A stretch of 61,489 bases of DNA from a virus, in IMG/VR virus record IMGVR_UViG_3300042567_000475, positions 1 to 61,489 of that record; one strand, given 5' to 3'. The notes beneath the pieces are model-generated. The model saw nothing but the letters and a program-made list of their open reading frames with translations, searched no databases and was not told the origin of the DNA. The stretch's first letter is position 1. Each line of letters begins with the position of its first letter. Below are positions 1 to 61,489 of the stretch, one piece after another. The position numbers were made by a program, and so were the translations under genes.

Positions 1-245
1 AAGATGATGATAGTAATGCAGGGTTTATTATAGGGGTCAAGGGTAGAGTATATGAAATAGACATCTCTGATTTCCAATGTGTAGAATATGAAGAAGTATC
101 TATAGGTAGTGGATCATCATATGCATATGGTTCTTTATATACATCTATAGATCTACCCGCAAAAGCCAGGGTAGAGAAAGCAATCCAAGCAGCTACTAAC
201 TATTCCCCTACATGTAAAGCTCCTATAGATATACTATATAAGTAA
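1..245 (+). CDS. Ntn-hydrolase (HslV/proteasome beta-like), C-terminal part
   Basis: The open frame enters from the left edge (first full codon at base 3) and ends at TAA 243-245, so only about 80 C-terminal residues are visible. They contain a glycine/serine-rich loop (IGSGSSYAYGSLY) followed by an alpha-helical stretch rich in Ala (RVEKAIQAATNYSP). This resembles the GSG..YA..A.. region and terminal helix of HslV/proteasome beta-type self-compartmentalised Ntn hydrolases. The catalytic N-terminal Thr lies outside the window, so activity cannot be judged. Such genes occur in actinobacterial phages. It is one of only three genes here on the plus strand, and a hairpin terminator lies 31 bases after the stop. 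Confidence 0.6.
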   Translation, partial: DDDSNAGFIIGVKGRVYEIDISDFQCVEYEEVSIGSGSSYAYGSLYTSIDLPAKARVEKAIQAATNYSPTCKAPIDILYK

Positions 246-276
246 TATAAAAAACATTACGAATGAAGCTATTTTC

Positions 277-297
277 CCCTGGAATCCAGGGTTTTTT
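277..297 (+). terminator. Rho-independent terminator of the Ntn-hydrolase gene
   Basis: CCCTGG and CCAGGG form a perfect 6-bp stem around the 3-base loop AAT. The stem is followed on the plus strand by six T residues. The minus-strand side of the stem has no U tract, so it should stop plus-strand transcription only. Confidence 0.75.
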
Positions 298-315
298 GTT
301 ATGTTTAAAAGCTTT

Positions 316-344
316 TCTATACCATATGAGAGAGAATTTGTCAA
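316..344 (-). promoter_or_regulatory. Near-consensus sigma-70-type promoter pointing left
   Basis: On the minus strand TTGACA (339-344) is separated by exactly 17 bases from TATAGA (316-321). It fires toward the 3' end of the plus-strand Ntn-hydrolase gene. No convincing minus-strand gene lies downstream inside the window, so the product would be an antisense or non-coding RNA, or a transcript for genes beyond the edge. Confidence 0.55.
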
Positions 345-457
345 GTAAATATGGGGGGAATATGATTACGATTGGGTAACAAAATGGCATAATCACCCAT
401 TTCACTCCATTTCTAACCATATTACTCCATATGTCAATAAACTGTAACTCTTTTAGC

Positions 458-691
458 CTATTTATTCTTCCTTGGAGACACATAAAGATAGGGGGAATCT
501 CCTATATCAGAAGGTTTAATATTTCCATACATCTTGGCAATATGTGTCTTATCATGCTTCTTTACTTCTGATAAGATGTATTCTATTACTAGGGAATGAT
601 CATCTATTTCACTCCATACCCGTTTTTCTACATGCAGGCTCCAGTCACATACTGGGCAATCAAAATCTTCTATTTGGGTGTAATCACTCAT
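458..691 (-). CDS. Small CxxC protein, unknown function
   Basis: A 77-residue protein with CPVC near residue 12 and HDKTH near residue 46. This is a possible C2H2-like zinc site (two Cys, two His), the signature of many tiny phage proteins. It is the last gene of the left-hand minus-strand run, and its start overlaps the end of the next gene upstream by 8 bases, implying coupled translation. The family is not recognised. A role in host takeover or transcription control is only a guess from its position and zinc-ribbon look. Confidence 0.6.
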   Translation of the reverse strand: MSDYTQIEDFDCPVCDWSLHVEKRVWSEIDDHSLVIEYILSEVKKHDKTHIAKMYGNIKPSDIGDSPYLYVSPRKNK

Positions 692-956
692 TAATAATTC
701 TTTCTATACGTTTGGCAATATCATTAATTTCTATCTGTACCGCCGTGTCTGCCCATCCCCATGCATATGAAGATTCAATAAGAGAAGATAACCCATTGAG
801 GACATATTCCCACTCATTAAGAGAAAGATCAATGGTTACATTGCTAGGAAAAGAATGTGGGTAGGTGTCCATAGGTTGGGGGTTGGTCTCTATTTCACCC
901 GCCGCCGAAATTAAAGACGTATCTAATTCCATATTACAATTCCAACATTTAATCAT
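684..956 (-). CDS. Small CxxC protein, unknown function
   Basis: A 90-residue protein starting MIKCWNCNMELD. A longer in-frame ATG exists at 1025, but the extra 23 residues overlap another gene (949-1113) in a different frame. The ATG at 956 lies inside that gene's end (ATGATTAA), the usual junction in this genome. CWNC at the N-terminus is half of a zinc ribbon; no second CxxC pair is seen. The C-terminal half (SLNEWEYVLNGL and a basic end) looks helical. Function unknown. Confidence 0.6.
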   Translation of the reverse strand: MIKCWNCNMELDTSLISAAGEIETNPQPMDTYPHSFPSNVTIDLSLNEWEYVLNGLSSLIESSYAWGWADTAVQIEINDIAKRIERIINE

Positions 957-1113
957 TTTTTTCACCGAAGTCTCTTCTTTTAATTCCTTTAACATATCCA
1001 GCTCTAAAGCCCACTTCATATTCATCGGCCCGAACTTTACGGATAAGAGTACACAAATGACAAAATTTCATGGTTGGATCTGCTTTGTTCATACAGAACT
1101 TATCGTGTTTCAT
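949..1113 (-). CDS. 54-residue cysteine-rich protein, unknown function
   Basis: The sequence shows an ATG at 1111-1113 that overlaps the TGA of the upstream gene (ATGA). A clean frame runs to TAA at 949-951. The product has FCMNK and FCHLC, so three Cys and a His near the N-terminus. A GFRAGYVKGIKRRDFG segment follows, similar in style to the GYLDGYTDAE and GFSDGWNSA segments of the neighbours at 1110 and 1790. Because it is short, the longer overlapping frame at 684-1025 hides it. Function unknown; a small zinc-binding protein is likely. Confidence 0.6.
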   Translation of the reverse strand: MKHDKFCMNKADPTMKFCHLCTLIRKVRADEYEVGFRAGYVKGIKRRDFGEKND

Positions 1114-1403
1114 AACTCTCCAATCCAATCAGAGTTTTGTTCTTTACAGGGGATGCATATCCAGGGAGATGATATTCCTCCTGTACCACAAATGATACAC
1201 GTTTTTGTATAGTGTGTTTCTGCATCTGTGTACCCATCTAAATACCCTTTTGCATATTGAGCTTTTATCTCATAACTATTTTCTTTAGCAATTTCTTTAC
1301 GCCAATAATCCTCAGACTGATTACGAATTGCTTGATCAAATGATCCTAAAAGCATTCCTACTTGTGCATCTACATTTGGATTACGAAAGATATTAAATCT
1401 CAC
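1110..1403 (-). CDS. Double CxxC zinc-ribbon protein, unknown function
   Basis: A 97-residue protein. The C-terminal third carries CIICG and CIPC, spaced like a four-Cys zinc ribbon, preceded by a GYLDGYTDAETHY segment. GGTGAG directly before the ATG acts as a ribosome site. The stop overlaps the start of the gene at 949-1113 (ATGA). The family is not recognised. Confidence 0.65.
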   Translation of the reverse strand: MRFNIFRNPNVDAQVGMLLGSFDQAIRNQSEDYWRKEIAKENSYEIKAQYAKGYLDGYTDAETHYTKTCIICGTGGISSPWICIPCKEQNSDWIGEL

Positions 1404-1409
1404 CTATTC

Positions 1410-1787
1410 CTACCCTCTTACAGCCCGTGAATCGCGTTCTTTAATTACTTTATCAGCACACTCTTGACAATAGCCAAAGTACCAATATTTATGTACGCGA
1501 ATTTCTACATTTTTATCCCAGCCACTAGCACCGCAAAGTTCGCAAGTTTTAGAGGCATTAATTTCTGCTACTGTGACAATATCATCCATAATTTCACGAC
1601 GAATATCACCGTAGGATATTTCAAGGGATTGGTCATAGTAATATCTCAGACCACCAAACTTTTCTTTGATCTGAGAAATTTTATAATCAGGGTCAATATA
1701 CTTTAGTTTCCTATGAGTATCATCAATGATACTCTTCCAACCGTCACTACACTCTAGGCCGTATGGTTCTGGGTAACTCATCTCCAC
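1410..1787 (-). CDS. Conserved phage protein with GLRYYY motif and zinc ribbon
   Basis: A 125-residue protein starting MEMSYPEP. The middle holds KEKFGGLRYYYD and the C-terminal half CELCGASG and CQECADK, a four-Cys zinc-ribbon arrangement. Proteins with the same 'iKEKfG.LRyYy...C..CG...C..C' plan are common hypothetical proteins of phages and prophages, but no function is established to my knowledge. A GGAGTGGAG site precedes the start. Confidence 0.7.
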   Translation of the reverse strand: MEMSYPEPYGLECSDGWKSIIDDTHRKLKYIDPDYKISQIKEKFGGLRYYYDQSLEISYGDIRREIMDDIVTVAEINASKTCELCGASGWDKNVEIRVHKYWYFGYCQECADKVIKERDSRAVRG

Positions 1788-1789
1788 TC

Positions 1790-1993
1790 CTATACTCCGT
1801 TAAGTTCTTGTAGTTTTGCTATTGCAGAGTTCCATCCGTCAGAGAACCCTTCATCATAAGTTTTATCTTTTCCATGACTCTTCTTGTCCTTATAATGATC
1901 TCTAACACTATCGATCAAATTACAATAGGCACAATTCTTTCGCTCTTTAATGTGTGGGTTTGGTGTTGGACAAAGACCATCATGCCCCTTCAT
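1790..1993 (-). CDS. Small Cys-rich protein, unknown function
   Basis: A 67-residue protein with one Cys at position 8, CAYC near residue 21 and several His, then a charged linker and a YDEGFSDGWNSAI C-terminus. Its start overlaps the end of the gene at 1980-2225 by 14 bases. It belongs to the same set of small putative zinc proteins. Function unknown. Confidence 0.55.
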   Translation of the reverse strand: MKGHDGLCPTPNPHIKERKNCAYCNLIDSVRDHYKDKKSHGKDKTYDEGFSDGWNSAIAKLQELNGV

Positions 1994-2225
1994 CTTGCAT
2001 CTCTCTATCTCCTATAGTTACAAAATACATAACCTTAGACGATTCTACCATAGCCGTAGAACTTTTTCCTAAAAAAGTATGAGGAATAGACCACCAGCCC
2101 TGGTATCTAACAGGATTATTGCACACATCTTTAATTACAATCGGTTTATTACCCTCAAGATATATCCAAAGGTCAGTAGTCTTATCTTCTTCTAAATAAA
2201 GATTAAGTTCTGCGTAGTCATGCAT
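1980..2225 (-). CDS. Hypothetical protein
   Basis: An 81-residue acidic protein (MHDYAELNLYLEEDKT) with a mixed beta-like pattern (LWIYLEGNKPIVIKDV). The start overlaps the stop of the upstream gene by 8 bases. No motif is recognised. Coding is supported by its place in an unbroken chain of overlapping frames on this strand. Confidence 0.55.
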   Translation of the reverse strand: MHDYAELNLYLEEDKTTDLWIYLEGNKPIVIKDVCNNPVRYQGWWSIPHTFLGKSSTAMVESSKVMYFVTIGDREMQDEGA

Positions 2226-2502
2226 TTTTATTCATTCTGTCCCATAAAACATCCATAAGCTCTTCATTGTCTACCTCGCCAGGATTAGAAAGACATTCTG
2301 AGATGAGCTTCCAAATACCCTCGCTTCTCTTGAAGTTCTTTATAGTTCCCTCACGCTCTCCATCAAGGTCATCTGAATAAACAAATACGTAATCCGAATA
2401 GTCAACGTCACCTTTACCATCGTTAGCCAATACAAACTTACCAATTGTTTTTGAATTATCTTCTTCCCCAAAGGGTACAAGATCTACTGTAACTCTAATC
2501 AT
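2218..2502 (-). CDS. Hypothetical acidic protein
   Basis: A 94-residue protein with a beta-rich N-terminus (MIRVTVDLVPFGEEDN) and a helical acidic C-terminus (DNEELMDVLWDRMNK). Family not recognised. It lies 9 bases after the gene at 2512-2919 and overlaps the next gene by 8 bases, so it is probably co-transcribed. Confidence 0.55.
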   Translation of the reverse strand: MIRVTVDLVPFGEEDNSKTIGKFVLANDGKGDVDYSDYVFVYSDDLDGEREGTIKNFKRSEGIWKLISECLSNPGEVDNEELMDVLWDRMNKNA

Positions 2503-2511
2503 AAAGGACTC

Positions 2512-2919
2512 CTAATCCCATAGTTCTGTAAAATGATCTGCTAACCAGTGTACACTAGCTTTGATATCTTTGTCAAGTACCCCGCCAGATTTTTTGACAT
2601 CTTCTTCATCCCAAGCAAGGCCATTGTTTAGATATTGTGTGAAAATTGAAATGTGGTTTAAATAATCAGCATCTCTTCTAATCACCATGGACTCTACATC
2701 AGTGCCATACATGTCGTCATCGTCTTTATAGGCCATTGACACGCCAATTCCACTATCTATATACCATTGTAGAACTCCTGCAAATACTCCTGCTAAATAG
2801 GTGTCTGCGTTCCACATGTCTCTATCACTGTAACCTCGCGTAATGCGTTGATACCACCACTTGGGGGTACGAATGGCATTACGAATACTTCTTTTAATCG
2901 ATAGGTATTCTTTGTTCAT
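2512..2919 (-). CDS. Hypothetical protein, probably translated from a leaderless mRNA
   Basis: A 135-residue protein with a basic N-terminus and aromatic-rich core. No family is recognised. There is no Shine-Dalgarno before the ATG. A TTGACA/TAGACT promoter lies so close (6 bases between -10 and ATG) that transcription should begin at the start codon itself. Confidence 0.6.
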   Translation of the reverse strand: MNKEYLSIKRSIRNAIRTPKWWYQRITRGYSDRDMWNADTYLAGVFAGVLQWYIDSGIGVSMAYKDDDDMYGTDVESMVIRRDADYLNHISIFTQYLNNGLAWDEEDVKKSGGVLDKDIKASVHWLADHFTELWD

Positions 2920-2925
2920 GCCTAA

Positions 2926-2954
2926 AGTCTACTCTTCTTTGTTAGATGTGTCAA
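2926..2954 (-). promoter_or_regulatory. Promoter giving a leaderless transcript (start codon at 2919)
   Basis: TTGACA at 2949-2954, a 17-base spacer and TAGACT at 2926-2931. The hexamer is followed by TTAGGC and then ATG. The site lies inside the end of the 38-residue gene upstream. Confidence 0.5.
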
Positions 2955-3045
2955 GATACGTTAGTGGAGTAACTTTTCTTTTCTTCCATTTAAGAACCAT
3001 AGAGCCGTCTTTTCCTATTTTCCATTTACCTGAAAACTCCTTCAT
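2929..3045 (-). CDS. 38-residue basic peptide, unknown function
   Basis: A strong ribosome site (AGGAGG at 3051-3056, 5 bases before the ATG at 3043-3045) leads a clean 38-codon frame ending TAG at 2929-2931. The product is rich in Lys and Trp (KWKIGKDGSMVLKWKKRK) with beta-like alternation. An extended -10-like TGTTATAGT lies upstream near 3075-3083. Function unknown. Confidence 0.55.
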   Translation of the reverse strand: MKEFSGKWKIGKDGSMVLKWKKRKVTPLTYLDTSNKEE

Positions 3046-3106
3046 GTTAACCTCCTGTTAATGTAGTAAAATTACTATAACATACCAAGGTTAACAAATC
3101 TTTTTT

Positions 3107-3253
3107 TTATGAAGCGTTTCTCAGTCCGTTCTTTATAAAATAAGATAGCTCGTTGCAATCATCACACGGATCAATTGAATGTTCACATGCCCAAACTATT
3201 TCTTTAGATATTCTTTCTCTCCAGTAGATTTCTGGATCTCCGTCTTTTCTCAT
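3107..3253 (-). CDS. 48-residue protein with paired Cys, unknown function
   Basis: The frame runs from ATG 3251-3253 to TAA 3107-3109, preceded by AGGGGT as a ribosome site. The translation includes WRERISKEIVWACEHS and DPCDDCNEL, giving Cys-His and CxxC elements that could bind zinc. A TATAAT box sits 45-50 bases upstream. Function unknown. Confidence 0.5.
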   Translation of the reverse strand: MRKDGDPEIYWRERISKEIVWACEHSIDPCDDCNELSYFIKNGLRNAS

Positions 3254-3297
3254 AACTACCCCTGAAAAATGATCTCACATAAACATGTGGCAGTTAT

Positions 3298-3303
3298 ATT
3301 ATA
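3298..3303 (-). promoter_or_regulatory. Possible -10 box for the 48-residue gene
   Basis: A perfect TATAAT lies in the gap between two small genes. No -35 hexamer at the right distance is seen. The transcript would carry a leader of about 40 bases with an AGGGGT ribosome site. Confidence 0.3.
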
Positions 3304-3311
3304 CCTCTTAG

Positions 3312-3377
3312 TTAATCATCATCTTCGTCAATATTCTCAATATTATGGATTAGATATAGATCTTTCATCTTACCCAT
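3312..3377 (-). CDS. Possible 21-residue acidic micropeptide
   Basis: The ATG at 3375-3377 overlaps the stop of the upstream gene by one base (TAATG) and runs 21 codons to TAA 3312-3314. The end is very acidic (IENIDEDDD). No independent evidence beyond the coupling. It could equally be untranslated 3' sequence. Confidence 0.3.
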   Translation of the reverse strand: MGKMKDLYLIHNIENIDEDDD

Positions 3378-3685
3378 TATAGATACCCATTTTTCTTCCA
3401 CTCTGAGTAGCCCAAAGAATCTTCAGGAAGAGATTTGTCTTGTACTAGAGGTACTTTGTTTGTTGAATAGGTGACTGATGCTTCCTTATGCTTATCAGTC
3501 TTTGCCTCATGTTCTCTCCGAATTGCCCAATCCAATGCTGATGCAATGCTTTCTGCGGTAGATGTAAAAGCACTTACAATATCTCCAGGGTGATTCTTAC
3601 TACCCTTCTTAAAATAATTCTGTTCATGAAGACTATCCACTACCATTGCAGCAAACTCTTCTGTTGTCATATATAAATTACTCAT
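3377..3685 (-). CDS. Hypothetical protein
   Basis: A 102-residue protein with a helical N-terminal half (TTEEFAAMVVDSLHEQ and TSTAESIASALDWAIRREHE) and a polar tail. GGAG lies 4 bases before the ATG. No family is recognised. Confidence 0.6.
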   Translation of the reverse strand: MSNLYMTTEEFAAMVVDSLHEQNYFKKGSKNHPGDIVSAFTSTAESIASALDWAIRREHEAKTDKHKEASVTYSTNKVPLVQDKSLPEDSLGYSEWKKNGYL

Positions 3686-3736
3686 TATTCTCCAAGGTTT
3701 AGGTTAGTTGCTATCCGCTAGAAACGCAACTTTCTC

Positions 3737-3919
3737 TCATACAATTTGTGTTTTTTGTGTTTGGGAAAGTGTGTGACATGTGCATCCACATAGTCCATGT
3801 CTAAATTGATAAGGACATGTTTCATGATCTTTTGTCATACACCACCCAGAGGGTTGGGTCATTTGTCTATCTGGTGTATCTTGAAAGAGATTTGCTTCCT
3901 CTTTCCTTCTACTTGTCAT
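3737..3919 (-). CDS. Small Cys/His-rich protein, unknown function
   Basis: A 60-residue protein whose C-terminal half carries Cys and His (WCMTKDHETCPYQFRHG, then CGCTCH), probably a zinc-binding knuckle. Its start region overlaps a possible 18-residue micropeptide. Function unknown. Confidence 0.55.
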   Translation of the reverse strand: MTSRRKEEANLFQDTPDRQMTQPSGWCMTKDHETCPYQFRHGLCGCTCHTLSQTQKTQIV

Positions 3920-3965
3920 TTATGCTATTAAACTTATGCTCAAAGTAGCTGTCGATTCCATCCAT
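3909..3965 (-). CDS. Possible 18-residue micropeptide
   Basis: An AGAAGGAG ribosome site lies 6 bases before the ATG at 3963-3965. Eighteen codons follow to TAG 3909-3911, overlapping the start of the next gene by 11 bases. It may be a short leader whose translation couples to the 60-residue gene. Confidence 0.3.
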   Translation of the reverse strand: MDGIDSYFEHKFNSINDK

Positions 3966-4001
3966 CTCATTCTCCTTCTCTAGGTTCATATACATATAAT
4001 A

Positions 4002-4499
4002 CTAGGCTGCTTTTAGTTTGTCAATACTTTTAGAGAAAAAATCTTCACTTTTATGAGTAGGCCAATAGTAGTTACACTTGTCACAACAAGAAATAAAACT
4101 ATCAAACATAAACTCTGCATAATATTCTGGATCTTTACGATATAGATTATTACGATGGGATTGATGAATTCTCTTATCTCCCCACCAAGCTGGCATAACT
4201 ATATTGTTTCCACGATTCCAATTGTTGTTATGTATTTCTAATATAGCATTCCAATTTTTATCTGTCTTGATTCCGCGATGAACGCATTCGTCTTTGATTG
4301 CTTTAAGATATGAAAACAGTCCCATATCATAATTTTTCCACATTAGTACTGCTGGATGCCGTACCCAAGCACCTTGGGTTCTACCAGAGGACAATATGTT
4401 ATATATTTGTCTTCCTTCTAATAATTGTTTCAATAGTCTTTTATTATCTAGGACTGATGCTGATTTTATAATATTATCGAACGGAACAAAAGTTTGAAT
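4002..4499 (-). CDS. Pyrimidine-dimer DNA glycosylase-like protein with ATT start
   Basis: The frame matches the small protein family annotated as pyrimidine-dimer DNA glycosylase/MSMEG_6728-like (Pyr_excise type). Motifs include SASVLDNKRLLKQ, a GAWVRHPAVLMW segment, PAWWGD, SHRNNLYRKDPEYY and a terminal NYYWP. The family begins 'MQTF.PY..F..SA..LD..RL'. The matching residues (QTFVPFDNIIKSASVLD) are in frame upstream of the first usual start (TTG at 4433). The only initiator with a well-placed ribosome site is ATT at 4497-4499, with AAAGGAG ending 6 bases before it. The complete product would be 165 residues. Role: probably repair of UV-damaged DNA. Confidence 0.7.
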   Translation of the reverse strand: MQTFVPFDNIIKSASVLDNKRLLKQLLEGRQIYNILSSGRTQGAWVRHPAVLMWKNYDMGLFSYLKAIKDECVHRGIKTDKNWNAILEIHNNNWNRGNNIVMPAWWGDKRIHQSHRNNLYRKDPEYYAEFMFDSFISCCDKCNYYWPTHKSEDFFSKSIDKLKAA

Positions 4500-4502
4500 G
4501 AT

Positions 4503-4973
4503 CTACTCCTTTGGTTGTAGTGTACGACTATCATATCCTAGTGACTCAATAAAGTCAACAAGTCGATTTATCTCTGTTTCATAATATTTAGATATTTGCA
4601 TTCTTTTTATATTTTCGGACCTGCTTACTGGCTCAAGGTGGCTTGGCTCAATACATAGCTTATTTCTACATAAATGATCCAAGGTGTCGTGACGACCTAT
4701 TTCTTCAATCATTATTTTGTAATAGATACGATGAACTAAATAATTTATATATTTCCATTTGACATTTGGATAGCCACCAGTATCAACATGACCAGTCCAA
4801 ACCAAACATCCATTATCATTTCTTATAGACTTTCTTTCTATTCTTTCTTTTAAGGTTTCTTGAGTTTTGAGTGGCGACAATTCCTTGCTTCTCTTTATTT
4901 GCATTCGGTGACCCGAGCAATAACCGATTGAAGATGATTTTGGCAGTTCGCAATTTTCAAACATACACTTCAT
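4503..4973 (-). CDS. HNH endonuclease (homing type)
   Basis: A 156-residue protein. An N-terminal Cys/His cluster (CMFENCELPKSSSIGYC.GH) is followed by CLVWTGH, VHRIYYKIM and the HNH core DHLCRNKLCIEPSHLEPVS with an NIKR tail, typical of HNH_3 homing endonucleases in phages. It sits as a free-standing gene and has its own strong promoter directly at the start codon. It is probably a mobile gene that spreads by cutting sites in related genomes. Only 3 bases separate it from the glycosylase-like gene, whose ribosome site lies in this gene's last codons. Confidence 0.85.
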   Translation of the reverse strand: MKCMFENCELPKSSSIGYCSGHRMQIKRSKELSPLKTQETLKERIERKSIRNDNGCLVWTGHVDTGGYPNVKWKYINYLVHRIYYKIMIEEIGRHDTLDHLCRNKLCIEPSHLEPVSRSENIKRMQISKYYETEINRLVDFIESLGYDSRTLQPKE

Positions 4974-4979
4974 TTAACT

Positions 4980-5009
4980 ATTATAGCATATCTTTCAACC
5001 AGCAGTCAA
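4980..5009 (-). promoter_or_regulatory. Strong promoter of the HNH gene, leaderless
   Basis: TTGACT (5004-5009), an 18-base spacer ending TGC (extended -10) and TATAAT (4980-4985). Only six bases, AGTTAA, separate it from the ATG at 4973, and no Shine-Dalgarno is present. The mRNA should begin at or next to the start codon. Confidence 0.65.
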
Positions 5010-5191
5010 TCTCTTTCTATAAGATCTAATGGAGTTGGAGCTGTTAGCTTAGTCTGACAGTAAGCACACTCACAGTCAAGTAAATATCCTATAATTTCAT
5101 AATCTTCATCAAACTGAACTTGGACAGTAAATAAATCTGATCCACATTTAACGCACACCCTAGTTGGTATGCCCCTGCAATCTAGCATCAT
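5006..5191 (-). CDS. Zinc-ribbon protein, unknown function
   Basis: A 61-residue protein with CVKCGSD near the N-terminus and CECAYCQ toward the C-terminus, a classical four-Cys zinc ribbon. The ATG at 5189-5191 overlaps the TGA of the micro-gene upstream (TGATG). A TTG just before would add one residue. Its stop lies inside the HNH promoter. Function unknown. Confidence 0.6.
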   Translation of the reverse strand: MMLDCRGIPTRVCVKCGSDLFTVQVQFDEDYEIIGYLLDCECAYCQTKLTAPTPLDLIERD

Positions 5192-5250
5192 CAATACCCT
5201 TCGTAATATGATAGAAGAAAATCTTCATCATCATAGTATGACTCGTCCAC
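5191..5250 (-). CDS. Possible 19-residue leaderless peptide (GTG start)
   Basis: GTG at 5248-5250 opens a 19-codon frame (VDESYYDDEDFLLSYYEGY) that ends TGA overlapping the next start. A near-consensus promoter ends 7 bases before the GTG, which would place the transcription start on the start codon. No Shine-Dalgarno is present. Very acidic and Tyr-rich. It may be a real peptide or a leader that couples translation of the zinc-ribbon gene. Confidence 0.4.
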   Translation of the reverse strand: MDESYYDDEDFLLSYYEGY

Positions 5251-5257
5251 TTTTCTA

Positions 5258-5286
5258 ATTTTACAGGAATTATATCTTATTGTCAA
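5258..5286 (-). promoter_or_regulatory. Near-consensus promoter before the zinc-ribbon unit
   Basis: TTGACA (5281-5286), a 17-base spacer and TAAAAT (5258-5263). The -35 box overlaps the stop codon of the endonuclease VII gene. Confidence 0.65.
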
Positions 5287-5723
5287 GACTGATTTAATAA
5301 ATAAAGGATAGCTCTTTGTAAAGAACTTATTTCATCTTTAAACCCGCCAAGAGATGTATTGCACAAGCTGCACAATAGACCTCTAACTTCTCCTGTGGCA
5401 TGATCATGATCTACAACAAGATCTTTTTTGTTTTGACAGATCCAGCACTTGCCTTCTTGCTCAACAAAGATCTCTGTGTATTTTGCTAATGTTATATTGT
5501 ATTTTCTCTTTAAATACTTTTCTCTTACGGCTTCTGGATCTCTAGCTTTTTCTCTACGCATTCTATCTTTACGTTGTTTGTTGTCACATGCCCTGCACTC
5601 TGGCCTAATTTCTCCAGGTTTAGTAGAATTTTTTGCAAACTCAAGCTCAGAAAGAATTCTTTTACACACATAGCAGTATTTTTCTGTAGGTGCTGGAAAC
5701 AAAACTTCCTGATAGCTTTCCAT
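5283..5723 (-). CDS. Recombination endonuclease VII family
   Basis: A 146-residue protein. An N-terminal zinc element (CYVCKRIL and CRACDN) is followed by a basic helical stretch and the endonuclease VII core (KCWICQNKKDLVVDHDHATG, then VRGLLCSLCNTSLGGF). These hold the two CxxC pairs and the catalytic DHDH region of this His-Me finger family. T4 endonuclease VII resolves branched DNA before packaging. Many phages carry similar genes, some of them mobile. The start overlaps the glycosyltransferase stop (TAATG). Confidence 0.9.
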   Translation of the reverse strand: MESYQEVLFPAPTEKYCYVCKRILSELEFAKNSTKPGEIRPECRACDNKQRKDRMRREKARDPEAVREKYLKRKYNITLAKYTEIFVEQEGKCWICQNKKDLVVDHDHATGEVRGLLCSLCNTSLGGFKDEISSLQRAILYLLNQS

Positions 5724-6517
5724 TACATTAAATTCCTATTTGGAATCTTTCTGTTTTCTACACTAAGCAATTCTCCTCTATGCTGTGCCTGCAAATCTTT
5801 TCTTACCCATGTCATTCCATAGGTATCTTCTAGATTTTCGACACCCTCGCGGCGTTTTAATCTTTCAGCCATGGACTGGAATGTTGGATCATCACTAAGA
5901 TTTAGGTTTGCATTATGAGACCATGGCAAGTCGTAGTAAGCTGGTGCGTTGACTAAAAGCATTCCCGCAGTGTTCCAATGCTCCTCCAACCTAGGACTTG
6001 CATTTATTAATTTTCCAGTGAGGCCGTAAGCAGGAACTGAGACACTAACTAATGGATGATCGACCTCTAGCATTCCACCTATCAGTTCTGGCTGAAGAAT
6101 CATATCTGAATCTACATAAAGAATAGCATCGTAACTAACAACACCTTCTTGTGGTGTTGCTTCTCCCCAATGGTGACCAGACATAACTCTTCTTCTTTGA
6201 GCAAACTCACGAATAAGATTACGACCAGTCTCTATTCTTATCCACCTATTTTGTGATGTTACTTCAGACTGCATATCATTTATAGAGTATGTCCAATAGT
6301 CCCCTGACACCTCCTTAAGGGCATCAATAACTCTTCCGAATGGTTCTAGACCTCTTTCATCCAATTCAAATGATGCAAAAAATTTAGTATTAGGGAACTT
6401 TTCCATAATAGAAAGTCTGTTGTCTAGCCACGACATGTCCTCGTTTTTATCACACTTCCAACCTACAAGTGGTGTTCCAATTACAAAGTGCTTACTGTAA
6501 TCTATTTCCTTAAACAT
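5723..6517 (-). CDS. GT-A type glycosyltransferase-like protein
   Basis: A 264-residue protein. The N-terminal half resembles a nucleotide-sugar binding fold. The line DAILYVDSDMILQPELI (about residues 130-146) has a DxD-type metal site (Asp136, Asp138) as in GT-A enzymes. GHHWGEATP and EEHWNTAGMLLVN resemble acceptor-side loops. It is the most downstream gene of the 5.7-10.3 kb cassette and overlaps its neighbour by 8 bases. Expected reaction: transfer of a sugar from an NDP-sugar; donor and acceptor unknown. The glycosyltransferase assignment rests on the DxD region and context. Confidence 0.65.
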   Translation of the reverse strand: MFKEIDYSKHFVIGTPLVGWKCDKNEDMSWLDNRLSIMEKFPNTKFFASFELDERGLEPFGRVIDALKEVSGDYWTYSINDMQSEVTSQNRWIRIETGRNLIREFAQRRRVMSGHHWGEATPQEGVVSYDAILYVDSDMILQPELIGGMLEVDHPLVSVSVPAYGLTGKLINASPRLEEHWNTAGMLLVNAPAYYDLPWSHNANLNLSDDPTFQSMAERLKRREGVENLEDTYGMTWVRKDLQAQHRGELLSVENRKIPNRNLM

Positions 6518-7118
6518 TTTTGCTCCTATTTCTTATTATCGCTGTAGCTGATAGGGGGCTACTTCTTTCTCCCCGAATAAATATTCCTACTATCTCCATA
6601 TTCTTATCGATGTACTCTTTTTGCTCATCTGTTGAGTAGGGAGAGGTCCATCCATTTACATTAAAACCTTCTAAAAGGTCAAGGGTATTGATATCGTTTG
6701 GTGCAAGAAAATGTTCTCCGCACCATGGAGCATGAAGATCCTCAATGACATATAATTTTGAAAATTTAAAAAGAGTAGAGAAAGAAACTTGCATCATCTG
6801 TGCCGTGTGCCCACCATCATCTAGAATAACGTCATACTCTCCTGTAATGTTGTTAAGCATCTGATCAACATTAAGTTGGTCAACTATTCGTATATCGCAT
6901 CCATTAATCGGAGTACTTGGGTTAATATCCCAACCCTCAGCTATAGAAGCCTTTGGCAACCATTCTCTCCACGCTTTCAATGACGCACCAGACTGTACAC
7001 CTATTTCTAAGAACCTTTTGATGTTTTTGCGATCAAAGTGCTTTTCATAAAAGTTCATGTACTCATGGTAAGTTGATTTATCCGTTCCATACTTTAGTCC
7101 TATTTTATGAAGATTCAT
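6510..7118 (-). CDS. SAM-dependent methyltransferase (sugar O-methyltransferase type)
   Basis: A 202-residue protein. It begins IGLKYGTDKSTYHEYMNFYE, the hallmark N-terminus of class I methyltransferases found in macrolide and polysaccharide loci. RFLEIGVQSGASLKAW (SAM motif I), DVILDDGGHTAQMM and LYVIEDLHAPW (metal/acceptor side) follow. Related enzymes methylate sugar hydroxyls. The start overlaps the upstream gene by 4 bases, so it is translated together with the glycosyltransferases. Confidence 0.8.
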   Translation of the reverse strand: MNLHKIGLKYGTDKSTYHEYMNFYEKHFDRKNIKRFLEIGVQSGASLKAWREWLPKASIAEGWDINPSTPINGCDIRIVDQLNVDQMLNNITGEYDVILDDGGHTAQMMQVSFSTLFKFSKLYVIEDLHAPWCGEHFLAPNDINTLDLLEGFNVNGWTSPYSTDEQKEYIDKNMEIVGIFIRGERSSPLSATAIIRNRSKNV

Positions 7119-7576
7119 TTGACAACATTCACCTGTTCTATGTAGTCAGAGCACACTCCATAAAAAGAATTTGGCATTCTTAAGTCTTTATATTGTTCTC
7201 CGCGTTCTGGTAAAACAACTATGCACTTATCTGATTTTATTTCTTTTCCTGGGTAGGCCCAGATAAAACCCTTACTTGTTAAGACTGCATCATCTTCGTT
7301 GTGGCTAAAGCAATTATAATAGTCGCTTCTTCTACAAAAGTCAAGGGCTAGAAGATTTTTACAATGAATCCATGCATGATCTCTAATACTATTAAGATAG
7401 CGTTCACTAATTTCATATTCAAGCATGTCGTGACCTAGAAATAAAGAGCCTTCCATTAACCACAAATCAATTTCAACATCATAGCCAAGCTCTAAGGCTT
7501 CATTTAAATACTCTGGAGAATTTTCTCTATCTATATTTGGACCGCTAATGTTTCCTCTATGAGAAATCAGTTTCAC
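7115..7576 (-). CDS. Glycerophosphodiester phosphodiesterase/PI-PLC-like protein
   Basis: A 153-residue protein from GTG at 7576 (GTGA overlap with the previous stop; a TTG at 7594 is the longer option). KLISHRGNISGPN, ENSPEYLNEALELGYDVEID and LFLGHD match the HRG, E-x-D and H of the TIM-barrel phosphodiesterase family. The chain is short (families usually 230 or more residues) and lacks the second half of a full barrel. Such truncated forms occur in capsule and surface-glycan clusters. Activity is uncertain. Confidence 0.7.
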   Translation of the reverse strand: MKLISHRGNISGPNIDRENSPEYLNEALELGYDVEIDLWLMEGSLFLGHDMLEYEISERYLNSIRDHAWIHCKNLLALDFCRRSDYYNCFSHNEDDAVLTSKGFIWAYPGKEIKSDKCIVVLPERGEQYKDLRMPNSFYGVCSDYIEQVNVVK

Positions 7577-8280
7577 TTCTCTACCTGCACCCAAATCCAG
7601 TTTCTGTGATTATCTCCTGGACCTGTTGGTCGAATGTCTGATTTATAATTTTTAAATCCAATCTTATTAACTAGGTCATCGGATAGTTCAGATTCATCAG
7701 TAATGCTTACATCTGCATGACCATTAGTAGTGATAGCATCATAAACATTATCATAGTACCCTGCAGTTTCTGTGTGAGCCTTTCCACCATATCCCATTTG
7801 GAAACAAAGTTTCCCACCTGGCTTAAGAATTCGATAAGCTTCTTTAAGAATGTTAAATCTAATTTCATGCACACAAATATGTTGAAAACAAATAACTGCA
7901 AAGAATACGTCATAAGTATTATCTTTAATCATACTGAGACTGTCTCCAGGTGTGGGGTAAAGGTTTGGCAACTCAATTCCATTATGCTCAATATTAATCT
8001 TAGCTTTATCTAGATTTGTCTGAGCAATATCTACTCCATCAATTCTTCCAAAACGATCATGAAATTCAATAATGTTTCTCCCTGGACCACAGCCATAGTC
8101 TAAGGCTACTAGTCCACTTGTATCAAAGTCTTTAAAAAGGTATGTGTCATAGTCAGGCCAGTCATTATGGGCATCATATGATCCAACAACAGGGTCTCTA
8201 TATGTTAGGGACCATGCTTCTGCATACCCCTCATAATGATCGTTTTGCATCTTTAAATAATCTTTTTTATTTTTCATCAT
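7573..8280 (-). CDS. Class I SAM-dependent methyltransferase
   Basis: A 235-residue protein. Motif I is VALDYGCGPGRNIIEF, followed by GVDIAQTNLDKA (SAM ribose acid), YDVFFAVICFQHI and ILKPGGKLCFQMGYG. This is the standard Methyltransf_11/25 plan. The substrate is unknown. It sits between the phosphodiesterase-like protein and the nucleotidyltransferase fusion with 4-base overlaps on both sides, so it most likely acts on the same small molecule or glycan. Confidence 0.85.
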   Translation of the reverse strand: MMKNKKDYLKMQNDHYEGYAEAWSLTYRDPVVGSYDAHNDWPDYDTYLFKDFDTSGLVALDYGCGPGRNIIEFHDRFGRIDGVDIAQTNLDKAKINIEHNGIELPNLYPTPGDSLSMIKDNTYDVFFAVICFQHICVHEIRFNILKEAYRILKPGGKLCFQMGYGGKAHTETAGYYDNVYDAITTNGHADVSITDESELSDDLVNKIGFKNYKSDIRPTGPGDNHRNWIWVQVEK

Positions 8281-9644
8281 GCCTCTCTGTTATTTTCTAA
8301 AAAGTAATTTAAATCTTCTGGAGTTCCAATGCCCCACATTTTTTCAATAAACTTTGGCCTAATCTTTTTGTTATCACTAACAGCTTCATTAAAAACTGGG
8401 CAAACATAAAACTCATTGTTAGTTCTAATATCCTTATCAATCATTTGCTTTGCATACTTTACATAGTCTGATCCATGCTTCCAGTAATAAACTCCAACTG
8501 TAGCGTTGTCAGATATTGGATTTTTCTCTGCTACCTCTACAATAAAACCGTTGTCATCAAGTCTTGCATAAGACCACTTTGGATGAGTTGCTTTAAAGGT
8601 CATTATTCCTGCATCAACATTAGAAGCTGTGAATGCATACATAGCCTCATTTGCATCCCAGTCCATAACCTGATCTGAGTTTGCAATAACCAATGGCTTG
8701 TCGCTATCAATTAGACTCTCTGCAAGAAGGGTGGTGCAGGCAGCACCCTCTGTTATCCCATCAACCTGAACAATGTCACAACCTGGGGCAATAAGGTTTA
8801 GCACTTGCTTTAAATTATATTTTTCATAATGTTCTTTTTGTACTAAGAAAATGTAATGAGCATCAAGATTAAGATTCTCTACAACCACTTGAATCATTGG
8901 CTTTCCATGTACTTCAATCAGTGGCTTAGGGAAGGTGTATCCAGCCTGAGCAAACCTTGATCCTGCTCCAGCCATAGGAATAAGAACGTTCATCTCTTTA
9001 TTAATCCATGGAATAGTTGCCTGATTCTCAACCTTATCCAGCATGTTTACAAACCTTTCATAGCTTAAATCATCAGAATTCTTTATTGGGTATAGTATAG
9101 CACCAGATGCCTTTGCACCCTCTCTTCCAATGTGAGAATCTTCAACAATTATTGTATCTCTTGGGTGAGCATCTAAGGCCGTCATACATTTCCAATACAT
9201 CTCTGGATAAGGCTTATGATGCCTAACATCTTCATTACTAACAACATAGTCAACAAGGTGAAGCAATCCTAATGAGCTTAATGCTACTCTGACGGTATCT
9301 CTAATGCTGTTGCTTGCCACTGCTATTTTATATTTGCGATCTCTTAACGCAAACATAATTTTGATTGCAGTTACGTTGTATTGAAAGTTCTCTAGCAATG
9401 CTATGGTTTCTTCTTGTTTTTGTTTCCAGATAAAATCATGTTGATCTATTGGCAAACCCTTTTCAATTGTAAGCATTTCAAGCTTTTTCTTTGTACTGAG
9501 TCCGTCATATTTTGCAACATGCTCTTGATAGGTTATGCAGTATTTTGGGGCAACAAGTGCAATAGCATTATTCAATGCATCAAAGTGCAAATCACGAGAA
9601 TCCATTAACACACCATCAAGATCAAAAATAACTAACTTATTCAC
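8277..9644 (-). CDS. Bifunctional HAD phosphatase - sugar nucleotidyltransferase
   Basis: A 455-residue two-domain protein. Residues 1 to about 215 are a HAD hydrolase with the catalytic DLDGVLMDS (8-16), VASNS (109-113), HHKPYPEMY and VEDSHIGREGAKASG, as in beta-phosphoglucomutase-like phosphatases. From residue 218 a nucleotidyltransferase begins with MNVLIPMAGAGSRF, then FPKPLIEVHGKPM and a WGIGTPEDLNYFL C-terminus typical of NTP_transferase enzymes. The predicted job is to dephosphorylate a sugar or polyol phosphate and activate a related one as an NDP-sugar. The fusion suggests two steps of one pathway. Confidence 0.85.
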   Translation of the reverse strand: MNKLVIFDLDGVLMDSRDLHFDALNNAIALVAPKYCITYQEHVAKYDGLSTKKKLEMLTIEKGLPIDQHDFIWKQKQEETIALLENFQYNVTAIKIMFALRDRKYKIAVASNSIRDTVRVALSSLGLLHLVDYVVSNEDVRHHKPYPEMYWKCMTALDAHPRDTIIVEDSHIGREGAKASGAILYPIKNSDDLSYERFVNMLDKVENQATIPWINKEMNVLIPMAGAGSRFAQAGYTFPKPLIEVHGKPMIQVVVENLNLDAHYIFLVQKEHYEKYNLKQVLNLIAPGCDIVQVDGITEGAACTTLLAESLIDSDKPLVIANSDQVMDWDANEAMYAFTASNVDAGIMTFKATHPKWSYARLDDNGFIVEVAEKNPISDNATVGVYYWKHGSDYVKYAKQMIDKDIRTNNEFYVCPVFNEAVSDNKKIRPKFIEKMWGIGTPEDLNYFLENNREA

Positions 9645-10288
9645 TGTTGTGGCCCTGCATGTCTATGCCATTTGTTATGCCTAACAATTGCGTTGCCATT
9701 ACACTTCATTACATATTTATTACGAACCCGCATTGACCACTCCACATCCTCTTCTTCATTCCACACAAGAGATTCATCAAGTGGTTCTTCTAGCAGTACA
9801 TGTTTCTTTACGATAAAAAACCCGCCAGAAATATACATGTATTGTGTTTGTGACCAATCATTATAATTAAGAGACCAAGCTCTTCCATGTCCAGGTTTAT
9901 CCCATAGGGACCAGTCCATAGGATTACGATAACCATTAATTAAATACTGTGGACAAGAACAAATATCCCAGTCTATTCCAAAAGTTTTAAAAGCTTCATA
10001 CCAACCTGGGTCAAAGACATGGTAGTCATGCAGAAGAACTACGTTATCATATCTAGCATTCTGGACTATAATATTTTTCTTACGAGTAATCCACTTTGGT
10101 TTTTGATTTTCATCAAAGTCTATGATACGAATATCTTCTCCATCAATACCGCTTGAGTCTCCACCACCAACAAAGATGATTTCATAGTCAGGGATATTAA
10201 GATTACGAATAGACAGTATTATCTCTTGAAGTCTAGCCTTATCTTCATAGACAGTTATTATTCCAAAGGTAAAAGGTATTTCACTCAA
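9641..10288 (-). CDS. Glycosyltransferase family 2-like
   Basis: A 215-residue protein. The N-terminal FTFGIITVYEDKARLQEII, YEIIFVGGG and ITRKKNIIVQNARYDNVVLL are the GT2 Rossmann-like part. LLHDYHVFDPGWYEAF replaces the usual DxD with DYH. YISGGFFIVKKHV and WNEEEDVEWSMRVR are the acceptor-side and catalytic ED regions. It is the first gene of the decoration block after the 92-residue gene and is coupled to the fusion enzyme by a 4-base overlap. Confidence 0.8.
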   Translation of the reverse strand: MSEIPFTFGIITVYEDKARLQEIILSIRNLNIPDYEIIFVGGGDSSGIDGEDIRIIDFDENQKPKWITRKKNIIVQNARYDNVVLLHDYHVFDPGWYEAFKTFGIDWDICSCPQYLINGYRNPMDWSLWDKPGHGRAWSLNYNDWSQTQYMYISGGFFIVKKHVLLEEPLDESLVWNEEEDVEWSMRVRNKYVMKCNGNAIVRHNKWHRHAGPQQ

Positions 10289-10563
10289 TCTTCCTCGCTC
10301 TCTAAGAATTCATCAAGATCTTCATATTCCCCATCTGGATCAACCCCAAACAGGCTACAAAGGAATTGCCAAGTTTCTTCAATTAAAGATAGACCCTCTA
10401 GTGTTGGGTCGGCAAGTTTATAGGAGACTGATTGTGCAAGTGGTATTCCAAGGTTGTTGTATGAAATAAAATCTTCAACTTCTGCATCGTCAATGAAGAT
10501 GTTTTTTAAGAAATGCTCTCTGATAAACTCTTCAATGATGTCACACTTCTTTTTAATTTCCAT
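10285..10563 (-). CDS. Hypothetical acidic protein
   Basis: A 92-residue helical protein with a very acidic end (DGEYEDLDEFLESEED). AAGGGAG precedes the ATG. It is the first gene after the SSB-unit terminator and probably leads the decoration operon. No family is recognised. Confidence 0.6.
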   Translation of the reverse strand: MEIKKKCDIIEEFIREHFLKNIFIDDAEVEDFISYNNLGIPLAQSVSYKLADPTLEGLSLIEETWQFLCSLFGVDPDGEYEDLDEFLESEED

Positions 10564-10586
10564 AATAGCTCCCTTGTTTATTCTTA

Positions 10587-10594
10587 ATTATACA
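10587..10594 (-). promoter_or_regulatory. Possible -10 box (TGTATAAT) for the decoration operon
   Basis: A perfect TATAAT preceded by TG lies 7 bases after the terminator hairpin and about 24 bases before the ATG at 10563. No clear -35 is seen because the hairpin occupies that place. Confidence 0.4.
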
Positions 10595-10600
10595 GTAAAG

Positions 10601-10624
10601 GGGCAGATCATTTCTGACCTGCCC
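10601..10624 (-). terminator. Hairpin terminator of the WhiB-SSB unit
   Basis: On the minus strand a 10-bp stem (GGGCAGGTCA with TGATCTGCCC, one G-U pair) closes on a GAAA tetraloop. It is followed by CTTTACTGTATAATT. The U tract is short, so termination may be partial. Confidence 0.65.
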
Positions 10625-10630
10625 ACAATA

Positions 10631-10807
10631 CTATCGGTATTTCTTTCTTAGCTGAGGTCTTAGCCCTGCCTTTACCAATGCTTGATATTCAATTGAATAA
10701 ACTTTTTCACTTGAATCCCCTGGCTTTCCTCCTAGAGACTTTCTCAAGTTACTAGAGGCTGCAGTAAAGGACCTTTCCAAACGATCAGCTTCGTCTGGAC
10801 CTACCAC
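10631..10807 (-). CDS. 58-residue basic protein, GTG start
   Basis: A GTG at 10805-10807 overlaps the SSB stop (TAGTG) and opens a frame to TAG 10631-10633. The product is a small basic protein (LRKSLGGKPG, ending RPQLRKKYR). It lies between SSB and the terminator, so it is the last gene of that unit. The family is not recognised. The position suggests an SSB-linked DNA role, which is only inference. Confidence 0.6.
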   Translation of the reverse strand: MVGPDEADRLERSFTAASSNLRKSLGGKPGDSSEKVYSIEYQALVKAGLRPQLRKKYR

Positions 10808-11199
10808 TACTCACCCCAGGGGTTGTCTATGTCTGGCATGACTTCCGACTTTAATGTTGAGGAAGCATTGTCGCTTCCCCTAGAGATTATTGATGGACCA
10901 ACGTCTGTTGCCTCAATTTCATAAGCGTAACCATTTGTTCCATCTTTACGCTGAAATGATCGGCCCTTTAGCTTTCCATGAACAATGACCCTCTGCCCTT
11001 TCTTAAGTGACACAGAGCCTTCAGCAAGCTTCCTCCAACAAGTAACATCAATGTATGTAGTGTCAGAGTCCTTCCATTCACCGTTAGCATCCTTGATACG
11101 CTCGTTGCTTGCAATCCTAAGCTTAGCAAGCTTATGGCCCCCAGCATCCTTTGTTTCTGGATCTGCTACTAGATTTCCAATTACCGTAATCATACTCAT
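10807..11199 (-). CDS. ssb: Single-stranded DNA-binding protein
   Basis: A 130-residue OB-fold SSB: ITVIGNLVADPETK at the N-terminus, TYIDVTCWRKLAEGS and KGQRVIVHGKLKGRSF in the core, YAYEIEATDVGPS at the end of the OB fold. The short acidic tip MPDIDNPWGE is a variant of the protein-interaction tail (usually DDDIPF). It protects single strands during phage replication and recombination. The start overlaps the upstream stop by 4 bases. Confidence 0.95.
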   Translation of the reverse strand: MSMITVIGNLVADPETKDAGGHKLAKLRIASNERIKDANGEWKDSDTTYIDVTCWRKLAEGSVSLKKGQRVIVHGKLKGRSFQRKDGTNGYAYEIEATDVGPSIISRGSDNASSTLKSEVMPDIDNPWGE

Positions 11200-11495
11200 T
11201 TTAAGAATCCATTTCCTCTAGTTTTTAATTTACTTGGTAGTGTGTCACCAGTATCAATGACTGGCTCTAGTGTAACCTTAACTCCGAAAGAAGTCAAGGC
11301 TTTTCTTATTTTTTCTAAATAAGCTACACAACGAATTCTTTCTGATTCGTTGTAATAGCCCCATTGTGACTCATAGAACCTGACTGCAATGAATCTGTTC
11401 CTTGGGTCAAGATCGTACTCAACTATGTCGATTACGAATTCATGTGGTGGTTTAATTGATCTTACTGCTTTTTGCATAGCCAATGTATAAATCAT
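11196..11495 (-). CDS. Hypothetical protein
   Basis: A 99-residue protein from ATG 11493-11495, which overlaps the whiB stop (ATGA) and follows GGAGACAAA. A longer start at 11522 lies wholly inside whiB and is less likely. The sequence alternates beta strands and helices (FVIDIVEYDLDPRNRFIAV; RCVAYLEKIRKALTSFG). No family recognised. Confidence 0.6.
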   Translation of the reverse strand: MIYTLAMQKAVRSIKPPHEFVIDIVEYDLDPRNRFIAVRFYESQWGYYNESERIRCVAYLEKIRKALTSFGVKVTLEPVIDTGDTLPSKLKTRGNGFLK

Positions 11496-11782
11496 TTTGT
11501 CTCCATAGTTATAGATGACCAAACATTAAACCATTTGTTCTTGTCTTTATGATTGTTAAACTCTTTTGATATCTTACCTTTTTCAAAGTAAACCCCTCCC
11601 CAGACTCCCCACTCTTGCCTACTAATGGCACTTGCAAGGCACTGTCTTTGTACAGGACAACTTTGACATAAAGAATCTATTGCTTGTCTTAAATCAAGGT
11701 CCTCTTCATATTTATCAAAGAAGAAGTTTGTATCTAAGTTTAAACATTTTGCGTCTAGCTTCCAATCTTTTTTAGGCATCAC
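11492..11782 (-). CDS. WhiB-family iron-sulfur transcription regulator
   Basis: A 96-residue protein with the four cluster Cys of WhiB proteins (Cys13, Cys39, Cys42, Cys48) and the GVWGG turn (59-63) followed by a Lys-rich tail. WhiB proteins bind a [4Fe-4S] cluster and region 4 of the primary sigma factor. The family is confined to actinobacteria and their phages, which is the strongest host clue here. Phage WhiB proteins can displace host WhiB functions. It is co-transcribed with SSB. Confidence 0.93.
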   Translation of the reverse strand: MMPKKDWKLDAKCLNLDTNFFFDKYEEDLDLRQAIDSLCQSCPVQRQCLASAISRQEWGVWGGVYFEKGKISKEFNNHKDKNKWFNVWSSITMETK

Positions 11783-11991
11783 ATCACCGACTCAGGAAGA
11801 TCCCAACCCTGATCGATGCATGGGTAAACTGTTTTCCTATACCACTGCATCGTTGACTTATCAAAGAATCCTACATGCAAGTACTCTGCATAGTCATCTT
11901 TTACAAGGTGAATTATATCCCACCCATCCCAAGATAAGCTAGAGTTTTTACTTACGATCTCTTCAGCATCATTCTGATTGGATACTATCAT
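11779..11991 (-). CDS. Hypothetical protein
   Basis: A 70-residue protein (SWDGWDIIHLVKDDYAEYLH; QWYRKTVYPC). Its stop overlaps the whiB start by 4 bases and its start overlaps the membrane-protein gene by 23 bases. No motif is recognised. Confidence 0.55.
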   Translation of the reverse strand: MIVSNQNDAEEIVSKNSSLSWDGWDIIHLVKDDYAEYLHVGFFDKSTMQWYRKTVYPCIDQGWDLPESVM

Positions 11992-12241
11992 TGTTGAATA
12001 CCTTTCCAGTTATGACATATACAAAATATATCACCAGTAGCTCTAAGGCAAACCATAAGATAAAGCCTATCTGATTGGTAGCAATTCCGTACCACAAGAT
12101 AGTAACCATATGAATGACCCACGCTATTATTAACAGGACGAACTTTTTAATACTTGATTTTTGAAACATTGAAGAGTACACCATTATATATAAAAGTGCA
12201 ACTGCTCCAAAGACTATAAGAGACCAGGTGTTAAGACTCAT
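11969..12241 (-). CDS. Small membrane protein, three predicted segments
   Basis: A 90-residue protein with hydrophobic stretches near residues 6-24, 34-52 and 58-77 separated by short basic loops (FQKSSIKK). Small phage membrane proteins of this size may be holins or superinfection-exclusion proteins. The lysin gene is far away at 60.4 kb, so the holin idea has no context support. Confidence 0.6.
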   Translation of the reverse strand: MSLNTWSLIVFGAVALLYIMVYSSMFQKSSIKKFVLLIIAWVIHMVTILWYGIATNQIGFILWFALELLVIYFVYVITGKVFNNDSIQSE

Positions 12242-12602
12242 AAATTTCCTCTATTGTATGTATTACTTTCTTTATACCAGAGCTTTTAATAAGCTCGTTG
12301 CAGACACAACATGGTTTACTATTCCTGTCTATACCCTGCCGATTAACCCTTGCAACATAAAGAATGGCTCCTCTAGAATTGCTACCTGCTTCACGCAAGG
12401 CAACTTCCTCAGCATGTCTGGAGCAATGAACCTTGATAAGTTCTTCTGGAATGTTGTGAGGGTGATTCTTAAATCTATTAAATCCTGTACCAACAACACG
12501 ACCAGACTTTACAATGATTGCTCCATGCTTTTTGTTTTCTTCAGATTTTTCAGCAAAGTATCTAGCCATGTTGAGAAATGAAACATCTTTGTTTGATAGC
12601 AT
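12231..12602 (-). CDS. Cytidine/deoxycytidylate deaminase family
   Basis: A 123-residue zinc deaminase. CSRHAEEVALREAG provides the zinc His and catalytic Glu, PCCVCNELIKSSGIKKV the two zinc Cys, and KHGAIIVKSGRVVGTGFN the N-terminal strand pair. dCMP deaminases feed dUMP to thymidylate synthesis, but this compact form could also act on other cytosine derivatives. It overlaps both neighbours. Confidence 0.85.
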   Translation of the reverse strand: MLSNKDVSFLNMARYFAEKSEENKKHGAIIVKSGRVVGTGFNRFKNHPHNIPEELIKVHCSRHAEEVALREAGSNSRGAILYVARVNRQGIDRNSKPCCVCNELIKSSGIKKVIHTIEEIYES

Positions 12603-12949
12603 TATGATCTAAAGATCCCTACTTCAATTCCAGCAAGCTCTGCTTCAGCGGTAATTCGTGAAGGCTTGTCATTTTTATTTGCAAAGTGGGCAAAATAAGA
12701 AACATAAGATATATTCTCAGATATATAACTTGCTGGCAATTTTTTAAAAATAACTTTGAACCCTTTTTGTTTTAGATAATTCTCTGCAGAGTTACAAAAA
12801 GCAGCAGTAAAACTATTAATCTTATGTGGTCCAGCAGACCATACCTCTATAACGTTTTCGTTATTAGGCTGTGAAAGTGCTACACCCATAGCTCTCATGA
12901 ACACTTCGTAGTCTGTGAAACCTTTAGTTCCCTCAACTGCAATAATCAT
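12602..12949 (-). CDS. SLOG/Rossmann-like conserved phage protein
   Basis: A 115-residue protein. It opens MIIAVEGTKGFTDYEVFMRA, which resembles the first strand-loop-helix of DUF2493/SLOG nucleotide-binding proteins. IEVWSAGPHKINSFTAAFCN then stands where SLOG proteins have their glycine-rich turn. SLOG domains bind nucleotides or NAD derivatives. The match is by eye. Substrate unknown. Confidence 0.55.
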   Translation of the reverse strand: MIIAVEGTKGFTDYEVFMRAMGVALSQPNNENVIEVWSAGPHKINSFTAAFCNSAENYLKQKGFKVIFKKLPASYISENISYVSYFAHFANKNDKPSRITAEAELAGIEVGIFRS

Positions 12950-12951
12950 TT

Positions 12952-13245
12952 TTATACTTTCTCTAGTCCTGCAATAATTTCCATAATCTCAGACGGTAGC
13001 AAATCAGAGTTGAGTTCGTCAACTTTAGATCCACTATCAACGTCTATTGAGGAGTTCCTATATGGTGCTCTCATAAGACTATCTTTTTGTTTCCAATACG
13101 CCATCTTATTATATACATAGATGGGTATAATGTCAATAGATTCTTCTATCACCTGTTCAGTATTTTTGCATTTAAAAAGAAAAATACTAAAAAGTATAAT
13201 CTGTGTGATAGCAATAGGAATCCATATTAAAAACATGGGGGTCAT
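12952..13245 (-). CDS. Membrane-anchored protein, unknown function
   Basis: A 97-residue protein with one N-terminal hydrophobic segment (about residues 4-24) followed by a Lys/Cys stop-transfer and a polar cytoplasmic or external domain. Part of the promoter-13.7 kb unit. Function unknown. Confidence 0.55.
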   Translation of the reverse strand: MTPMFLIWIPIAITQIILFSIFLFKCKNTEQVIEESIDIIPIYVYNKMAYWKQKDSLMRAPYRNSSIDVDSGSKVDELNSDLLPSEIMEIIAGLEKV

Positions 13246-13247
13246 AA

Positions 13248-13682
13248 TTAGCCGTCTTTCATACTGTCAAGGATCATTAACAGTCTATTTAGGTCTCTTT
13301 GAGTCAAAGAATGTGCATCTATTGGCTTGGCATTCTCATTATTGATTTGCCCGTTTACAACTTCTGCTTCGTAAAAAATATTATCATGAACCCAATATGC
13401 TTTTCTTTCTAATATTGCGACACGAATAGTATTTTTTCTTCTTATTCTATCTAGTTGACTTTTTGGAGAGTTGTCATTGAAAATTGCTTCAAGGTCATGA
13501 ATCATTGGTTCCATTCCAATGTTCTTGTTCTGGATGGACATAATTCTATTCGACTCTTGCTTTAGAGCCTTTAAGGATGGATTCAGTCGTGATTTGATCG
13601 TAAACAAAATCATGCTCAAATTTATTACGTTTATTGCTACTATGCTTAACCATGCTTTGTAGATTACTGTGCTGTCCTTCAT
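13248..13682 (-). CDS. Membrane-anchored protein, unknown function
   Basis: A 144-residue protein with an N-terminal hydrophobic segment (about residues 10-28). A basic, helical domain follows (RLNPSLKALKQESNRI; RRKNTIRVAILERKAYWV). GGAG lies 9 bases before the ATG. First gene of the unit driven by the promoter at 13.7 kb. Two consecutive single-pass proteins suggest a membrane complex. Confidence 0.6.
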   Translation of the reverse strand: MKDSTVIYKAWLSIVAINVINLSMILFTIKSRLNPSLKALKQESNRIMSIQNKNIGMEPMIHDLEAIFNDNSPKSQLDRIRRKNTIRVAILERKAYWVHDNIFYEAEVVNGQINNENAKPIDAHSLTQRDLNRLLMILDSMKDG

Positions 13683-13708
13683 CCATTACATCTCCTTTAG
13701 TTAGATAT

Positions 13709-13737
13709 ATAATATCTTTTTTTTACTCTTTTGTCAA
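13709..13737 (-). promoter_or_regulatory. Promoter of the membrane/WhiB/SSB unit
   Basis: TTGACA (13732-13737), a 17-base A-rich spacer and TATTAT (13709-13714). About 20 bases further is an AAAGGAG ribosome site. With the hairpin at 10.6 kb it defines a 3.1-kb transcription unit. Confidence 0.75.
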
Positions 13738-14100
13738 GTATTTTTCAAAAGAGAATGGTGAATCTATCCAAACATGTTTTTTTGATTCTCTATTAGCTAT
13801 GGCACGAGACCAGGAAAACCCTGCATCTCCACCCCAGGCATCCCACATAATGCGACCATTAGAAGGATTGCTTGTATTATAAAAATCTTTTCCCTTTTTA
13901 TCAACTTCATGACGAGCAAAGAAAGAGTACATTCGTTTTACTGTTGATAGAGACATTGCCCTACCTGCAACAATATCTGAAGCTCTTCCCCAACCAATAG
14001 GGGTTCCAGCACCTGTAGCCTTGCCCTCTTCTTTCCATCTAAGGGCACGCCTTGCTGCTGCTTTCATTCCAGCAGTTGGGCTATAGGTTTCTTCTGCCAT
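13723..14100 (-). CDS. Conserved phage protein of unknown function
   Basis: A 125-residue protein from the ATG at 14100 (an ATG three codons upstream is possible). AGMKAAARRALRWKEEGKAT, ASDIVAGRAMSLSTVKRM and GRIMWDAWGGDAGFSWS are strongly patterned. Proteins with this 'SNGRIMWDAWGGDAGFSW' stretch recur in phages, alone or next to structural and DNA proteins, without known function. The stop region overlaps the downstream promoter. Confidence 0.65.
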   Translation of the reverse strand: MAEETYSPTAGMKAAARRALRWKEEGKATGAGTPIGWGRASDIVAGRAMSLSTVKRMYSFFARHEVDKKGKDFYNTSNPSNGRIMWDAWGGDAGFSWSRAIANRESKKHVWIDSPFSFEKYLTKE

Positions 14101-15181
14101 GCTCTTCATTCCTGAAAAGATTTAGTGAGATCGGGGCATTTCCTCTTGTATTAACTCTTTTTGCATGAGCTGGCATATTAGAGAAAATTGAAGAAAGATC
14201 TTCTGGAACTTCTATTTTTTCTGAGCTATCACTTTCGAGTACTGGAGAGTTGTCAACAATCTCTTCTGTATCCCATGCTGAAATAGCTTCTTTAATAAGA
14301 TCAATGTTTTCTATTGACTTACCCATAGCTCTAAGGGTTCCTACCTTGTGACCGACTCTAGTGTCTGTTGGCTTGCCATCTCTGTATAGTCTGATTACTG
14401 CTGCTGGGGCTTCTGGAGTACCTGTAATTGTAAAGTCTGAGTTTGGAACATTATACTTACCATCTCTAATAATTCTTTCTACCTTACCAGTTGCCCTACC
14501 GCCACTTGAGTTCCAGGAAACCATTTGTCCTACACGAACAGAGTCTGCCTTACCCATGTCATCCATGTCGTGGTCCATGTCCATATTATCATTCATATTG
14601 TCATCCATGCTGTCATTCATATTATCATCCATTTCTGTATTTACTAGTCCATCTGGAATGGCTGCTAGTCTACACTTTGAGTTTTCTTGTATTTCAAAAG
14701 AAAGCAGTTTACATCCTAAAGTACCTTCTGCTTTATCATAATGAAAGGCACAGTTTCCACACTTGACGCCTATATTTGCAACTTCATTTTCATTAGGCAA
14801 CTCATATCCAACCCACACACCTGAAGATGCCTTATCGAATGGGCCATACTCTTCAGCGATTCTAATCAAAGAGTTATAAAAAGCTTTCTCTTGTGGAACA
14901 AGAAGATTAAAAAGATCTTCAGGATTCATATGTTCAGCTTTATTTACCATTTCGTAATCAGTAAATCTTTTTTTCTTTTTTGGCTTTATTGCTTGAGGAT
15001 ATTTATTTGGAGTAACTTCATTTGTAATTACTGCCTTGTCAGATTCGGAAGCATACAAAGCTGCCATTTGGTCTTGTGCTGCTGACTGACTAGAATGACA
15101 CCCTTCGATCTCAGTAGTTCCTTGTTTTACTACTGCATACCCAGCGCAACCACCATAGTTTTGCTTAATTTCCCAGGGCAT
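14081..15181 (-). CDS. Multidomain phage protein with Asp/Met/Asn repeats
   Basis: A 366-residue protein. The N-terminus (CAGYAVVKQGTTEIEGCHSS) resembles short phage modules with paired Cys. A central CGNCAFH and GTLGCKLLS region supplies further Cys. Residues about 183-211 are a low-complexity string of MDDNMND-type units. The next 70 residues (VRVGQMVSWNSSGGRATGKV to VGHKVGTLRAMG) look like a small Tudor-like barrel of the DUF2945/hypervirulence type. The C-terminus is a polar linker. It could be a virion or scaffolding-associated protein; not certain. Confidence 0.65.
   Translation of the reverse strand: MPWEIKQNYGGCAGYAVVKQGTTEIEGCHSSQSAAQDQMAALYASESDKAVITNEVTPNKYPQAIKPKKKKRFTDYEMVNKAEHMNPEDLFNLLVPQEKAFYNSLIRIAEEYGPFDKASSGVWVGYELPNENEVANIGVKCGNCAFHYDKAEGTLGCKLLSFEIQENSKCRLAAIPDGLVNTEMDDNMNDSMDDNMNDNMDMDHDMDDMGKADSVRVGQMVSWNSSGGRATGKVERIIRDGKYNVPNSDFTITGTPEAPAAVIRLYRDGKPTDTRVGHKVGTLRAMGKSIENIDLIKEAISAWDTEEIVDNSPVLESDSSEKIEVPEDLSSIFSNMPAHAKRVNTRGNAPISLNLFRNEEHGRRNL
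14551..14636 (-). repeat. In-frame Asp/Asn/Met repeat tract
   Basis: Imperfect units of 12-15 bases encode MDDNMND, SMDDNMND, NMDMDHDMD and similar. The tract is acidic, His-containing and methionine-rich, so it could bind metal ions, and such DNA is prone to slippage. Confidence 0.7.
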
Positions 15182-15429
15182 TACTTGCTTACCTCAATGC
15201 ATCCATCTTCACAAATGGTTACATTACCCTCCCAATTGTCCTTGACAAATCTTTCAAACTTTCTGCGCTCTAGCCCACGATTACTATTTATCTTAACGCA
15301 AACTGAGTTATTTTCTGGATGGGTGCCGCAAACTTCCATTCCTTCATAGTCTCTTAACTTATCAATGTTGAGAACCATATCTTCATTAGTTACTTTTGCA
15401 AAATTATTCTTAAAAATTTTATTAAACAT
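15181..15429 (-). CDS. Hypothetical protein, probably leaderless
   Basis: An 82-residue protein from ATG 15427-15429. The frame is open further upstream but that part lies inside the IMPDH-family gene. Basic N-terminus, then ICEDGCIEV at the end. The ATG has no Shine-Dalgarno, and a TGG-TATAAT promoter lies 6 bases before it. Confidence 0.55.
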   Translation of the reverse strand: MFNKIFKNNFAKVTNEDMVLNIDKLRDYEGMEVCGTHPENNSVCVKINSNRGLERRKFERFVKDNWEGNVTICEDGCIEVSK

Positions 15430-15435
15430 GAGATT

Positions 15436-15444
15436 ATTATACCA
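15436..15444 (-). promoter_or_regulatory. Extended -10 promoter giving a leaderless transcript
   Basis: TGG followed by TATAAT (15436-15441), then AATCTC and the ATG at 15429. It sits across the stop codon of the IMPDH-family gene. Confidence 0.45.
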
Positions 15445-16456
15445 CCAGAGCGTGGGGTTTTGATTCATTTACACTTAATGGGGAAACTTTAATAGCTTCT
15501 GAATGTATATGTAAGGATGATAGATTATCTACCCCCGAATAAGAACACCCGCTACCCAAGCCTCCCCTGACCTGATCAATAATTGCATTGACAGATCCCT
15601 TGTATGTAATCGTTGTAGAAACACCTTCTGTAACAGAAGACTTTCCTATAAAATCAATTTGAGCTTTATCAGAGGCCATTCCCCTAAAGTGCTTAACAGT
15701 TGTTCCATTTGACTCAAATACTTCTCCTGGTGATTCGTCTGTTCCAGCAAGCATTGATCCCAGCATGACTGCATCTGCTCCCAAAGCAAAAGCTTTTACC
15801 ATGTCTCCACTGTTTCTAATTCCACCATCAGCAACAATTGAACACTGATATTCGTTTTGCAATGCTACTTCAGATATTGAATGAGCAGTAGGAACTCCAT
15901 GACCACTTACTATCCTTGTTGTACATACGCTTCCACCACCTATTCCAACACGAATAGAGTCTGCTCCAACCTCTGCAAGTCTTTTAAATCCGTCGTAAGT
16001 AGCAACATTGCCTGCCATAATATGTGCATCTGGCAGGGCTAATGAAAGTTCTTTAACTGCATTAATTGCATTGTCACTGTGACCATTAGCGGTATCAACT
16101 AAAAATATTCTTACACCTATCTTGTATAAGCTGTCTGCCTGTGATAGAAAGCCATTGTTAGATGCAATGGCTACTCCAAAATTATATTTGTCTTCAATAA
16201 GGTCTTGAGACTTTGCTACTTGTTCTTCATAACTCATATACCTATGAAGTATTCCCAATCCACCCCTGTCAGACATAGCCTTACACATCTCTACATCGCA
16301 GACTGTATCCATTGGTGATGCAATTACTGGTGTATAAAGACTAATTTCTTTTGCCCCATAACCAATTGACATTGTTAATCTTACGTCGTGCCTTGACTTT
16401 ACTGAGCTGTGTTGTGGCACCAAAAGGATGTCATCAAAACAAAGTGATTCTTTCAT
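15437..16456 (-). CDS. IMP dehydrogenase/GMP reductase family enzyme
   Basis: A 339-residue TIM-barrel enzyme. [20 protein letters not shown], the catalytic loop [11 protein letters not shown] (171-181, Cys178), [20 protein letters not shown] and [11 protein letters not shown] are all present. The CBS pair of cellular IMPDH is missing, and the mobile flap is short without the Arg-Tyr of IMPDH, which leans toward GMP reductase. The reaction is NAD(P)-linked IMP/XMP or GMP/IMP conversion, so it tunes guanine nucleotide pools during infection. AGGAGA precedes the start. Confidence 0.85.
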
Positions 16457-16463
16457 TATTCTC

Positions 16464-18248
16464 CTATAGTAATTTGAAGCCTCTTAGATATTCTTCTATC
16501 TCTTCTGTCATTTTAGGTTTAGCTTGTTCCTCTACCAGATCTCTATTTCTATCTGCTTTAAAGGAAGACCATGTGTGAATCTCTACATCTCCAATAGTTT
16601 CTCTTCTTGTCTTGCTGATTGCATTGTATACTGAACCACACATGGCATCAGCTAAGTCCTTAGACTTCTTTCTTGGGTGATCAACTCTATTGTTTGGCAT
16701 GATTCTTAATTCTAATAACTCATCTAGTAAGATATCGATATGTGGCGCAGCAACTCTTTCTTCATAAAAAAGCATTGCCAAGTCTTCATAATGTTTTTTT
16801 GCAACAGATAAAGTTTCTGTATTTATGCTGACCTGTTTTAACTCTTGTTGAATATCAAATGATTGCCAGCGGTCAAAGGTGACCATACCTAAATTAAATC
16901 CATTTCTTTTAAGATTAATAATCCAGTTCTTTACCTCTGAAAGATCTACTGGACCTTCTCTTTTTGGTTCCCACCAAGCTATAGCATCCACCACAACGAA
17001 TGGAACTACCTGTGTGTAGTCATTGAACGACTGGACTTCTACCCATCTTTCAACATGACTGATTGCAACCGCACACTTATCATGCTTCTGTGCAAGGTCT
17101 GCATGGACATAGTAAATGGTATCTGGATTGGGTTTAAAGTTTAAATCAAATCTTCTATTTTGATCTAAAGGATTACGAATAGACAATGATCTTTCTATCT
17201 TCTCTCTAGACTTAAAAAAAGAATCTGTACTGTTTCCTGGCATACATGCAAATCGCATTAGGGCATCAGACGGTTCCTTATAGAAGGCAATCTTAAAGTC
17301 TTCAATATTTCTTGTGGGATTTATTTCCCATGTGGGTCTCTTTAATGCAAACACCCGTGGGTATTTATAGGAAATTATATTATCTTCTTCCCACTCAATT
17401 TCAAAGGTATTTCCTGGAGAGTCCTCTGGTAAGTCTTCATTAAGAATAAACTTATGGCTTCTTATAATAGTTTCTTTTTCTGCAATAGCATCTTCATATG
17501 CATTGCTAATAAAGTCTCCCTTAAATCTAGGAAAGGAAAGAAGAACAACTTTTCCGTAGTCAGGGAATCGTGAATCAACTGAACCACGAAAAGCTTTGTA
17601 AATGTTGTCAGCGGTTTTTGCTTGATCATTTGATGCCGCCGCTGACTGCATAGCGAATCCTGAAATCTCGTCAAGGATAGCCATGAACAGGTTCAAACCT
17701 TCGTGAGACTCTCGTTCTGAATGTCCTGAGTAAACAGTGATAGATTTATCAAACTTAATTGAACCAACTTTTGTATCAAATTTTCCTGCAAACCAGGGAG
17801 AGTTTGCAATCTTCTTTACAAAGTTATCAAAGAATACATTCTTTGCTTGCTCAGCATTGATAGCAATGTTAATAAGGTCAATAGAGTCATCTGGTGGCTT
17901 GCCATAATACATGGCAGGATCTTTAAGAGATAGCAATTTATAAACTACATAGGCTACCCCCACAGTTGCTGTGTGATCTTTTCCGCTACCCTTACCTAGT
18001 TGCTGAATAATCTCAGTCTTAGTATACTTTTTATACTGCTCAGTTCCCTCTTCAAAGCCCATCATCTTTATCAAATCTTCTTTGCGATAGATCTGACTCA
18101 TGCATTCAACAAGTGTGTACTGATACTCTGACAGTGGTGGTAGTCCAAGGAACTGTGGATTAGTAACAAAAGTTTTAACGTCTACTGGTTCTTCATCAAA
18201 GAGGTCATCATCTAACGCATCCATGAAGTCAGAAAAATCAATTGTCAA
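16464..18248 (-). CDS. Terminase large subunit
   Basis: A 594-residue packaging motor. The ATPase half has Walker A GKGSGKD (85-91) and Walker B LFMAILDE (about 188-194). The C-terminal RNase H-like nuclease shows YYVHADLAQKHDKCAV, VTFDRWQSFDIQQEL and KDLADAM with the usual acidic residues. It starts at TTG 18248, which overlaps the small-subunit stop and has GAGGTAG upstream. It cuts and pumps DNA into the prohead through the portal, whose gene lies 38 kb away. Confidence 0.93.
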   Translation of the reverse strand: MTIDFSDFMDALDDDLFDEEPVDVKTFVTNPQFLGLPPLSEYQYTLVECMSQIYRKEDLIKMMGFEEGTEQYKKYTKTEIIQQLGKGSGKDHTATVGVAYVVYKLLSLKDPAMYYGKPPDDSIDLINIAINAEQAKNVFFDNFVKKIANSPWFAGKFDTKVGSIKFDKSITVYSGHSERESHEGLNLFMAILDEISGFAMQSAAASNDQAKTADNIYKAFRGSVDSRFPDYGKVVLLSFPRFKGDFISNAYEDAIAEKETIIRSHKFILNEDLPEDSPGNTFEIEWEEDNIISYKYPRVFALKRPTWEINPTRNIEDFKIAFYKEPSDALMRFACMPGNSTDSFFKSREKIERSLSIRNPLDQNRRFDLNFKPNPDTIYYVHADLAQKHDKCAVAISHVERWVEVQSFNDYTQVVPFVVVDAIAWWEPKREGPVDLSEVKNWIINLKRNGFNLGMVTFDRWQSFDIQQELKQVSINTETLSVAKKHYEDLAMLFYEERVAAPHIDILLDELLELRIMPNNRVDHPRKKSKDLADAMCGSVYNAISKTRRETIGDVEIHTWSSFKADRNRDLVEEQAKPKMTEEIEEYLRGFKLL

Positions 18249-18759
18249 GGATAACTACCTCACTAGATTTTGATGCCTCTGATAGTCTTGACATAATTTC
18301 ATTACGAATCTCTGGGTGGTTCTGTGCAACTTCTTTAAGAATGTTAATAAGAATCTCATGCTTACGTTCCATGGTGGCAAGCTCTTCTGCGATTTCTTTG
18401 TTATCAAGCAGTCCTGCTCTTTGCAGCATATCAATACGCTTTGCCTCAATGTCAGTGATTAGTTTAATTGCGGTGGTCTTAGCACCCAAGTTAGATGTTT
18501 GATCTGCAGAGTCAATAACTTCATACGCCTTACGAATAAGGCTTGAGTAATGCTGATCTGCTCCTGCCAAAGCTTCTCTTGCCCTAGCATGGATAGCCTC
18601 ATTGCTACTAGCCATTTGTCGCCAGTCATTAAGCAATGCATTGACACGGGTTCTTGGAATATCTAATTCCATAGAAATCTGTGCGGTGTCAAGACCTTTT
18701 AAATATTCTGTTGCAACAGCGTTTACTTCATCAAGGTGTTTGATTAGGTCGTTTGACAC
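18238..18759 (-). CDS. Probable terminase small subunit
   Basis: A 173-residue protein directly upstream of the large subunit with an 11-base overlap. GLDTAQISMELDIPRTRVNALLNDW is a helix-turn-helix. Long amphipathic helices follow (EELATMERKHEILINILKEV), matching the DNA-binding plus oligomerisation plan of TerS. Start is GTG 18757-18759 with GAGAGG upstream. The identification depends on position and helix pattern. Confidence 0.75.
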   Translation of the reverse strand: MSNDLIKHLDEVNAVATEYLKGLDTAQISMELDIPRTRVNALLNDWRQMASSNEAIHARAREALAGADQHYSSLIRKAYEVIDSADQTSNLGAKTTAIKLITDIEAKRIDMLQRAGLLDNKEIAEELATMERKHEILINILKEVAQNHPEIRNEIMSRLSEASKSSEVVILDN

Positions 18760-19027
18760 GCTGGCCTCTCTTCTTTGGAATATGCTTTACGCGGTCAGGG
18801 TAAAAAGATCTAAAGGCACAGCTTATGCCTCTTTCTAATTCAATACAATCTACCCAAGAGATTCCATTCTTTGGGTTAGTGACATAGTTGAGAAACTTAA
18901 ACTTAACTCCCCAAATACCCTTGACTTTAATCAAATCGCCTTTTGTTATTTCTTTGCCTTCACTTGTCACAAAAGAGTCTTCTCTGTTAAACGGATCGCT
19001 GATTTCAACTTTCTTCCGTCTTCCCAT
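18731..19027 (-). CDS. Conserved phage protein next to terminase
   Basis: A 98-residue basic protein (MGRRKKVEISDPF at the start, RVKHIPKKRGQRVKR at the end) with a beta-rich centre (KVKGIWGVKFKFLNYV). AGGAGAGACA precedes the ATG. Similar small proteins lie beside terminase genes in actinophages. It may bind DNA, judged by charge only. Confidence 0.65.
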   Translation of the reverse strand: MGRRKKVEISDPFNREDSFVTSEGKEITKGDLIKVKGIWGVKFKFLNYVTNPKNGISWVDCIELERGISCAFRSFYPDRVKHIPKKRGQRVKRPNQTP

Positions 19028-19358
19028 TGTCTCTCCTAAGCCTAGTATCTTTACTGTCCACTAATTTTAGCACGAGATAGCCTACCAAGTCAAGGATATC
19101 ATTATCTCCTGCATAAGAAGAACCATTCTTTATTCTATTAAGCTTATCATCGATACGAACATCTATCTGATCACCTGGAGGAATCTTTGCAAAAATTTGT
19201 ATTGGATTTAGGGCTGAGTTTCCATAGGCAATATTCTTTTTAAGTAGCAGGTTTGCAACTTCTACACACTGAAGAAGAAGCTCTGGCCCTGCTGGAGCCT
19301 GCTTACTTAACTCAATAAGCTCTCTCATCAAGCCTATCCATTTTTCATCTTCAATCAT
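19005..19358 (-). CDS. Nucleotide-modification-associated (DUF1599/Nmad1-like) protein
   Basis: A 117-residue all-helical protein. KKNIAYGNSALNPIQIF, DQIDVRIDDKLNRIKNG and DNDILDLVGYLVLKL fit the 'kn.aYGnSal.P..if' and 'RiDDKl.RI..g...DD..DL.GYlvL' pattern of Nmad1/DUF1599 proteins. These are distant relatives of MazG-type nucleotide pyrophosphohydrolases and associated with modified bases in phages. A possible role is handling of unusual nucleotides. Confidence 0.65.
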   Translation of the reverse strand: MIEDEKWIGLMRELIELSKQAPAGPELLLQCVEVANLLLKKNIAYGNSALNPIQIFAKIPPGDQIDVRIDDKLNRIKNGSSYAGDNDILDLVGYLVLKLVDSKDTRLRRDNGKTEES

Positions 19359-19522
19359 CTTCTACCTTTTCTTCCCATTTTTAATCCGAATTTATTTAGA
19401 TAAAGATACACTGTCTGTACTGTGCATCCACATTCTTTTGCAATCTCTTCTGGACTCTTTTTGTCCTGAACATATCTTTTATGAAGCCAACTTTTGCTTT
19501 TATAAAGGTCATACTTAGGCAT
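19355..19522 (-). CDS. Small helix-turn-helix protein
   Basis: A 55-residue protein from ATG 19520-19522 (MPKYDLYKSKSW), overlapping the end of the resolvase gene. Longer in-frame starts lie wholly inside that gene. SPEEIAKECGCTVQTVYLYL is a clear helix-turn-helix, followed by a basic end (KMGRKGRR). Probably binds DNA and may regulate the replication block. Confidence 0.65.
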   Translation of the reverse strand: MPKYDLYKSKSWLHKRYVQDKKSPEEIAKECGCTVQTVYLYLNKFGLKMGRKGRR

Positions 19523-20108
19523 TGTATAGCATGTTCCATCTGTCGGACACATACCATCCCACACCAATTGCATCAGCAACATCGTCATCCGTAATCTTCA
19601 CCTTAAAGTTTTTGTTTACAGAGTCGATAGTTCTTTGCTTTCTTGTCTTTCTTTCTTCGCCTTTATACCAAGACTTTGACTTGCCTGGATTCTTTCTAAC
19701 TATCTCCTGCTTTTCTGATATTGATAAAAGCTTTGTTCCTATATAATTTTGCCATTGCATAGGAGTGATAGTCTTAATGTTTTTAATCCCCGCTACTTGT
19801 GCTGCTCCAAGGATCGCTCCCTGCACAAGAGACAGTTGCATTGCCGTCTTTGGGCTATTGCTATAAATAGCAGACTCAATGACAAGCGCATCTGCATTAA
19901 CCATCTTAAAAAGCTGTATCGCTTTTTTACAGGCATCCCCTGATTTATAGAGAGCATCTGTACCATTAAATCTAATCTTGCCATACTTAACCAACTTTCC
20001 GTTTGTAAAATAAGAAAAGGCAAGAGAGTTTGTTGATGCATCCACAGCAATGATTGTTTGTGGTTTTATGTTGTCTTCAAGAGCCTGTCTAATTTTGTTC
20101 GTAGTCAA
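19515..20108 (-). CDS. RuvC-like Holliday junction resolvase
   Basis: A 197-residue RNase H-fold protein. IIAVDASTNSLAFSYF gives the first catalytic Asp, ALVIESAIYSN the Glu and DDDVADAIGVGWY the terminal Asp pair, the RuvC layout. AMQLSLVQGAILGAAQ is also typical. It probably resolves branched replication intermediates. A second junction nuclease candidate lies at 21538. Confidence 0.85.
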   Translation of the reverse strand: MTTNKIRQALEDNIKPQTIIAVDASTNSLAFSYFTNGKLVKYGKIRFNGTDALYKSGDACKKAIQLFKMVNADALVIESAIYSNSPKTAMQLSLVQGAILGAAQVAGIKNIKTITPMQWQNYIGTKLLSISEKQEIVRKNPGKSKSWYKGEERKTRKQRTIDSVNKNFKVKITDDDVADAIGVGWYVSDRWNMLYNA

Positions 20109-20379
20109 AGTAATTCTTTAGCTCCCTCATAAAAATTTTCATTTTTGATTGGTGTACCAAGCAGTTGTCACAGATGCCTGAATCATTGTAAATGCTTAGG
20201 AGGGTATTACACCCTCCTCCACACTTCTTTTCTTTTCCCTTGCGATTTTTTCTTTTTTGAAGATGATATCTTTCTAGGATCTTTTCCTTGCTTGCTTCCT
20301 GCCTGCATTCAGAGTTGCAATAAATTTGTTTTGTTGTGTTTGGCGAGAACTGTTTATCGCACCACTTGCAGTAAAGCAT
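20089..20379 (-). CDS. Zinc-finger protein, unknown function
   Basis: A 96-residue protein from ATG 20379 (MLYCKWCDKQFSP). CKWC and CNSEC form one zinc ribbon, CGGGC and CDNC a second, separated by a very basic helix (LQKRKNRKGKEKK). Possibly a DNA- or RNA-binding accessory of the recombination block. A longer start 7 codons upstream is possible. Confidence 0.6.
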   Translation of the reverse strand: MLYCKWCDKQFSPNTTKQIYCNSECRQEASKEKILERYHLQKRKNRKGKEKKCGGGCNTLLSIYNDSGICDNCLVHQSKMKIFMRELKNYFDYEQN

Positions 20380-20380
20380 T

Positions 20381-21241
20381 TTAGAAGAGTCCTTTCTCAT
20401 CCTTTCGACGCGCTATCTTGATATCTCCGACAGGTGCATCCTTACACGCCTGCTGTATGGGACAGTTTTGACATATTTTTATGTCATTGCTTCTAAAGGG
20501 AACCTCTGGAAGCTTTCTGTCTTTCCATGCAGCATGAACATCTCTCATCCAATCAAACAGATAATCAACAAAATCTACATGATTTTGAGTAATGTTCACT
20601 GGTACTGCTAGTAGTTCATGAGTATTTTTATTCTCATATAATATTATACCGTTTTTCTTCTTATAGATTTTCATATAAATTAGAAGCTGCACGATATGAT
20701 ATGTACTAGCCTTCTTAGATCTCTTATGCCTATCAAAAGAATCATGGTTGGTTGTCTTAATTTCCACCACATACTCTGTATTATTCCAATTGATAAAACT
20801 ATCTGTGTAACCAAAGATAGGTGGGTCCTCATTAATTGTCTTTCTTTCGTTATCAATTAAGATACCAGAATCTTCTAATGCTTTTTGAATACGAGCGTGC
20901 CTATCTGAACCACTATCCATGTTAGTGATAACCTTGCCACTCTTGTACTCATAAAATTCTGCACCATCAAATGCTAGATACCAATACCTTGGGCATACGC
21001 CATGATTCCACACCAATGTTGATGGAGCGAAAGTTTTCTTCTGCATGTGCTTTGGAACATTGTCTTTACGATAGCCTTCTTCTATGGCCTCAACAAGTCC
21101 AGAAAGGGGGCCAGAGTCCTGGAACTCTGACTCGTCTTGCATCTCTGTTTGCCACGCAGTTTCTAACTCTTCAAACTTTTCCACATCCTTTAGCACACTC
21201 TTGCTCTTTTTTAGAATCTTACTTACAATTGTTTTAGCCAT
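20381..21241 (-). CDS. PD-(D/E)XK exonuclease (Cas4/RecB-like)
   Basis: A 286-residue protein. The nuclease core is GYTDSFINW (Asp) and EYVVEIKTTN (E-x-K), then YHIVQLLIYMKIY with the QxxxY motif. A Cys in CPRYWYLAF and a C-terminal trio in CQNCPIQQACKD suggest a [4Fe-4S] cluster as in Cas4 and AddB. There is no CRISPR locus here. The likely role is DNA-end processing for recombination with the nearby RecA. Confidence 0.88.
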   Translation of the reverse strand: MAKTIVSKILKKSKSVLKDVEKFEELETAWQTEMQDESEFQDSGPLSGLVEAIEEGYRKDNVPKHMQKKTFAPSTLVWNHGVCPRYWYLAFDGAEFYEYKSGKVITNMDSGSDRHARIQKALEDSGILIDNERKTINEDPPIFGYTDSFINWNNTEYVVEIKTTNHDSFDRHKRSKKASTYHIVQLLIYMKIYKKKNGIILYENKNTHELLAVPVNITQNHVDFVDYLFDWMRDVHAAWKDRKLPEVPFRSNDIKICQNCPIQQACKDAPVGDIKIARRKDEKGLF

Positions 21242-21242
21242 G

Positions 21243-21548
21243 TCACACCTTCACTAGATATTTTAGAGATGCAACAATCTTATCAAGTTCTGCTGCAGTT
21301 GTGTAATAGATATTTTTCTTTGCTGTATTTCCTTTTTCTACGTTAGTCATCCACCTGGCTTGCAAAGCTAGTTTTGCTGCAATTGCTTGCATACGAACAA
21401 TTTCTACAGATGCAACGGCAAGGGGAATGTCTGGCTTTAGAATTAGCTTGGTTATAAACTCTAGTGCTTTAGTAAGTTCTTCATCTTCCATGAACTCTGC
21501 AATATTATATAAATCATTAATCTCTTGTAGCGTACTCTTATCCGTCAC
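21243..21548 (-). CDS. Conserved helical protein, unknown function
   Basis: A 101-residue all-helical protein (EFMEDEELTKALEFITKLI; AIAAKLALQARWMTNVEKG). Lies one base from the exonuclease gene and overlaps the next upstream, so it is probably an accessory of the recombination set. Family not recognised. Confidence 0.6.
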   Translation of the reverse strand: MTDKSTLQEINDLYNIAEFMEDEELTKALEFITKLILKPDIPLAVASVEIVRMQAIAAKLALQARWMTNVEKGNTAKKNIYYTTAAELDKIVASLKYLVKV

Positions 21549-21843
21549 TTTTCTCTCTTATCTCTCGTAGTTCTTCGAATTCATTCCACTCAATTATAGC
21601 AAGTCTTGTCTTGTGTGTGTCTCCAAGAACAATCATGAGGACTGGTGACTTTTCTGGATCTGTCTTTAATGTGTCTGTACATATCTTTGCCCATACATCA
21701 CGATTTATAGAAAATGATTTAGAGTATTCCTTTACATCAACTATGTACCTGTCAAGGCTTCCGTCAGCTTTTTGTATCTTTCCCCTACCAGAGTTCTTGT
21801 GTGGGGTCGCACCTATTCTTCTAAGTTCAGCACGCTCGCTCAT
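21538..21843 (-). CDS. PD-(D/E)XK nuclease, Holliday-junction-resolvase-like
   Basis: A 101-residue protein. It shows RAELRRIGATPHKNSGRG, then DRYIVDVKEYSKSF with the D-x-K pair, then a conserved-looking Trp-Lys helix and a VLMIVLGD strand. This is the compact plan of archaeal-Hjc-like or resolvase-type nucleases. Function by analogy only. Confidence 0.65.
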   Translation of the reverse strand: MSERAELRRIGATPHKNSGRGKIQKADGSLDRYIVDVKEYSKSFSINRDVWAKICTDTLKTDPEKSPVLMIVLGDTHKTRLAIIEWNEFEELREIREKSDG

Positions 21844-21986
21844 TAGTAACCCCTGTCTCTTTTTATGTTGACGGTAGAGACAGTATCACAGTCTTTACAC
21901 TTCCATGTAATATCAAGAACGGCTGGGTAGAATCTTGCTGTTGATATTTTTTGCTGACAACTTTGACAAGAAAATTCTCCATGCAT
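21843..21986 (-). CDS. Small zinc-ribbon protein
   Basis: A 47-residue protein from ATG 21984-21986 (longer starts overlap recA). CQSC and CKDC form a four-Cys ribbon. It lies between recA and the resolvase-like nuclease. Function unknown. Confidence 0.6.
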   Translation of the reverse strand: MHGEFSCQSCQQKISTARFYPAVLDITWKCKDCDTVSTVNIKRDRGY

Positions 21987-21996
21987 CACTTCATAC

Positions 21997-23004
21997 TTAG
22001 AGTAGCTTGACAAGTTCTTCTGCTTTCTCTGGGTTCTCCCTAAGCCACTCAATCACCTTTGCACGCCCCTGGAACCTCTCTCCAAGGACGGTATACCATG
22101 CTCCACCCTTTTCAACCTTACCAAGTTGCTCTGCAACGTCTAGGACTTCTGCAATATTGTCCACGCCAATATTATCGCCGTCAAAGTAGAAATCATACTG
22201 ACCGCTGATAAAAGCGGGTCCAGTCTTATTGAAGTCCACATTCCATGTAACACTTCTTCCAATTTTCTTTTCAATTAATTTATCTCCTGTTGCTATCTTG
22301 TCTTTGATTGCTTGGTTTTCTGATTCACTAGACCAAAGTTTTACAATGGTGCTAGAGAAAAACTTAACAGCGTGACCACCAGTTGGAGCGTGGCTGACAT
22401 ACATAGCCCCAATTTGATTTCTTTGTTGAGATATAAGAATCAAAAGGGTTTGCTTTGTCTGGTTGTTTGCATAGTTAAGCATCTTCACGGCATTAGTCAT
22501 GTCTCGTGCTTCTGCACCAATTTGCTTTGTGTTCTCAAGTTGCTTTAGTTCTGAGCTATCCTTTTCAAAGTAGATTGCTGGAAGAAGGGCAGAGATAGAA
22601 TCTACAACAATTATGTCTGCTCCTGCTGACATAAGCTGTGTAGCAACATCTACCATATCATTGACAGTTCTGGCCTGAGAGTAGATTAATTTCTCTGGAT
22701 CTGCCCCCAGCTTCTTTGCCCAGTCTGGATCAAACGATTGTTCTGCATCTATCCAAGCACAGATCTTTCCTTCTTTCTGAGCCTCACCAATCATCTGTAA
22801 ACAAAAGGATGATTTTCCTGCTGACTTGTTTCCCCAGATAAGTATTTGACGACCATATGCAAGACCACCTTTTAGTGCATTGTTTAGTCCAATGCTTGGA
22901 GTCTTTTGCTTATGTACTTCAATTCCTGATGCTGATGTAATTTTCTTTCTAAGCTTTGGATCTAACTGAGAAAGAACTGATTCCATATTAATAGTATCTG
23001 ACAT
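21997..23004 (-). CDS. RecA-like recombinase
   Basis: A 335-residue RecA-family ATPase. Walker A is GNKSAGKS (58-65), then CAWIDAEQSFDPDWA (catalytic Glu region), DIIVVDSISALLP (Walker B) and a loop 2-like segment before GGHAVKFFSSTIV. It lacks most of the C-terminal domain of cellular RecA. It pairs homologous DNA and would work with the Cas4-like exonuclease, SSB and resolvases in recombination-dependent replication. Confidence 0.92.
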   Translation of the reverse strand: MSDTINMESVLSQLDPKLRKKITSASGIEVHKQKTPSIGLNNALKGGLAYGRQILIWGNKSAGKSSFCLQMIGEAQKEGKICAWIDAEQSFDPDWAKKLGADPEKLIYSQARTVNDMVDVATQLMSAGADIIVVDSISALLPAIYFEKDSSELKQLENTKQIGAEARDMTNAVKMLNYANNQTKQTLLILISQQRNQIGAMYVSHAPTGGHAVKFFSSTIVKLWSSESENQAIKDKIATGDKLIEKKIGRSVTWNVDFNKTGPAFISGQYDFYFDGDNIGVDNIAEVLDVAEQLGKVEKGGAWYTVLGERFQGRAKVIEWLRENPEKAEELVKLL

Positions 23005-23330
23005 TATGCCAGTACCCCATGCATTCTTTCTCTTTCTGTATTATATTTTACTTTTTCAACTAAAGACTCTTCGATGGATTTGTTAGTATAACCATCACGA
23101 ACAAGTCCAGCCCATAAATCTAGGGTACGAATTATAATGTCTGACAACTCTTTGACTACACTATCGCCACCCTCCTCTTTACGCATTGCTTCTAAGACCT
23201 CTGTGGCCTCTGAATGAATCATTGCAATCTGCTTCATATAAAAGATCAGACCGTTATTTGCTTCCCAGAAGCCTTTGTCAATAGCATTGCTATGAATCTC
23301 AAATGCTAACTCATCTATACCGTATGTCAT
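23004..23330 (-). CDS. MazG-like nucleotide pyrophosphohydrolase
   Basis: A 108-residue all-alpha protein. IHSEATEVLEAMRKEEGGD has the ExxE pair and VKELSDIIIRTLDLWAGL the ExxD pair that bind Mg in MazG/dUTPase-like enzymes. It probably removes pyrophosphate from unwanted dNTPs or from alarmone-related nucleotides. It overlaps recA and dnaE by one and four bases. Confidence 0.85.
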   Translation of the reverse strand: MTYGIDELAFEIHSNAIDKGFWEANNGLIFYMKQIAMIHSEATEVLEAMRKEEGGDSVVKELSDIIIRTLDLWAGLVRDGYTNKSIEESLVEKVKYNTERERMHGVLA

Positions 23331-26300
23331 TTACTTATCTCCTTTACTGTTATCGTTCCATCTTTAAGTTCGTTCATTAAAAGCTTTTGAATACTTCCTG
23401 GTTCGCATTTCATGTAGGCTTCAGCAAACATAGTCGGAAAGACAACGACAGGAATTAGATTACGATCATAATCTGCAAGAACCATATGAGCCATTCTCTT
23501 TCCTGCTTTTGTTACTCTAGGGTTAAAAGATAGCACAAAATACTCATTTTGTCCATATGGCAAGGTCTTGTAGTTTAAGAACTTTGTCAATGGTGACTTT
23601 ACTTTATCAGCATCTTCTACCTGTAAAAAATCTGCTATTCGATTACTTGCTGAAAGAATTATGTATGTCTTTCCTACTTCTATTTTGCTATCTTCTTCAT
23701 CAAAGATTCCTACCATACCCGTCTTGTCCATAAACTCTACACGACACCACCCCTTGCCACGCTTTATCTTTTTAGCCATTCCCATAACAATATGACTCTT
23801 GGACTCATCATAGTCTTCAGTGTTGTCAATATATGCATAGTAATGGGAGGGAATGTTCATAGAGAACTCTGGAAGGTTTAAGTATTCGTAGAGGTTATCC
23901 CTAACAGTATCCTCATTTCGTGGATGATCTGGAAAGGTTAGTGCTCCAATTGCATCCAAAGCTTCTATTGCCCTTGAGTTTATTCCGCTACCCTTTTTAA
24001 AAGCAATATCTCTTACTTCTTGGTAGGAGTTAAATGGCCTATTAGCCATAATCTTTGAAGCAACTCCATCAGATATCCACTTGATTGCTGACAAACCAAA
24101 CCTAATACCTTTGCCTTCTATCTTAAAGTCTATATCAGATTCATTAATGTGAGGAAGCTTTAAGCTAATATTCATACGCTTTGCCTCAATAAGATACTCT
24201 GTTCTAGCATCCTTATCCTTCTCATTCTTAAGAATTGCAAACATAAACTCTGTAGGATAATAAAACTTTAGCCACGCTGTCCAATAGGAAAGCATTGAAT
24301 AGGCTACGGCGTGAGACTTGTTAAAAGAATATCCTGCGTGAGCCTCAAAGTCATGCCATAGATTTTGTGCTTGGAATGGACTTATATATGCTGATGCATT
24401 AGAGACAAACTTATCTTTAAACTGATCAAACTCTGTTGCATCCTTTTTCTTTCCAATAATCTTTCGAACCTTGTCTGCTTCTACCATTGTCATTCCACCA
24501 AGAGTTGTGCAAGCCTGCATGACCTGCTCCTGATAAAGAACGCAGCCATATGTATCTTTAAGGTGTTGATTCATTAGTGGATGAATATATTCTATGGTAT
24601 TCTTTCCATGCTTGCGAGCCATATACTCTTTACCAATGGTATTCATTGCACCTGGCCTAACCAGTGCGTTTGATGCTACTAACTCCTCAAATGTTCTGAC
24701 ACCCATCTTAACAATAAGATTTGTATATGGCGTTGCCTCACATTGAAAGACTCCCTTTGTGTGACCATCTGAAAGCATTTGATAAACATGCTTATCCTTC
24801 ATGTCAAGTTCTTTTAGATTTATATCTAATCCATAACGAGACTTGATACTGTTTAGCGTATCATTGATTACTGTTAGTGTCTTTAGACCAAGTGCATCAA
24901 TTTTAATTAGACCGATATCGGCTGCCTCTTCCATGTCAATTCCAACAACAGGGATGCGCTCCTTAGTGGAAGGGCTTATTCTAGTTTCAAGTGGAGCGTA
25001 ATTAAAAATTGGTTCCTTGGCTGTAACGATTCCAGCAGCATGAATGCCTGTTCCACGAATTCGACCTCTTAGTTGTTCGCCATACTTTTCAACCTCTGGG
25101 TACTTATCACGGAACCACTTAGTTGATGATGATCGACAGTAGTCTTCCCATGTATCAACAAGCTTAAGTACTTTATTAACATCTGGAAGAGGAACGTTAA
25201 GGATACGAGAAACGTCACGAACTACACCCTTGTCCTTAAACTGCAAGAATGTTGCAATAGATGCGACATGCTTATATTCCTTCTCAAGGTACTCTTTTAC
25301 CTCGTCACGCCGTGAATCCTGAATGTCTGTGTCAATATCTGGAAAGTCATTTCTATCTGGGTTAATGAATCGGAAGAACAGTAGGCCGTGTTCAATTGGA
25401 TCAACCTCTGTAATTTCAAGAGCATAGCAGACAAGAGATCCTGCTGCAGAACCACGACCTGGACCAATGAGAATACCCTGACTCTTTGCCCACGCAATCA
25501 TATTGTGAACCACAAGGAAGTATGGAGCAAAGTCTTTATCTTGAATAACTTCTAACTCTTCTTTGATACGATCAAGGTATTCTTCTTTTTTGTCTAAGCC
25601 TCTAAGCTTTAGACCAGCCATTACTAGGCTACGCAATTCTTTTTGAGGATGATCTACCTTTATTGGTAGAAGGTTTAGGTTGCTTTTAATTTCATATTCT
25701 TCTACCTTGTCTGCAATCTCAAGGGTATTGGTATAGATACTTTCATCTGTGACACCCTCTGCATCCATAGCACTCTTCATTTCATCATAAGAAAGAAGGT
25801 GGATATCAAATGATCTAAAGCTCATCATTCTATCTGCACCATATAGATAGTCAAGTCTTTCCATCATGTCTTTGTATGATGTTGACTTCTCATATGAAAC
25901 GTCTTTTTGAAGCTTTGCATGTGTATTAAGAGCCAGCATCATCTCTTGCACTACCTTCTGATCTGGTGTGCAATGATGACAGTCTGGAGTAGTTATGCAC
26001 TTTGCTCCTGCTTCTTGAGCAAGATTATAAAGCTCCATATTCATGCCAGCAACATTGTGTGGCATAAGTTCTACATAAAAATCATCTTCAAATCTATCTT
26101 TAAACCATTTAATGTGTTGCTTTGCTACTGCATACTCGTCTAACTCAATAGCTTTATTGATGAGACCAGACATGCAGGCAGTGGATACTATAAGACCTTC
26201 GCCATACTTATCAAGAACTTCAAAGTCTATGCGTGGTTTCCTATAGAATCCCTCTGTCCAGCCTATCTCGTTCAGCTTGTTCAAGTTCTGTAAACCAATT

Positions 26301-26641
26301 TGATTCTTGGCAAGGATTACAATATGATTATAGATAAGGTCAAGGGGGTTTTCCCTTTCATTCTTATCTCGTTTATCAAATCTATCAGCGGTAATATAAC
26401 CTTCGATACCAAGGATTGGCTTTATACCCTGCTCTTTTGCAGCACGATACATAGGTCTGTGACCAGACAGCACCCCATGGTCTGTAATTGCAATGGCAGG
26501 CATCTCTAGAGTTTTTGCACGAAATGCATACTCCTCTGGAGTTGATACACCATCCATTAGACTAAAATGGGAATGAACATGAAGCGGAACGTAATTCAAG
26601 TTATTACCAATCCACACTAGTAGATGTAGTGGGATCGTCAA
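23327..26641 (-). CDS. dnaE: DNA polymerase III alpha subunit (DnaE type)
   Basis: A C-family replicative polymerase of up to 1104 residues. The PHP domain keeps its metal ligands (HVHSH 21-25, TDHG 53-56, PDCHHC 219-224), so Zn/Mn proofreading as in mycobacterial DnaE1 is possible. The palm has GPGRGSAAGS and the catalytic PDIDTD (434-439). HhH and OB-like C-terminal parts follow. The first 14 residues overlap the upstream gene, and a TTG at 26599 just before the conserved VPLHVHS would be the more usual start. The outermost ATG is given as the limit. Confidence 0.93.
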   Translation of the reverse strand: MTIPLHLLVWIGNNLNYVPLHVHSHFSLMDGVSTPEEYAFRAKTLEMPAIAITDHGVLSGHRPMYRAAKEQGIKPILGIEGYITADRFDKRDKNERENPLDLIYNHIVILAKNQIGLQNLNKLNEIGWTEGFYRKPRIDFEVLDKYGEGLIVSTACMSGLINKAIELDEYAVAKQHIKWFKDRFEDDFYVELMPHNVAGMNMELYNLAQEAGAKCITTPDCHHCTPDQKVVQEMMLALNTHAKLQKDVSYEKSTSYKDMMERLDYLYGADRMMSFRSFDIHLLSYDEMKSAMDAEGVTDESIYTNTLEIADKVEEYEIKSNLNLLPIKVDHPQKELRSLVMAGLKLRGLDKKEEYLDRIKEELEVIQDKDFAPYFLVVHNMIAWAKSQGILIGPGRGSAAGSLVCYALEITEVDPIEHGLLFFRFINPDRNDFPDIDTDIQDSRRDEVKEYLEKEYKHVASIATFLQFKDKGVVRDVSRILNVPLPDVNKVLKLVDTWEDYCRSSSTKWFRDKYPEVEKYGEQLRGRIRGTGIHAAGIVTAKEPIFNYAPLETRISPSTKERIPVVGIDMEEAADIGLIKIDALGLKTLTVINDTLNSIKSRYGLDINLKELDMKDKHVYQMLSDGHTKGVFQCEATPYTNLIVKMGVRTFEELVASNALVRPGAMNTIGKEYMARKHGKNTIEYIHPLMNQHLKDTYGCVLYQEQVMQACTTLGGMTMVEADKVRKIIGKKKDATEFDQFKDKFVSNASAYISPFQAQNLWHDFEAHAGYSFNKSHAVAYSMLSYWTAWLKFYYPTEFMFAILKNEKDKDARTEYLIEAKRMNISLKLPHINESDIDFKIEGKGIRFGLSAIKWISDGVASKIMANRPFNSYQEVRDIAFKKGSGINSRAIEALDAIGALTFPDHPRNEDTVRDNLYEYLNLPEFSMNIPSHYYAYIDNTEDYDESKSHIVMGMAKKIKRGKGWCRVEFMDKTGMVGIFDEEDSKIEVGKTYIILSASNRIADFLQVEDADKVKSPLTKFLNYKTLPYGQNEYFVLSFNPRVTKAGKRMAHMVLADYDRNLIPVVVFPTMFAEAYMKCEPGSIQKLLMNELKDGTITVKEISK

Positions 26642-27257
26642 AACCTAAATAAAATGACTCTTGATCGGCGTAAGGAACCTTTCTAATCGCAGATTCCAAT
26701 GGTAGTACTTCGTGGCCCGACCAGTCAAACTCTTCCGTATCTGTTGCTCCTGGAATAAGAATATAGTTTGTCTCTGTTCCTTTTCCATTTCTTTTTAGCT
26801 TCCATACCATATTCGTAATGCCTTCTGATTCCATAGCATATTCACGAACAGTACTAAATGTTGCAGACTTTGCAACACCCATGCTCCATACGGCTACATA
26901 TGGATCTTCCATTCCGTCATCAACTAAAACATTGATGTAGAATCTTAGACGACCAGCCCAGCCAGCCTTGGGGTCTTTACGGTGCATCTCTTCTGCCCAG
27001 TCACGACCTTCTGAATCCATAGTATCTAGAGCCTTACGGCGATAGTCCTTTGGATTTGTGTGCTCTTTGACTACAATGGCTAGGCCATTCTTTTCGTTGT
27101 AGTGCTTAGAGTCTTCATCAAGTTCATTAACAAACCTGATCTTTACGCTCTGACCATCTTCTAGCTTTAGCCAGCGTACTCGTGGTCCTGATGCTGAATT
27201 TCCACGAGGCTTGTCTAGTGCCTCATTAATGTCTTTGAGACCTTTAATTATACTCAC
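26604..27257 (-). CDS. Probable phage ssDNA-binding/replication protein
   Basis: A 217-residue protein with GTG start and AAGGAG upstream. RVRWLKLEDGQSVKIRFVNE is a beta-hairpin opening seen in gp32/gp2.5-like OB proteins. VWKLKRNGKGTETNYILIPG resembles the 'kl.rkGkg..t.Y.l.P' strand of these proteins. The C-terminus is short and not strongly acidic. It lies between primase and polymerase genes. A second SSB-like function beside the ssb gene at 10.8 kb is plausible. Confidence 0.6.
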   Translation of the reverse strand: MSIIKGLKDINEALDKPRGNSASGPRVRWLKLEDGQSVKIRFVNELDEDSKHYNEKNGLAIVVKEHTNPKDYRRKALDTMDSEGRDWAEEMHRKDPKAGWAGRLRFYINVLVDDGMEDPYVAVWSMGVAKSATFSTVREYAMESEGITNMVWKLKRNGKGTETNYILIPGATDTEEFDWSGHEVLPLESAIRKVPYADQESFYLGFDDPTTSTSVDW

Positions 27258-27282
27258 TTTTATTCTCCTTATATAGTAGTTG

Positions 27283-28233
27283 CTACTGTAAAATGTAGCT
27301 TATTTCATCGTCAAACTCTGAGACAAACTCTGATATTCTTTTATCATCCATGTCAGAAACATCTTTAACATCAGATGGTAGGTTTCCTATCACAAGTGAA
27401 TGACCAAGGGATGACTTCATCTTTTCCTGCATACCCTTGCCAGCCTCATCATTGTCGGATATTAGTATTATACTATTAAAATACTTTTTAAGCAACTCTT
27501 TCTGTCGCTTATTTACAGATGCCCCTAATGTGGCAACCGCATGAGCACCTACCTGCTCAAGTCTTATTGCATCAAATGATGACTCAACTACAAAAACTTT
27601 ATCATATCTCTTAGCTCTTGATATGTTAAACATTGTCTTACTTCTTGGAAGTCCTGGACTATTCTTAAAATCTTTTCCTTCAATTGACCTAGCAACAAAG
27701 CCGACTAGCATTCCATCTGGAGCCTGTATTGGAATGGTTATCATATCTTGCTTTTCAGAGTAGCCAATGAGGTACTTCTCTACGCTTGCCTTCTGTATTC
27801 CCCTACCCTTTAAATATCCTGCAGCCCTTGAAGAAGACAATGCATTTTTGTTTAAAGCACCTATTAGTTCACTGTTGAATTCAATAAACTCATCTTCTTT
27901 GTCAAGTATCTTTGACAGGTCATCAAGGATGTTTGACTCTTGCTGCTTTGAATGTATCATTCTTGCTGCCTCAAAAAAACTTCTTTTTGTTGCAAACATT
28001 ACGAACTCTGTTAGGGATTTAGATTCTTGACAGCCAAAGCAGTAAAACTGACCAGTCTCTTTAGAAACTTCTGCTGCTGGTGTTCTATAATTATTATGGT
28101 AGGGACAGTAAATGATAAAGTCAGTCTCTACTTCATACTCTACATTTACTCCACTGGACAGGAGGACTCTTTTGACTTGCTCTTCTGAGTAGGTCGTAAA
28201 ATCGCTTTGTTTTTGTCTATCCCTGATAAGCAT
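27283..28233 (-). CDS. DnaG-like primase
   Basis: A 316-residue primase, shorter than cellular DnaG. A CHC2 zinc finger (Cys43, His46, Cys65, Cys68) is followed by a linker. The TOPRIM domain has VFVVESSFDAIRLEQVGAH (Glu217) and LISDNDEAGKG (Asp260, Asp262). No C-terminal helicase-binding domain is evident. It makes RNA primers for DnaE. The gene overlaps its upstream neighbour by 88 bases, and GAGGAAAGC precedes the start. Confidence 0.9.
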   Translation of the reverse strand: MLIRDRQKQSDFTTYSEEQVKRVLLSSGVNVEYEVETDFIIYCPYHNNYRTPAAEVSKETGQFYCFGCQESKSLTEFVMFATKRSFFEAARMIHSKQQESNILDDLSKILDKEDEFIEFNSELIGALNKNALSSSRAAGYLKGRGIQKASVEKYLIGYSEKQDMITIPIQAPDGMLVGFVARSIEGKDFKNSPGLPRSKTMFNISRAKRYDKVFVVESSFDAIRLEQVGAHAVATLGASVNKRQKELLKKYFNSIILISDNDEAGKGMQEKMKSSLGHSLVIGNLPSDVKDVSDMDDKRISEFVSEFDDEISYILQ

Positions 28234-28469
28234 TGAGCTTTCCTCTTTCCAACGAATACTCCATAAACTGATAGGATGAATTTAAAACTTTTGCCAGTAT
28301 ACTCTACTGAAAAGTCTGGGTCAACATCATATCTAATGACATAACCTTTGTTTTGCATTATAACTTTTAAAAGATCTATGTACTGCTCTTTAATTCTTGG
28401 AATGGTGGCTTCATCATATATCTCTCCGTCTATCTCAAATCTTTTAATATTCTTATGTAGAAACACCAT
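28146..28469 (-). CDS. Hypothetical replication-cluster protein, leaderless
   Basis: A 107-residue protein with a beta-rich core (YVIRYDVDPDFSVEYTGKSF) and a basic end. The start codon lacks a Shine-Dalgarno; TATAAT lies 6 bases upstream. The long overlap with primase suggests strong coupling or that the last 30 residues are dispensable. Family not recognised. Confidence 0.55.
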   Translation of the reverse strand: MVFLHKNIKRFEIDGEIYDEATIPRIKEQYIDLLKVIMQNKGYVIRYDVDPDFSVEYTGKSFKFILSVYGVFVGKRKAQCLSGIDKNKAILRPTQKSKSKESSCPVE

Positions 28470-28475
28470 ACACTA

Positions 28476-28481
28476 ATTATA
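28476..28481 (-). promoter_or_regulatory. -10 box giving a leaderless transcript (primase unit)
   Basis: A perfect TATAAT, then TAGTGT, then the ATG at 28469, in the 25-base gap after the helicase gene. No -35 is recognisable. Confidence 0.45.
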
Positions 28482-28494
28482 CTATTTTAATTTA

Positions 28495-29715
28495 TTAAAG
28501 ATCTTCCATATCCTTGTATAAGAATCTTCCACTATCAAAGTCAATTTGAACTAAAAACTCTCCTAAGTACCCGTGGCGATTCTTTCTAAATACGCACTCA
28601 AGAATATCTGAGGAGGGTTGGCGACCAAGGGCAAGAACCCAGTCAGCATCATATGCTAGTTGCTTAGACCATGCTACTTGACCAAGTGCAGGAACAGTAT
28701 TCATGTTTGTGGCATCATCTGGTGTAGCAGAAGCAATTGCAACAATAGGAACCTGCTCACTAATAGCAAGAATCTTTAACTCACGACTAATGTTTTTAAT
28801 TTTAACAGTTTCGTTATCAGTTGGACTATTTGATTGCATAAGCTGAATGTAGTCTACAAATACAATGTCTGGAGAGTACTGATCAATCTTTCCTCTCAGT
28901 ACTGCTGGACTTACTTCTCCAAGACCATCATTAGAAACAATCTGGAAAGAAGGCATGTTCTTTAGGTATGTACTTCCCCACCGCTCAAACTCTTCAATAT
29001 CAACATCTCCAGCACTCATCTTTCGATGAGAGAACCTTCCATCTGCCATGATAGTGTAGACACGATTACGAACTTCGCTCTCCGTCATTTCTAGAGAAAC
29101 TACAAGTGGCTTCTTTCCGTTCTTCCATGCCTGAACAGCCATGAACAATGCTAACCAAGACTTACCAATTGCTGGGTATGCAAGAAGAATACCAAACTGA
29201 CCTGGCATAATCCCTGCTGGAAGATAGTTGTCAAAGCCAGCAAGACCTGTCTTGATTCCATGAGACCCTAGCCTTGCCATTTCCTCTATGTGCTTAAAGT
29301 ATTCAATAGCACCTTCAAGATCAACTGCATCAATGTCACGAATTTCAGCAGTAGTTCTTTTTAGCTCTGATGTTTTTGATATAAGTTTATCCAGAGCATC
29401 CACTGGCTTGTTATCATTAAGCAATGCTGCACTAGACTTAAGAATATCTTTAAGAGAGAAATCAAGAACACTTGACCTTAACTCATCAAGGTGATGCTTA
29501 GTTGCCCCCACCTCTGCAATAGGCTCAAAGTCTCTAAACTTTTCTACTACCAAAGACACTGGTGGCAGCGTGGTGTTTTGTTCAGCATAGTCACGAACAA
29601 AGTGCCAGATATCTTTATGCGTTCTAAACAAAGAGTCTGGGTTTGCTTGTAACAGAACATGAATCTGCTTGTCATTAAGTACAGCAGACAGTACCTTTGC
29701 CTCTAAGTCTTGCAT
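28495..29715 (-). CDS. DnaB-like replicative helicase
   Basis: A 406-residue protein from ATG 29715 (TGATG overlap with the upstream stop, GGAGGG before it). Residues 1-100 are the helical N-terminal domain. The RecA fold has AYPAIGKSWLAL (P-loop 181-186, DnaB-type), PLVVSLEMTESEVRNRVY, VFVDYIQLMQ (Walker B) and ending motifs with FRKNRHGYLGEF. It unwinds the fork and partners the DnaG-like primase. No separate loader was recognised with certainty; the small gene directly upstream is a candidate. Confidence 0.92.
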   Translation of the reverse strand: MQDLEAKVLSAVLNDKQIHVLLQANPDSLFRTHKDIWHFVRDYAEQNTTLPPVSLVVEKFRDFEPIAEVGATKHHLDELRSSVLDFSLKDILKSSAALLNDNKPVDALDKLISKTSELKRTTAEIRDIDAVDLEGAIEYFKHIEEMARLGSHGIKTGLAGFDNYLPAGIMPGQFGILLAYPAIGKSWLALFMAVQAWKNGKKPLVVSLEMTESEVRNRVYTIMADGRFSHRKMSAGDVDIEEFERWGSTYLKNMPSFQIVSNDGLGEVSPAVLRGKIDQYSPDIVFVDYIQLMQSNSPTDNETVKIKNISRELKILAISEQVPIVAIASATPDDATNMNTVPALGQVAWSKQLAYDADWVLALGRQPSSDILECVFRKNRHGYLGEFLVQIDFDSGRFLYKDMEDL

Positions 29716-30020
29716 CAACCCTCCAACCATTTTTTTGCGCCAGCCCTAAGCTTTTTACGCAATTCCCGATCTTCACTGTCTTGTCGTCTAGATTGTATTA
29801 CTTTTTCAGAGTTATAAGAAAACCATGTCCAATCTGGACTTGCAGATACAGAAAAATAATACTCTATTGCTTCTACGCATTGATCATATCCATATGAATC
29901 GATCATTGCATCGGCAGCCCATTGCTGAGAAAAAAGATTAATATCTTGATTCTTGCCTGACTCCTGAAGCTTTTTCTTGAACTTATCCATAAGTGCAAAA
30001 CGCAGCTTCTTGTCAGCCAT
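29715..30020 (-). CDS. Hypothetical protein upstream of the helicase
   Basis: A 101-residue protein. A basic N-terminus precedes QQWAADAMIDSYGYDQCVEA and YYFSVSASPDWTWFSYNSEK, a pattern seen in small phage replication proteins. The end is basic. Its coupling (TGATG) to the helicase gene makes a helicase-loading role worth testing, but this is inference from position. Confidence 0.6.
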   Translation of the reverse strand: MADKKLRFALMDKFKKKLQESGKNQDINLFSQQWAADAMIDSYGYDQCVEAIEYYFSVSASPDWTWFSYNSEKVIQSRRQDSEDRELRKKLRAGAKKWLEG

Positions 30021-30226
30021 TATGACTCGTCAAGTTCCTTCTTGGCATCAGATACTTTCTGAATGACCTGAGCCTCAACAAAATTATATACCCTGTCCAT
30101 GGCTGCTTCTTTTTCTTCACCTTCACGAACAAAGTCTGTACATCCAAGATCTACACGCAAACTCTGAAAGTTTCCAAGGTTTAGTGTGTACCCAAGGTTA
30201 ACCGTAACGCTTGTGTTATTTGACAT
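30020..30226 (-). CDS. Small conserved phage protein
   Basis: A 68-residue protein from ATG 30224-30226 (GGAGTAAAT before it; a longer start at 30256 overlaps the upstream gene). Beta-rich first half (VTVNLGYTLNLGNFQSLRVD) and helical acidic second half. Similar small proteins occur in replication blocks of actinophages. Function unknown. Confidence 0.6.
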   Translation of the reverse strand: MSNNTSVTVNLGYTLNLGNFQSLRVDLGCTDFVREGEEKEAAMDRVYNFVEAQVIQKVSDAKKELDES

Positions 30227-30234
30227 ATTTACTC

Positions 30235-30774
30235 CTAATAGGTATCTTCCTGCCATACAGGAATGAATCGACCATCTTTTGTTTTTGCATAAAGCATTAG
30301 TGCATCACCCATCTTACCACGCAGCTCTTGCTCTGTCAATACATGATTGTTTGTTATCTTTCCATCTTTTCTTGGTCTTCCTCTATGCAAGGAACCCATG
30401 ACTCTTCTAATTTCAAAAACATCATCTTCTGAATAGTAAGATTTTTTTGTAAACATTCTCTCACCACCAGGAAGGATGCCCATAGGGGGTCTAATAAGAC
30501 CTCTATGTATATATCTGTACAATTGCATGTTACTTCTATTTAAAAGCCTTGAGGTGTTTGAAAATGTATAAGCTCTTTTCCGATGTTTCTTAAAATCAGA
30601 AAGCAACATTGTCTGCTCTTTTGCTTCGGTTATATTATATAGATAGACGATGTTTGATCCACGGTTTGATGTTATCAGACGCATTAGGTTTTTGTCAAGA
30701 AAAAATATAACTGCGCTAGCTTTTATGACCCGTTGATTATTATCGTCCTGGCCTTCTCTGCCTTTTCTAACCAT
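30235..30774 (-). CDS. MerR-like helix-turn-helix protein
   Basis: A protein of up to 179 residues. AYTFSNTSRLLNRSNMQLYR followed by YIHRGLIRPP and YYSEDDVFEIRRVM is the MerR/excisionase-type winged helix plan. The first 50-60 residues look less structured and the true start may be internal (ATG at 30684 or 30609). Overlaps the zinc-ribbon gene by 52 bases. A regulator of the replication-virion boundary is possible. Confidence 0.65.
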   Translation of the reverse strand: MVRKGREGQDDNNQRVIKASAVIFFLDKNLMRLITSNRGSNIVYLYNITEAKEQTMLLSDFKKHRKRAYTFSNTSRLLNRSNMQLYRYIHRGLIRPPMGILPGGERMFTKKSYYSEDDVFEIRRVMGSLHRGRPRKDGKITNNHVLTEQELRGKMGDALMLYAKTKDGRFIPVWQEDTY

Positions 30775-30923
30775 TGAATTGAATTCCCAAACTTAGATGG
30801 TGGATGGAACATCTTTCTAAATCCACAATTTATACAAAAAATTTCTAGATGGTCGTGTGAGCTATGAACCCGATCAACAAAAACTTTTCCCCTGCATTTT
30901 TTACAACTTAAAGAATTACTCAT
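30723..30923 (-). CDS. Zinc-ribbon protein, leaderless
   Basis: A 66-residue protein: CKKCRGKVFVDRV and IFCINCGFRKMF give a four-Cys ribbon as in transcription-factor-like small proteins. No Shine-Dalgarno; an extended -10 promoter (TGATATAAT) ends 8 bases before the ATG. First gene of the replication direction after the tail genes. Confidence 0.65.
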   Translation of the reverse strand: MSNSLSCKKCRGKVFVDRVHSSHDHLEIFCINCGFRKMFHPPSKFGNSIQWLEKAEKARTIIINGS

Positions 30924-30931
30924 TTAGAGAA

Positions 30932-30940
30932 ATTATATCA
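30932..30940 (-). promoter_or_regulatory. Extended -10 promoter TGATATAAT (zinc-ribbon/replication unit)
   Basis: TGA (30938-30940) plus TATAAT (30932-30937) in the short gap after the last tail gene. No -35 is recognisable. The start codon lies 8 bases downstream. Confidence 0.55.
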
Positions 30941-30946
30941 CAGGGA

Positions 30947-31375
30947 TTACAATATGGAGAATCCAACAGCGATAAGATTAACAAAGATATCTAAGCTACC
31001 ACCCGTATTGAAAGTTACCCTAAAAGTACAACTTGATGTTGAGATGTTTTTTAATACAACAACTGCGTCATCTCCAACGCTAGAGGAGGCTCCAGAAACA
31101 ATTGTAGCTGTTACGACTGGGTTGCCACTAAAAGGAGGGTATGAGACTGTGTAGTCTACAACGTCCCCATCTGTCTTGTTTGTACTAGAAAAAACATTGA
31201 CAGTCTTAGCAAAAATTTTTATATCTGCTGTTTTTGTGTTTAGGTCATTGACAGTAGAAAAGGCTGAACTTCTATCCCCTACTAAAGTAGTAAGCTGATT
31301 AACTTGTCCAGCTATCTGAGATATATAATCTACATCTAATGGCTGACCTCTATTTGGTGTTGCTAATATTCCCAC
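30947..31375 (-). CDS. Tail/fibre-associated structural protein
   Basis: A 142-residue protein, GTG start with GAGGAG upstream. Helical N-terminus (YISQIAGQVNQLTTLVG) and a beta-sandwich-like C-terminal half (YPPFSGNPVVTATIVSG, then FRVTFNTGGSLDIFVNLIAVG). This resembles small tail tip or receptor-binding proteins placed at the end of tail clusters. Specific role unknown. Confidence 0.6.
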   Translation of the reverse strand: MGILATPNRGQPLDVDYISQIAGQVNQLTTLVGDRSSAFSTVNDLNTKTADIKIFAKTVNVFSSTNKTDGDVVDYTVSYPPFSGNPVVTATIVSGASSSVGDDAVVVLKNISTSSCTFRVTFNTGGSLDIFVNLIAVGFSIL

Positions 31376-31391
31376 AAAATCTCCTCGTTAA

Positions 31392-31400
31392 ATTATATCA
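31392..31400 (-). promoter_or_regulatory. Extended -10 promoter TGATATAAT before the last tail gene
   Basis: TATAAT (31392-31397) preceded by TGA (31398-31400), which is also the stop codon of the upstream gene. A GAGGAG ribosome site follows before the GTG at 31375. Confidence 0.5.
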
Positions 31401-32177
31401 TGGAACAAAAACAATGTTGTCAGTAGCAAACAAAACAGATCCACTTACCTTTTCTACAACATTTGGATACCCGCCAATTTCTGGAGGTTTTATAAAATTA
31501 ATATTTGATCCAGGGGTATAAACGCTAAAATTAGAAGAACTATCTATTCTTGATACCTTTTTTATTCCTGAAAATAAAGAGTAGTCAATTTCTGATCCGT
31601 AAGTAATTTGATTGTTAAAACTTATATTAACATAATCTCCAACAGATAGGGAGTGTGATCTTGCTAAAAAGTATTGGAGGTAGTTGCTAGTTCTGCTTAC
31701 GCCATCTATATTAATTGGTGTATTTGAAACAATAGGGTACTCTGGAAGTTTTACCATTAATTGCAATCCATAATAGGAGAGGCTATTAAATGACACAAGA
31801 TCCATAGGTTTTTTTGCTATGGTTAAAGAGTTAGTGCTTTTTCTTCCTAGATATTGAATTGCATCATAAGAATATAATGTTGCAAAAGTTCCTTCTGTTA
31901 TAGTTTTTAAAATATATCTAACATAAACATCAAAGTTTTGATTGATGTCGGAACTATACCAAAAGGCATCTACCCTATTATTTCCTTCTGAATAAGCATT
32001 ATAAGATGCTGAAGCAGAAGAAAAGTTTATCTGCTCTAGTGCTCTCTTAACCTCACCAATTACTGACCAATCAGAGTATAAGTTTTTATTTCTATTTAAA
32101 ACCCTATATCTTAGTTTGTTGGTTAAGTCTGTAGAAAGGTCTGGTAAATCAGATTTTGCAATAACAACCTTTGGCAT
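31398..32177 (-). CDS. Minor tail protein
   Basis: A 259-residue protein. LRYRVLNRNKNLYSDWSVIG and FWYSSDINQNFDVYVRYILK resemble fibronectin-III-like strands in phage tail proteins. The C-terminal half (YFLARSHSLSVGDYVNISF) shares the 'H.l..GD.V.i.f' style with the neighbour at 32177. Probably exposed on the tail tip. One-base overlap with that neighbour. Confidence 0.65.
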   Translation of the reverse strand: MPKVVIAKSDLPDLSTDLTNKLRYRVLNRNKNLYSDWSVIGEVKRALEQINFSSASASYNAYSEGNNRVDAFWYSSDINQNFDVYVRYILKTITEGTFATLYSYDAIQYLGRKSTNSLTIAKKPMDLVSFNSLSYYGLQLMVKLPEYPIVSNTPINIDGVSRTSNYLQYFLARSHSLSVGDYVNISFNNQITYGSEIDYSLFSGIKKVSRIDSSSNFSVYTPGSNINFIKPPEIGGYPNVVEKVSGSVLFATDNIVFVP

Positions 32178-33580
32178 TAGACAATGTTCACCCCGAACCT
32201 ATATTCTATATACCCCTGAGAGTTTTCTGTTTTCTCAATTGGTTGAGCAGCGTCATAAGAATTTTTTAATTTTGAATAAGCAACCATGCCATACAGTGGA
32301 TTCTCTGTGTTTTCATTGTCTAATCTTATTCCATCAAAAGCTACATAAGATCCGTCGTAGTTGGAAGCACTGTTTAGTGTCTGAGCATAAATTTTTAATC
32401 CGTCAACACGAGCCCAACTAAAATCTGCTCCTGTACTAAAGTCTTTAATTTGTTTTGAAATAACAACATATCTTGATGCAGATAGTTCACCAGAGGTTAG
32501 GAGCTCTGTTGCTGTTGCAATCTGACCACTTATACTGTCAAGGAAATCAAATCTTAATCTAGTTTTTGCAGGAGGACTTTCTGCATCTATATTTTTAGAT
32601 AATACGCTTAGCGCAAACTTTATATAATCCTCTGGAGAGTTTTTGCTAGCATTCAATCTTAATGACGTAGTAAAAATATGTTTTTGTACACTAGAGAACT
32701 CCATGGAGTCGTTGGAAAAAGTTGTCATATTTCCTGGAACAACTAGGCATCTATCATAAAGTCTGGAGTTTTCATATCTAGTTTTTCTTTCATAAAAAGT
32801 AAAAGCTTCATTGTTAGAATTAATGAATAATGCATAAGCAGCAGAACCCGTTACTGGATCTAGGAATGTTGCAGAGCTAACGTTTCCAGATGTATCTGCA
32901 ATGCTATCTGTTACAAGACTTATTGCGTTATCACTTTCTACTAATGATGCAGAAATATTTTTATAAACCCAACCTTCTGTTGTTAAGAAACCAGAAATAA
33001 TTCTGCTATCGTAGTTAAGGGCTAAGCTATTGTTTGAGGATGGATATAGGGCAATCTCAGTCATTTGATATCTTTGGTCTGATGGTAGTTGACCTTTAAA
33101 AACAATTCTTTCTCTATCGTATGATGCTGTTCCTGTGTCAGAAGCACTAGCACTCCAGCTTGCTGGGGTAGCCGATGCAGAAGTAAATGTTTGAGAATAG
33201 GTTATTTGATTTGATGTTGTAGTATCAACTACATAAATGCCTTCTTTAATATCATTTGAAGTATTGGAGAGGCTAAAATCTATGGTTACTGAATCCCCCA
33301 ACTTCATACCGTGGGGTCCAGCTAAATCAACTGTAACTACGCCATTGGTTTGTTGCCAGGAATCTATGTCAATAACAATGTTGTCACTAACTAGTCCACG
33401 AGAAGTCACTGGAATCCTAAAAGCCTCAAAATCCATTGATTGTTTTGTAGTGGATGACTGATCTGTCTCATCTAAATCTAAGGGAGTGGCTCCAACTCCT
33501 ACTGAAATATAAGCTGCATACTCAGGAGATTGCCCCAAAAGATATTTAGTTATGATATTGTTTCCCTTATTAGTAATCAT
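32177..33580 (-). CDS. Minor tail/fibre protein
   Basis: A 467-residue beta-rich protein. LLGQSPEYAAYISVGVGATP is a typical opening of a tail-tip protein of siphophages. The middle has TVDLAGPHGMKLGDSVTIDF and a carbohydrate-module-like region (about residues 200-400). It overlaps both neighbours, so it is part of the distal tail operon. Receptor binding is inferred from position. Confidence 0.65.
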   Translation of the reverse strand: MITNKGNNIITKYLLGQSPEYAAYISVGVGATPLDLDETDQSSTTKQSMDFEAFRIPVTSRGLVSDNIVIDIDSWQQTNGVVTVDLAGPHGMKLGDSVTIDFSLSNTSNDIKEGIYVVDTTTSNQITYSQTFTSASATPASWSASASDTGTASYDRERIVFKGQLPSDQRYQMTEIALYPSSNNSLALNYDSRIISGFLTTEGWVYKNISASLVESDNAISLVTDSIADTSGNVSSATFLDPVTGSAAYALFINSNNEAFTFYERKTRYENSRLYDRCLVVPGNMTTFSNDSMEFSSVQKHIFTTSLRLNASKNSPEDYIKFALSVLSKNIDAESPPAKTRLRFDFLDSISGQIATATELLTSGELSASRYVVISKQIKDFSTGADFSWARVDGLKIYAQTLNSASNYDGSYVAFDGIRLDNENTENPLYGMVAYSKLKNSYDAAQPIEKTENSQGYIEYRFGVNIV

Positions 33581-34031
33581 TTTCCCTCACACTATTAATT
33601 TTACCATCTGTTTCAATTTGTAGTTCAACAAATTCTGTTTCTTTTATATTTTCAAATTCAATTACAAGATTGTCTCCATCAAAATAAACGTTTGTCAAAA
33701 GGTTGCTTGGTGGAAGCAACTCATTACTTGAATAGAATTTATCTTGGGGTATTTTACTAACTAATTTAATTGAAAACTGATCAAAAATAGATTTGTAAGA
33801 TGCTTTGTTTATAAGTATAAATGATGGGTCAAAGTCAATTGCTATCTTTTTTAAATTTATTATTGTAGAATATGACAGGTTTATTCCAGAAATAGTGTCG
33901 TGCCTAACTAGGTTTATTAAACTTGTTCCTCCAATATCTTGAAAAAGAAATTGTTCTATTTCTGCTACGCTCACAGATTGAGAGCTTATGTTTACAATAT
34001 CTCTTGATGGAATCTTTATTGCATCTGTCAT
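33570..34031 (-). CDS. Tail-associated protein
   Basis: A 153-residue protein. Helical N-terminal part (VSVAEIEQFLFQDI), beta strands with YFDGDNLVIEFENIKETEFVE at the end. It overlaps both neighbours and lies between the large tail protein and the fibre genes. No family is recognised. Confidence 0.55.
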   Translation of the reverse strand: MTDAIKIPSRDIVNISSQSVSVAEIEQFLFQDIGGTSLINLVRHDTISGINLSYSTIINLKKIAIDFDPSFILINKASYKSIFDQFSIKLVSKIPQDKFYSSNELLPPSNLLTNVYFDGDNLVIEFENIKETEFVELQIETDGKINSVRENDY

Positions 34032-37000
34032 ATTATTTCAACCACCTTAATTGATTGGCCTGGGCCGTCCAAGGATCTTGAATATGATATATCCTGAACG
34101 ACAAACCTAGTCTCTGGATCAACATATTCTATTTCACCTGGCATCATATAGTCTATTGTAACAATGTCTCCAAGTTGCAAATGGGGCATTGGAAAGGTAT
34201 TGATAACTATTTCTCTTCTGGGTTCCATAGTCTTCTCTATTAACCATCCCATTAAACTATTTGCATCATCTTCTGATTGAATATACATAGACTCTAAGCT
34301 AAACTCTTTTAGCCCGTATCTAGATCTGCTTGCTTTAATTTTATTATATTTTTGCAGACTAATGTTGGGAGAAGTAATTTCGTTACCTTGGTAAGAGGGG
34401 TCTGAATAATTAGAAAGTTTGTTAAAGTATTTATCTACAGATAAAACTTGTGTTGTATTCTGAGTAAAAGTTATCCCCAAGATCCTTAAATAATTTCCCG
34501 TAGTTTCGTCTAAGACAATTGCCTTGTCTGATGAATTAAATATTAAAAATTCTGATTCATACGCCCCTCCGTAAAATTTAGAAACTGTGTAGCCTCTATC
34601 GTTAGAAAATGTTTTAGCAATTTTTGAATAAAAAGAAGGGTAGGCTAGGTCATATTTAATGTTAAAATGGGCACACTCCCTCATGATTGTTCCAAACTCT
34701 TCAAAGTAAACTTTGTATTGAGTATTTGTATCTGGACTAATGCCTGTTAGGTATGTCGATTGAACCATTCCAGATATTGCGTATTTTCTAAGAAACTCAC
34801 TGGTAGATATCCCATTCTCATCAAAGACATTATTGGTTTGAGATATTTGACTATTTGTATTTTTAGCAACAAGGTCATCTAGTGCATACATGTTTTCAAA
34901 CATACAATGAGAGCTTCCTCTAACGAATAGAGCCATGGATGTGTTGATCGGTAATGGGCTTGTGTCATTAACTATTTGAATAAGTATGTTGTTTATGTAT
35001 AAATAAAATCTTATTCCTCCCCCACTTAAAGATTCATATTCAATTGATAAGTCATAAACTGTAGACTCTTCAGTAGTAGCGATTCTGTCTTGACCAACAA
35101 AAAATCCAGAGTCAACAAGGATGTTTGACAACCCTCCCCAAAGTTTTATAGGGGTAGCTGGAGAATTAGCGGTGTCTCCAACTTTCACATTTTTATTTAC
35201 TTTGTAAAATATTATATTATGCAGTGTTGAATTTATTTCTTCAGAATCATCTGCCAGAATATAGCTATCTATGTTTGTTTCATTTAGTGATGCAATCTCA
35301 AAATAATACCCGCTACCATTAGTTGGGTCTACCATAATACCCATTCCTCCAGAACTTGCATTTACACCAAATGAGCTTGGATTGCTTGGTGATTGCAAAG
35401 AAAAATAGTTACTTGATCCATTTGAGATTTGTCCAGAGTTTCTATTGACTTTTCCAATGATCCTCATCCTGGTTCCAAAACTTCTAAAAGAAAAATTAGT
35501 AGAGAGGTCCTTGTAAACATAAGAGACAAGATCTCTTGGGCTGGGAACAACTGGGTCTGATGCTGGACCAGTAATGACAAGTGCAGAAGATTGAACTGCC
35601 CCAGAGTCTGTTACTAAAAGATTATTTACTTCACCCTCAGCAAAAACTTTTGAAGACATGAAGTTTTTTATTATTCCATTTCTTTTAGACTTTCTAGCAA
35701 CAGTATTTATTTCTGCTAGCTCAACTCTCTGTGTAGTGCTTATCACTGGATTAACTATGCTTGCCGTAGGCTTGTTAGAAAAAATAAGATCTGAATACAT
35801 TTTTAAACCGTAGGTATTATCGTTGTCTGACCAATAGGGGTTAAGACCTGCGGAATGAAAAGTTATTTCTGTTCCAAATTGATTTCTTCCATGAACCCTT
35901 ACATCTCCATTTTTTAATATTGCAGACTCATTTACATTTTCATAGTATGGCTCAGAGTATATTCTTACCCTACCCGTTGGAAACATCTTTCCATTAAAGG
36001 CTAGGCTGCCAAAGTACTTCTGATACTCTTGGTTGCTTGATATCCAAACTACTGGTTCAGCGGAAGATGGGACAGAGTATTCAACGGCATCAAATCTAAT
36101 AATTTCTCCATTGGCGTATAAGTAACCTTGAAATCTTGGAAGCCAGTAAACGCTTTCTCCAAAATCAATAATGTTGTTAACCACTTGACGATTTGCAACA
36201 TAAGGAGCACTTGCACTAATGGGGTTGTTTAATGCCATGGCTCCCAGGGCGTAGCCACTTGAGACCTTGTTAGCTTCGTTAATAGTCTTGGTTTCATCAG
36301 TTGCTGCAACCTCCCACAAAAGAACTGGCTTATACTTATAAACTCTTTCGGAATCTAGTTTTAGCATTGAAGATAGGCTAGAAACTTCTCTTTGAATATA
36401 TCTGATGGTGTACATGATTTGTCCACTATTGATAATTCTTGTTTGATTATCTGAGATGGATTCAATGTTTGCAATCGTGTCATCGTTACCTAAAAGAATC
36501 ATGTCGGTTTCTCTATCGGTAGCATCTGGGAATAGAAACTCTTTTGACATAACGATAAAATTATTGTATTCATCAAAGAACATTGCAGTTTGTGTAGCAA
36601 CAGCCAGTCTTTGTAAGATCTCTGCAACGCTTACATTTGGTTCTACAAAAAAGAACGGAAGAATCGGGTCGTTTGCTGATGTAATATTTCTAAAAGAGTA
36701 ATTACTAAATCCTATATAATCTAGCATTGTAGATATGGCATAAGTTAGAGTAGTTTCTTGGGTAAGAACACTTGGAGCATTTGTTGTTTCTAATCTAAAA
36801 AATAAATCTCTTAGGGGAATAGATATTGTTGAGTCTCCCCCAGATGGTCTTGGAAATTCTTCTGCATAAAAAGTTTTAATGGGAACATATTTATCATACC
36901 CGTTTACATTTAAAATTGTTTCGTATATAACAAACTTGGTATTTTGTCTTGCGTATTCAGATACAATACTTCCCGTCAAACCATTAAAGATATTAGCTTC

Positions 37001-38323
37001 TGTAAAAATGTTATTAAAGTTTGCAATGCTAATTGCTCCATTTGAAACTGAAAGAGATCCTACAGGAAGGCCCATGCTTTGATTTGCAATAGATTTTGTT
37101 ATGTCAAATGACTCTGTATAATTTGAAAGGTTTACTACTAGTCTGGGAGATATTTCTATAACATCTAATGAAGAATCTGAAGAGTTCATTGTTTTTACAA
37201 CCACTCTAATCCCCCTTATTTGTTCAAACTCTGTAAAAAAATTCTCTCCATTAACTGTGTAGTAGATTGGATCTGATGGCTCTGTTACTGTTCCATTAGT
37301 CTTAACGATAGTTTCTTCATATAAGGACCATCCATAACTAACACTAGAGGTAGTCCATTCTGAACCGTCCCATATTTTTAATACACCTTGTGGGTTTGAG
37401 TCATCATCAACAATATATGCATAGCCCACAAGAGATCCCTGGTTGGGAAGCAAGGATGTAGTTGTTCTTCCAAGATAAGTAAATGTTGTAGCAAATCCTA
37501 GTGGGACTTTGATTCCATAAAAAATTTCTAAGTGACCATCTTTGGGAATTATTGGAGAGTCGTCTAGTCTTAAAGAGTTTTCATTAAACTCAATTGCATC
37601 TACCCAAGAGCTTCCCTTTAGTACTTGTATTTTAAATCTTTGTGGAACTGTAGCGTTTGAGTATGCAAAGAGAGGGTCTTCAATTACTAAGTCCCCTGAA
37701 GTTCTCATGCTGCCAAGGTTAACTGATCCTACGTTTGTTTGAATCTTTACAACAATTCTATTTGCATTTACAGGATTCTTATAAACAATAAATGGACAGG
37801 CATCATCAATACCATACCCATCTATCCCGATAGCAGCGGGAGTTGAAATTCCTCTCTCTGTTCCATTTTCTGTTCTGTAAGAACTCCAATATTTAAAGTA
37901 ATCATTACGAGAGGGCATGTAGTATCTTGGCCTATCGCCAGATCTAACATTGTCAATATATGATCCCGCTAAAAATCTTGCTTTATTTATTCCAGACCTT
38001 GGTCTAAATGGAAGAAGGCAGTCTCCCAGAGAGTAGTACAAGTCTTTTGTTTTATCTACAACAGAAAAATTTTCATCTTCAGTATCTGAGTACTCTTTGT
38101 ATGAAAGCTCAGCTTCTGTATAGTAGTCTCCAGTATCAAACTCATCGTATGTAGATATTGCTTCCAGGAACTTTGCTTCTGTCCCAAATGGGCGGTAGCG
38201 ATAGTTTCCAACTCTAGAAACATTATCTAAATCATTTAAATTAAACTCAGCTAAGATGAGAGAGGATATCTTTAATGAGTGACTATTGGAAAACGCATCT
38301 TGTAGGTCTGAGTCCTCAAACAT
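34028..38323 (-). CDS. Large minor tail protein (tail tip/baseplate hub)
   Basis: A 1431-residue protein downstream of the tape measure and the distal-tail-like gene, the usual place of the hub or central fibre protein. The N-terminal third is beta-rich and modular. A region around residues 900-1110 (SFRSFGTRMRIIGKVN, GGMGIMVDPTNGSGYYFEIA, IRFYLYINNILIQIV) looks like a LamG/concanavalin-type lectin domain. The C-terminus (PHLQLGDIVTIDYMM) has the beta motif of hub proteins. Probably touches the host surface glycan. Confidence 0.7.
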   Translation of the reverse strand: MFEDSDLQDAFSNSHSLKISSLILAEFNLNDLDNVSRVGNYRYRPFGTEAKFLEAISTYDEFDTGDYYTEAELSYKEYSDTEDENFSVVDKTKDLYYSLGDCLLPFRPRSGINKARFLAGSYIDNVRSGDRPRYYMPSRNDYFKYWSSYRTENGTERGISTPAAIGIDGYGIDDACPFIVYKNPVNANRIVVKIQTNVGSVNLGSMRTSGDLVIEDPLFAYSNATVPQRFKIQVLKGSSWVDAIEFNENSLRLDDSPIIPKDGHLEIFYGIKVPLGFATTFTYLGRTTTSLLPNQGSLVGYAYIVDDDSNPQGVLKIWDGSEWTTSSVSYGWSLYEETIVKTNGTVTEPSDPIYYTVNGENFFTEFEQIRGIRVVVKTMNSSDSSLDVIEISPRLVVNLSNYTESFDITKSIANQSMGLPVGSLSVSNGAISIANFNNIFTEANIFNGLTGSIVSEYARQNTKFVIYETILNVNGYDKYVPIKTFYAEEFPRPSGGDSTISIPLRDLFFRLETTNAPSVLTQETTLTYAISTMLDYIGFSNYSFRNITSANDPILPFFFVEPNVSVAEILQRLAVATQTAMFFDEYNNFIVMSKEFLFPDATDRETDMILLGNDDTIANIESISDNQTRIINSGQIMYTIRYIQREVSSLSSMLKLDSERVYKYKPVLLWEVAATDETKTINEANKVSSGYALGAMALNNPISASAPYVANRQVVNNIIDFGESVYWLPRFQGYLYANGEIIRFDAVEYSVPSSAEPVVWISSNQEYQKYFGSLAFNGKMFPTGRVRIYSEPYYENVNESAILKNGDVRVHGRNQFGTEITFHSAGLNPYWSDNDNTYGLKMYSDLIFSNKPTASIVNPVISTTQRVELAEINTVARKSKRNGIIKNFMSSKVFAEGEVNNLLVTDSGAVQSSALVITGPASDPVVPSPRDLVSYVYKDLSTNFSFRSFGTRMRIIGKVNRNSGQISNGSSNYFSLQSPSNPSSFGVNASSGGMGIMVDPTNGSGYYFEIASLNETNIDSYILADDSEEINSTLHNIIFYKVNKNVKVGDTANSPATPIKLWGGLSNILVDSGFFVGQDRIATTEESTVYDLSIEYESLSGGGIRFYLYINNILIQIVNDTSPLPINTSMALFVRGSSHCMFENMYALDDLVAKNTNSQISQTNNVFDENGISTSEFLRKYAISGMVQSTYLTGISPDTNTQYKVYFEEFGTIMRECAHFNIKYDLAYPSFYSKIAKTFSNDRGYTVSKFYGGAYESEFLIFNSSDKAIVLDETTGNYLRILGITFTQNTTQVLSVDKYFNKLSNYSDPSYQGNEITSPNISLQKYNKIKASRSRYGLKEFSLESMYIQSEDDANSLMGWLIEKTMEPRREIVINTFPMPHLQLGDIVTIDYMMPGEIEYVDPETRFVVQDISYSRSLDGPGQSIKVVEII

Positions 38324-38904
38324 TAAACTTCCTCAAGACTAACAGATATATCCCACATGTCATAATTTGTTCCGCCACGTTTAATTACGTCATGGTCAAA
38401 TGAGGAAAAGAATACCTGTAAAACTTGATTATATTCTGCTAAATGACCATAGGTATTTTCAGTAAACTCATTGTATTTATCATATGCAAGAAGAATATAA
38501 AACGATCCTGTATGATTTTCATACCAATTTACAATGTCTACGCCTCCAGCTCCTAAGTCTGCTGTGAAATCTTCTACATTGTTGGTCAATACGCCAAGAT
38601 CAGAAAATGTTGCAGATGCGGAAAATGCACGGGAAGGCAAAAGATTCCATGAAAAAGAAAGTCTCTGTTTATCTGCTATGTGATAAGATCTCATAGTTCC
38701 ATTAATCATTCTTTTTTTGTTCTCTATTCTTTCACAAGATATAGAAATCTCTGATCTATTGTGGTCAGAAAGAATTATAAAGTCTTCAAATTCTGTGCCA
38801 ACTGGAACAAACTTTCCATTGCTTTTTTCATATGCATCAGCCCAGACAATTGCTTGGGGTCTTGAATAAGCAGATCTTCCAGCCATATATAAACTATTAG
38901 CCAC
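38323..38904 (-). CDS. Distal tail-like protein
   Basis: A 193-residue protein directly after the tape measure gene. WADAYEKSNGKFVPVGTEFE and KQRLSFSWNLLPSRAFSA are followed by beta strands. Position and size fit a distal tail (Dit-like) adaptor between tail tube and hub, but no specific motif was recognised. Confidence 0.6.
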   Translation of the reverse strand: MANSLYMAGRSAYSRPQAIVWADAYEKSNGKFVPVGTEFEDFIILSDHNRSEISISCERIENKKRMINGTMRSYHIADKQRLSFSWNLLPSRAFSASATFSDLGVLTNNVEDFTADLGAGGVDIVNWYENHTGSFYILLAYDKYNEFTENTYGHLAEYNQVLQVFFSSFDHDVIKRGGTNYDMWDISVSLEEV

Positions 38905-41900
38905 GGATGTTATTACTCCTTATACCTTTATTTTCAGTCATTTTAATCTTTTGCATCACGGCGTTTGCTACATCATTTGCATCCATGTCGGAGCCATTTA
39001 ACGTTACGTTTACATTATAATTATACATTGATCCAGACTTTTCTGTTTTATTAGAAGAATTGAAAGAGTTAGTTTTCATAGTTGGGAAGACTTGACCATT
39101 TAGTAATTCTAGTAAAGGTCCATATTGTTCTGCAACTCTTTTTCTTACAACAAATTCCCCTGGGGTGAGCAGAGCTGGAACCTTGTCTGTCATTCCTCTT
39201 CCAGGAACGATAGATCCATATGCATATTTTTTAGCTGATCCTCCATACATCATTCCTGGAGCACGTTCTGTAGATCCTTTGTAATTTACCATTCCACCTA
39301 TAGCATAATTAGAAATAAAACCACCAAAAGCTCTGTTTGCTGCTCTTGCTTTTGCTGCATTTGCTGCTGCTCTTACTGCTGCTGCTGCATCTGCTGCCCT
39401 ATCTGCTGCTGATGGTCCTGCTACTCTTTTTGCCGCTGCTTCCGCTGCTGCTCTTGCCCTGTCTGCTGCTGCCGCTGCTGCTGCTTTTGCTCTTTGTGCT
39501 TCTGCTTCATTTGCTTTTGCTTGCGCTGCTGCTCTCGCTTTTGCTGCATTTGCTGCTGCTTCCGCTGCTGCTCTTGCTGCTGCTGCATCTCTTACTGCTG
39601 CTGCTGCATCTGCTGCCCTATCTGCTGCTGATGGTCCTGCTACTCTTTTTGCCGCTGCTTCCGCTGCTGCTCTTGCTGCTGCTGCCAATCTTGCTGCATC
39701 TGCCAATCTTTGTGATTGATCTGCTGTTGGTGTTGGTGCTGATGGTGCTGATGGTGTTAATGTTTTTACTGGTGGTATATTAACAGAATTCGATCCCCCT
39801 CCACCGCTACCGCCGAGGTACCCGCCACCAGTGGTTAGGGCTGGACCAGCTGGATTTAAAAGCATCCCGCTTTGACCAATAGGGTAAGGGTCGGGTGCTG
39901 GCTCTGCTGGTGTTGCTTCTGTCTCCCCAGCATTATCTCCTGGAATAGTTTTGTTTAAACGATCTTGATCCTTTTGGAGATCTTTTAATTTAACTCTAAG
40001 ATTTTCTAGCGCCTCTGCAGCGTTATTATATTTTGTTGCAAGCCTATCGGCTTCATTATTTATTTGTATTTGCAAGTCATATATTTTATTTTCAGCAGGT
40101 AGTATTTTAGTACTTTGAATTATATAAATCTCATCTTGAATTACTCTTTGTCTCATCTGAAGATCTTCAATATCTTTATTAATCTTTTTCTTTTGCTTTT
40201 CTATTTCAAGAATTTTATTTTGAATGTTTTGAGTTGCTTTTTCTTTTTGAGACTCAAGAGCAGATCTTGCCTCTTCTCTACTTTGTCTGGCAAGTTCTTG
40301 TGACATTCCCAAAGCACCTTGGGCTGCAGCAGCAACGTCACCACGGGAAAGTGCTTGAGCAACATCAAGTTGCCCCTGCTTAAGTTTTGCAATATTTTCT
40401 TCTCTGTTATATATTTCATCAAGAGCTTCAATTTGAGCATCATATGCTTCAGAAGTTTTATCAGATAGTTCTTGAAGCTTTTCTATTTGATCGTCAAGGG
40501 GTTCAAGTTCTCTTTGCTTAAGTTCAATGTTTCTACCAATTATATCAACTTCTTGTTGTTTTCCTCTAACAATCTTTTCTTGCCCGTCAATAATTTTTTG
40601 CTGAGCTTCAACCAGATCTTCAAGAGGTTTAACTATCTCAATCTCTTCAATCTGACGTTGAACATCTTTTATTTCCATAAGGTTGTCGCGTTTTTCTTGT
40701 TCAAGTCTGCCTGGATCTCTAGCATATTCTGCTGCTTTTAATTTATTATAAGCATCTGTAAGGAGTTCTACCTTTCCAGTAGCATCCCCTGCTTTTAATC
40801 CCGCTGCTGCCAGTGCAGCAGCTAACTCTGGAGTTTTTCCTTCATTAATAAAACCTAGTTCTGCAACTAATAATGATGTTTGAGTTTTCATGTCAGTAAT
40901 AGACCCTGAAATTTTTTGAGCTTGATTGATTATAGGAGCATCTCTTTCTGCTGCTTCTCTCGCTTCTTTAAAAGCTTGTAATTTTTGATTAATCTCCCTT
41001 TTTTCTTCTTTACTTGTTCCTTTATCTTTTAGTTTTCTTCTTAGCTGTTGAGCATAAAGAAGATCTTCATCAGAAATGAGTTCTCTAATAGCATTTATGT
41101 CATCTTCATATAGACCCTTGTCTGCTAATTTTTTATTGTATTGTGAAGAAAGAGCAGTTTTTTTAGACTCTTGAACCAATGCTTGTGGAGTTAATGCAGC
41201 CATTGCTGCGGCGTCTGAAATCTTTGTTTTTTGGTAATCAGCATATGCTGCCTTGACTTTTTCAAGTCCACCCTTGATAAGTTTTAGTCCTGCTGCACCT
41301 TGAGACCTTAAATATTCTAAAAATTCAGGTGCAAATGGGCCAGCTATAAAGTTTTTAAATCCTTTTTCATTTTGAAGATTTGATATACCTTTAAAGGTTT
41401 CCCCTGATAATTTTGCTTGTTCTTTAAGTTGTTGGGCTATTGACTTTTCTCCACCGCCACTACTACCTGAGCTAGATCCAGAGCCAGGAATTGGTGCAAC
41501 AGTTGCCTCTACTAATGCTTTTTCTGTACCTATTTGACTTTGCAAAGATGCAATTCTTTTCAAAATTATTTGTCTTGATTCTGCATCTGTCGCAGTTTTT
41601 AGTGCTGCCATTGCACTGTTTAATTGCATAACAAGTGATAAATTTTTAACTTCATATCCCATTCTTATTTCAATCATTTGTTCTTGAACAACTGGATCTA
41701 ATTTATCAAAGTTTTTAAATTGTTCTCTTAGTCCAGCTATCGCATTTGCTGCTGCTTCTTGTGGAGTTCCTCCTGCTATATTTTTTCCACTATAAGCAAC
41801 AGCAATATCTATCATTGCTTTTTTTCTAATTTCTGAATTACCACTTTCTAAGTCTTTCATGGCTTTGTTAAGTTTTATAACATTTTTTGATACTTGCTCT

Positions 41901-44900
41901 GGAGTAAGTGGTTTTCCTTCTGCGTCAAGGGTTAGAAATTCCATTGCTGCAGTCATATTAATATTTGGATTAAGATTTTCAATAATTTTCCATTGATCTT
42001 TTAATGTTTTTGCAGCAGCACCAAATTTTAATAAATCTGCTGGGTCTGTTGTGTCAATTTTCAAACCCTTTATCATTTCATCTGGCAAAGACATAATATC
42101 TTCCTGCGCTATGGTTAACTTTGTAATTGATGAAATCATTTCTGCTGGAGTATTTTCTCCTTCAGTTTGAATTACATATCTAATTACTTTTTCAACTACC
42201 CCACCTTCTGCTGCTCTAGCAAAAGCTTTGTTGATTTTTTCTGATCCATCTACTTCTCTAACTGCTTTTCCATAGGCATCACTTTTTTGAATTGCGACTG
42301 CCTGCTCTACTCCAACTGATCCTGAAAGAGATTGAAGTCCGAATGCAATGTCTGTTCGTCTTCTTTCTTGTTCTTCAGGAGAAATAATATTTCTTCCTGT
42401 ATCTCCAGTCTGTATTCCAGCAGACTTAAGCGTTTCTATACCAGTTTTTAGAAGATTTTCTGGTAAGGATGCAATATAATTTTCAATTAAAGCTGTATTT
42501 CCTCCAGCTGCTTCAAATTCCTTACCTATTGTAACAACATCACTTGACTGTCCCTTTGTAATTCCTGGAATATTTTGTGCAAACGTAATAAATTGTGCAG
42601 TAGCAATACTTGCTCCATCTCGCAATGCCTTAAGTGCATCAACGTTGTACATAATTTCTTGACCAAATTGAGCAGCTTGTTCAGCAGTCATGTCTCCAGC
42701 AAGTACGGATGCTTTAATTGCCTCATTTAGTCCCTCAAGATCGACCTCTCTTGCAAGATCTTGTGCTTCTTTTGATTCTTCAACTAAGGAGGTTTGTTGT
42801 GTAGAATCAAGTTCACCAAAAGATTTATCAAATTGTACATCTGCTTGTTGCTTAACAAATTCTTTTTGATAAGCTGATTGTGAGGGCGTTATTACATCTA
42901 CCATCCCCAATGCCGCCCCCACTAGGTTTCCACTAAGTAGGCTTAATGCAGGCCTCAAATAATCTTTTGATTCGCTAAAGCCAAGGGAAGATGTTCCAAT
43001 GTTTGTTGAATTAGTAATTGCACCTACCTGATCTTCTGTATAGCCTGCTGCAACCATTTGTTGATCCAGAGCTTGTCTTGCGGCACCTTGTTCAGCAGCA
43101 TTGCTAACAGATTTTTTAATAACATTTGTGTATTGTTCTTGAGCCGTTCTTGCTTCTGTTATTGCAGTATGATATTCGTTCCAACCAATTGTTCCTTCTG
43201 CGTATTGCTGTTCGGCAACTCCAATTACATTTCCATAATCTTGAATTATTTGTGTGGCTGCCCCTATAGCTCTACCAGCGGTTTCATTTGAAAGGCTTGC
43301 TTCCCCACTTGATACTGCAAGTTTTGCAAGAGAACCATCGGCATCAACTGCCGCTTTACGCATATCAGCAATTTCTTTTATAGCAGAAGTTCCAGTTTTT
43401 TGTCCTGATATAGATGAAACAGCTTGATTTGAAAGAACAGAGTCTCCAAGTTTTAATCCTACTGCTTTAGCAAAAGTAGTTGCTGCTTTCTGATCCATCA
43501 TTCCAGATGCTATTGCTGTCTTTAAATAATCTGATAGTTTTTGGAATCTTTCAGCAGATGTTGAATTTTGAAGATCTTCAATAAACTTTTGTCCAGCACC
43601 AGATTCAAATACCCCAGAGAATTCATTTGCGATTGTTGCTTCTTCTTCTGAAGAAATTCCCATTACTGCTTTTTGTCTGGCTTGTGCAGGAGTTTCTGTT
43701 CCTAGTACTTGTGCCATTGTATTTAATGCATTTGCAGTAGCACCAATATTTGCTCCAAACTCCGCTGCTTTAGTGGCAGCATCATCTACACTCTTTCTCC
43801 AAATATATAATCCAGCACCTACTGCTGCTAAAGCTGCTGCTACTGCTGCTGCTGGAAGTGCAATTGCAGCAAGTGGTGCTAGCATTGGTCCAAGCATTGG
43901 TAGCATACTGCCCATGCTAAGAGCCATTCCTCCAGCATTCATGGCTGCCCCTAGTCCTGCATTTGATTCACCAACAGAGCCTGCACCCATCATTAAGGCT
44001 CCACCAGCCATTCCTATGCCCATGGAAGCTCCCATGCCCTTCATTCCACCCATAGATTGAAGACCTCTACCAATGGCTGAGTTTGCTTTATTTTCTTTTC
44101 CAAATCCAAGTGTTCTTGAAGAAAATCCTCTTTGTCTTGTAGTTGTTGTTCTTCTAATTGCTATGGCACGACCAATTTCTCTTCCAATTGTTTTATCATC
44201 CATAGCATTTCTACCCAATACTGCGTCTGACTGATATTCATATATTGGGGAACCTTTTTGTGCAAGAGCCTTTGCCTTTTCTGGATCTTTAATTGGCTTT
44301 CCATCTGCACCAAATCCAATGATATCTCCACCTTCTGCATATCCCATTAAAGTTCCATTATTAACAGAGCGTAGTAAATCTAAATTCTTTTTTGTAGCAT
44401 CTTTATTGATAACAAATTCACCTGGAGTAAGTACTGCTGGTACTGTGTCTTTATTCCCTACCCCTGGAACTATGTTTCTAGATGTTTTTGTTGAATCAAA
44501 TATTTCTCCACCAATATTTCTCATCTGAGGAAGAATGCCACCCATGTTAAGTTTTGATACAACATTTGGATAAGATACTTCTCTTCCTCTTCCCCAGTTA
44601 ACAAAGGCAGCCATATTTTCAGATTCATCATAAAGTCGATCTAAGTCGGGCTTTGCTTTATCGCGGGAAACTTCTCCTCTAACAATTGCCATTCTTATTT
44701 TTTTAATTTCTTCTTTTGCCTTGTCGTATCTTGCTTGAGCTTCTTCTCTTTCTACAATTCTAGTTTTTGGCCTTCCCGTTAGTCTTGCACCTAAAAGGGC
44801 AACCTCTTTTTCGTCAAGGATTTCATTACTTGCTGCTGGATTATTTATTCTTTGTTCATCTCTGGGAACAATTCTTCCGCTTACATCAAAGTATTTTTCT

Positions 44901-47900
44901 CCCTTCTTTATAGAAGTTTTATAAATTGTAGGAATATTTGATTCTTGTAAATCATCAATAATCTTTTGATGACCAGCAATAAATTCTTGATCTCTTTTAA
45001 TTCTTTCTTCAAGTTTTTTCTTGTTGGCTTTCCAAATAACACCACCAGATGCTTGAATTTCTTCTGGAGTTAGTCTTAAACCTAATGCCCCATTTTCTTG
45101 ATTAAATGGAGACCATGTTTTCAAAGGGTGTGGACCATCTGGCCCCAAAGATCTTAACCAATCTATATCTCTTTTCATTCCTTGACTTCTTTGAGCAATT
45201 TGGAATTTTGAGTTATTCATTTTGTCAAATAATCTAGAGCTTTCTATAAATCTTCCAACACCCTTACCTGTTGACCAGCTAGAGACTTCCTTTAAAGTTC
45301 CTCCGCTTATTGGGTCAACAGATCCTCTTGTTATGTCTATCTTTTTTCTAGATGTAGACAATCCTCTTTTTATGTTTGCTGGGATGTTTTGCAACATGTC
45401 ATCTCTATTTGATTGACTAATAGATGTTGTCATTCTTGAGAACCATTCAACAATGTTTGCTGGGATGCGGCCTCTTGCACCTCTTGCTGCATTTGCTGCT
45501 GCAGCAATTCCTCCTCCTCCTAGCATTGAAATCATTCCACCCATATTAAGTTGGGACGATTCTGACATAACGTATCTTCCTGATGATTTTCCAGTGCTCT
45601 TTAATCTTGATGTTCCTTGCATTCTTAAAGAGTCGTATAGTTTTTCAGGAAGATTTCTTTTTAAAATATCTGTAAAGATATTATCAAATTCTCCTGGTTT
45701 AAGAGGTGTTTCGCCTATACTTCCAAATATATTTCGTGCATCATTGTATGATCTTTCTATTGCTGGAATAGATATTGTGTCTGGTATACCTAGTCTTCTT
45801 GCAGCTTCCAGCTGCAAAGAAAATGGATGAGCAGGAGTGTTTGCAAGATCGTTATAGATATCTTCTCCAGTTATCTTTCCAAAAGAAGGTCCACCTTTAA
45901 GACCTTGATTAACTCTTGGTGATTGCCAAATCATTAACCCTGGATGATAAGTTCTTTCATCATCAATTTTAATTCCCTTGGCAACGTGACCTCTTTGCAA
46001 AAATTCTGCAGACAACATGCTTTCGTCCAAAACATCTCTTCCAAGGCTAGAGCTTGAACCCATTATTCTTTTTCTATCATTTTTTTGCAATCCCCCTCCC
46101 GTACCCGTCAACCAACCTGGAAGCAAGCCCCGTGAACTTCCCGACAATCTTTGAAAGTTTTTCATTAACATTCCTATATTGGCATACTGTACTCCAGGAA
46201 TCATTCCACCCTTGTTTGCATGAGTGGCTTGACCAGATCCTCTTAGACCTGCATAATCAAGAACTCCTTCAGGTCTTCCTAGATTTCCAGCTTCTCTTCC
46301 TGCAAGGTTTCCAATATTTATCTGTCTACCATCCATGTCAACATAAAGATCTTTTTTATTTTTTCCTGATGAATATTGAATTCCTCTAGCATCTAGGGTT
46401 TGTTTTATTAGTGGCAAAGATGCATTTGCATTTACAGCATCTCCTTGAAGCACATCCCTTATAAAATCATTTCTTCTTGTTTTGGGAAATCCAGCAGAGT
46501 CTAAATATTTTCTTACAGCATTACGAGAGGCTTTTTCAAATCTTCCGTTAGTAATACCTGTCATTGGAAGTTTTAAGATTTCTTCTTTATAAATTCTGTC
46601 AAAAACATTTCTATCTAATTTTGCACCCAAATAACTGTCTAGCTGTTTTGCCAATGGGGAATAAACATCTGGTGTATTCAATTCTTTAAGAAGATTATCT
46701 CTTGTTAAATCCCCTCTCATCATAGCTAGGTTTGAGTCTTGAGACATTCTAAAAGTTAGGTTTCCACGAGTTTTTAATCCAAGCTGTTCTGGACTAAACC
46801 CAAGTCTTTCAACAGCAAATCTTAAAGTGTCTACCCTTACATTTTGTCCTTTTTGATATTTTCCAGTTAAAGTATTGTATAGGTCTTGTGAGCTTCTTGA
46901 GGATGCTGCGTTTGATGCTTGAGTTTTTCTAGTCCCCCCTCTACCGCCCATTGCAATTGGAATAGTTGCTGCCTCTTGTCTTTGAGTCTGTACTCTTGCC
47001 ATAACTCTTTGCATTGCAGCGGTCATACCTGCCCCACCACCAGTATTCAACATAGAGACTGGCTTTCCACTATTAATGGCATGAAGCAAAGAGAAGTTTT
47101 CCTGTGTGGCCTTTTTGTTTACTACAAACTCTCCAGGTGTTAGAACTGCTGGGACGGTATCTCTATTTCCAACCCCTGGAATAGTGCCTCCACTGTTTCT
47201 TGCAACTATTGGAAGAGGTCTGCCTGCAAGATTTGACGATCCTCCTCTAGCCCTAGTCATTGCTGCGCCAGGAATTGCAAATGCTCCTCCTGCGACTGAA
47301 GCTTTTGAGGCGTCCATCATTCTTGCAGCAAGAATTTGATAAGAAGCTGCTAATTCATCAACTGCTGTACTTGCTACTCCAGCAGCTAAAGGCTGGTCTC
47401 TTAATGCCATATTTACAAACTCAGTGGATTGTCCCAATTGCATTGCAGCGTTTGCTGCGTCCATTTCTGCAAGACTCATGTATTTTAATGTTTGACTTAC
47501 TGCCTGAATTGAACCAGATATTCCACCTTTTGTAAATCCCTTAAAGGCTACTCCAATAACATTTCCAAATTTAATAAGAGTTCCTGTTAGGTTCATTAAC
47601 AAACCTAAAAACATAGTTCCTGCTGGGATTAAAATACCAGTAATTACTGTTCCAAATCCAATAAACTTTTTAGCAAAGTCTGGTAAAGAATTAAATTTTT
47701 CTACTAGGCTTCCTAGAAATTCAAGAACAGGAATAGCTAGTTGAGTAAACATTTCTCCAATTGGAGCTATGGCAAGCTTTAGTCTTTCCATTGCTGCGAC
47801 AAATTTTGTTGCAGAAGAATCTTCAATAGCACCAAGTTCTTTTGTAGCAGAAGCAGCAAGTTGTGCTGCTGACAATGCAGCAGTATCCATAACTCGTGAA

Positions 47901-49258
47901 GCTTGAGATCCATCCTTAATAATATTATTAAACAAAGCTCCAAGTCTTGCATACTGGTATTTTCCAAATACCTTTTCAAGTGCTTGTTGTTTTCCAAATT
48001 CATCTAGAGTAGCTAATGCTCTAGCAAAACCTTGAACAGTTCCCATAAGATCTCCGCGATTTGCGTCAACAATTGCATTGATATTTATACCAAGTTCGCC
48101 TAGCTTTTCTACTGCTCTGTTTGTTGGGTTAATCAAAGAGGCAAGACCAGATTTTAATGCGTTTGCTCCTTGAGCAGCAGAAACACCGCCTTCCTGCATA
48201 GCAGCAAGCATTGCAGCCATGTCTTCTACAGATCCACCAAGACCTTTAATAACTGGAGCAACTCTTGGAATAGCCTGTGCAAGATCTTGCAGGGTAACAA
48301 CTGTTTGGTTTTCTACCATGTTCAAAAAGTTAATTGTTTTTGTTAAATCTTTACTCTGTAGACCAAAGGCTGTTTGCAAAGCTATTGTTGTTTCAAGTGC
48401 TTCACTTTGTTCCATTTGACCAAGTGTTGCAAGTCTAGTTGCTTCTCTGGTTGCATCAATAAGATCTGCGCCCTGGGAACCAGCAGCGGCAGCTTGAGCA
48501 GCCAGACCAATAGTATCTTTTACTGCAATTCCATACTTTGTATATTCTTTTGCCAATTCCTTAACAGCTTCAAGGTTTGCTTCCATCTCTTCTGGTGGTG
48601 TAAAAGCATCTCCATAAACTTTTCTAAAGTTAATTGTTTCTTTTTCAATTTCTCTAAATACTTTTCCAGATGTGGCTGCAAAAATTGTAAGTGGTACTGT
48701 AAAGCCAACCATAAGCTGACGACCAGCCCACTGAGTATTCTTACCAAAATTAATCATTGATGTCGTTGATTGGGTAAGCATTGCTCTATGAATTGCTAAT
48801 TTTTGTGCTGAAACTGCTGCTTGAGAATTAAAGGCTTGAAGAGGTCTAATTGCAAGTGACTCTCTAAATCCATTTGCTGCTGAACCAGTGGCTATAAATT
48901 GAGTTTCTAATGCTGATGCACGGGCATTTGCCAATGATAGGACTGCTGCTGCTTCATTGCTACCCTTTTTAAATCTTGCGTTAAAGAATTGACCTATTGT
49001 TCCTTGTCCCTTTTGAAGAGTCTTGTCTAGTCTAGAGGCAGCGGTTTGCATCCTTACTGTTTCTGCACTAAATAATCCTCCAGCATTAACCATCTCAGAA
49101 AGCTCTGATGCAAGATTTTTTGCTGCGCTAGCTTGAACTCTATTGTTAGTATTTAAAGCTGACTGAAATGAGTTTATCTGAGCCTGAAGCTGCCTAAGAC
49201 TTTGAGCAGCGTCACTAGTATTGATGTTGACATCAATATTAACTCTAGTATTTGCCAC
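38897..49258 (-). CDS. Tape measure protein (3453 residues)
   Basis: The longest gene of the window. The N-terminal 200 residues are helical. About residues 180-560 match TP901-type tape measure proteins (FGKNTQWAGRQLMVGFTVPL, then VEDMAAMLAAMQEGGVSAAQ). Hydrophobic segments occur near 525-560 and 1740-1830. A coiled-coil-rich part spans about 2650-3080, with an Ala-rich repeat at about 3186-3306. The motif VPAxLTPGEFV occurs three times (starting near residues 700, 1604 and 3358). It sets tail length and is ejected with DNA; the usual 0.15 nm per residue predicts a tail near 0.5 micrometre. It follows the frameshifted chaperone genes. Confidence 0.93.
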   Translation of the reverse strand: MANTRVNIDVNINTSDAAQSLRQLQAQINSFQSALNTNNRVQASAAKNLASELSEMVNAGGLFSAETVRMQTAASRLDKTLQKGQGTIGQFFNARFKKGSNEAAAVLSLANARASALETQFIATGSAANGFRESLAIRPLQAFNSQAAVSAQKLAIHRAMLTQSTTSMINFGKNTQWAGRQLMVGFTVPLTIFAATSGKVFREIEKETINFRKVYGDAFTPPEEMEANLEAVKELAKEYTKYGIAVKDTIGLAAQAAAAGSQGADLIDATREATRLATLGQMEQSEALETTIALQTAFGLQSKDLTKTINFLNMVENQTVVTLQDLAQAIPRVAPVIKGLGGSVEDMAAMLAAMQEGGVSAAQGANALKSGLASLINPTNRAVEKLGELGININAIVDANRGDLMGTVQGFARALATLDEFGKQQALEKVFGKYQYARLGALFNNIIKDGSQASRVMDTAALSAAQLAASATKELGAIEDSSATKFVAAMERLKLAIAPIGEMFTQLAIPVLEFLGSLVEKFNSLPDFAKKFIGFGTVITGILIPAGTMFLGLLMNLTGTLIKFGNVIGVAFKGFTKGGISGSIQAVSQTLKYMSLAEMDAANAAMQLGQSTEFVNMALRDQPLAAGVASTAVDELAASYQILAARMMDASKASVAGGAFAIPGAAMTRARGGSSNLAGRPLPIVARNSGGTIPGVGNRDTVPAVLTPGEFVVNKKATQENFSLLHAINSGKPVSMLNTGGGAGMTAAMQRVMARVQTQRQEAATIPIAMGGRGGTRKTQASNAASSRSSQDLYNTLTGKYQKGQNVRVDTLRFAVERLGFSPEQLGLKTRGNLTFRMSQDSNLAMMRGDLTRDNLLKELNTPDVYSPLAKQLDSYLGAKLDRNVFDRIYKEEILKLPMTGITNGRFEKASRNAVRKYLDSAGFPKTRRNDFIRDVLQGDAVNANASLPLIKQTLDARGIQYSSGKNKKDLYVDMDGRQINIGNLAGREAGNLGRPEGVLDYAGLRGSGQATHANKGGMIPGVQYANIGMLMKNFQRLSGSSRGLLPGWLTGTGGGLQKNDRKRIMGSSSSLGRDVLDESMLSAEFLQRGHVAKGIKIDDERTYHPGLMIWQSPRVNQGLKGGPSFGKITGEDIYNDLANTPAHPFSLQLEAARRLGIPDTISIPAIERSYNDARNIFGSIGETPLKPGEFDNIFTDILKRNLPEKLYDSLRMQGTSRLKSTGKSSGRYVMSESSQLNMGGMISMLGGGGIAAAANAARGARGRIPANIVEWFSRMTTSISQSNRDDMLQNIPANIKRGLSTSRKKIDITRGSVDPISGGTLKEVSSWSTGKGVGRFIESSRLFDKMNNSKFQIAQRSQGMKRDIDWLRSLGPDGPHPLKTWSPFNQENGALGLRLTPEEIQASGGVIWKANKKKLEERIKRDQEFIAGHQKIIDDLQESNIPTIYKTSIKKGEKYFDVSGRIVPRDEQRINNPAASNEILDEKEVALLGARLTGRPKTRIVEREEAQARYDKAKEEIKKIRMAIVRGEVSRDKAKPDLDRLYDESENMAAFVNWGRGREVSYPNVVSKLNMGGILPQMRNIGGEIFDSTKTSRNIVPGVGNKDTVPAVLTPGEFVINKDATKKNLDLLRSVNNGTLMGYAEGGDIIGFGADGKPIKDPEKAKALAQKGSPIYEYQSDAVLGRNAMDDKTIGREIGRAIAIRRTTTTRQRGFSSRTLGFGKENKANSAIGRGLQSMGGMKGMGASMGIGMAGGALMMGAGSVGESNAGLGAAMNAGGMALSMGSMLPMLGPMLAPLAAIALPAAAVAAALAAVGAGLYIWRKSVDDAATKAAEFGANIGATANALNTMAQVLGTETPAQARQKAVMGISSEEEATIANEFSGVFESGAGQKFIEDLQNSTSAERFQKLSDYLKTAIASGMMDQKAATTFAKAVGLKLGDSVLSNQAVSSISGQKTGTSAIKEIADMRKAAVDADGSLAKLAVSSGEASLSNETAGRAIGAATQIIQDYGNVIGVAEQQYAEGTIGWNEYHTAITEARTAQEQYTNVIKKSVSNAAEQGAARQALDQQMVAAGYTEDQVGAITNSTNIGTSSLGFSESKDYLRPALSLLSGNLVGAALGMVDVITPSQSAYQKEFVKQQADVQFDKSFGELDSTQQTSLVEESKEAQDLAREVDLEGLNEAIKASVLAGDMTAEQAAQFGQEIMYNVDALKALRDGASIATAQFITFAQNIPGITKGQSSDVVTIGKEFEAAGGNTALIENYIASLPENLLKTGIETLKSAGIQTGDTGRNIISPEEQERRRTDIAFGLQSLSGSVGVEQAVAIQKSDAYGKAVREVDGSEKINKAFARAAEGGVVEKVIRYVIQTEGENTPAEMISSITKLTIAQEDIMSLPDEMIKGLKIDTTDPADLLKFGAAAKTLKDQWKIIENLNPNINMTAAMEFLTLDAEGKPLTPEQVSKNVIKLNKAMKDLESGNSEIRKKAMIDIAVAYSGKNIAGGTPQEAAANAIAGLREQFKNFDKLDPVVQEQMIEIRMGYEVKNLSLVMQLNSAMAALKTATDAESRQIILKRIASLQSQIGTEKALVEATVAPIPGSGSSSGSSGGGEKSIAQQLKEQAKLSGETFKGISNLQNEKGFKNFIAGPFAPEFLEYLRSQGAAGLKLIKGGLEKVKAAYADYQKTKISDAAAMAALTPQALVQESKKTALSSQYNKKLADKGLYEDDINAIRELISDEDLLYAQQLRRKLKDKGTSKEEKREINQKLQAFKEAREAAERDAPIINQAQKISGSITDMKTQTSLLVAELGFINEGKTPELAAALAAAGLKAGDATGKVELLTDAYNKLKAAEYARDPGRLEQEKRDNLMEIKDVQRQIEEIEIVKPLEDLVEAQQKIIDGQEKIVRGKQQEVDIIGRNIELKQRELEPLDDQIEKLQELSDKTSEAYDAQIEALDEIYNREENIAKLKQGQLDVAQALSRGDVAAAAQGALGMSQELARQSREEARSALESQKEKATQNIQNKILEIEKQKKKINKDIEDLQMRQRVIQDEIYIIQSTKILPAENKIYDLQIQINNEADRLATKYNNAAEALENLRVKLKDLQKDQDRLNKTIPGDNAGETEATPAEPAPDPYPIGQSGMLLNPAGPALTTGGGYLGGSGGGGSNSVNIPPVKTLTPSAPSAPTPTADQSQRLADAARLAAAARAAAEAAAKRVAGPSAADRAADAAAAVRDAAAARAAAEAAANAAKARAAAQAKANEAEAQRAKAAAAAAADRARAAAEAAAKRVAGPSAADRAADAAAAVRAAANAAKARAANRAFGGFISNYAIGGMVNYKGSTERAPGMMYGGSAKKYAYGSIVPGRGMTDKVPALLTPGEFVVRKRVAEQYGPLLELLNGQVFPTMKTNSFNSSNKTEKSGSMYNYNVNVTLNGSDMDANDVANAVMQKIKMTENKGIRSNNIRG
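39370..39457 (-). repeat. 88-bp direct repeat, copy A (tape measure Ala-rich region)
   Basis: The same 88 bases recur at 39589-39676, in frame, 219 bases apart. They encode Ala-rich residues including KRVAGPSAADRAAD. Probably a recent duplication by slippage or recombination. Confidence 0.85.
39589..39676 (-). repeat. 88-bp direct repeat, copy B
   Basis: Second copy of the unit at 39370-39457, base for base as read by eye. Both lie within a tract of GCN alanine codons (about 39340-39700). Confidence 0.85.
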
Positions 49259-49259
49259 T

Positions 49260-49927
49260 TTAAATTACCTCATAGTCAAGTCCTGCGCCAATTCCGAATC
49301 CAGTTCTTGAGGCATTTTTGCCACGAAGAGTAGTTATGTCCTTTGGATCGTTTGACGCGCCCTTGCTATTAGCCTTTGCTTTTATTTTTTCCCATGTGTC
49401 CATGGCATTGGATTTTGATTTATCAATATCTACACCTTGAATTGCTGCAAAGAATTTCTTGTTTTCATAATCTTCTTGATTCTTTGCTTCAAGGATTGCG
49501 ACTAGTTCTGGCATTGATAAATTATCCTCCAATTCTTGGTAATCTTTCCAGTGTCCCAGAAGGAATACCCTTGATTCTAGTACGACGAGATCTAGCTCTA
49601 GCCAGCTAGAGCCGCCGCCAGTGCGTTTGGGTCATTCAACTTAATACCAGATGCTACTTCAATAATTTTGTACACCGTTGGTAGATCAATGACCTCTTCT
49701 AGCTTTTCTTTTGTTGCGTAATCCTCGTTGTACTGCTTCATTGCAATTACTGCACAATCAAGAAGCAGGTCCATTGACTTAATGTTGTCAGATGCAATAT
49801 CTTCATCACCAATCTTCTGGAACTCCTTCATAAAGTCACGAAGAAGTGTAATCTTTAGTGGTCGCATCTTGATGTTTACTCCATCAATTAGCTCTACTTC
49901 TACTGTTTCATATACGCTCGTTGCCAT
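49260..49927 (-). CDS. Tail assembly chaperone, -1 frameshift fusion product (gpGT-like)
   Basis: Ribosomes that slip back one base at CCCAAAC (49625-49631) leave the upstream frame after residue 101. They continue in the frame that ends at 49260, giving about 222 residues. The -1 frame is fully open between the slip site and the downstream 90-residue frame (LGHWKDYQELEDNLSMPEL). An independent start (TTG 49532, GGA upstream) is also conceivable. In lambda and many siphophages the short and fused forms escort the tape measure protein during tail assembly. Position just before the tape measure gene agrees. Confidence 0.85.
49595..49631 (-). other. Programmed -1 ribosomal frameshift site
   Basis: The heptamer C-CCA-AAC (49625-49631) stands in the right phase for a -1 slip (X XXY YYZ). 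Twelve bases downstream a 7-bp hairpin (GCTCTAG / CTAGAGC, loop CTGG, 49595-49612) covers the zero-frame stop codon. Confidence 0.85.
49598..49927 (-). CDS. Tail assembly chaperone, short form (gpG-like)
   Basis: A 109-residue protein (beta-rich start VEVELIDGVNIKMRPLKITL, then helices) ending LNDPNALAAALAG. The stop lies inside the hairpin that follows the slippery heptamer. It fits the small tail-assembly chaperone between major tail and tape measure genes. AAAGGA precedes the ATG. Confidence 0.85.
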   Translation of the reverse strand: MATSVYETVEVELIDGVNIKMRPLKITLLRDFMKEFQKIGDEDIASDNIKSMDLLLDCAVIAMKQYNEDYATKEKLEEVIDLPTVYKIIEVASGIKLNDPNALAAALAG

Positions 49928-49954
49928 TATAATCCTTTCTGGGGTTATATATAA

Positions 49955-49963
49955 ATTATATCA
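49955..49963 (-). promoter_or_regulatory. Extended -10 promoter TGATATAAT before the chaperone and tape measure genes
   Basis: TGA plus TATAAT lies just after the terminator of the major tail gene and about 28 bases before the ATG at 49927. It would restart transcription at a lower level for chaperones and tape measure. Confidence 0.55.
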
Positions 49964-49977
49964 TAGGCATGTAAAAA

Positions 49978-50014
49978 CTTAGCCCGTCCAACCTTTTGGC
50001 TGAACGGGACTAAG
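49978..50014 (-). terminator. Terminator after the major tail protein gene
   Basis: A long imperfect stem (CTTAG...CCCGT...CAGCC with GGTTG...ACGGG...CTAAG) closes on an AAAA loop. It is followed on the minus strand by TTTTT. It lies 32 bases after the major tail stop. Confidence 0.8.
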
Positions 50015-50045
50015 TATATATTATTTAGTTTTTATTAAATTGTTA

Positions 50046-50729
50046 TTACGGACCTAGTACGCGGTCTACGATCTTGCCGTATGAACCATTTGATGCTGGT
50101 AGAAGACGGAAAGATACCTCGAACATTGTTGGCTCGTCACGTTTTGCTGAAGCCGTTACACTCTCAATTGAGAGGGCACGGTGAGCAACATAAACACGCT
50201 CAACGCTGTCTGCACCTGTAGCTGCTGGATCGCCAGATCCTGGACCTACAGCTATAATTGCACGTTCTAGTGGAACCTCACCAAGATTACCAGATTGAAT
50301 AACCATTGATTTCTCATCTGGATCATTGTCATCATAGTCTGCATCAGAACCTGCTGTTGCTACTACTAGATTTTCTAGAGTACCTTCAGCAAATGCTGTT
50401 ACTAGGTTGACCTGCATACCCTGCTTGTATAGACGAGCTACGTCAAGGAGCTGATCTACCTGAACCTCACCGAAGTCTGGCTGGAACTGAATTTCTAGAC
50501 CGTTCATAGTAAAGCCTACGTTTCTCCAGTTGGCAGAAGCTCCCGCTGCTGACAATGAATCTGCGTAACGTGTTCCATCAACGAATGCTGGAATATCAGA
50601 TGCTCCTGCTCCATCAAATGCGTATACTGCTGGTGTTGAACCTTCAACATACTTAAGTGAAGATGATCTTGCTACGAAGATCTGAGCTGCACCTACGATA
50701 ATATTTCTTGAATCACCTAAAGTTGCCAT
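50046..50729 (-). CDS. Major tail protein
   Basis: A 227-residue protein. GDSRNIIVGAAQIFVARSS opening, NGLEIQFQPDFGEVQVDQLL in the middle and a C-terminal beta part (RALSIESVTASAKRDEPTMF) fit tail tube proteins of long-tailed phages. It lies between the connector genes and the chaperones. It has a GGGGTG ribosome site after a purine-rich leader of about 80 bases, and its own terminator, as expected for an abundant protein. Confidence 0.85.
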   Translation of the reverse strand: MATLGDSRNIIVGAAQIFVARSSSLKYVEGSTPAVYAFDGAGASDIPAFVDGTRYADSLSAAGASANWRNVGFTMNGLEIQFQPDFGEVQVDQLLDVARLYKQGMQVNLVTAFAEGTLENLVVATAGSDADYDDNDPDEKSMVIQSGNLGEVPLERAIIAVGPGSGDPAATGADSVERVYVAHRALSIESVTASAKRDEPTMFEVSFRLLPASNGSYGKIVDRVLGP

Positions 50730-50816
50730 ATTTTTATTTCACCCCTTATTTCTTTTTTTTTATTTGTATTACATTTATTGCCTTTGTTGCTTGGCGTGGG
50801 GCGTTTCCTCATCTTT

Positions 50817-50822
50817 ATTATA
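50817..50822 (-). promoter_or_regulatory. Possible -10 box before the major tail gene
   Basis: A perfect TATAAT in the 103-base gap upstream of the major tail gene. No -35 hexamer at 16-18 bases. The transcript would have an A-rich leader. Confidence 0.35.
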
Positions 50823-50832
50823 GTGGCATAAT

Positions 50833-51351
50833 TTAGCCATTATTATAGATGTTTGTAGTGTGATAGTCATATTTTATAACGACATTGGTTGAAAATGTTT
50901 TTTGAAGCCCCAGGGTTTCTGTGCTATTGCCTACATAATTAACTTGAGAAGCATTTATGCAATGAAAGTTTATTTTGTTATTCTGTATAGTTTGACCAGC
51001 AAATTGATTTACATCAAATGCCGTTCTATCTTCTCTATCTGCAACATTAATAATAAAATCTCTCCAATAAAAGATCTCTTCTAGACTTGCCCCTCTTATT
51101 GAATACATCATCTGGGCACACTTGACTGGATAAAAATACTTATTGTTTACTCTTCCTTTCATAAAAGAGTCATATATGATGTAAGGTTTAGGTCCCCATT
51201 TTGCATCCCCTGATTTATTATCTGAAACAGGAAAAATTGGAGTGACCCCTGAATATGTTGAAAAAGAAAATCCAGGAACATTAGCTGCCCCGTTAAGCTC
51301 AAATTGTTTCCATATATATTTATTTATTATTGGCTCTACTAGATTACTCAT
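50833..51351 (-). CDS. Tail completion/terminator-like protein
   Basis: A 172-residue protein (INKYIWKQFELNGAANVPGF; FYPVKCAQMMYSIRGASLEE). Position directly upstream of the major tail gene and size match tail-terminator (gpU-like) or tail completion proteins. The identification depends on gene order. Confidence 0.55.
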   Translation of the reverse strand: MSNLVEPIINKYIWKQFELNGAANVPGFSFSTYSGVTPIFPVSDNKSGDAKWGPKPYIIYDSFMKGRVNNKYFYPVKCAQMMYSIRGASLEEIFYWRDFIINVADREDRTAFDVNQFAGQTIQNNKINFHCINASQVNYVGNSTETLGLQKTFSTNVVIKYDYHTTNIYNNG

Positions 51352-52033
51352 AGTCTTCTCCTGGGGAATTTATTATCCAACTTAGAGCTGATTGTCTGCC
51401 AATAGATGAGGCTCTTTTTGATTTTACTGCAGAGTTAAATCCTGACTCAAACTCTCTTGACTTTGTAAAATAATCATAAAATCTTATAGACCTTAGATAT
51501 ACTTGATCAAAGTAATTGTTATAAAACTCTTCAAAGGCTCTAACAAAAGATCCTCTAACTTCTTCCCCTCCAGGATTTTCTATTACAATTGGTCCAGTCC
51601 TAAAAAATTCTTCACCGTCAATTTGAAAGAATAATGCTTGAGCACTTACTTCATTTACCTGAACAGCTATGCCTTCTTCCATTATCTCTGCTTTGTCAAA
51701 GAAAGGCTCTGATCCATTTTCTGGAATGCTTGTTGATGACAAAAAATTTGATGAAACCTGGACTTTCTTTCCAGAAAGAACTTTTTTTAATTCTACTAGC
51801 CTTGCTCCAGGGTCTCCAACCTGCCCCCACTCATATACATGATGAAGCATTCCTGGGTTTGTTCTAGCAAGAACATCAAGGTATTGATAAAAAGCAGAGA
51901 TGCTTGTGCTAGCCAACTTGCTTGCTACATATGACTCTTTGGCTTTAGTTTCTTTTATGAATCCCTCTGAATAATCAACTACATTGTTTAATACCTTCAT
52001 AGCTTCTTTAGAATTTATTTTTATAGTATACAA
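51344..52033 (-). CDS. Head-tail connector/tail completion (gp10-like) protein
   Basis: A 229-residue protein with a helical N-terminus and a beta-strand middle (GIAVQVNEVSAQALFFQID; ENPGGEEVRGSF), followed by basic tail residues. In HK97-like gene order this place is held by the neck or tail-completion protein. Overlaps both neighbours. Confidence 0.55.
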   Translation of the reverse strand: MYTIKINSKEAMKVLNNVVDYSEGFIKETKAKESYVASKLASTSISAFYQYLDVLARTNPGMLHHVYEWGQVGDPGARLVELKKVLSGKKVQVSSNFLSSTSIPENGSEPFFDKAEIMEEGIAVQVNEVSAQALFFQIDGEEFFRTGPIVIENPGGEEVRGSFVRAFEEFYNNYFDQVYLRSIRFYDYFTKSREFESGFNSAVKSKRASSIGRQSALSWIINSPGEDYE

Positions 52034-52467
52034 GACTGATCATCTGCCCGTCTTAGAAAAATTCTATACCCAAAAAAATTATGGAATGGATCAAACATGG
52101 GCTCTACATTTCCTATTTCAAAAACAGTTGGCTCATCTAAAATTTCAAACCAAACAACTTTTCCGCTTGGGTCTTTTATATTTGTTATTAAAATTTCTGT
52201 TATGGAATAAGAAATATCGTCGCTTGATTTTAATATTTCATCTGCTGTTCTAAAGTCTAGTTTATAAGAATACTCAATAAACTTTTCTGAACTAATAGCA
52301 TTTGCAATAGCAGAGTCTGGTCTTTCTTTTATGGCTGAGCAATTAATTACTCTATCAAAAGACCAAGTGTTTACCATTTCCCCAAATGAACTTTGCTCAG
52401 CGGTAGAGTAATATATATCTGCTGTCATTGGATACATGAGATCTGACAAGTTTCCATTAGGCAACAT
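52021..52467 (-). CDS. Head closure (stopper)-like protein
   Basis: A 148-residue beta-rich protein: MTADIYYSTAEQSSFGEMVN at the start and WSFDRVINCSAIKERP, the pattern of small gp16/HK97 gp7-like stopper proteins. TAATG-type coupling to the connector gene. Identification by order and fold pattern. Confidence 0.6.
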   Translation of the reverse strand: MLPNGNLSDLMYPMTADIYYSTAEQSSFGEMVNTWSFDRVINCSAIKERPDSAIANAISSEKFIEYSYKLDFRTADEILKSSDDISYSITEILITNIKDPSGKVVWFEILDEPTVFEIGNVEPMFDPFHNFFGYRIFLRRADDQSCIL

Positions 52468-53336
52468 TAGATTACCCCTGGTCGAATTCTATTCTTATAT
52501 CTTATTAGTAGTTTGTCTACAATCAAGTTTCCTGTACCCGCAGAAGATCCTGCTGCAAACTTAATCTTAAATTCTTTGTTATCAAACTCAGTTATGTTTC
52601 TACTAAAGTACCTTGTATTTCCTTGAACTAAATCTTGCATCAGCATTTCACAAGCCTCTTCAATATCTGATGGAATAACTTGATATCCAAAGCTGGCATC
52701 AAGTAGGTAGTCAAATCCAGGAGAGAATGTTACTGCATAGTTTCTATCTCTCCACACCTTGGTGTATTCAACTTTATTCTGAATTTCATCTTCAAGTACA
52801 ATTGAGCTTTTGTCTATGCTTATCTTATATTGTTCATATGAGTCATCATCTTTTATATAAATAACTTCATTGTTCTCCCACATTTGATAAAGAACAACAA
52901 TTCTTTCATCAATGGGTAAATAGTCTATTCCCATTCCAATAACTTCTTTTAGTTTACGAACGAATTGAAAAGACCCTACCTCAGCCTCAATAATTCTTCT
53001 CGCTACTTTCTCTGCTTCTACAGCTTGACCAGTAGTAATTCCAAGTTTTGTTTTTACCGTTGTAAGATCGCAATAGGGCTTTACAATATCTATGCCTGCG
53101 GATAGAACAAGGTTGTTTGATGGGTCATATACGTTTGCAAAAAGATTTACAGAATAGACAAGGTATTTGGAGTTTAATGTAAACCTTGCAACCTTTGAAG
53201 CATTAGATGTTGCTGATGCAGAAAAAGATTCTCCTGTAAATAAGTCTTCATACTGCATAACATATTGTAAAGATGCAGATGGCATTACGAGATCAATATA
53301 AATTGATGTTGTTTCTGGTAGTCTAAGAATTTCCAT
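52467..53336 (-). CDS. Head-tail adaptor-like protein
   Basis: A 289-residue protein. The N-terminal 85 residues are beta-rich (SASATSNASKVARFTLNSKY). The next part has CDLTTVKTKLGITTGQAVEA, then IIEAEVGSFQFVRKLKEVIG and SDIEEACEMLMQDLVQGN, a helical adaptor pattern as in gp6-like connectors but with an added N-terminal domain. It follows the capsid genes, where the first connector is expected. Confidence 0.6.
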   Translation of the reverse strand: MEILRLPETTSIYIDLVMPSASLQYVMQYEDLFTGESFSASATSNASKVARFTLNSKYLVYSVNLFANVYDPSNNLVLSAGIDIVKPYCDLTTVKTKLGITTGQAVEAEKVARRIIEAEVGSFQFVRKLKEVIGMGIDYLPIDERIVVLYQMWENNEVIYIKDDDSYEQYKISIDKSSIVLEDEIQNKVEYTKVWRDRNYAVTFSPGFDYLLDASFGYQVIPSDIEEACEMLMQDLVQGNTRYFSRNITEFDNKEFKIKFAAGSSAGTGNLIVDKLLIRYKNRIRPGVI

Positions 53337-53338
53337 TT

Positions 53339-53581
53339 TTATACCTCAAAAGCTGAGGCAACTTCTTGCGGAGTTGCTTGCCTTACCTTATCTGAAATTT
53401 TTAACCACTCTTCAGCTTTATCAGAATCTACGATAGTGTAGCCATTATTTAGTCTTCCAAGAGATGGGTGGAAAATGGAATTAGGAGCAAAGAGCGCAAC
53501 TTTAACTGGATCTGTTTGTGTTTTTTGTATTTTAGATTGTGTGTTTTTTACAGATACCTTTTTTGTGGGACTTGATTCCAT
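53339..53581 (-). CDS. Small head-associated protein
   Basis: An 80-residue protein from ATG 53581 with AGGAGG upstream (a longer ATG at 53596 has no ribosome site). Lys-rich N-terminus (KKVSVKNTQSKIQKTQ), then FHPSLGRLNNGYTIVDSDKA. A head-to-tail joining or capsid-bound protein is inferred from position just after the major capsid gene. Confidence 0.6.
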   Translation of the reverse strand: MESSPTKKVSVKNTQSKIQKTQTDPVKVALFAPNSIFHPSLGRLNNGYTIVDSDKAEEWLKISDKVRQATPQEVASAFEV

Positions 53582-53598
53582 AATTCCTCCTATCATTT

Positions 53599-53607
53599 AT
53601 TATATCA
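53599..53607 (-). promoter_or_regulatory. Extended -10 promoter TGATATAAT after the capsid terminator
   Basis: TGA plus TATAAT (53599-53604), 18 bases after the capsid hairpin and 17 bases before the ATG at 53581. The same arrangement as at 49.96 kb. Confidence 0.55.
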
Positions 53608-53624
53608 TCTCAATAAATGCTTAA

Positions 53625-53648
53625 GAGGGGAGCCAATCGACTCCCCTC
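53625..53648 (-). terminator. Terminator after the major capsid gene
   Basis: A perfect 8-bp GC-rich stem (GAGGGGAG / CTCCCCTC) with an 8-base loop, followed on the minus strand by TTAAGCATTTATT. The U tract is imperfect, so read-through may be substantial. Confidence 0.7.
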
Positions 53649-53666
53649 CGCTGCATTTAGAAACAA

Positions 53667-54668
53667 TTATGACTTTTCGCCGTAAGCTACTGCGTCTGTT
53701 TCTTCGATCTGCACACCAAAACGAACGAACACTGTATATTCTACTGTGTCTTTCTTTGGCTTGAACTCGCGGTGGACTGTAACATCTCTCTGGAATCCCC
53801 AAATTCTGTTTTCTGGGAATGTTAGTGAGACATAATCATCTGGCATGTAAGGAACTTCCATGATGGGTAGTCCAAGAACGCGGTACTGTAGTGGAGCACC
53901 GACAATCTGTGGAACGCTACCGTCAACAATTCTTTCTACAATTCTTTCGGAATTGAAGTTGCCTGTTTGGGCAAGACTGTTAAGTAGGCTTGAGATTGTT
54001 GGTGAACCTGCATAGAACTTCATTGCAGATCTTGAACCACGGTACTTGCGTGGCATGGCTAGGACAATATCTTGTAGATCCTGTACGGTCCATGCTGAAC
54101 CGCTGGAAGTGACAGATGCTGCCTGGTTTCCTGCGGCTTCTTTTGCATAGAAGCCCTGCATAATCTTCAAGAAGTTGTTTGTTCCTGAACCTGTACCGTT
54201 AATTGCAAGATCTTCAAGATCGTTTGCAAATGCGCGAGTCATAGAGCGAACTAGGTGATCTTCAAGCTGGGCACCCTCGATATTATCTTCGAGTGCTTCA
54301 GTTGCAACTTCCCAGTCTAGTCTAATCTTCTTTGTTACGATCTCTACTTTAGTGAATGCTACGTCTGCGTTTGTGTATGTACCATCAGCCTGATTTGCTG
54401 CACGGATTACACGCTCGCCTACATTTAGCTTCTCTAGTTCTGCAGTGTTAGAACGCATAGTTACTCTACGACCATCTAGAGCTAAAACTTGCTGCTCCCA
54501 GATGTATTCGATGAACTGGCGGGACTGCTCAGGATTGAGAATACCACCATCATCAGTTGTGCTACCAACGACACCCAAATCACCTGCTGCGGGATTTGTA
54601 ATTGCGCCAATACCACCAGAGACTACTACGCCTGCGTCTGCTGATTTTTCTAAAATTTCTTCTGACAT
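53667..54668 (-). CDS. Major capsid protein (HK97 fold)
   Basis: A 333-residue protein from ATG 54668 (strong GGAGGTG upstream). Longer starts overlap the protease gene. Early part disordered (EILEKSADAGVVVSGG), then GGILNPEQSRQFIEYIWEQQ, LVRSMTRAFANDLEDLAING, KIMQGFYAK and FYAGSPTISSLLN. The close RDVTVHREFKPKKDTVEYTV fits HK97-fold capsids. Cut by the upstream protease or assembled with its scaffold part. Abundant, with terminator after it. Confidence 0.92.
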   Translation of the reverse strand: MSEEILEKSADAGVVVSGGIGAITNPAAGDLGVVGSTTDDGGILNPEQSRQFIEYIWEQQVLALDGRRVTMRSNTAELEKLNVGERVIRAANQADGTYTNADVAFTKVEIVTKKIRLDWEVATEALEDNIEGAQLEDHLVRSMTRAFANDLEDLAINGTGSGTNNFLKIMQGFYAKEAAGNQAASVTSSGSAWTVQDLQDIVLAMPRKYRGSRSAMKFYAGSPTISSLLNSLAQTGNFNSERIVERIVDGSVPQIVGAPLQYRVLGLPIMEVPYMPDDYVSLTFPENRIWGFQRDVTVHREFKPKKDTVEYTVFVRFGVQIEETDAVAYGEKS

Positions 54669-54691
54669 TTTACTTTTCACCTCCTGTTTTA

Positions 54692-56059
54692 TTACCGATA
54701 TAAGTCGGCGGAATTGAGGAAACGACCGCCCCACATCGATTTACTTATTTTTTCTCCCTGTACGATCCCGCCAAGATCGCCAGACTTGCGAACAGCCGTG
54801 TCTTCCTCTATCGCGGATACACGCTGTCCAAACTCTTCAACATTGCCTTTAACAACCTTTACCTCTTGTGAAACGTTATTAACTGAGCCAGTAAGTTCCC
54901 CTACCTTATCTGCAATGCTTTTTACTGCTGCTGCTAGATCTGCTACTGCAACAACTACTGAATCCTTGATTTCATCTACAGATTTCGCCAAGTCTTCATC
55001 GCTGTCTGCAGGAGTTGTGGATGTCTCTACAGCTTCTTCTACAGCTTCCTCGTCAGCAGACTTTTCAACAATCTCTTCGACTGCCTCTTCTACTGCTGCT
55101 TCTTCAATAACTTCTTCAATTGCCTCTTCAACTGCTTCTTCAATCTCTTCGACTTCTTCGGCGAGTTCTTCTGCAACTTCTTCAGCTACTTCTTCAGACT
55201 TTGTTACTAAGTCTTCTGCTGGATCTGTACTCTTATTTCTATTTAGAATTCCCACATTAATCCCCTCCTTTTCATTGTTGTCAGCAATTGACTTGGCTAC
55301 TTCGTCAACCGCCATTGTTATATCAGATTGTTCATCTGAAACTTTTACAGTATAGCTCTTTATAAGATTTCCGATTGTTTCTGCTTTAGAAGTATCGCTG
55401 CTTTCTACAAAACCAATATTTGTCATGTGTCTATCGCAGCTTGGGCAAGAATATTGTGACTTCTCGCTAATAATAACCATTTCGCTTGAGTTGCACCAGT
55501 AAACATTCTCTAGGTAGTTTTTCTCAAGGATGTCTGCTCCGTTAAACTTTTGTACAGAAACAACGTTTGAGTCAGGGTTCGCTGGATTATCAACAAGTGA
55601 AAGCTCAAAAAGATCATAATCTTTAATCATTCTAATTGGATTATCCATTCCTTTAGTATAAATATCTTCTGTATCATTAATTTTTCCGCCAATAGAAAAT
55701 CCTGTAAGAATTCTTTCTGTTACCTTGTGCCAGGTATCTTGAGCACCTTTGGATACATATACATCAACAAAGATGCCATTATGAATTTCTCCGCTTTCTT
55801 TGTCAAAGTATTTATCTCTTTTAAAAGAAACTACTTTTCCTACTGCTAGGGGTGTGTGTTGCTCTCTTACATTACCCCTAAAACTGTCAAAAGCTTTTTC
55901 TGAGGCTTCAATAGAAACAATGTCTCCCTGCTTGTCAACAACATCTGTTGTCGCCCAACCAGAAACAATTCTTTTTTCTGCGTCTATCTTTTGGATAGGC
56001 ATAAGAATTGAAATGTTTTCGCCGCTTGTATTCCAAAAGGCTTTTTCTAATGAATTCAT
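54692..56059 (-). CDS. Prohead protease fused to scaffold-like region
   Basis: A 455-residue protein. Residues 1-170 are an XkdF/Caudovirales prohead-protease domain (KRIVSGWATTDVVDKQGDIV; REQHTPLAVGKVVSF; ILTGFSIGG with a Ser; LFELSLVDNPANPDS). A Cys pair region (CNSSEMVII...CPSCDRHM) around 190-215 could bind zinc. From about 275 a long Glu/Ala helix (EEVAEEVAEELAEEVEEIEE) and a coiled-coil C-terminus act as scaffold. Immediately upstream of the capsid gene, as expected. A protease and scaffold in one chain could release the scaffold by self-cleavage. Confidence 0.82.
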   Translation of the reverse strand: MNSLEKAFWNTSGENISILMPIQKIDAEKRIVSGWATTDVVDKQGDIVSIEASEKAFDSFRGNVREQHTPLAVGKVVSFKRDKYFDKESGEIHNGIFVDVYVSKGAQDTWHKVTERILTGFSIGGKINDTEDIYTKGMDNPIRMIKDYDLFELSLVDNPANPDSNVVSVQKFNGADILEKNYLENVYWCNSSEMVIISEKSQYSCPSCDRHMTNIGFVESSDTSKAETIGNLIKSYTVKVSDEQSDITMAVDEVAKSIADNNEKEGINVGILNRNKSTDPAEDLVTKSEEVAEEVAEELAEEVEEIEEAVEEAIEEVIEEAAVEEAVEEIVEKSADEEAVEEAVETSTTPADSDEDLAKSVDEIKDSVVVAVADLAAAVKSIADKVGELTGSVNNVSQEVKVVKGNVEEFGQRVSAIEEDTAVRKSGDLGGIVQGEKISKSMWGGRFLNSADLYR

Positions 56060-56090
56060 CTTGTCACCATTGTATCGTTATAATTTAGTA

Positions 56091-56099
56091 ATTTTATCA
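56091..56099 (-). promoter_or_regulatory. Extended -10 promoter TGATAAAAT before the protease-scaffold gene
   Basis: TGA plus TAAAAT (56091-56096) in the 50-base gap after the portal gene. No -35 is clear. Confidence 0.45.
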
Positions 56100-56110
56100 C
56101 ATTTTATATA

Positions 56111-57658
56111 TTATTGCGTTGTACGACCTTCTCCACCAGCATTTCTTCCTGTTGGAGAATTTGGACCATCTGTTGCATTATTTTGTCTTTCTGTGTCGCG
56201 TGATCTTTGGGTAGTATTCTCTGCTCTTTGCTGAGCAGTTAATTGAAGTGGATCTTGTCCACCCTGTCTCATTGGCAATCCAAGCCTCATTCTAACTTCA
56301 TTTGGAACAACAACCTGGGCCTTAAGATATCTTTCATCAATCTGACTCTGTGTATTTTCATCTGTAAGAGTAAGTTCGTTTAGTTTAAGATCAAACATAT
56401 CTGTTTTTTCTTTTACAATTTTATTAAGAACCTTCTCCAACATTCTTTGGGCTGGCCTTGATACCTGTTCTTTAAATGTTCTATCATTTGCTAGTGCCGC
56501 CGCAATAGACATTCCTTGTCCACCACCAACTTTTGAAATAGGAACCTGATGAGACATTAAGATATCATTTGTATTTGATACATGATACTTTTGGAAAGAT
56601 CCGTCCTGAATACCATTTTCAATTGGCTCCATTTTAAACTCAACTTTATTATCAGGTGAGTCTGCAGGAAGTGGTAGGAAAAGAGTTCTATGATTCTGTC
56701 CACGCAATCCAGACTGCATGAACCTAAATAGTTTTTCCTCTGACTCTGCACTAAGTCTTGCTCCCTTGAGGGTAACAATATAACGAGGAACTGCTTTATT
56801 CTCAAAGTAATCAATGTTATATCTGCTAGCTAATTGATCTCCAACAATAGCCATTGATGATGATAAAGCGTCTGGGATACCATAGTAGCTATTTCTAGGT
56901 GTGTACTTCTTAAAATGAATAAGCTCGTTTGGTCTTGGATCATTGGTAATATTGTTTGGAGTTTTTTTGTCTTGAAAGTTTTTAAAGAATACTGTTTTTT
57001 GATTAACTATTTGAACGTATCCATCTCTTAATCTACGAACACGGATTGTTGTCGCAGGAATATGTCCAAGGTAACCAATTTCTCCAGTTACAGTTCTACC
57101 AACTTCCATGTAACCATTCCCTGTTGCTTCATAGTCTGTCCAAACTTTTTCTAAAACATGGGTAAAGGTATCTTCATCATTGCGAGATTCAAGCCAGTCC
57201 ATTAAATCTTTTTTAGCACGCTCAATTTTTCTATGCGCTCTTCGCAACTGATCATCTGTGTCTGCATCTTCAAGTCTATCCATTACAGCTTCTGTAATGT
57301 CAAAGCCGTATCCAAGTCCTACAATATTTGCTACCTTGGCATTGATTGATGAGTGGTTTGCAAAAGAGCTATCAAAAAATGTAGCTAACTCGTCAAGGTT
57401 ATAGGGTGGAATAACAACATCAAAAAGTCCATACGCTGTTGTAATATCTTGTAAAGGAAGTAACTGCTTTGATTTTGTATCTTGTTCGCCTGTCCAAACT
57501 TTGGTCATTCTTGATACACGGCGTTTAAAGTTTGCATCTAAACCATCATACTTTTTTACTTGATCAACTTCTGCATTGAATTCGTCATAAGACTCTTTCT
57601 TCGTAGAACTCTTATCTAGATTGTCAATCTTTGCACGGTACTCTATTTCATTATCCAT
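56111..57658 (-). CDS. Portal protein
   Basis: A 515-residue protein from ATG 57658 (AGAGG upstream; overlaps the previous stop by 8 bases). Long helices and a central ring motif: LIHFKKYTPRNSYYGIPDAL, DQLASRYNIDYFENKAVPRY and SHQVPISKVGGGQGMSIAAA are typical of portal proteins of the SPP1/HK97 kind. It forms the dodecameric DNA gateway on the capsid. The C-terminus is polar and disordered. Confidence 0.9.
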   Translation of the reverse strand: MDNEIEYRAKIDNLDKSSTKKESYDEFNAEVDQVKKYDGLDANFKRRVSRMTKVWTGEQDTKSKQLLPLQDITTAYGLFDVVIPPYNLDELATFFDSSFANHSSINAKVANIVGLGYGFDITEAVMDRLEDADTDDQLRRAHRKIERAKKDLMDWLESRNDEDTFTHVLEKVWTDYEATGNGYMEVGRTVTGEIGYLGHIPATTIRVRRLRDGYVQIVNQKTVFFKNFQDKKTPNNITNDPRPNELIHFKKYTPRNSYYGIPDALSSSMAIVGDQLASRYNIDYFENKAVPRYIVTLKGARLSAESEEKLFRFMQSGLRGQNHRTLFLPLPADSPDNKVEFKMEPIENGIQDGSFQKYHVSNTNDILMSHQVPISKVGGGQGMSIAAALANDRTFKEQVSRPAQRMLEKVLNKIVKEKTDMFDLKLNELTLTDENTQSQIDERYLKAQVVVPNEVRMRLGLPMRQGGQDPLQLTAQQRAENTTQRSRDTERQNNATDGPNSPTGRNAGGEGRTTQ

Positions 57659-57998
57659 TGCCATACCTCTTAATTCCCTTTGATGCATCCATCCAAGCTC
57701 CAATATCGGTTTCAGAAGGGATTAGTCCATCCTTCATTCTATCGAGCTGTTCTGAATGCTCTTCATCTGTAAGTCTTCTTTGTCCTGCGCGAAAGACGGC
57801 TTCTCCTTCTGGAAAACCGTAGTACGCTGCTGCTTTTCTAATTTTAGACATTGCCTCAATATCCCCACGACGAGATGGAATATTCATAGTGTTTCCTTCT
57901 CCATCTGTCACAATCTTTCCTTCAGGTGTTTGCCAGACGTAGATTCCGTCGTTGCCTTGTTTTTCTATGACAGTTATTTTGGGTTTTGGCATGTTCAT
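57651..57998 (-). CDS. Conserved protein upstream of portal
   Basis: A 115-residue protein from ATG 57996-57998 (another ATG 3 codons upstream lies in the promoter box). DGIYVWQTPEGKIVTDGEGN, then MSKIRKAAAYYGFPEGEAVF and a helical end. Small proteins like this often precede portal genes in actinophages. Function unknown. Confidence 0.6.
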   Translation of the reverse strand: MNMPKPKITVIEKQGNDGIYVWQTPEGKIVTDGEGNTMNIPSRRGDIEAMSKIRKAAAYYGFPEGEAVFRAGQRRLTDEEHSEQLDRMKDGLIPSETDIGAWMDASKGIKRYGNG

Positions 57999-58005
57999 GA
58001 CAACC

Positions 58006-58014
58006 ATTGTACCA
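58006..58014 (-). promoter_or_regulatory. Extended -10 promoter TGGTACAAT for the virion module
   Basis: TGG plus TACAAT (58006-58011), then GGTTGTC and the ATG at 57998, a leaderless arrangement. It lies in the 39-base gap after the ribonucleotide reductase gene. No -35 is recognised. Confidence 0.4.
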
Positions 58015-58037
58015 TAATTTGCCTGACTTACTTAATT

Positions 58038-59987
58038 TTAGGCAACTGCTGAGCCGAAATCAACTATCTCGCAAACCCCCGCCGTACAACTTAGCTCTTG
58101 ACTACCAGTAGTTGTATCAACTGTTTCATAAAGACTAAGAACTGACCAATCAATTGTTGTTGGCATCTCACTTAAAGACTTCTCATATTCTTCTTTTGTT
58201 ATTTCTTGATATGGAGCCTGCTTGTATGTATGCTCTGAAGATGGTAAGAATGAAACTCCTCCAACACTATCAAAGTTATCGTATACCCATGACCCAACTC
58301 TTAGCCACTCATCCTCACGAACATTAATTGTTACTGAAGGATTATGTTCTGTCCAGTGCTTACGATATGTTTTCCACATTTCAAGATGATCAATTGCAGT
58401 AAGATCTTTAGTGAGTACTGAATTTTTTGGAGCCTTAATTGGAAAATAAAAAACGGTAGTATCTTCTGGCTTCATTACATCTGGTTCATTTGGAATACCA
58501 GCATCTTTAAGAAATGATGTTAGTGGATCTTTATTATCTCCACGAACTGATCGCAAGTAGTATTCTGAGTACCAAGGATGAATGCCAGAGGATACCCCAG
58601 TCAACTGAGAAACTGTTCCAGAAGGCTTAACGCATGTAATAGATAGGGATGGATTGATTCCAAGCTTCTCTGCTTCTTGGCTATTAGTCAAAACAGATTC
58701 TTCTCTTAGTGAATCCAAGATTCCTGGAAGATCTTTGTTATTTGTTGACGTAATTTTATTTCCATATATTCCTGTCAAAGATACTCCAAGAAGCCTTTCT
58801 TCTTCGCAGTTATCCTTCCATGTCTTTCTAATGTATTTAAAGTTTGTCAATGTTGATTGCCATGTTCCAAGGATTGTTGCTAAACGAACTTTTTCAGCTA
58901 AATCCTCTACCTTGTCATCTGCTTCAATAACTACCTCAGTTAAATTGCAAAACTCATTTGGACGCAGAAGAATTTCTCCACATGGATTTGTACCCATTAC
59001 CTTTGATGAGTCACGGCGACCAAACTTGTCAACGTGCTTGCGAACACTCTCTATGTTATAGATTCCACGTTCACCAGATTTTGACTCGTATAGGTTTCTC
59101 CACTCTCTTAAAAATTGAGCGGTATTTGGTTTAATATTATAAACCGCTGAGTTATTAGCTAATGCACGCTGACCGTTATCTTCCCACCACTGTCCTGACT
59201 TTGCTTTAGCCATTTCAAAATCATCAAGATTAGAAAGAGAGATTAGTGCAGAACGTCGTACTCCTCCAACAACTACAACCTCTCCAATCTTACACATTAG
59301 GTCATGCGCCTCAATTGATTTAATTCTTCTTCCAGCAGAGTTGCGGAAAATATCAATAGTAAATCTAAATAGAGAATCAAGTGGATCTGGGCCAGATGCT
59401 CTTCCACCAAAAGTCTTTAGGCGTGCTCCTGCTGGCCTAACTTTAGTTAGATCCCACTTTGGAATTTGTCCTTGATAAAGAAGTGCAATAAGTTCTTTGT
59501 ATGATTTTGCCCATCCTAATTTTGAATCATCTACTACAATAACTGTGTCTGTCTTGTAGAGTTCTTCTGCAACAACGGGAAGTAGGCTCATGTATTTTTG
59601 TTCAACAGAGAATCCAACTCCAGTACCGTTCATTAAAATATACATTGCTTCATCAAAGGCTCTAGGACTATCCACTGCAATAAATGAGCAGTTGTAAGCT
59701 GCAATATGGTCTCTGTCAAGAGCTGGTCCTGCGGTCATCAAAGCACGCATAGAAGGCATGATCTTATGATTAATAACTGCATTACGAATCTCTTCAAAAG
59801 TCTTGTCGTTTTCGCTGTAACCATGGTTTGTTACCAAATGGTTTTTCATGAAAGACATGTAACGATCTACTGTCTCTACCCAAGTCTCTCTTCTGTTCTC
59901 TGATTCAATCCAGCGAGCGTATCTGCTGATGTGGATAAAGTTTCTGTAAAAGTCTTTGATAGACCCGTGATCGTTAATAAGTGACAA
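58038..59987 (-). CDS. Class II ribonucleoside-triphosphate reductase (cobalamin-dependent)
   Basis: A 649-residue enzyme of the monomeric RTPR type. AAYNCSFIAVD (Cys100) and the second redox Cys in NEFCNLTEV (347) surround the thiyl-radical Cys in NPCGEI (336). GVGFSVEQ lies near the substrate site, and the terminal pair is C634/C639 (CTAGVC). No dimer-partner subunit gene is near. It turns NTPs into dNTPs using adenosylcobalamin made by the host. Start is TTG 59985-59987 with GAGGAAG upstream. Transcribed from a promoter divergent from 60057. Confidence 0.93.
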   Translation of the reverse strand: MSLINDHGSIKDFYRNFIHISRYARWIESENRRETWVETVDRYMSFMKNHLVTNHGYSENDKTFEEIRNAVINHKIMPSMRALMTAGPALDRDHIAAYNCSFIAVDSPRAFDEAMYILMNGTGVGFSVEQKYMSLLPVVAEELYKTDTVIVVDDSKLGWAKSYKELIALLYQGQIPKWDLTKVRPAGARLKTFGGRASGPDPLDSLFRFTIDIFRNSAGRRIKSIEAHDLMCKIGEVVVVGGVRRSALISLSNLDDFEMAKAKSGQWWEDNGQRALANNSAVYNIKPNTAQFLREWRNLYESKSGERGIYNIESVRKHVDKFGRRDSSKVMGTNPCGEILLRPNEFCNLTEVVIEADDKVEDLAEKVRLATILGTWQSTLTNFKYIRKTWKDNCEEERLLGVSLTGIYGNKITSTNNKDLPGILDSLREESVLTNSQEAEKLGINPSLSITCVKPSGTVSQLTGVSSGIHPWYSEYYLRSVRGDNKDPLTSFLKDAGIPNEPDVMKPEDTTVFYFPIKAPKNSVLTKDLTAIDHLEMWKTYRKHWTEHNPSVTINVREDEWLRVGSWVYDNFDSVGGVSFLPSSEHTYKQAPYQEITKEEYEKSLSEMPTTIDWSVLSLYETVDTTTGSQELSCTAGVCEIVDFGSAVA

Positions 59988-60003
59988 TTAAAAACACTTC
60001 CTC

Positions 60004-60012
60004 TGTTAGAAT
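60004..60012 (+). promoter_or_regulatory. Extended -10 promoter TGTTAGAAT for the plus-strand unit
   Basis: TGT plus TAGAAT overlaps, back to back, the -10 box of the ribonucleotide reductase promoter. An AAAGGAG ribosome site follows at about 60045-60051. Confidence 0.4.
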
Positions 60013-60040
60013 TATATGTAAGGTCAATTCTACCAGACAA
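60011..60040 (-). promoter_or_regulatory. Promoter of the ribonucleotide reductase gene
   Basis: TTGTCT (60035-60040), an 18-base spacer and TATAAT (60011-60016). Shares bases with the opposing plus-strand -10 box, so the two promoters may compete. Confidence 0.55.
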
Positions 60041-60056
60041 AGACAAAGGAGTCAAA

Positions 60057-60272
60057 ATGAAGTTAACAGTCAAAGACATTCACACATATAACAATTTGGT
60101 AAGGAGGGGCAAGGCAACGCCTCTTGGAAATGCTAGTCAAATTTTAATTCCAAGGGAACTTGATAATGAAGAAGTTGTGCTGTATGATATTGCCAGTGGA
60201 GATGTAATTCACCCAGGGACTAATATGATAGAAAATATTAAGTCAGTTATTGACAAAGCACTATCTAGTTGA
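60057..60272 (+). CDS. Hypothetical protein
   Basis: A 71-residue protein: KLTVKDIHTYNNLVRRGKAT, PLGNASQILIPRELDN, a beta strand pair, then a helix. Ribosome site AAAGGAG lies 5 bases before the ATG. Possibly a small DNA-binding or early regulatory protein by its place at the divergent promoter. Family not recognised. Confidence 0.6.
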   Translation: MKLTVKDIHTYNNLVRRGKATPLGNASQILIPRELDNEEVVLYDIASGDVIHPGTNMIENIKSVIDKALSS

Positions 60273-60297
60273 TACCATAACAGGGTGGAGGGAGGGA

Positions 60298-60338
60298 ATA
60301 GATCTAATCTATAAACAAAATAGATAGGTTTTTCCCCT
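60298..60338. repeat. Nested inverted repeats before the lysin promoter
   Basis: ATAGAT-CTA-ATCTAT is a perfect 6-bp palindrome, and a third copy, ATAGAT, follows 7 bases further on. The block is bounded by GGGAA and TTCCC. It may be a weak terminator of the small plus-strand gene or an operator. Confidence 0.35.
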
Positions 60339-60365
60339 AAGAATAGAACATAAAGGACCACAAAC

Positions 60366-60395
60366 TTGACAATTCATACCTTTTGATGTTATGCT
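60366..60395 (+). promoter_or_regulatory. Promoter of the lysin gene
   Basis: TTGACA (60366-60371), an 18-base spacer and TATGCT (60390-60395). The AAGGAGG ribosome site at 60418-60424 follows, with ATG at 60432. Confidence 0.6.
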
Positions 60396-60431
60396 AGATA
60401 GGTTGTTGCCGCCGCACAAGGAGGAAAACAG

Positions 60432-60962
60432 ATGAAAACAAAACTGCTAGGAGGTGTATTAGTTATGACGATGGTTCTTTCTGGATCTACAAACTTGGCT
60501 AATGCTACCAACGAACAGGTGTATGCTAAGTCTGCACCGAGCACGGCGGAGGCTATTCAGCCTGTCGTAAAAGTTACAAAGGTTGAAAAGCCAAAGAATA
60601 AGATATGTAAGAACTGGTTGGTGAAACATCTTCACAAACATGGATTCCGTGGCGAAAACTTACGCGAAGCGTGGGCAATTGTTATGAGAGAATCTGGTGG
60701 AAATGAAAAGACAATTTCATCAACCAATGATTATGGAATGTTCCAGTTTAACCACTATGCACATAAAGACGCATCGTGGTGGGACTCAAAGAAATTGCTT
60801 ACAAGAGATTACAATACTCAAATCGCATATAAGAAATCCAAAGGTGGAAAGACATGGTATATGTGGGATATTGATGGTCATGGTAAATGGAAGGCAGAGT
60901 GGTCACCTCGCTCTATCTATGAAAGATATGTAAGCTGGTACAACAAGTACCCATGCAAATAA
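60432..60962 (+). CDS. Secreted lysozyme/transglycosylase-like lysin
   Basis: A 176-residue protein. A signal peptide (residues 1-25, hydrophobic LLGGVLVMTMVLSG, cut near ANA) is followed by a Lys/Pro-rich linker. The transglycosylase-like domain has AWAIVMRESGGNEKTISSTN (catalytic Glu87), NDYGMFQFN and TQIAYKKSKGGKTWYMWDI. Cys59 and Cys175 could pair outside the cell. It probably degrades peptidoglycan at lysis, or at entry if packaged. The Sec signal means it needs no holin for export. Confidence 0.85.
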   Translation: MKTKLLGGVLVMTMVLSGSTNLANATNEQVYAKSAPSTAEAIQPVVKVTKVEKPKNKICKNWLVKHLHKHGFRGENLREAWAIVMRESGGNEKTISSTNDYGMFQFNHYAHKDASWWDSKKLLTRDYNTQIAYKKSKGGKTWYMWDIDGHGKWKAEWSPRSIYERYVSWYNKYPCK

Positions 60963-60974
60963 AATAAAATAGTT

Positions 60975-61043
60975 AAACCCCCTATCGGAAAACAACCAAA
61001 GAAAATAATTTGGTGGCAATGACAATTCGGTAGGGGGTTTTTA
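60975..61043. terminator. Large bidirectional terminator
   Basis: AAACCCCCTATCG pairs with CGGTAGGGGGTTT (13 bp, one wobble) around a 43-base interval that carries its own ACCAAA/TTTGGT stem. T tracts occur on both sides, so it can stop the plus-strand lysin and the minus-strand glycosyltransferase. Confidence 0.75.
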
Positions 61044-61489
61044 CTATAGGTCTCTGATTTGATGCATTACTTCATTCCAGTCTTTACCGCGAACTTCCAT
61101 AGACTGATACTTTTTAATATTTTCCATATTTCTCTCAACGTCTTCTTTACGAACCTTTGGGTCTAGAAGCTCTTCTAAGTGGCCTATCCACTCTCTTTCA
61201 TTGTTTGCTACTCTTCCAATACCCTGCTCTTCTAAAATGGCGTACTCAGGGCTGTAAGAGGCAACCCATGGCACACCAGCAGCACTATACTCAAGCCCCT
61301 TGATTCCAGACTTTGCATAATTAAATCTTACATTGTTAAGAGGAACAAGACCAATATCAATTTTTCTAAAAAGTTCTGGGTAATAGTGAATTGGCTTCAT
61401 TGGCTCTTTTGTTGTTTTTACTGATTTTGGTATTCCAAGTTGATTAGAAGCCACAGGAGCATTAATAACATTTCCAGAATGATGAAAGG
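61044..61489 (-). CDS. Glycosyltransferase group 1 (GT4-like), C-terminal part
   Basis: The frame is open to the right edge, so the true start lies outside; the GTG at 61454 is not a natural start. YPELFRKIDIGLVPL and KSGIKGLEYSAAGVPWVASY are the acceptor-side EGSGIK-like and E-x7-E-like regions of group 1 glycosyltransferases, followed by a helical end. The donor-binding C-terminal domain is therefore visible, the N-terminal domain is not. It may extend the glycan decoration theme of the 5.7-10.3 kb cassette. Confidence 0.7.
   Translation of the reverse strand, partial: FHHSGNVINAPVASNQLGIPKSVKTTKEPMKPIHYYPELFRKIDIGLVPLNNVRFNYAKSGIKGLEYSAAGVPWVASYSPEYAILEEQGIGRVANNEREWIGHLEELLDPKVRKEDVERNMENIKKYQSMEVRGKDWNEVMHQIRDL

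What the first reader, a model, noticed from the sequence alone, without database searches (positions are those of the whole stretch)
4497..4505. ATT start codon for a DNA-repair gene
The conserved N-terminus of this family (QTFVPF...SASVLDNKRL) is encoded in frame before any ATG, GTG or TTG. Only ATT, with AAAGGAG 6 bases upstream, can start it. ATT starts are rare (the infC case is known) and are sensitive to initiation factor 3, so the gene may be held at low expression. A point mutation ATG to ATT is the alternative.
Basis: partly seen in the sequence, partly recalled or inferred. Interest (0 to 1): 0.6.

Follow-up and report, generated by a model that had tools for sequence, protein, structure and literature searches.

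The report
Start codon lost to homing-endonuclease insertion
In this phage a mobile HNH endonuclease gene has landed on the start of a DNA-repair gene and taken away its normal ATG, so the repair gene now has to begin at ATT, and the same thing has happened separately in several unrelated phages.

Summary
The repair gene (Pfam PF03013, minus strand 4499-4002) has ATT where relatives have ATG, with AAAGGAG 6 nt upstream and a stop codon (TAG) two codons upstream. Two other metagenome assemblies carry the same base. It is not a simple point mutation. A free-standing HNH endonuclease gene (4973-4503) sits exactly at the gene start. The close relative L004 has 97%-identical upstream DNA, no HNH gene and ATG. 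Two further empty/occupied pairs (L080/L020, L286/L238) show the same ATG-to-ATY change with HNH genes of a different group.

A scan of all IMG/VR found 50 contigs of this family with an ATH (ATT/ATC/ATA) start; 27 distinct genes have no ATG/GTG/TTG upstream in frame. A control scan with six other codons found one. ATH genes carry stronger Shine-Dalgarno sites and are under purifying selection. An HNH gene lies directly upstream in 9 of 38 ATH genes and in 0 of 168 ATG/GTG genes.

Best reading: ATT is the real start, with its ribosome site supplied by the HNH insert. ATG is probably kept out because it would rebuild the endonuclease's target; that last step is inferred. Low-dose expression is the rival.

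The parts
4497..4499 (-). ATT, inferred start codon of the PF03013 gene
   Evidence: Conserved ATG position in relatives; no ATG/GTG/TTG upstream in frame; same base in two other assemblies
4500..4502 (-). ATC directly before ATT, in frame; a second possible near-cognate codon, 3 nt from the SD (poor spacing)
   Evidence: Sequence
4506..4512 (-). AAAGGAG Shine-Dalgarno site, encoded by the last codons of the HNH gene (..K-E-stop)
   Evidence: Sequence; ATH genes have SD of 5 nt or more in 18/27 against 30/128 for ATG/GTG genes
4002..4499 (-). Pyr_excise (pyrimidine dimer DNA glycosylase family) gene, 165 aa
   Evidence: PF03013, 62.8 bits, cut-off 23; dN/dS 0.12 against ATG relatives
4503..4973 (-). 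Free-standing HNH endonuclease gene, 156 aa, stop TAG at 4505-4503
   Evidence: PHROG HNH families to 4e-26; HNH_3 and zf-His_Me_endon below cut-off; homologous to the HNH proteins at L255 and L252
4980..5009 (-). Promoter-like site of the HNH insert: TTGACT, 18 nt, TGC-TATAAT, then 6 nt to the HNH ATG (would give a leaderless mRNA)
   Evidence: 11 of 12 consensus matches; consensus match only
4500..5005 (-). Inserted stretch of about 505 bp (HNH cassette), absent from L004 and L013
   Evidence: 5' homology ends at about 5022 against L004 (97% over 978 nt) and 5005 against L013; 3' homology resumes at the start codon
5006..5194 (-). Upstream 62-aa gene; in empty relatives it ends directly before the glycosylase ATG

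Best explanation
A free-standing HNH homing endonuclease gene inserted at the first codons of the glycosylase gene. The native upstream region stayed on the HNH side and the glycosylase lost its ATG. The 3' end of the HNH gene supplies a new ribosome-binding site (AAAGGAG) and an ATT that replaces the ATG at exactly the same codon, so translation starts at ATT, probably by termination-reinitiation after the HNH stop. Shown by sequence: the insertion, the lost ATG, the SD, the conserved frame and continued purifying selection. Inferred: that ATT is used, that initiator tRNA still puts Met first, and that ATG is not restored because ATG-CARAC is (part of) the endonuclease target, so ATH gives the carrier self-immunity. 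Family members with ATH but no HNH gene would then be resistant or post-loss alleles, or dose-limited genes.
For: Empty/occupied pairs: window vs L004 (5' flank 97% over 978 nt; L004 has ATG and no HNH); L020 vs L080 (95% over 1030 nt running 11 nt into the glycosylase, then the insert, then ATC-CAAACATT); L238 vs L286 (95% over 208 nt to the base next to ATG; the RBS CAGGAGRCTG now precedes both the HNH ATG and the glycosylase ATT). HNH gene ending 2-12 nt upstream in 9/38 ATH genes against 0/168 ATG/GTG genes, p = 1e-7, while HNH_3 hits elsewhere are equally rare in ATH contigs without an adjacent HNH and in ATG contigs (2/25 each). ATH start in 50 IMG/VR contigs against 1 contig for six control codons. 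Stronger SD in ATH genes, p = 4e-5; dN/dS 0.05-0.12 for ATH-ATH pairs at saturated dS. At least 14 changes of state on the tree.
Against: No expression, peptide or cleavage data. Most ATH lineages (about 18 of 25) have no adjacent HNH gene, so insertion is not the only route. The HNH target site is not known. Three of the seven HNH-linked lineages (L246, L252/L259, L269) have a possible GTG, TTG or ATG 3-9 codons upstream. All ATH cases are metagenomic; the isolate relatives checked use ATG or have a diverged start.
Confidence: 0.72

Rival explanations
1. Dose limitation: the weak ATH start is selected to keep a potentially harmful glycosylase at low level, as for pcnB (AUU) and infC in E. coli; the HNH association is secondary.
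For: ATH interconverts (ATT, ATC, ATA) within clades while the protein is conserved at saturated dS; 18 or so ATH lineages lack an HNH gene; precedents pcnB, infC, cvfC1, ccpN with weak codons and strong SD (PMC13009471).
Against: Does not explain why HNH genes sit directly upstream only of ATH copies, nor why SD is stronger in ATH copies rather than weaker.
Confidence: 0.3
2. Tolerated point mutation: ATG drifted to ATH, is mildly harmful and short-lived.
For: L245 (ATA) and L330 (ATG) are 98% identical with the same leader and no strong SD.
Against: Window and L004, L020 and L080, L238 and L286 differ by an insertion, not a point change; ATH persists across pairs with dS above 2.
Confidence: 0.08
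3. Readthrough or frameshift from the HNH gene makes an HNH-glycosylase fusion.
For: In the window and L020 the HNH stop lies in the glycosylase frame, two codons upstream of the ATT/ATC start codon.
Against: Gaps are 2, 5, 8 and 12 nt in other lineages, so frames differ; stops differ (TAG, TAA); L142 has no HNH gene and an in-frame stop 5 codons upstream; TAG ends other window genes such as the terminase.
Confidence: 0.04
4. The insertion killed the gene and the ORF is a pseudogene.
For: Loss of a canonical start.
Against: No stops in 165 codons, dN/dS 0.12 to ATG relatives, invariant residues kept; ATH-ATH pairs are also under purifying selection.
Confidence: 0.04

Closest known systems
pcnB and infC of E. 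coli (AUU), infC (AUA), cvfC1 (AUU) and ccpN (AUA) of S. aureus (PMC13009471)
   Same: Conserved near-cognate start codon with a strong Shine-Dalgarno site
   Different: Those are host genes with dosage or feedback roles; here a phage repair gene, recurrent across unrelated phages and linked to an inserted endonuclease
Phage T4 gene 60 with its 50-nt translational bypass next to mobA (PMC5009743, PMC2988022)
   Same: Free-standing HNH homing endonuclease disrupts a gene; an oddity of translation is thought to protect the target from the nuclease
   Different: Bypass of a noncoding insert there; a changed start codon here, and cleavage protection not tested
Free-standing phage homing endonucleases (mob and seg genes) with embedded promoters and expression signals (PMC2988022)
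   Same: Endonuclease gene in a tight gap, own promoter-like site, carries expression signals for the downstream gene
   Different: The insertion consumes the start codon itself; several insertions at the same place in different phages
Pyr_excise family PF03013 (contains T4 endonuclease V, from own knowledge)
   Same: Profile match 62.8 bits
   Different: Short MQTF..P subfamily; no PDB sequence or fold match found

Membership tests
PF03013 Pyr_excise | Profile score above the curated cut-off | tested here: met
   62.8 bits against cut-off 23, profile 2-80 of 81
PF03013 Pyr_excise | Glycosylase activity on pyrimidine dimers | not testable with these tools
   Name rests on the family; no fold match to a solved enzyme
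Genes started at AUU/AUC/AUA | No canonical start in frame, conserved N-terminus begins at the ATH codon, SD at proper spacing | tested here: met
Genes started at AUU/AUC/AUA | Initiation shown by N-terminal peptide, ribosome profiling or reporter | not testable with these tools
   No expression data held
Free-standing HNH homing endonuclease | HNH nuclease domain | tested here: met
   PHROG HNH families to 4e-26; Pfam HNH_3 22 bits, below its 24.8 cut-off
Free-standing HNH homing endonuclease | Present/absent polymorphism at one site in related genomes | tested here: met
   Window vs L004, L020 vs L080, L238 vs L286
Free-standing HNH homing endonuclease | Cleaves the empty allele and not its own | not testable with these tools
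   Needs purified enzyme
Group I intron carrying an HNH gene | Ribozyme core in the insert | tested here: not met
   No Rfam match in the window, at the window site with relaxed threshold, or in six other HNH loci; the HNH ORF fills nearly all of the insert

The most novel reading that the evidence does not exclude
The start codon of this phage repair gene is the target of several HNH homing endonucleases, and phages acquire immunity by changing ATG to ATT, ATC or ATA with a compensating strong Shine-Dalgarno site: a start-codon swap as protection against a selfish nuclease.
Probability: 0.4. Interest if true: 0.8.

Novelty: new variant of a known kind. Interest (0 to 1): 0.66.

Why it matters
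Near-cognate AUU/AUC/AUA starts are known from a few bacterial genes and gene finders do not offer them. Here the start codon of one phage gene family has switched between canonical and ATH at least 14 times by parsimony over well-supported branches, with purifying selection kept. The link to HNH insertion gives a reason that can be tested in a tube: whether the endonuclease cuts ATGCARAC but not ATHCARAC. It would also mean that phage annotation misplaces such genes or drops their N-termini.

Tried and rejected
Group I intron whose splicing would restore ATG-CAA: no Rfam match and no room for a core. TAG reassignment: the terminase and the glycosylase itself end in TAG, and L020 has TAA. Sequencing or assembly error: three assemblies for ATT, two for the L020 ATC, and 27 distinct genes in all. 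HNH in trans in ATH contigs lacking an adjacent one: 2/25, the same as ATG controls. Vestiges of the old start (ATGCARAC upstream of ATH starts): a convincing one only in L020. General HNH effect: in six isolate phages with related HNH genes the next annotated gene keeps ATG. Other gene families in the same loci: 385 with ATG/GTG/TTG and no convincing ATH (the one ATT is followed by ATG). A fold match to T4 endonuclease V, which would support a role for the exact N-terminus: none found. The L174 bacterial ATC was set aside because a canonical start lies upstream in frame.

Full report
What is there. The window is a 61.5 kb IMG/VR virus record. A WhiB gene (11492-11782) points to an actinobacterial host. 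On the minus strand, four things lie head to tail: a 62-aa gene (5194-5006), an HNH endonuclease gene (4973-4503), AAAGGAG-TAG-ATC-ATT, and a PF03013 gene (4499-4002). The HNH stop TAG is in the glycosylase frame two codons before ATT, and nothing between them can serve as a canonical start.

The relatives. The search for related loci returned 46 relatives. ATT is shared by two records 100% identical to the window; a second lineage, L020/L021 (67% identical protein), has ATC at the same codon; nearly all others have ATG. A wider set chosen by internal motifs gave 85 ATG, 3 GTG, 2 ATT and 1 ATC distinct viral sequences; bacterial homologues use ATG and GTG. L142, a distant member, has ATT with no HNH gene and a stop five codons upstream.

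How common. Pooled with earlier loci (the bacterial L174 included) these are 39 distinct genes (38 viral ones in the tree), 27 of them with no ATG, GTG or TTG upstream in frame: 20 ATT, 4 ATA, 3 ATC. The same pattern with AAG, ACG, AGG, CAG, CCG or CGG gave one contig, an ACG with AAGGAG before it. In other gene families of the same loci I found 385 canonical starts and no convincing ATH.

Are they real starts? ATH genes have Shine-Dalgarno matches of at least 5 nt in 18 of 27 cases against 30 of 128 for ATG/GTG genes (p = 4e-5; p = 0.05 inside the GKQ subgroup alone). Pairs that both use ATH have dN/dS of 0.05-0.12 in most cases (0.23 in one), several with synonymous sites saturated, for example L254/L256 and L225/L265. 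In one clade the codon is ATC, ATA, ATT, ATT and ATT. On a 210-sequence tree the ATH state needs 23 changes, at least 14 over starred branches, and is clustered relative to shuffles. The tree is a quick one with many long branches, so the numbers are approximate.

The HNH link. An HNH gene ends 2-12 nt upstream of the glycosylase start in 9 of 38 ATH/ACG genes (7 lineages: window, L020, L238/L241, L246, L252/L259, L255, L269) and in none of 168 ATG/GTG genes (motif search, Fisher p = 1e-7 without correction for relatedness). Pfam and pairwise comparison sort the HNH proteins into an AP2 group (L020, L238, L246, L269) and a zinc-loop group (window, L252, L255). HNH_3 hits elsewhere in ATH contigs without an adjacent HNH and in ATG control contigs are equally rare, 2 of 25 each.

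Empty and occupied sites. Window against L004: 97% identity over 978 nt up to 17 nt before the ATG of L004; L013 carries homology to the base before its ATG. L020 against L080: 95% over 1030 nt, running through ATGCAAACATT of the empty gene; the insert follows, and the gene resumes as ATC-CAAACATT. L238 against L286: 95% over 208 nt up to the base next to ATG; in L238 that ATG now starts the HNH gene and a second copy of the ribosome site precedes ATT-CAG. So in three lineages the insertion falls on the first codons and the ATG is lost from the glycosylase.

Mechanism. Shown: insertion at the start codon, replacement SD encoded in the end of the HNH gene (KE-stop in the window and L020, KET-stop in L252 and L255), purifying selection. 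Inferred: initiation at ATT with initiator tRNA, probably by termination-reinitiation. Published work shows that re-initiation can use non-canonical starts (with matching mutant initiator tRNAs), that an SD makes it less sensitive to IF3, and that excess IF3 inhibits non-canonical starts (PMC2268962), and that natural AUU/AUA starts go with extended SD sites (PMC13009471). Also inferred: ATG is kept out because ATGCARAC would rebuild the target. Homing endonucleases favour sequence that encodes essential residues (PMC2988022), MQTF is such a sequence, and the T4 gene 60 bypass is thought to protect against a homing nuclease (PMC5009743).

Limits. About 18 ATH lineages have no adjacent HNH gene; they may be relics, resistant alleles or dose-limited genes, and I cannot tell which. 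No isolate with an ATH start was found. Three HNH-linked lineages have a possible canonical start 3-9 codons upstream. The enzyme name rests on Pfam alone: an AlphaFold model (pLDDT 87) had no PDB match.

Noticed in passing
L231, L250, L254, L256, L257: A clade of this family (FNKCAYxLDxKRLFKQ) in which all five members found have ATC, ATA or ATT starts right after an acidic upstream gene, with no HNH gene; the search was for ATH, so ATG members could exist.
   Followed up: partly
L390, about 4122 (-): The family member with an ACG start codon preceded by TAAGGAG and an in-frame stop five codons upstream: another near-cognate start.
   Followed up: partly
L245 and L330: Two 98% identical glycosylases with nearly the same leader, one with ATA and one with ATG and no strong SD in either: looks like a true point mutation.
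   Followed up: partly
L020 2500-2560: A perfect inverted repeat (ATGCAAACATTA / TAATGTTTGCAT) around the TATAAT and start of the HNH gene, made partly from the old glycosylase start; T4 homing endonuclease genes also have such start-region hairpins.
   Followed up: no
window 4500-4520 and L020 2980-3000: The window and L020 carry HNH genes of different groups but the same 3' end (AAAGGAGTARATCATY) and a similar 5' leader (TGCTATAAT, 6 nt, ATG), as if the ORF had been swapped inside a fixed slot.
   Followed up: partly
window 5283-5723 (-): An endonuclease VII family gene (PF02945, 87 bits) a few genes upstream of the glycosylase.
   Followed up: no
window 38897-49258 (-): A 3453-aa open reading frame, presumably the tape measure protein, very long for a phage contig of this size.
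   Followed up: no
L142 2441-2500 (same glycosylase and leader in L226, L230, L233, L249): ATT-start glycosylase behind its own promoter-like site (TTGACT...GATATAAT) and GGGGG, downstream of a long ORF that looked halogenase-like by eye; no HNH gene.
   Followed up: partly
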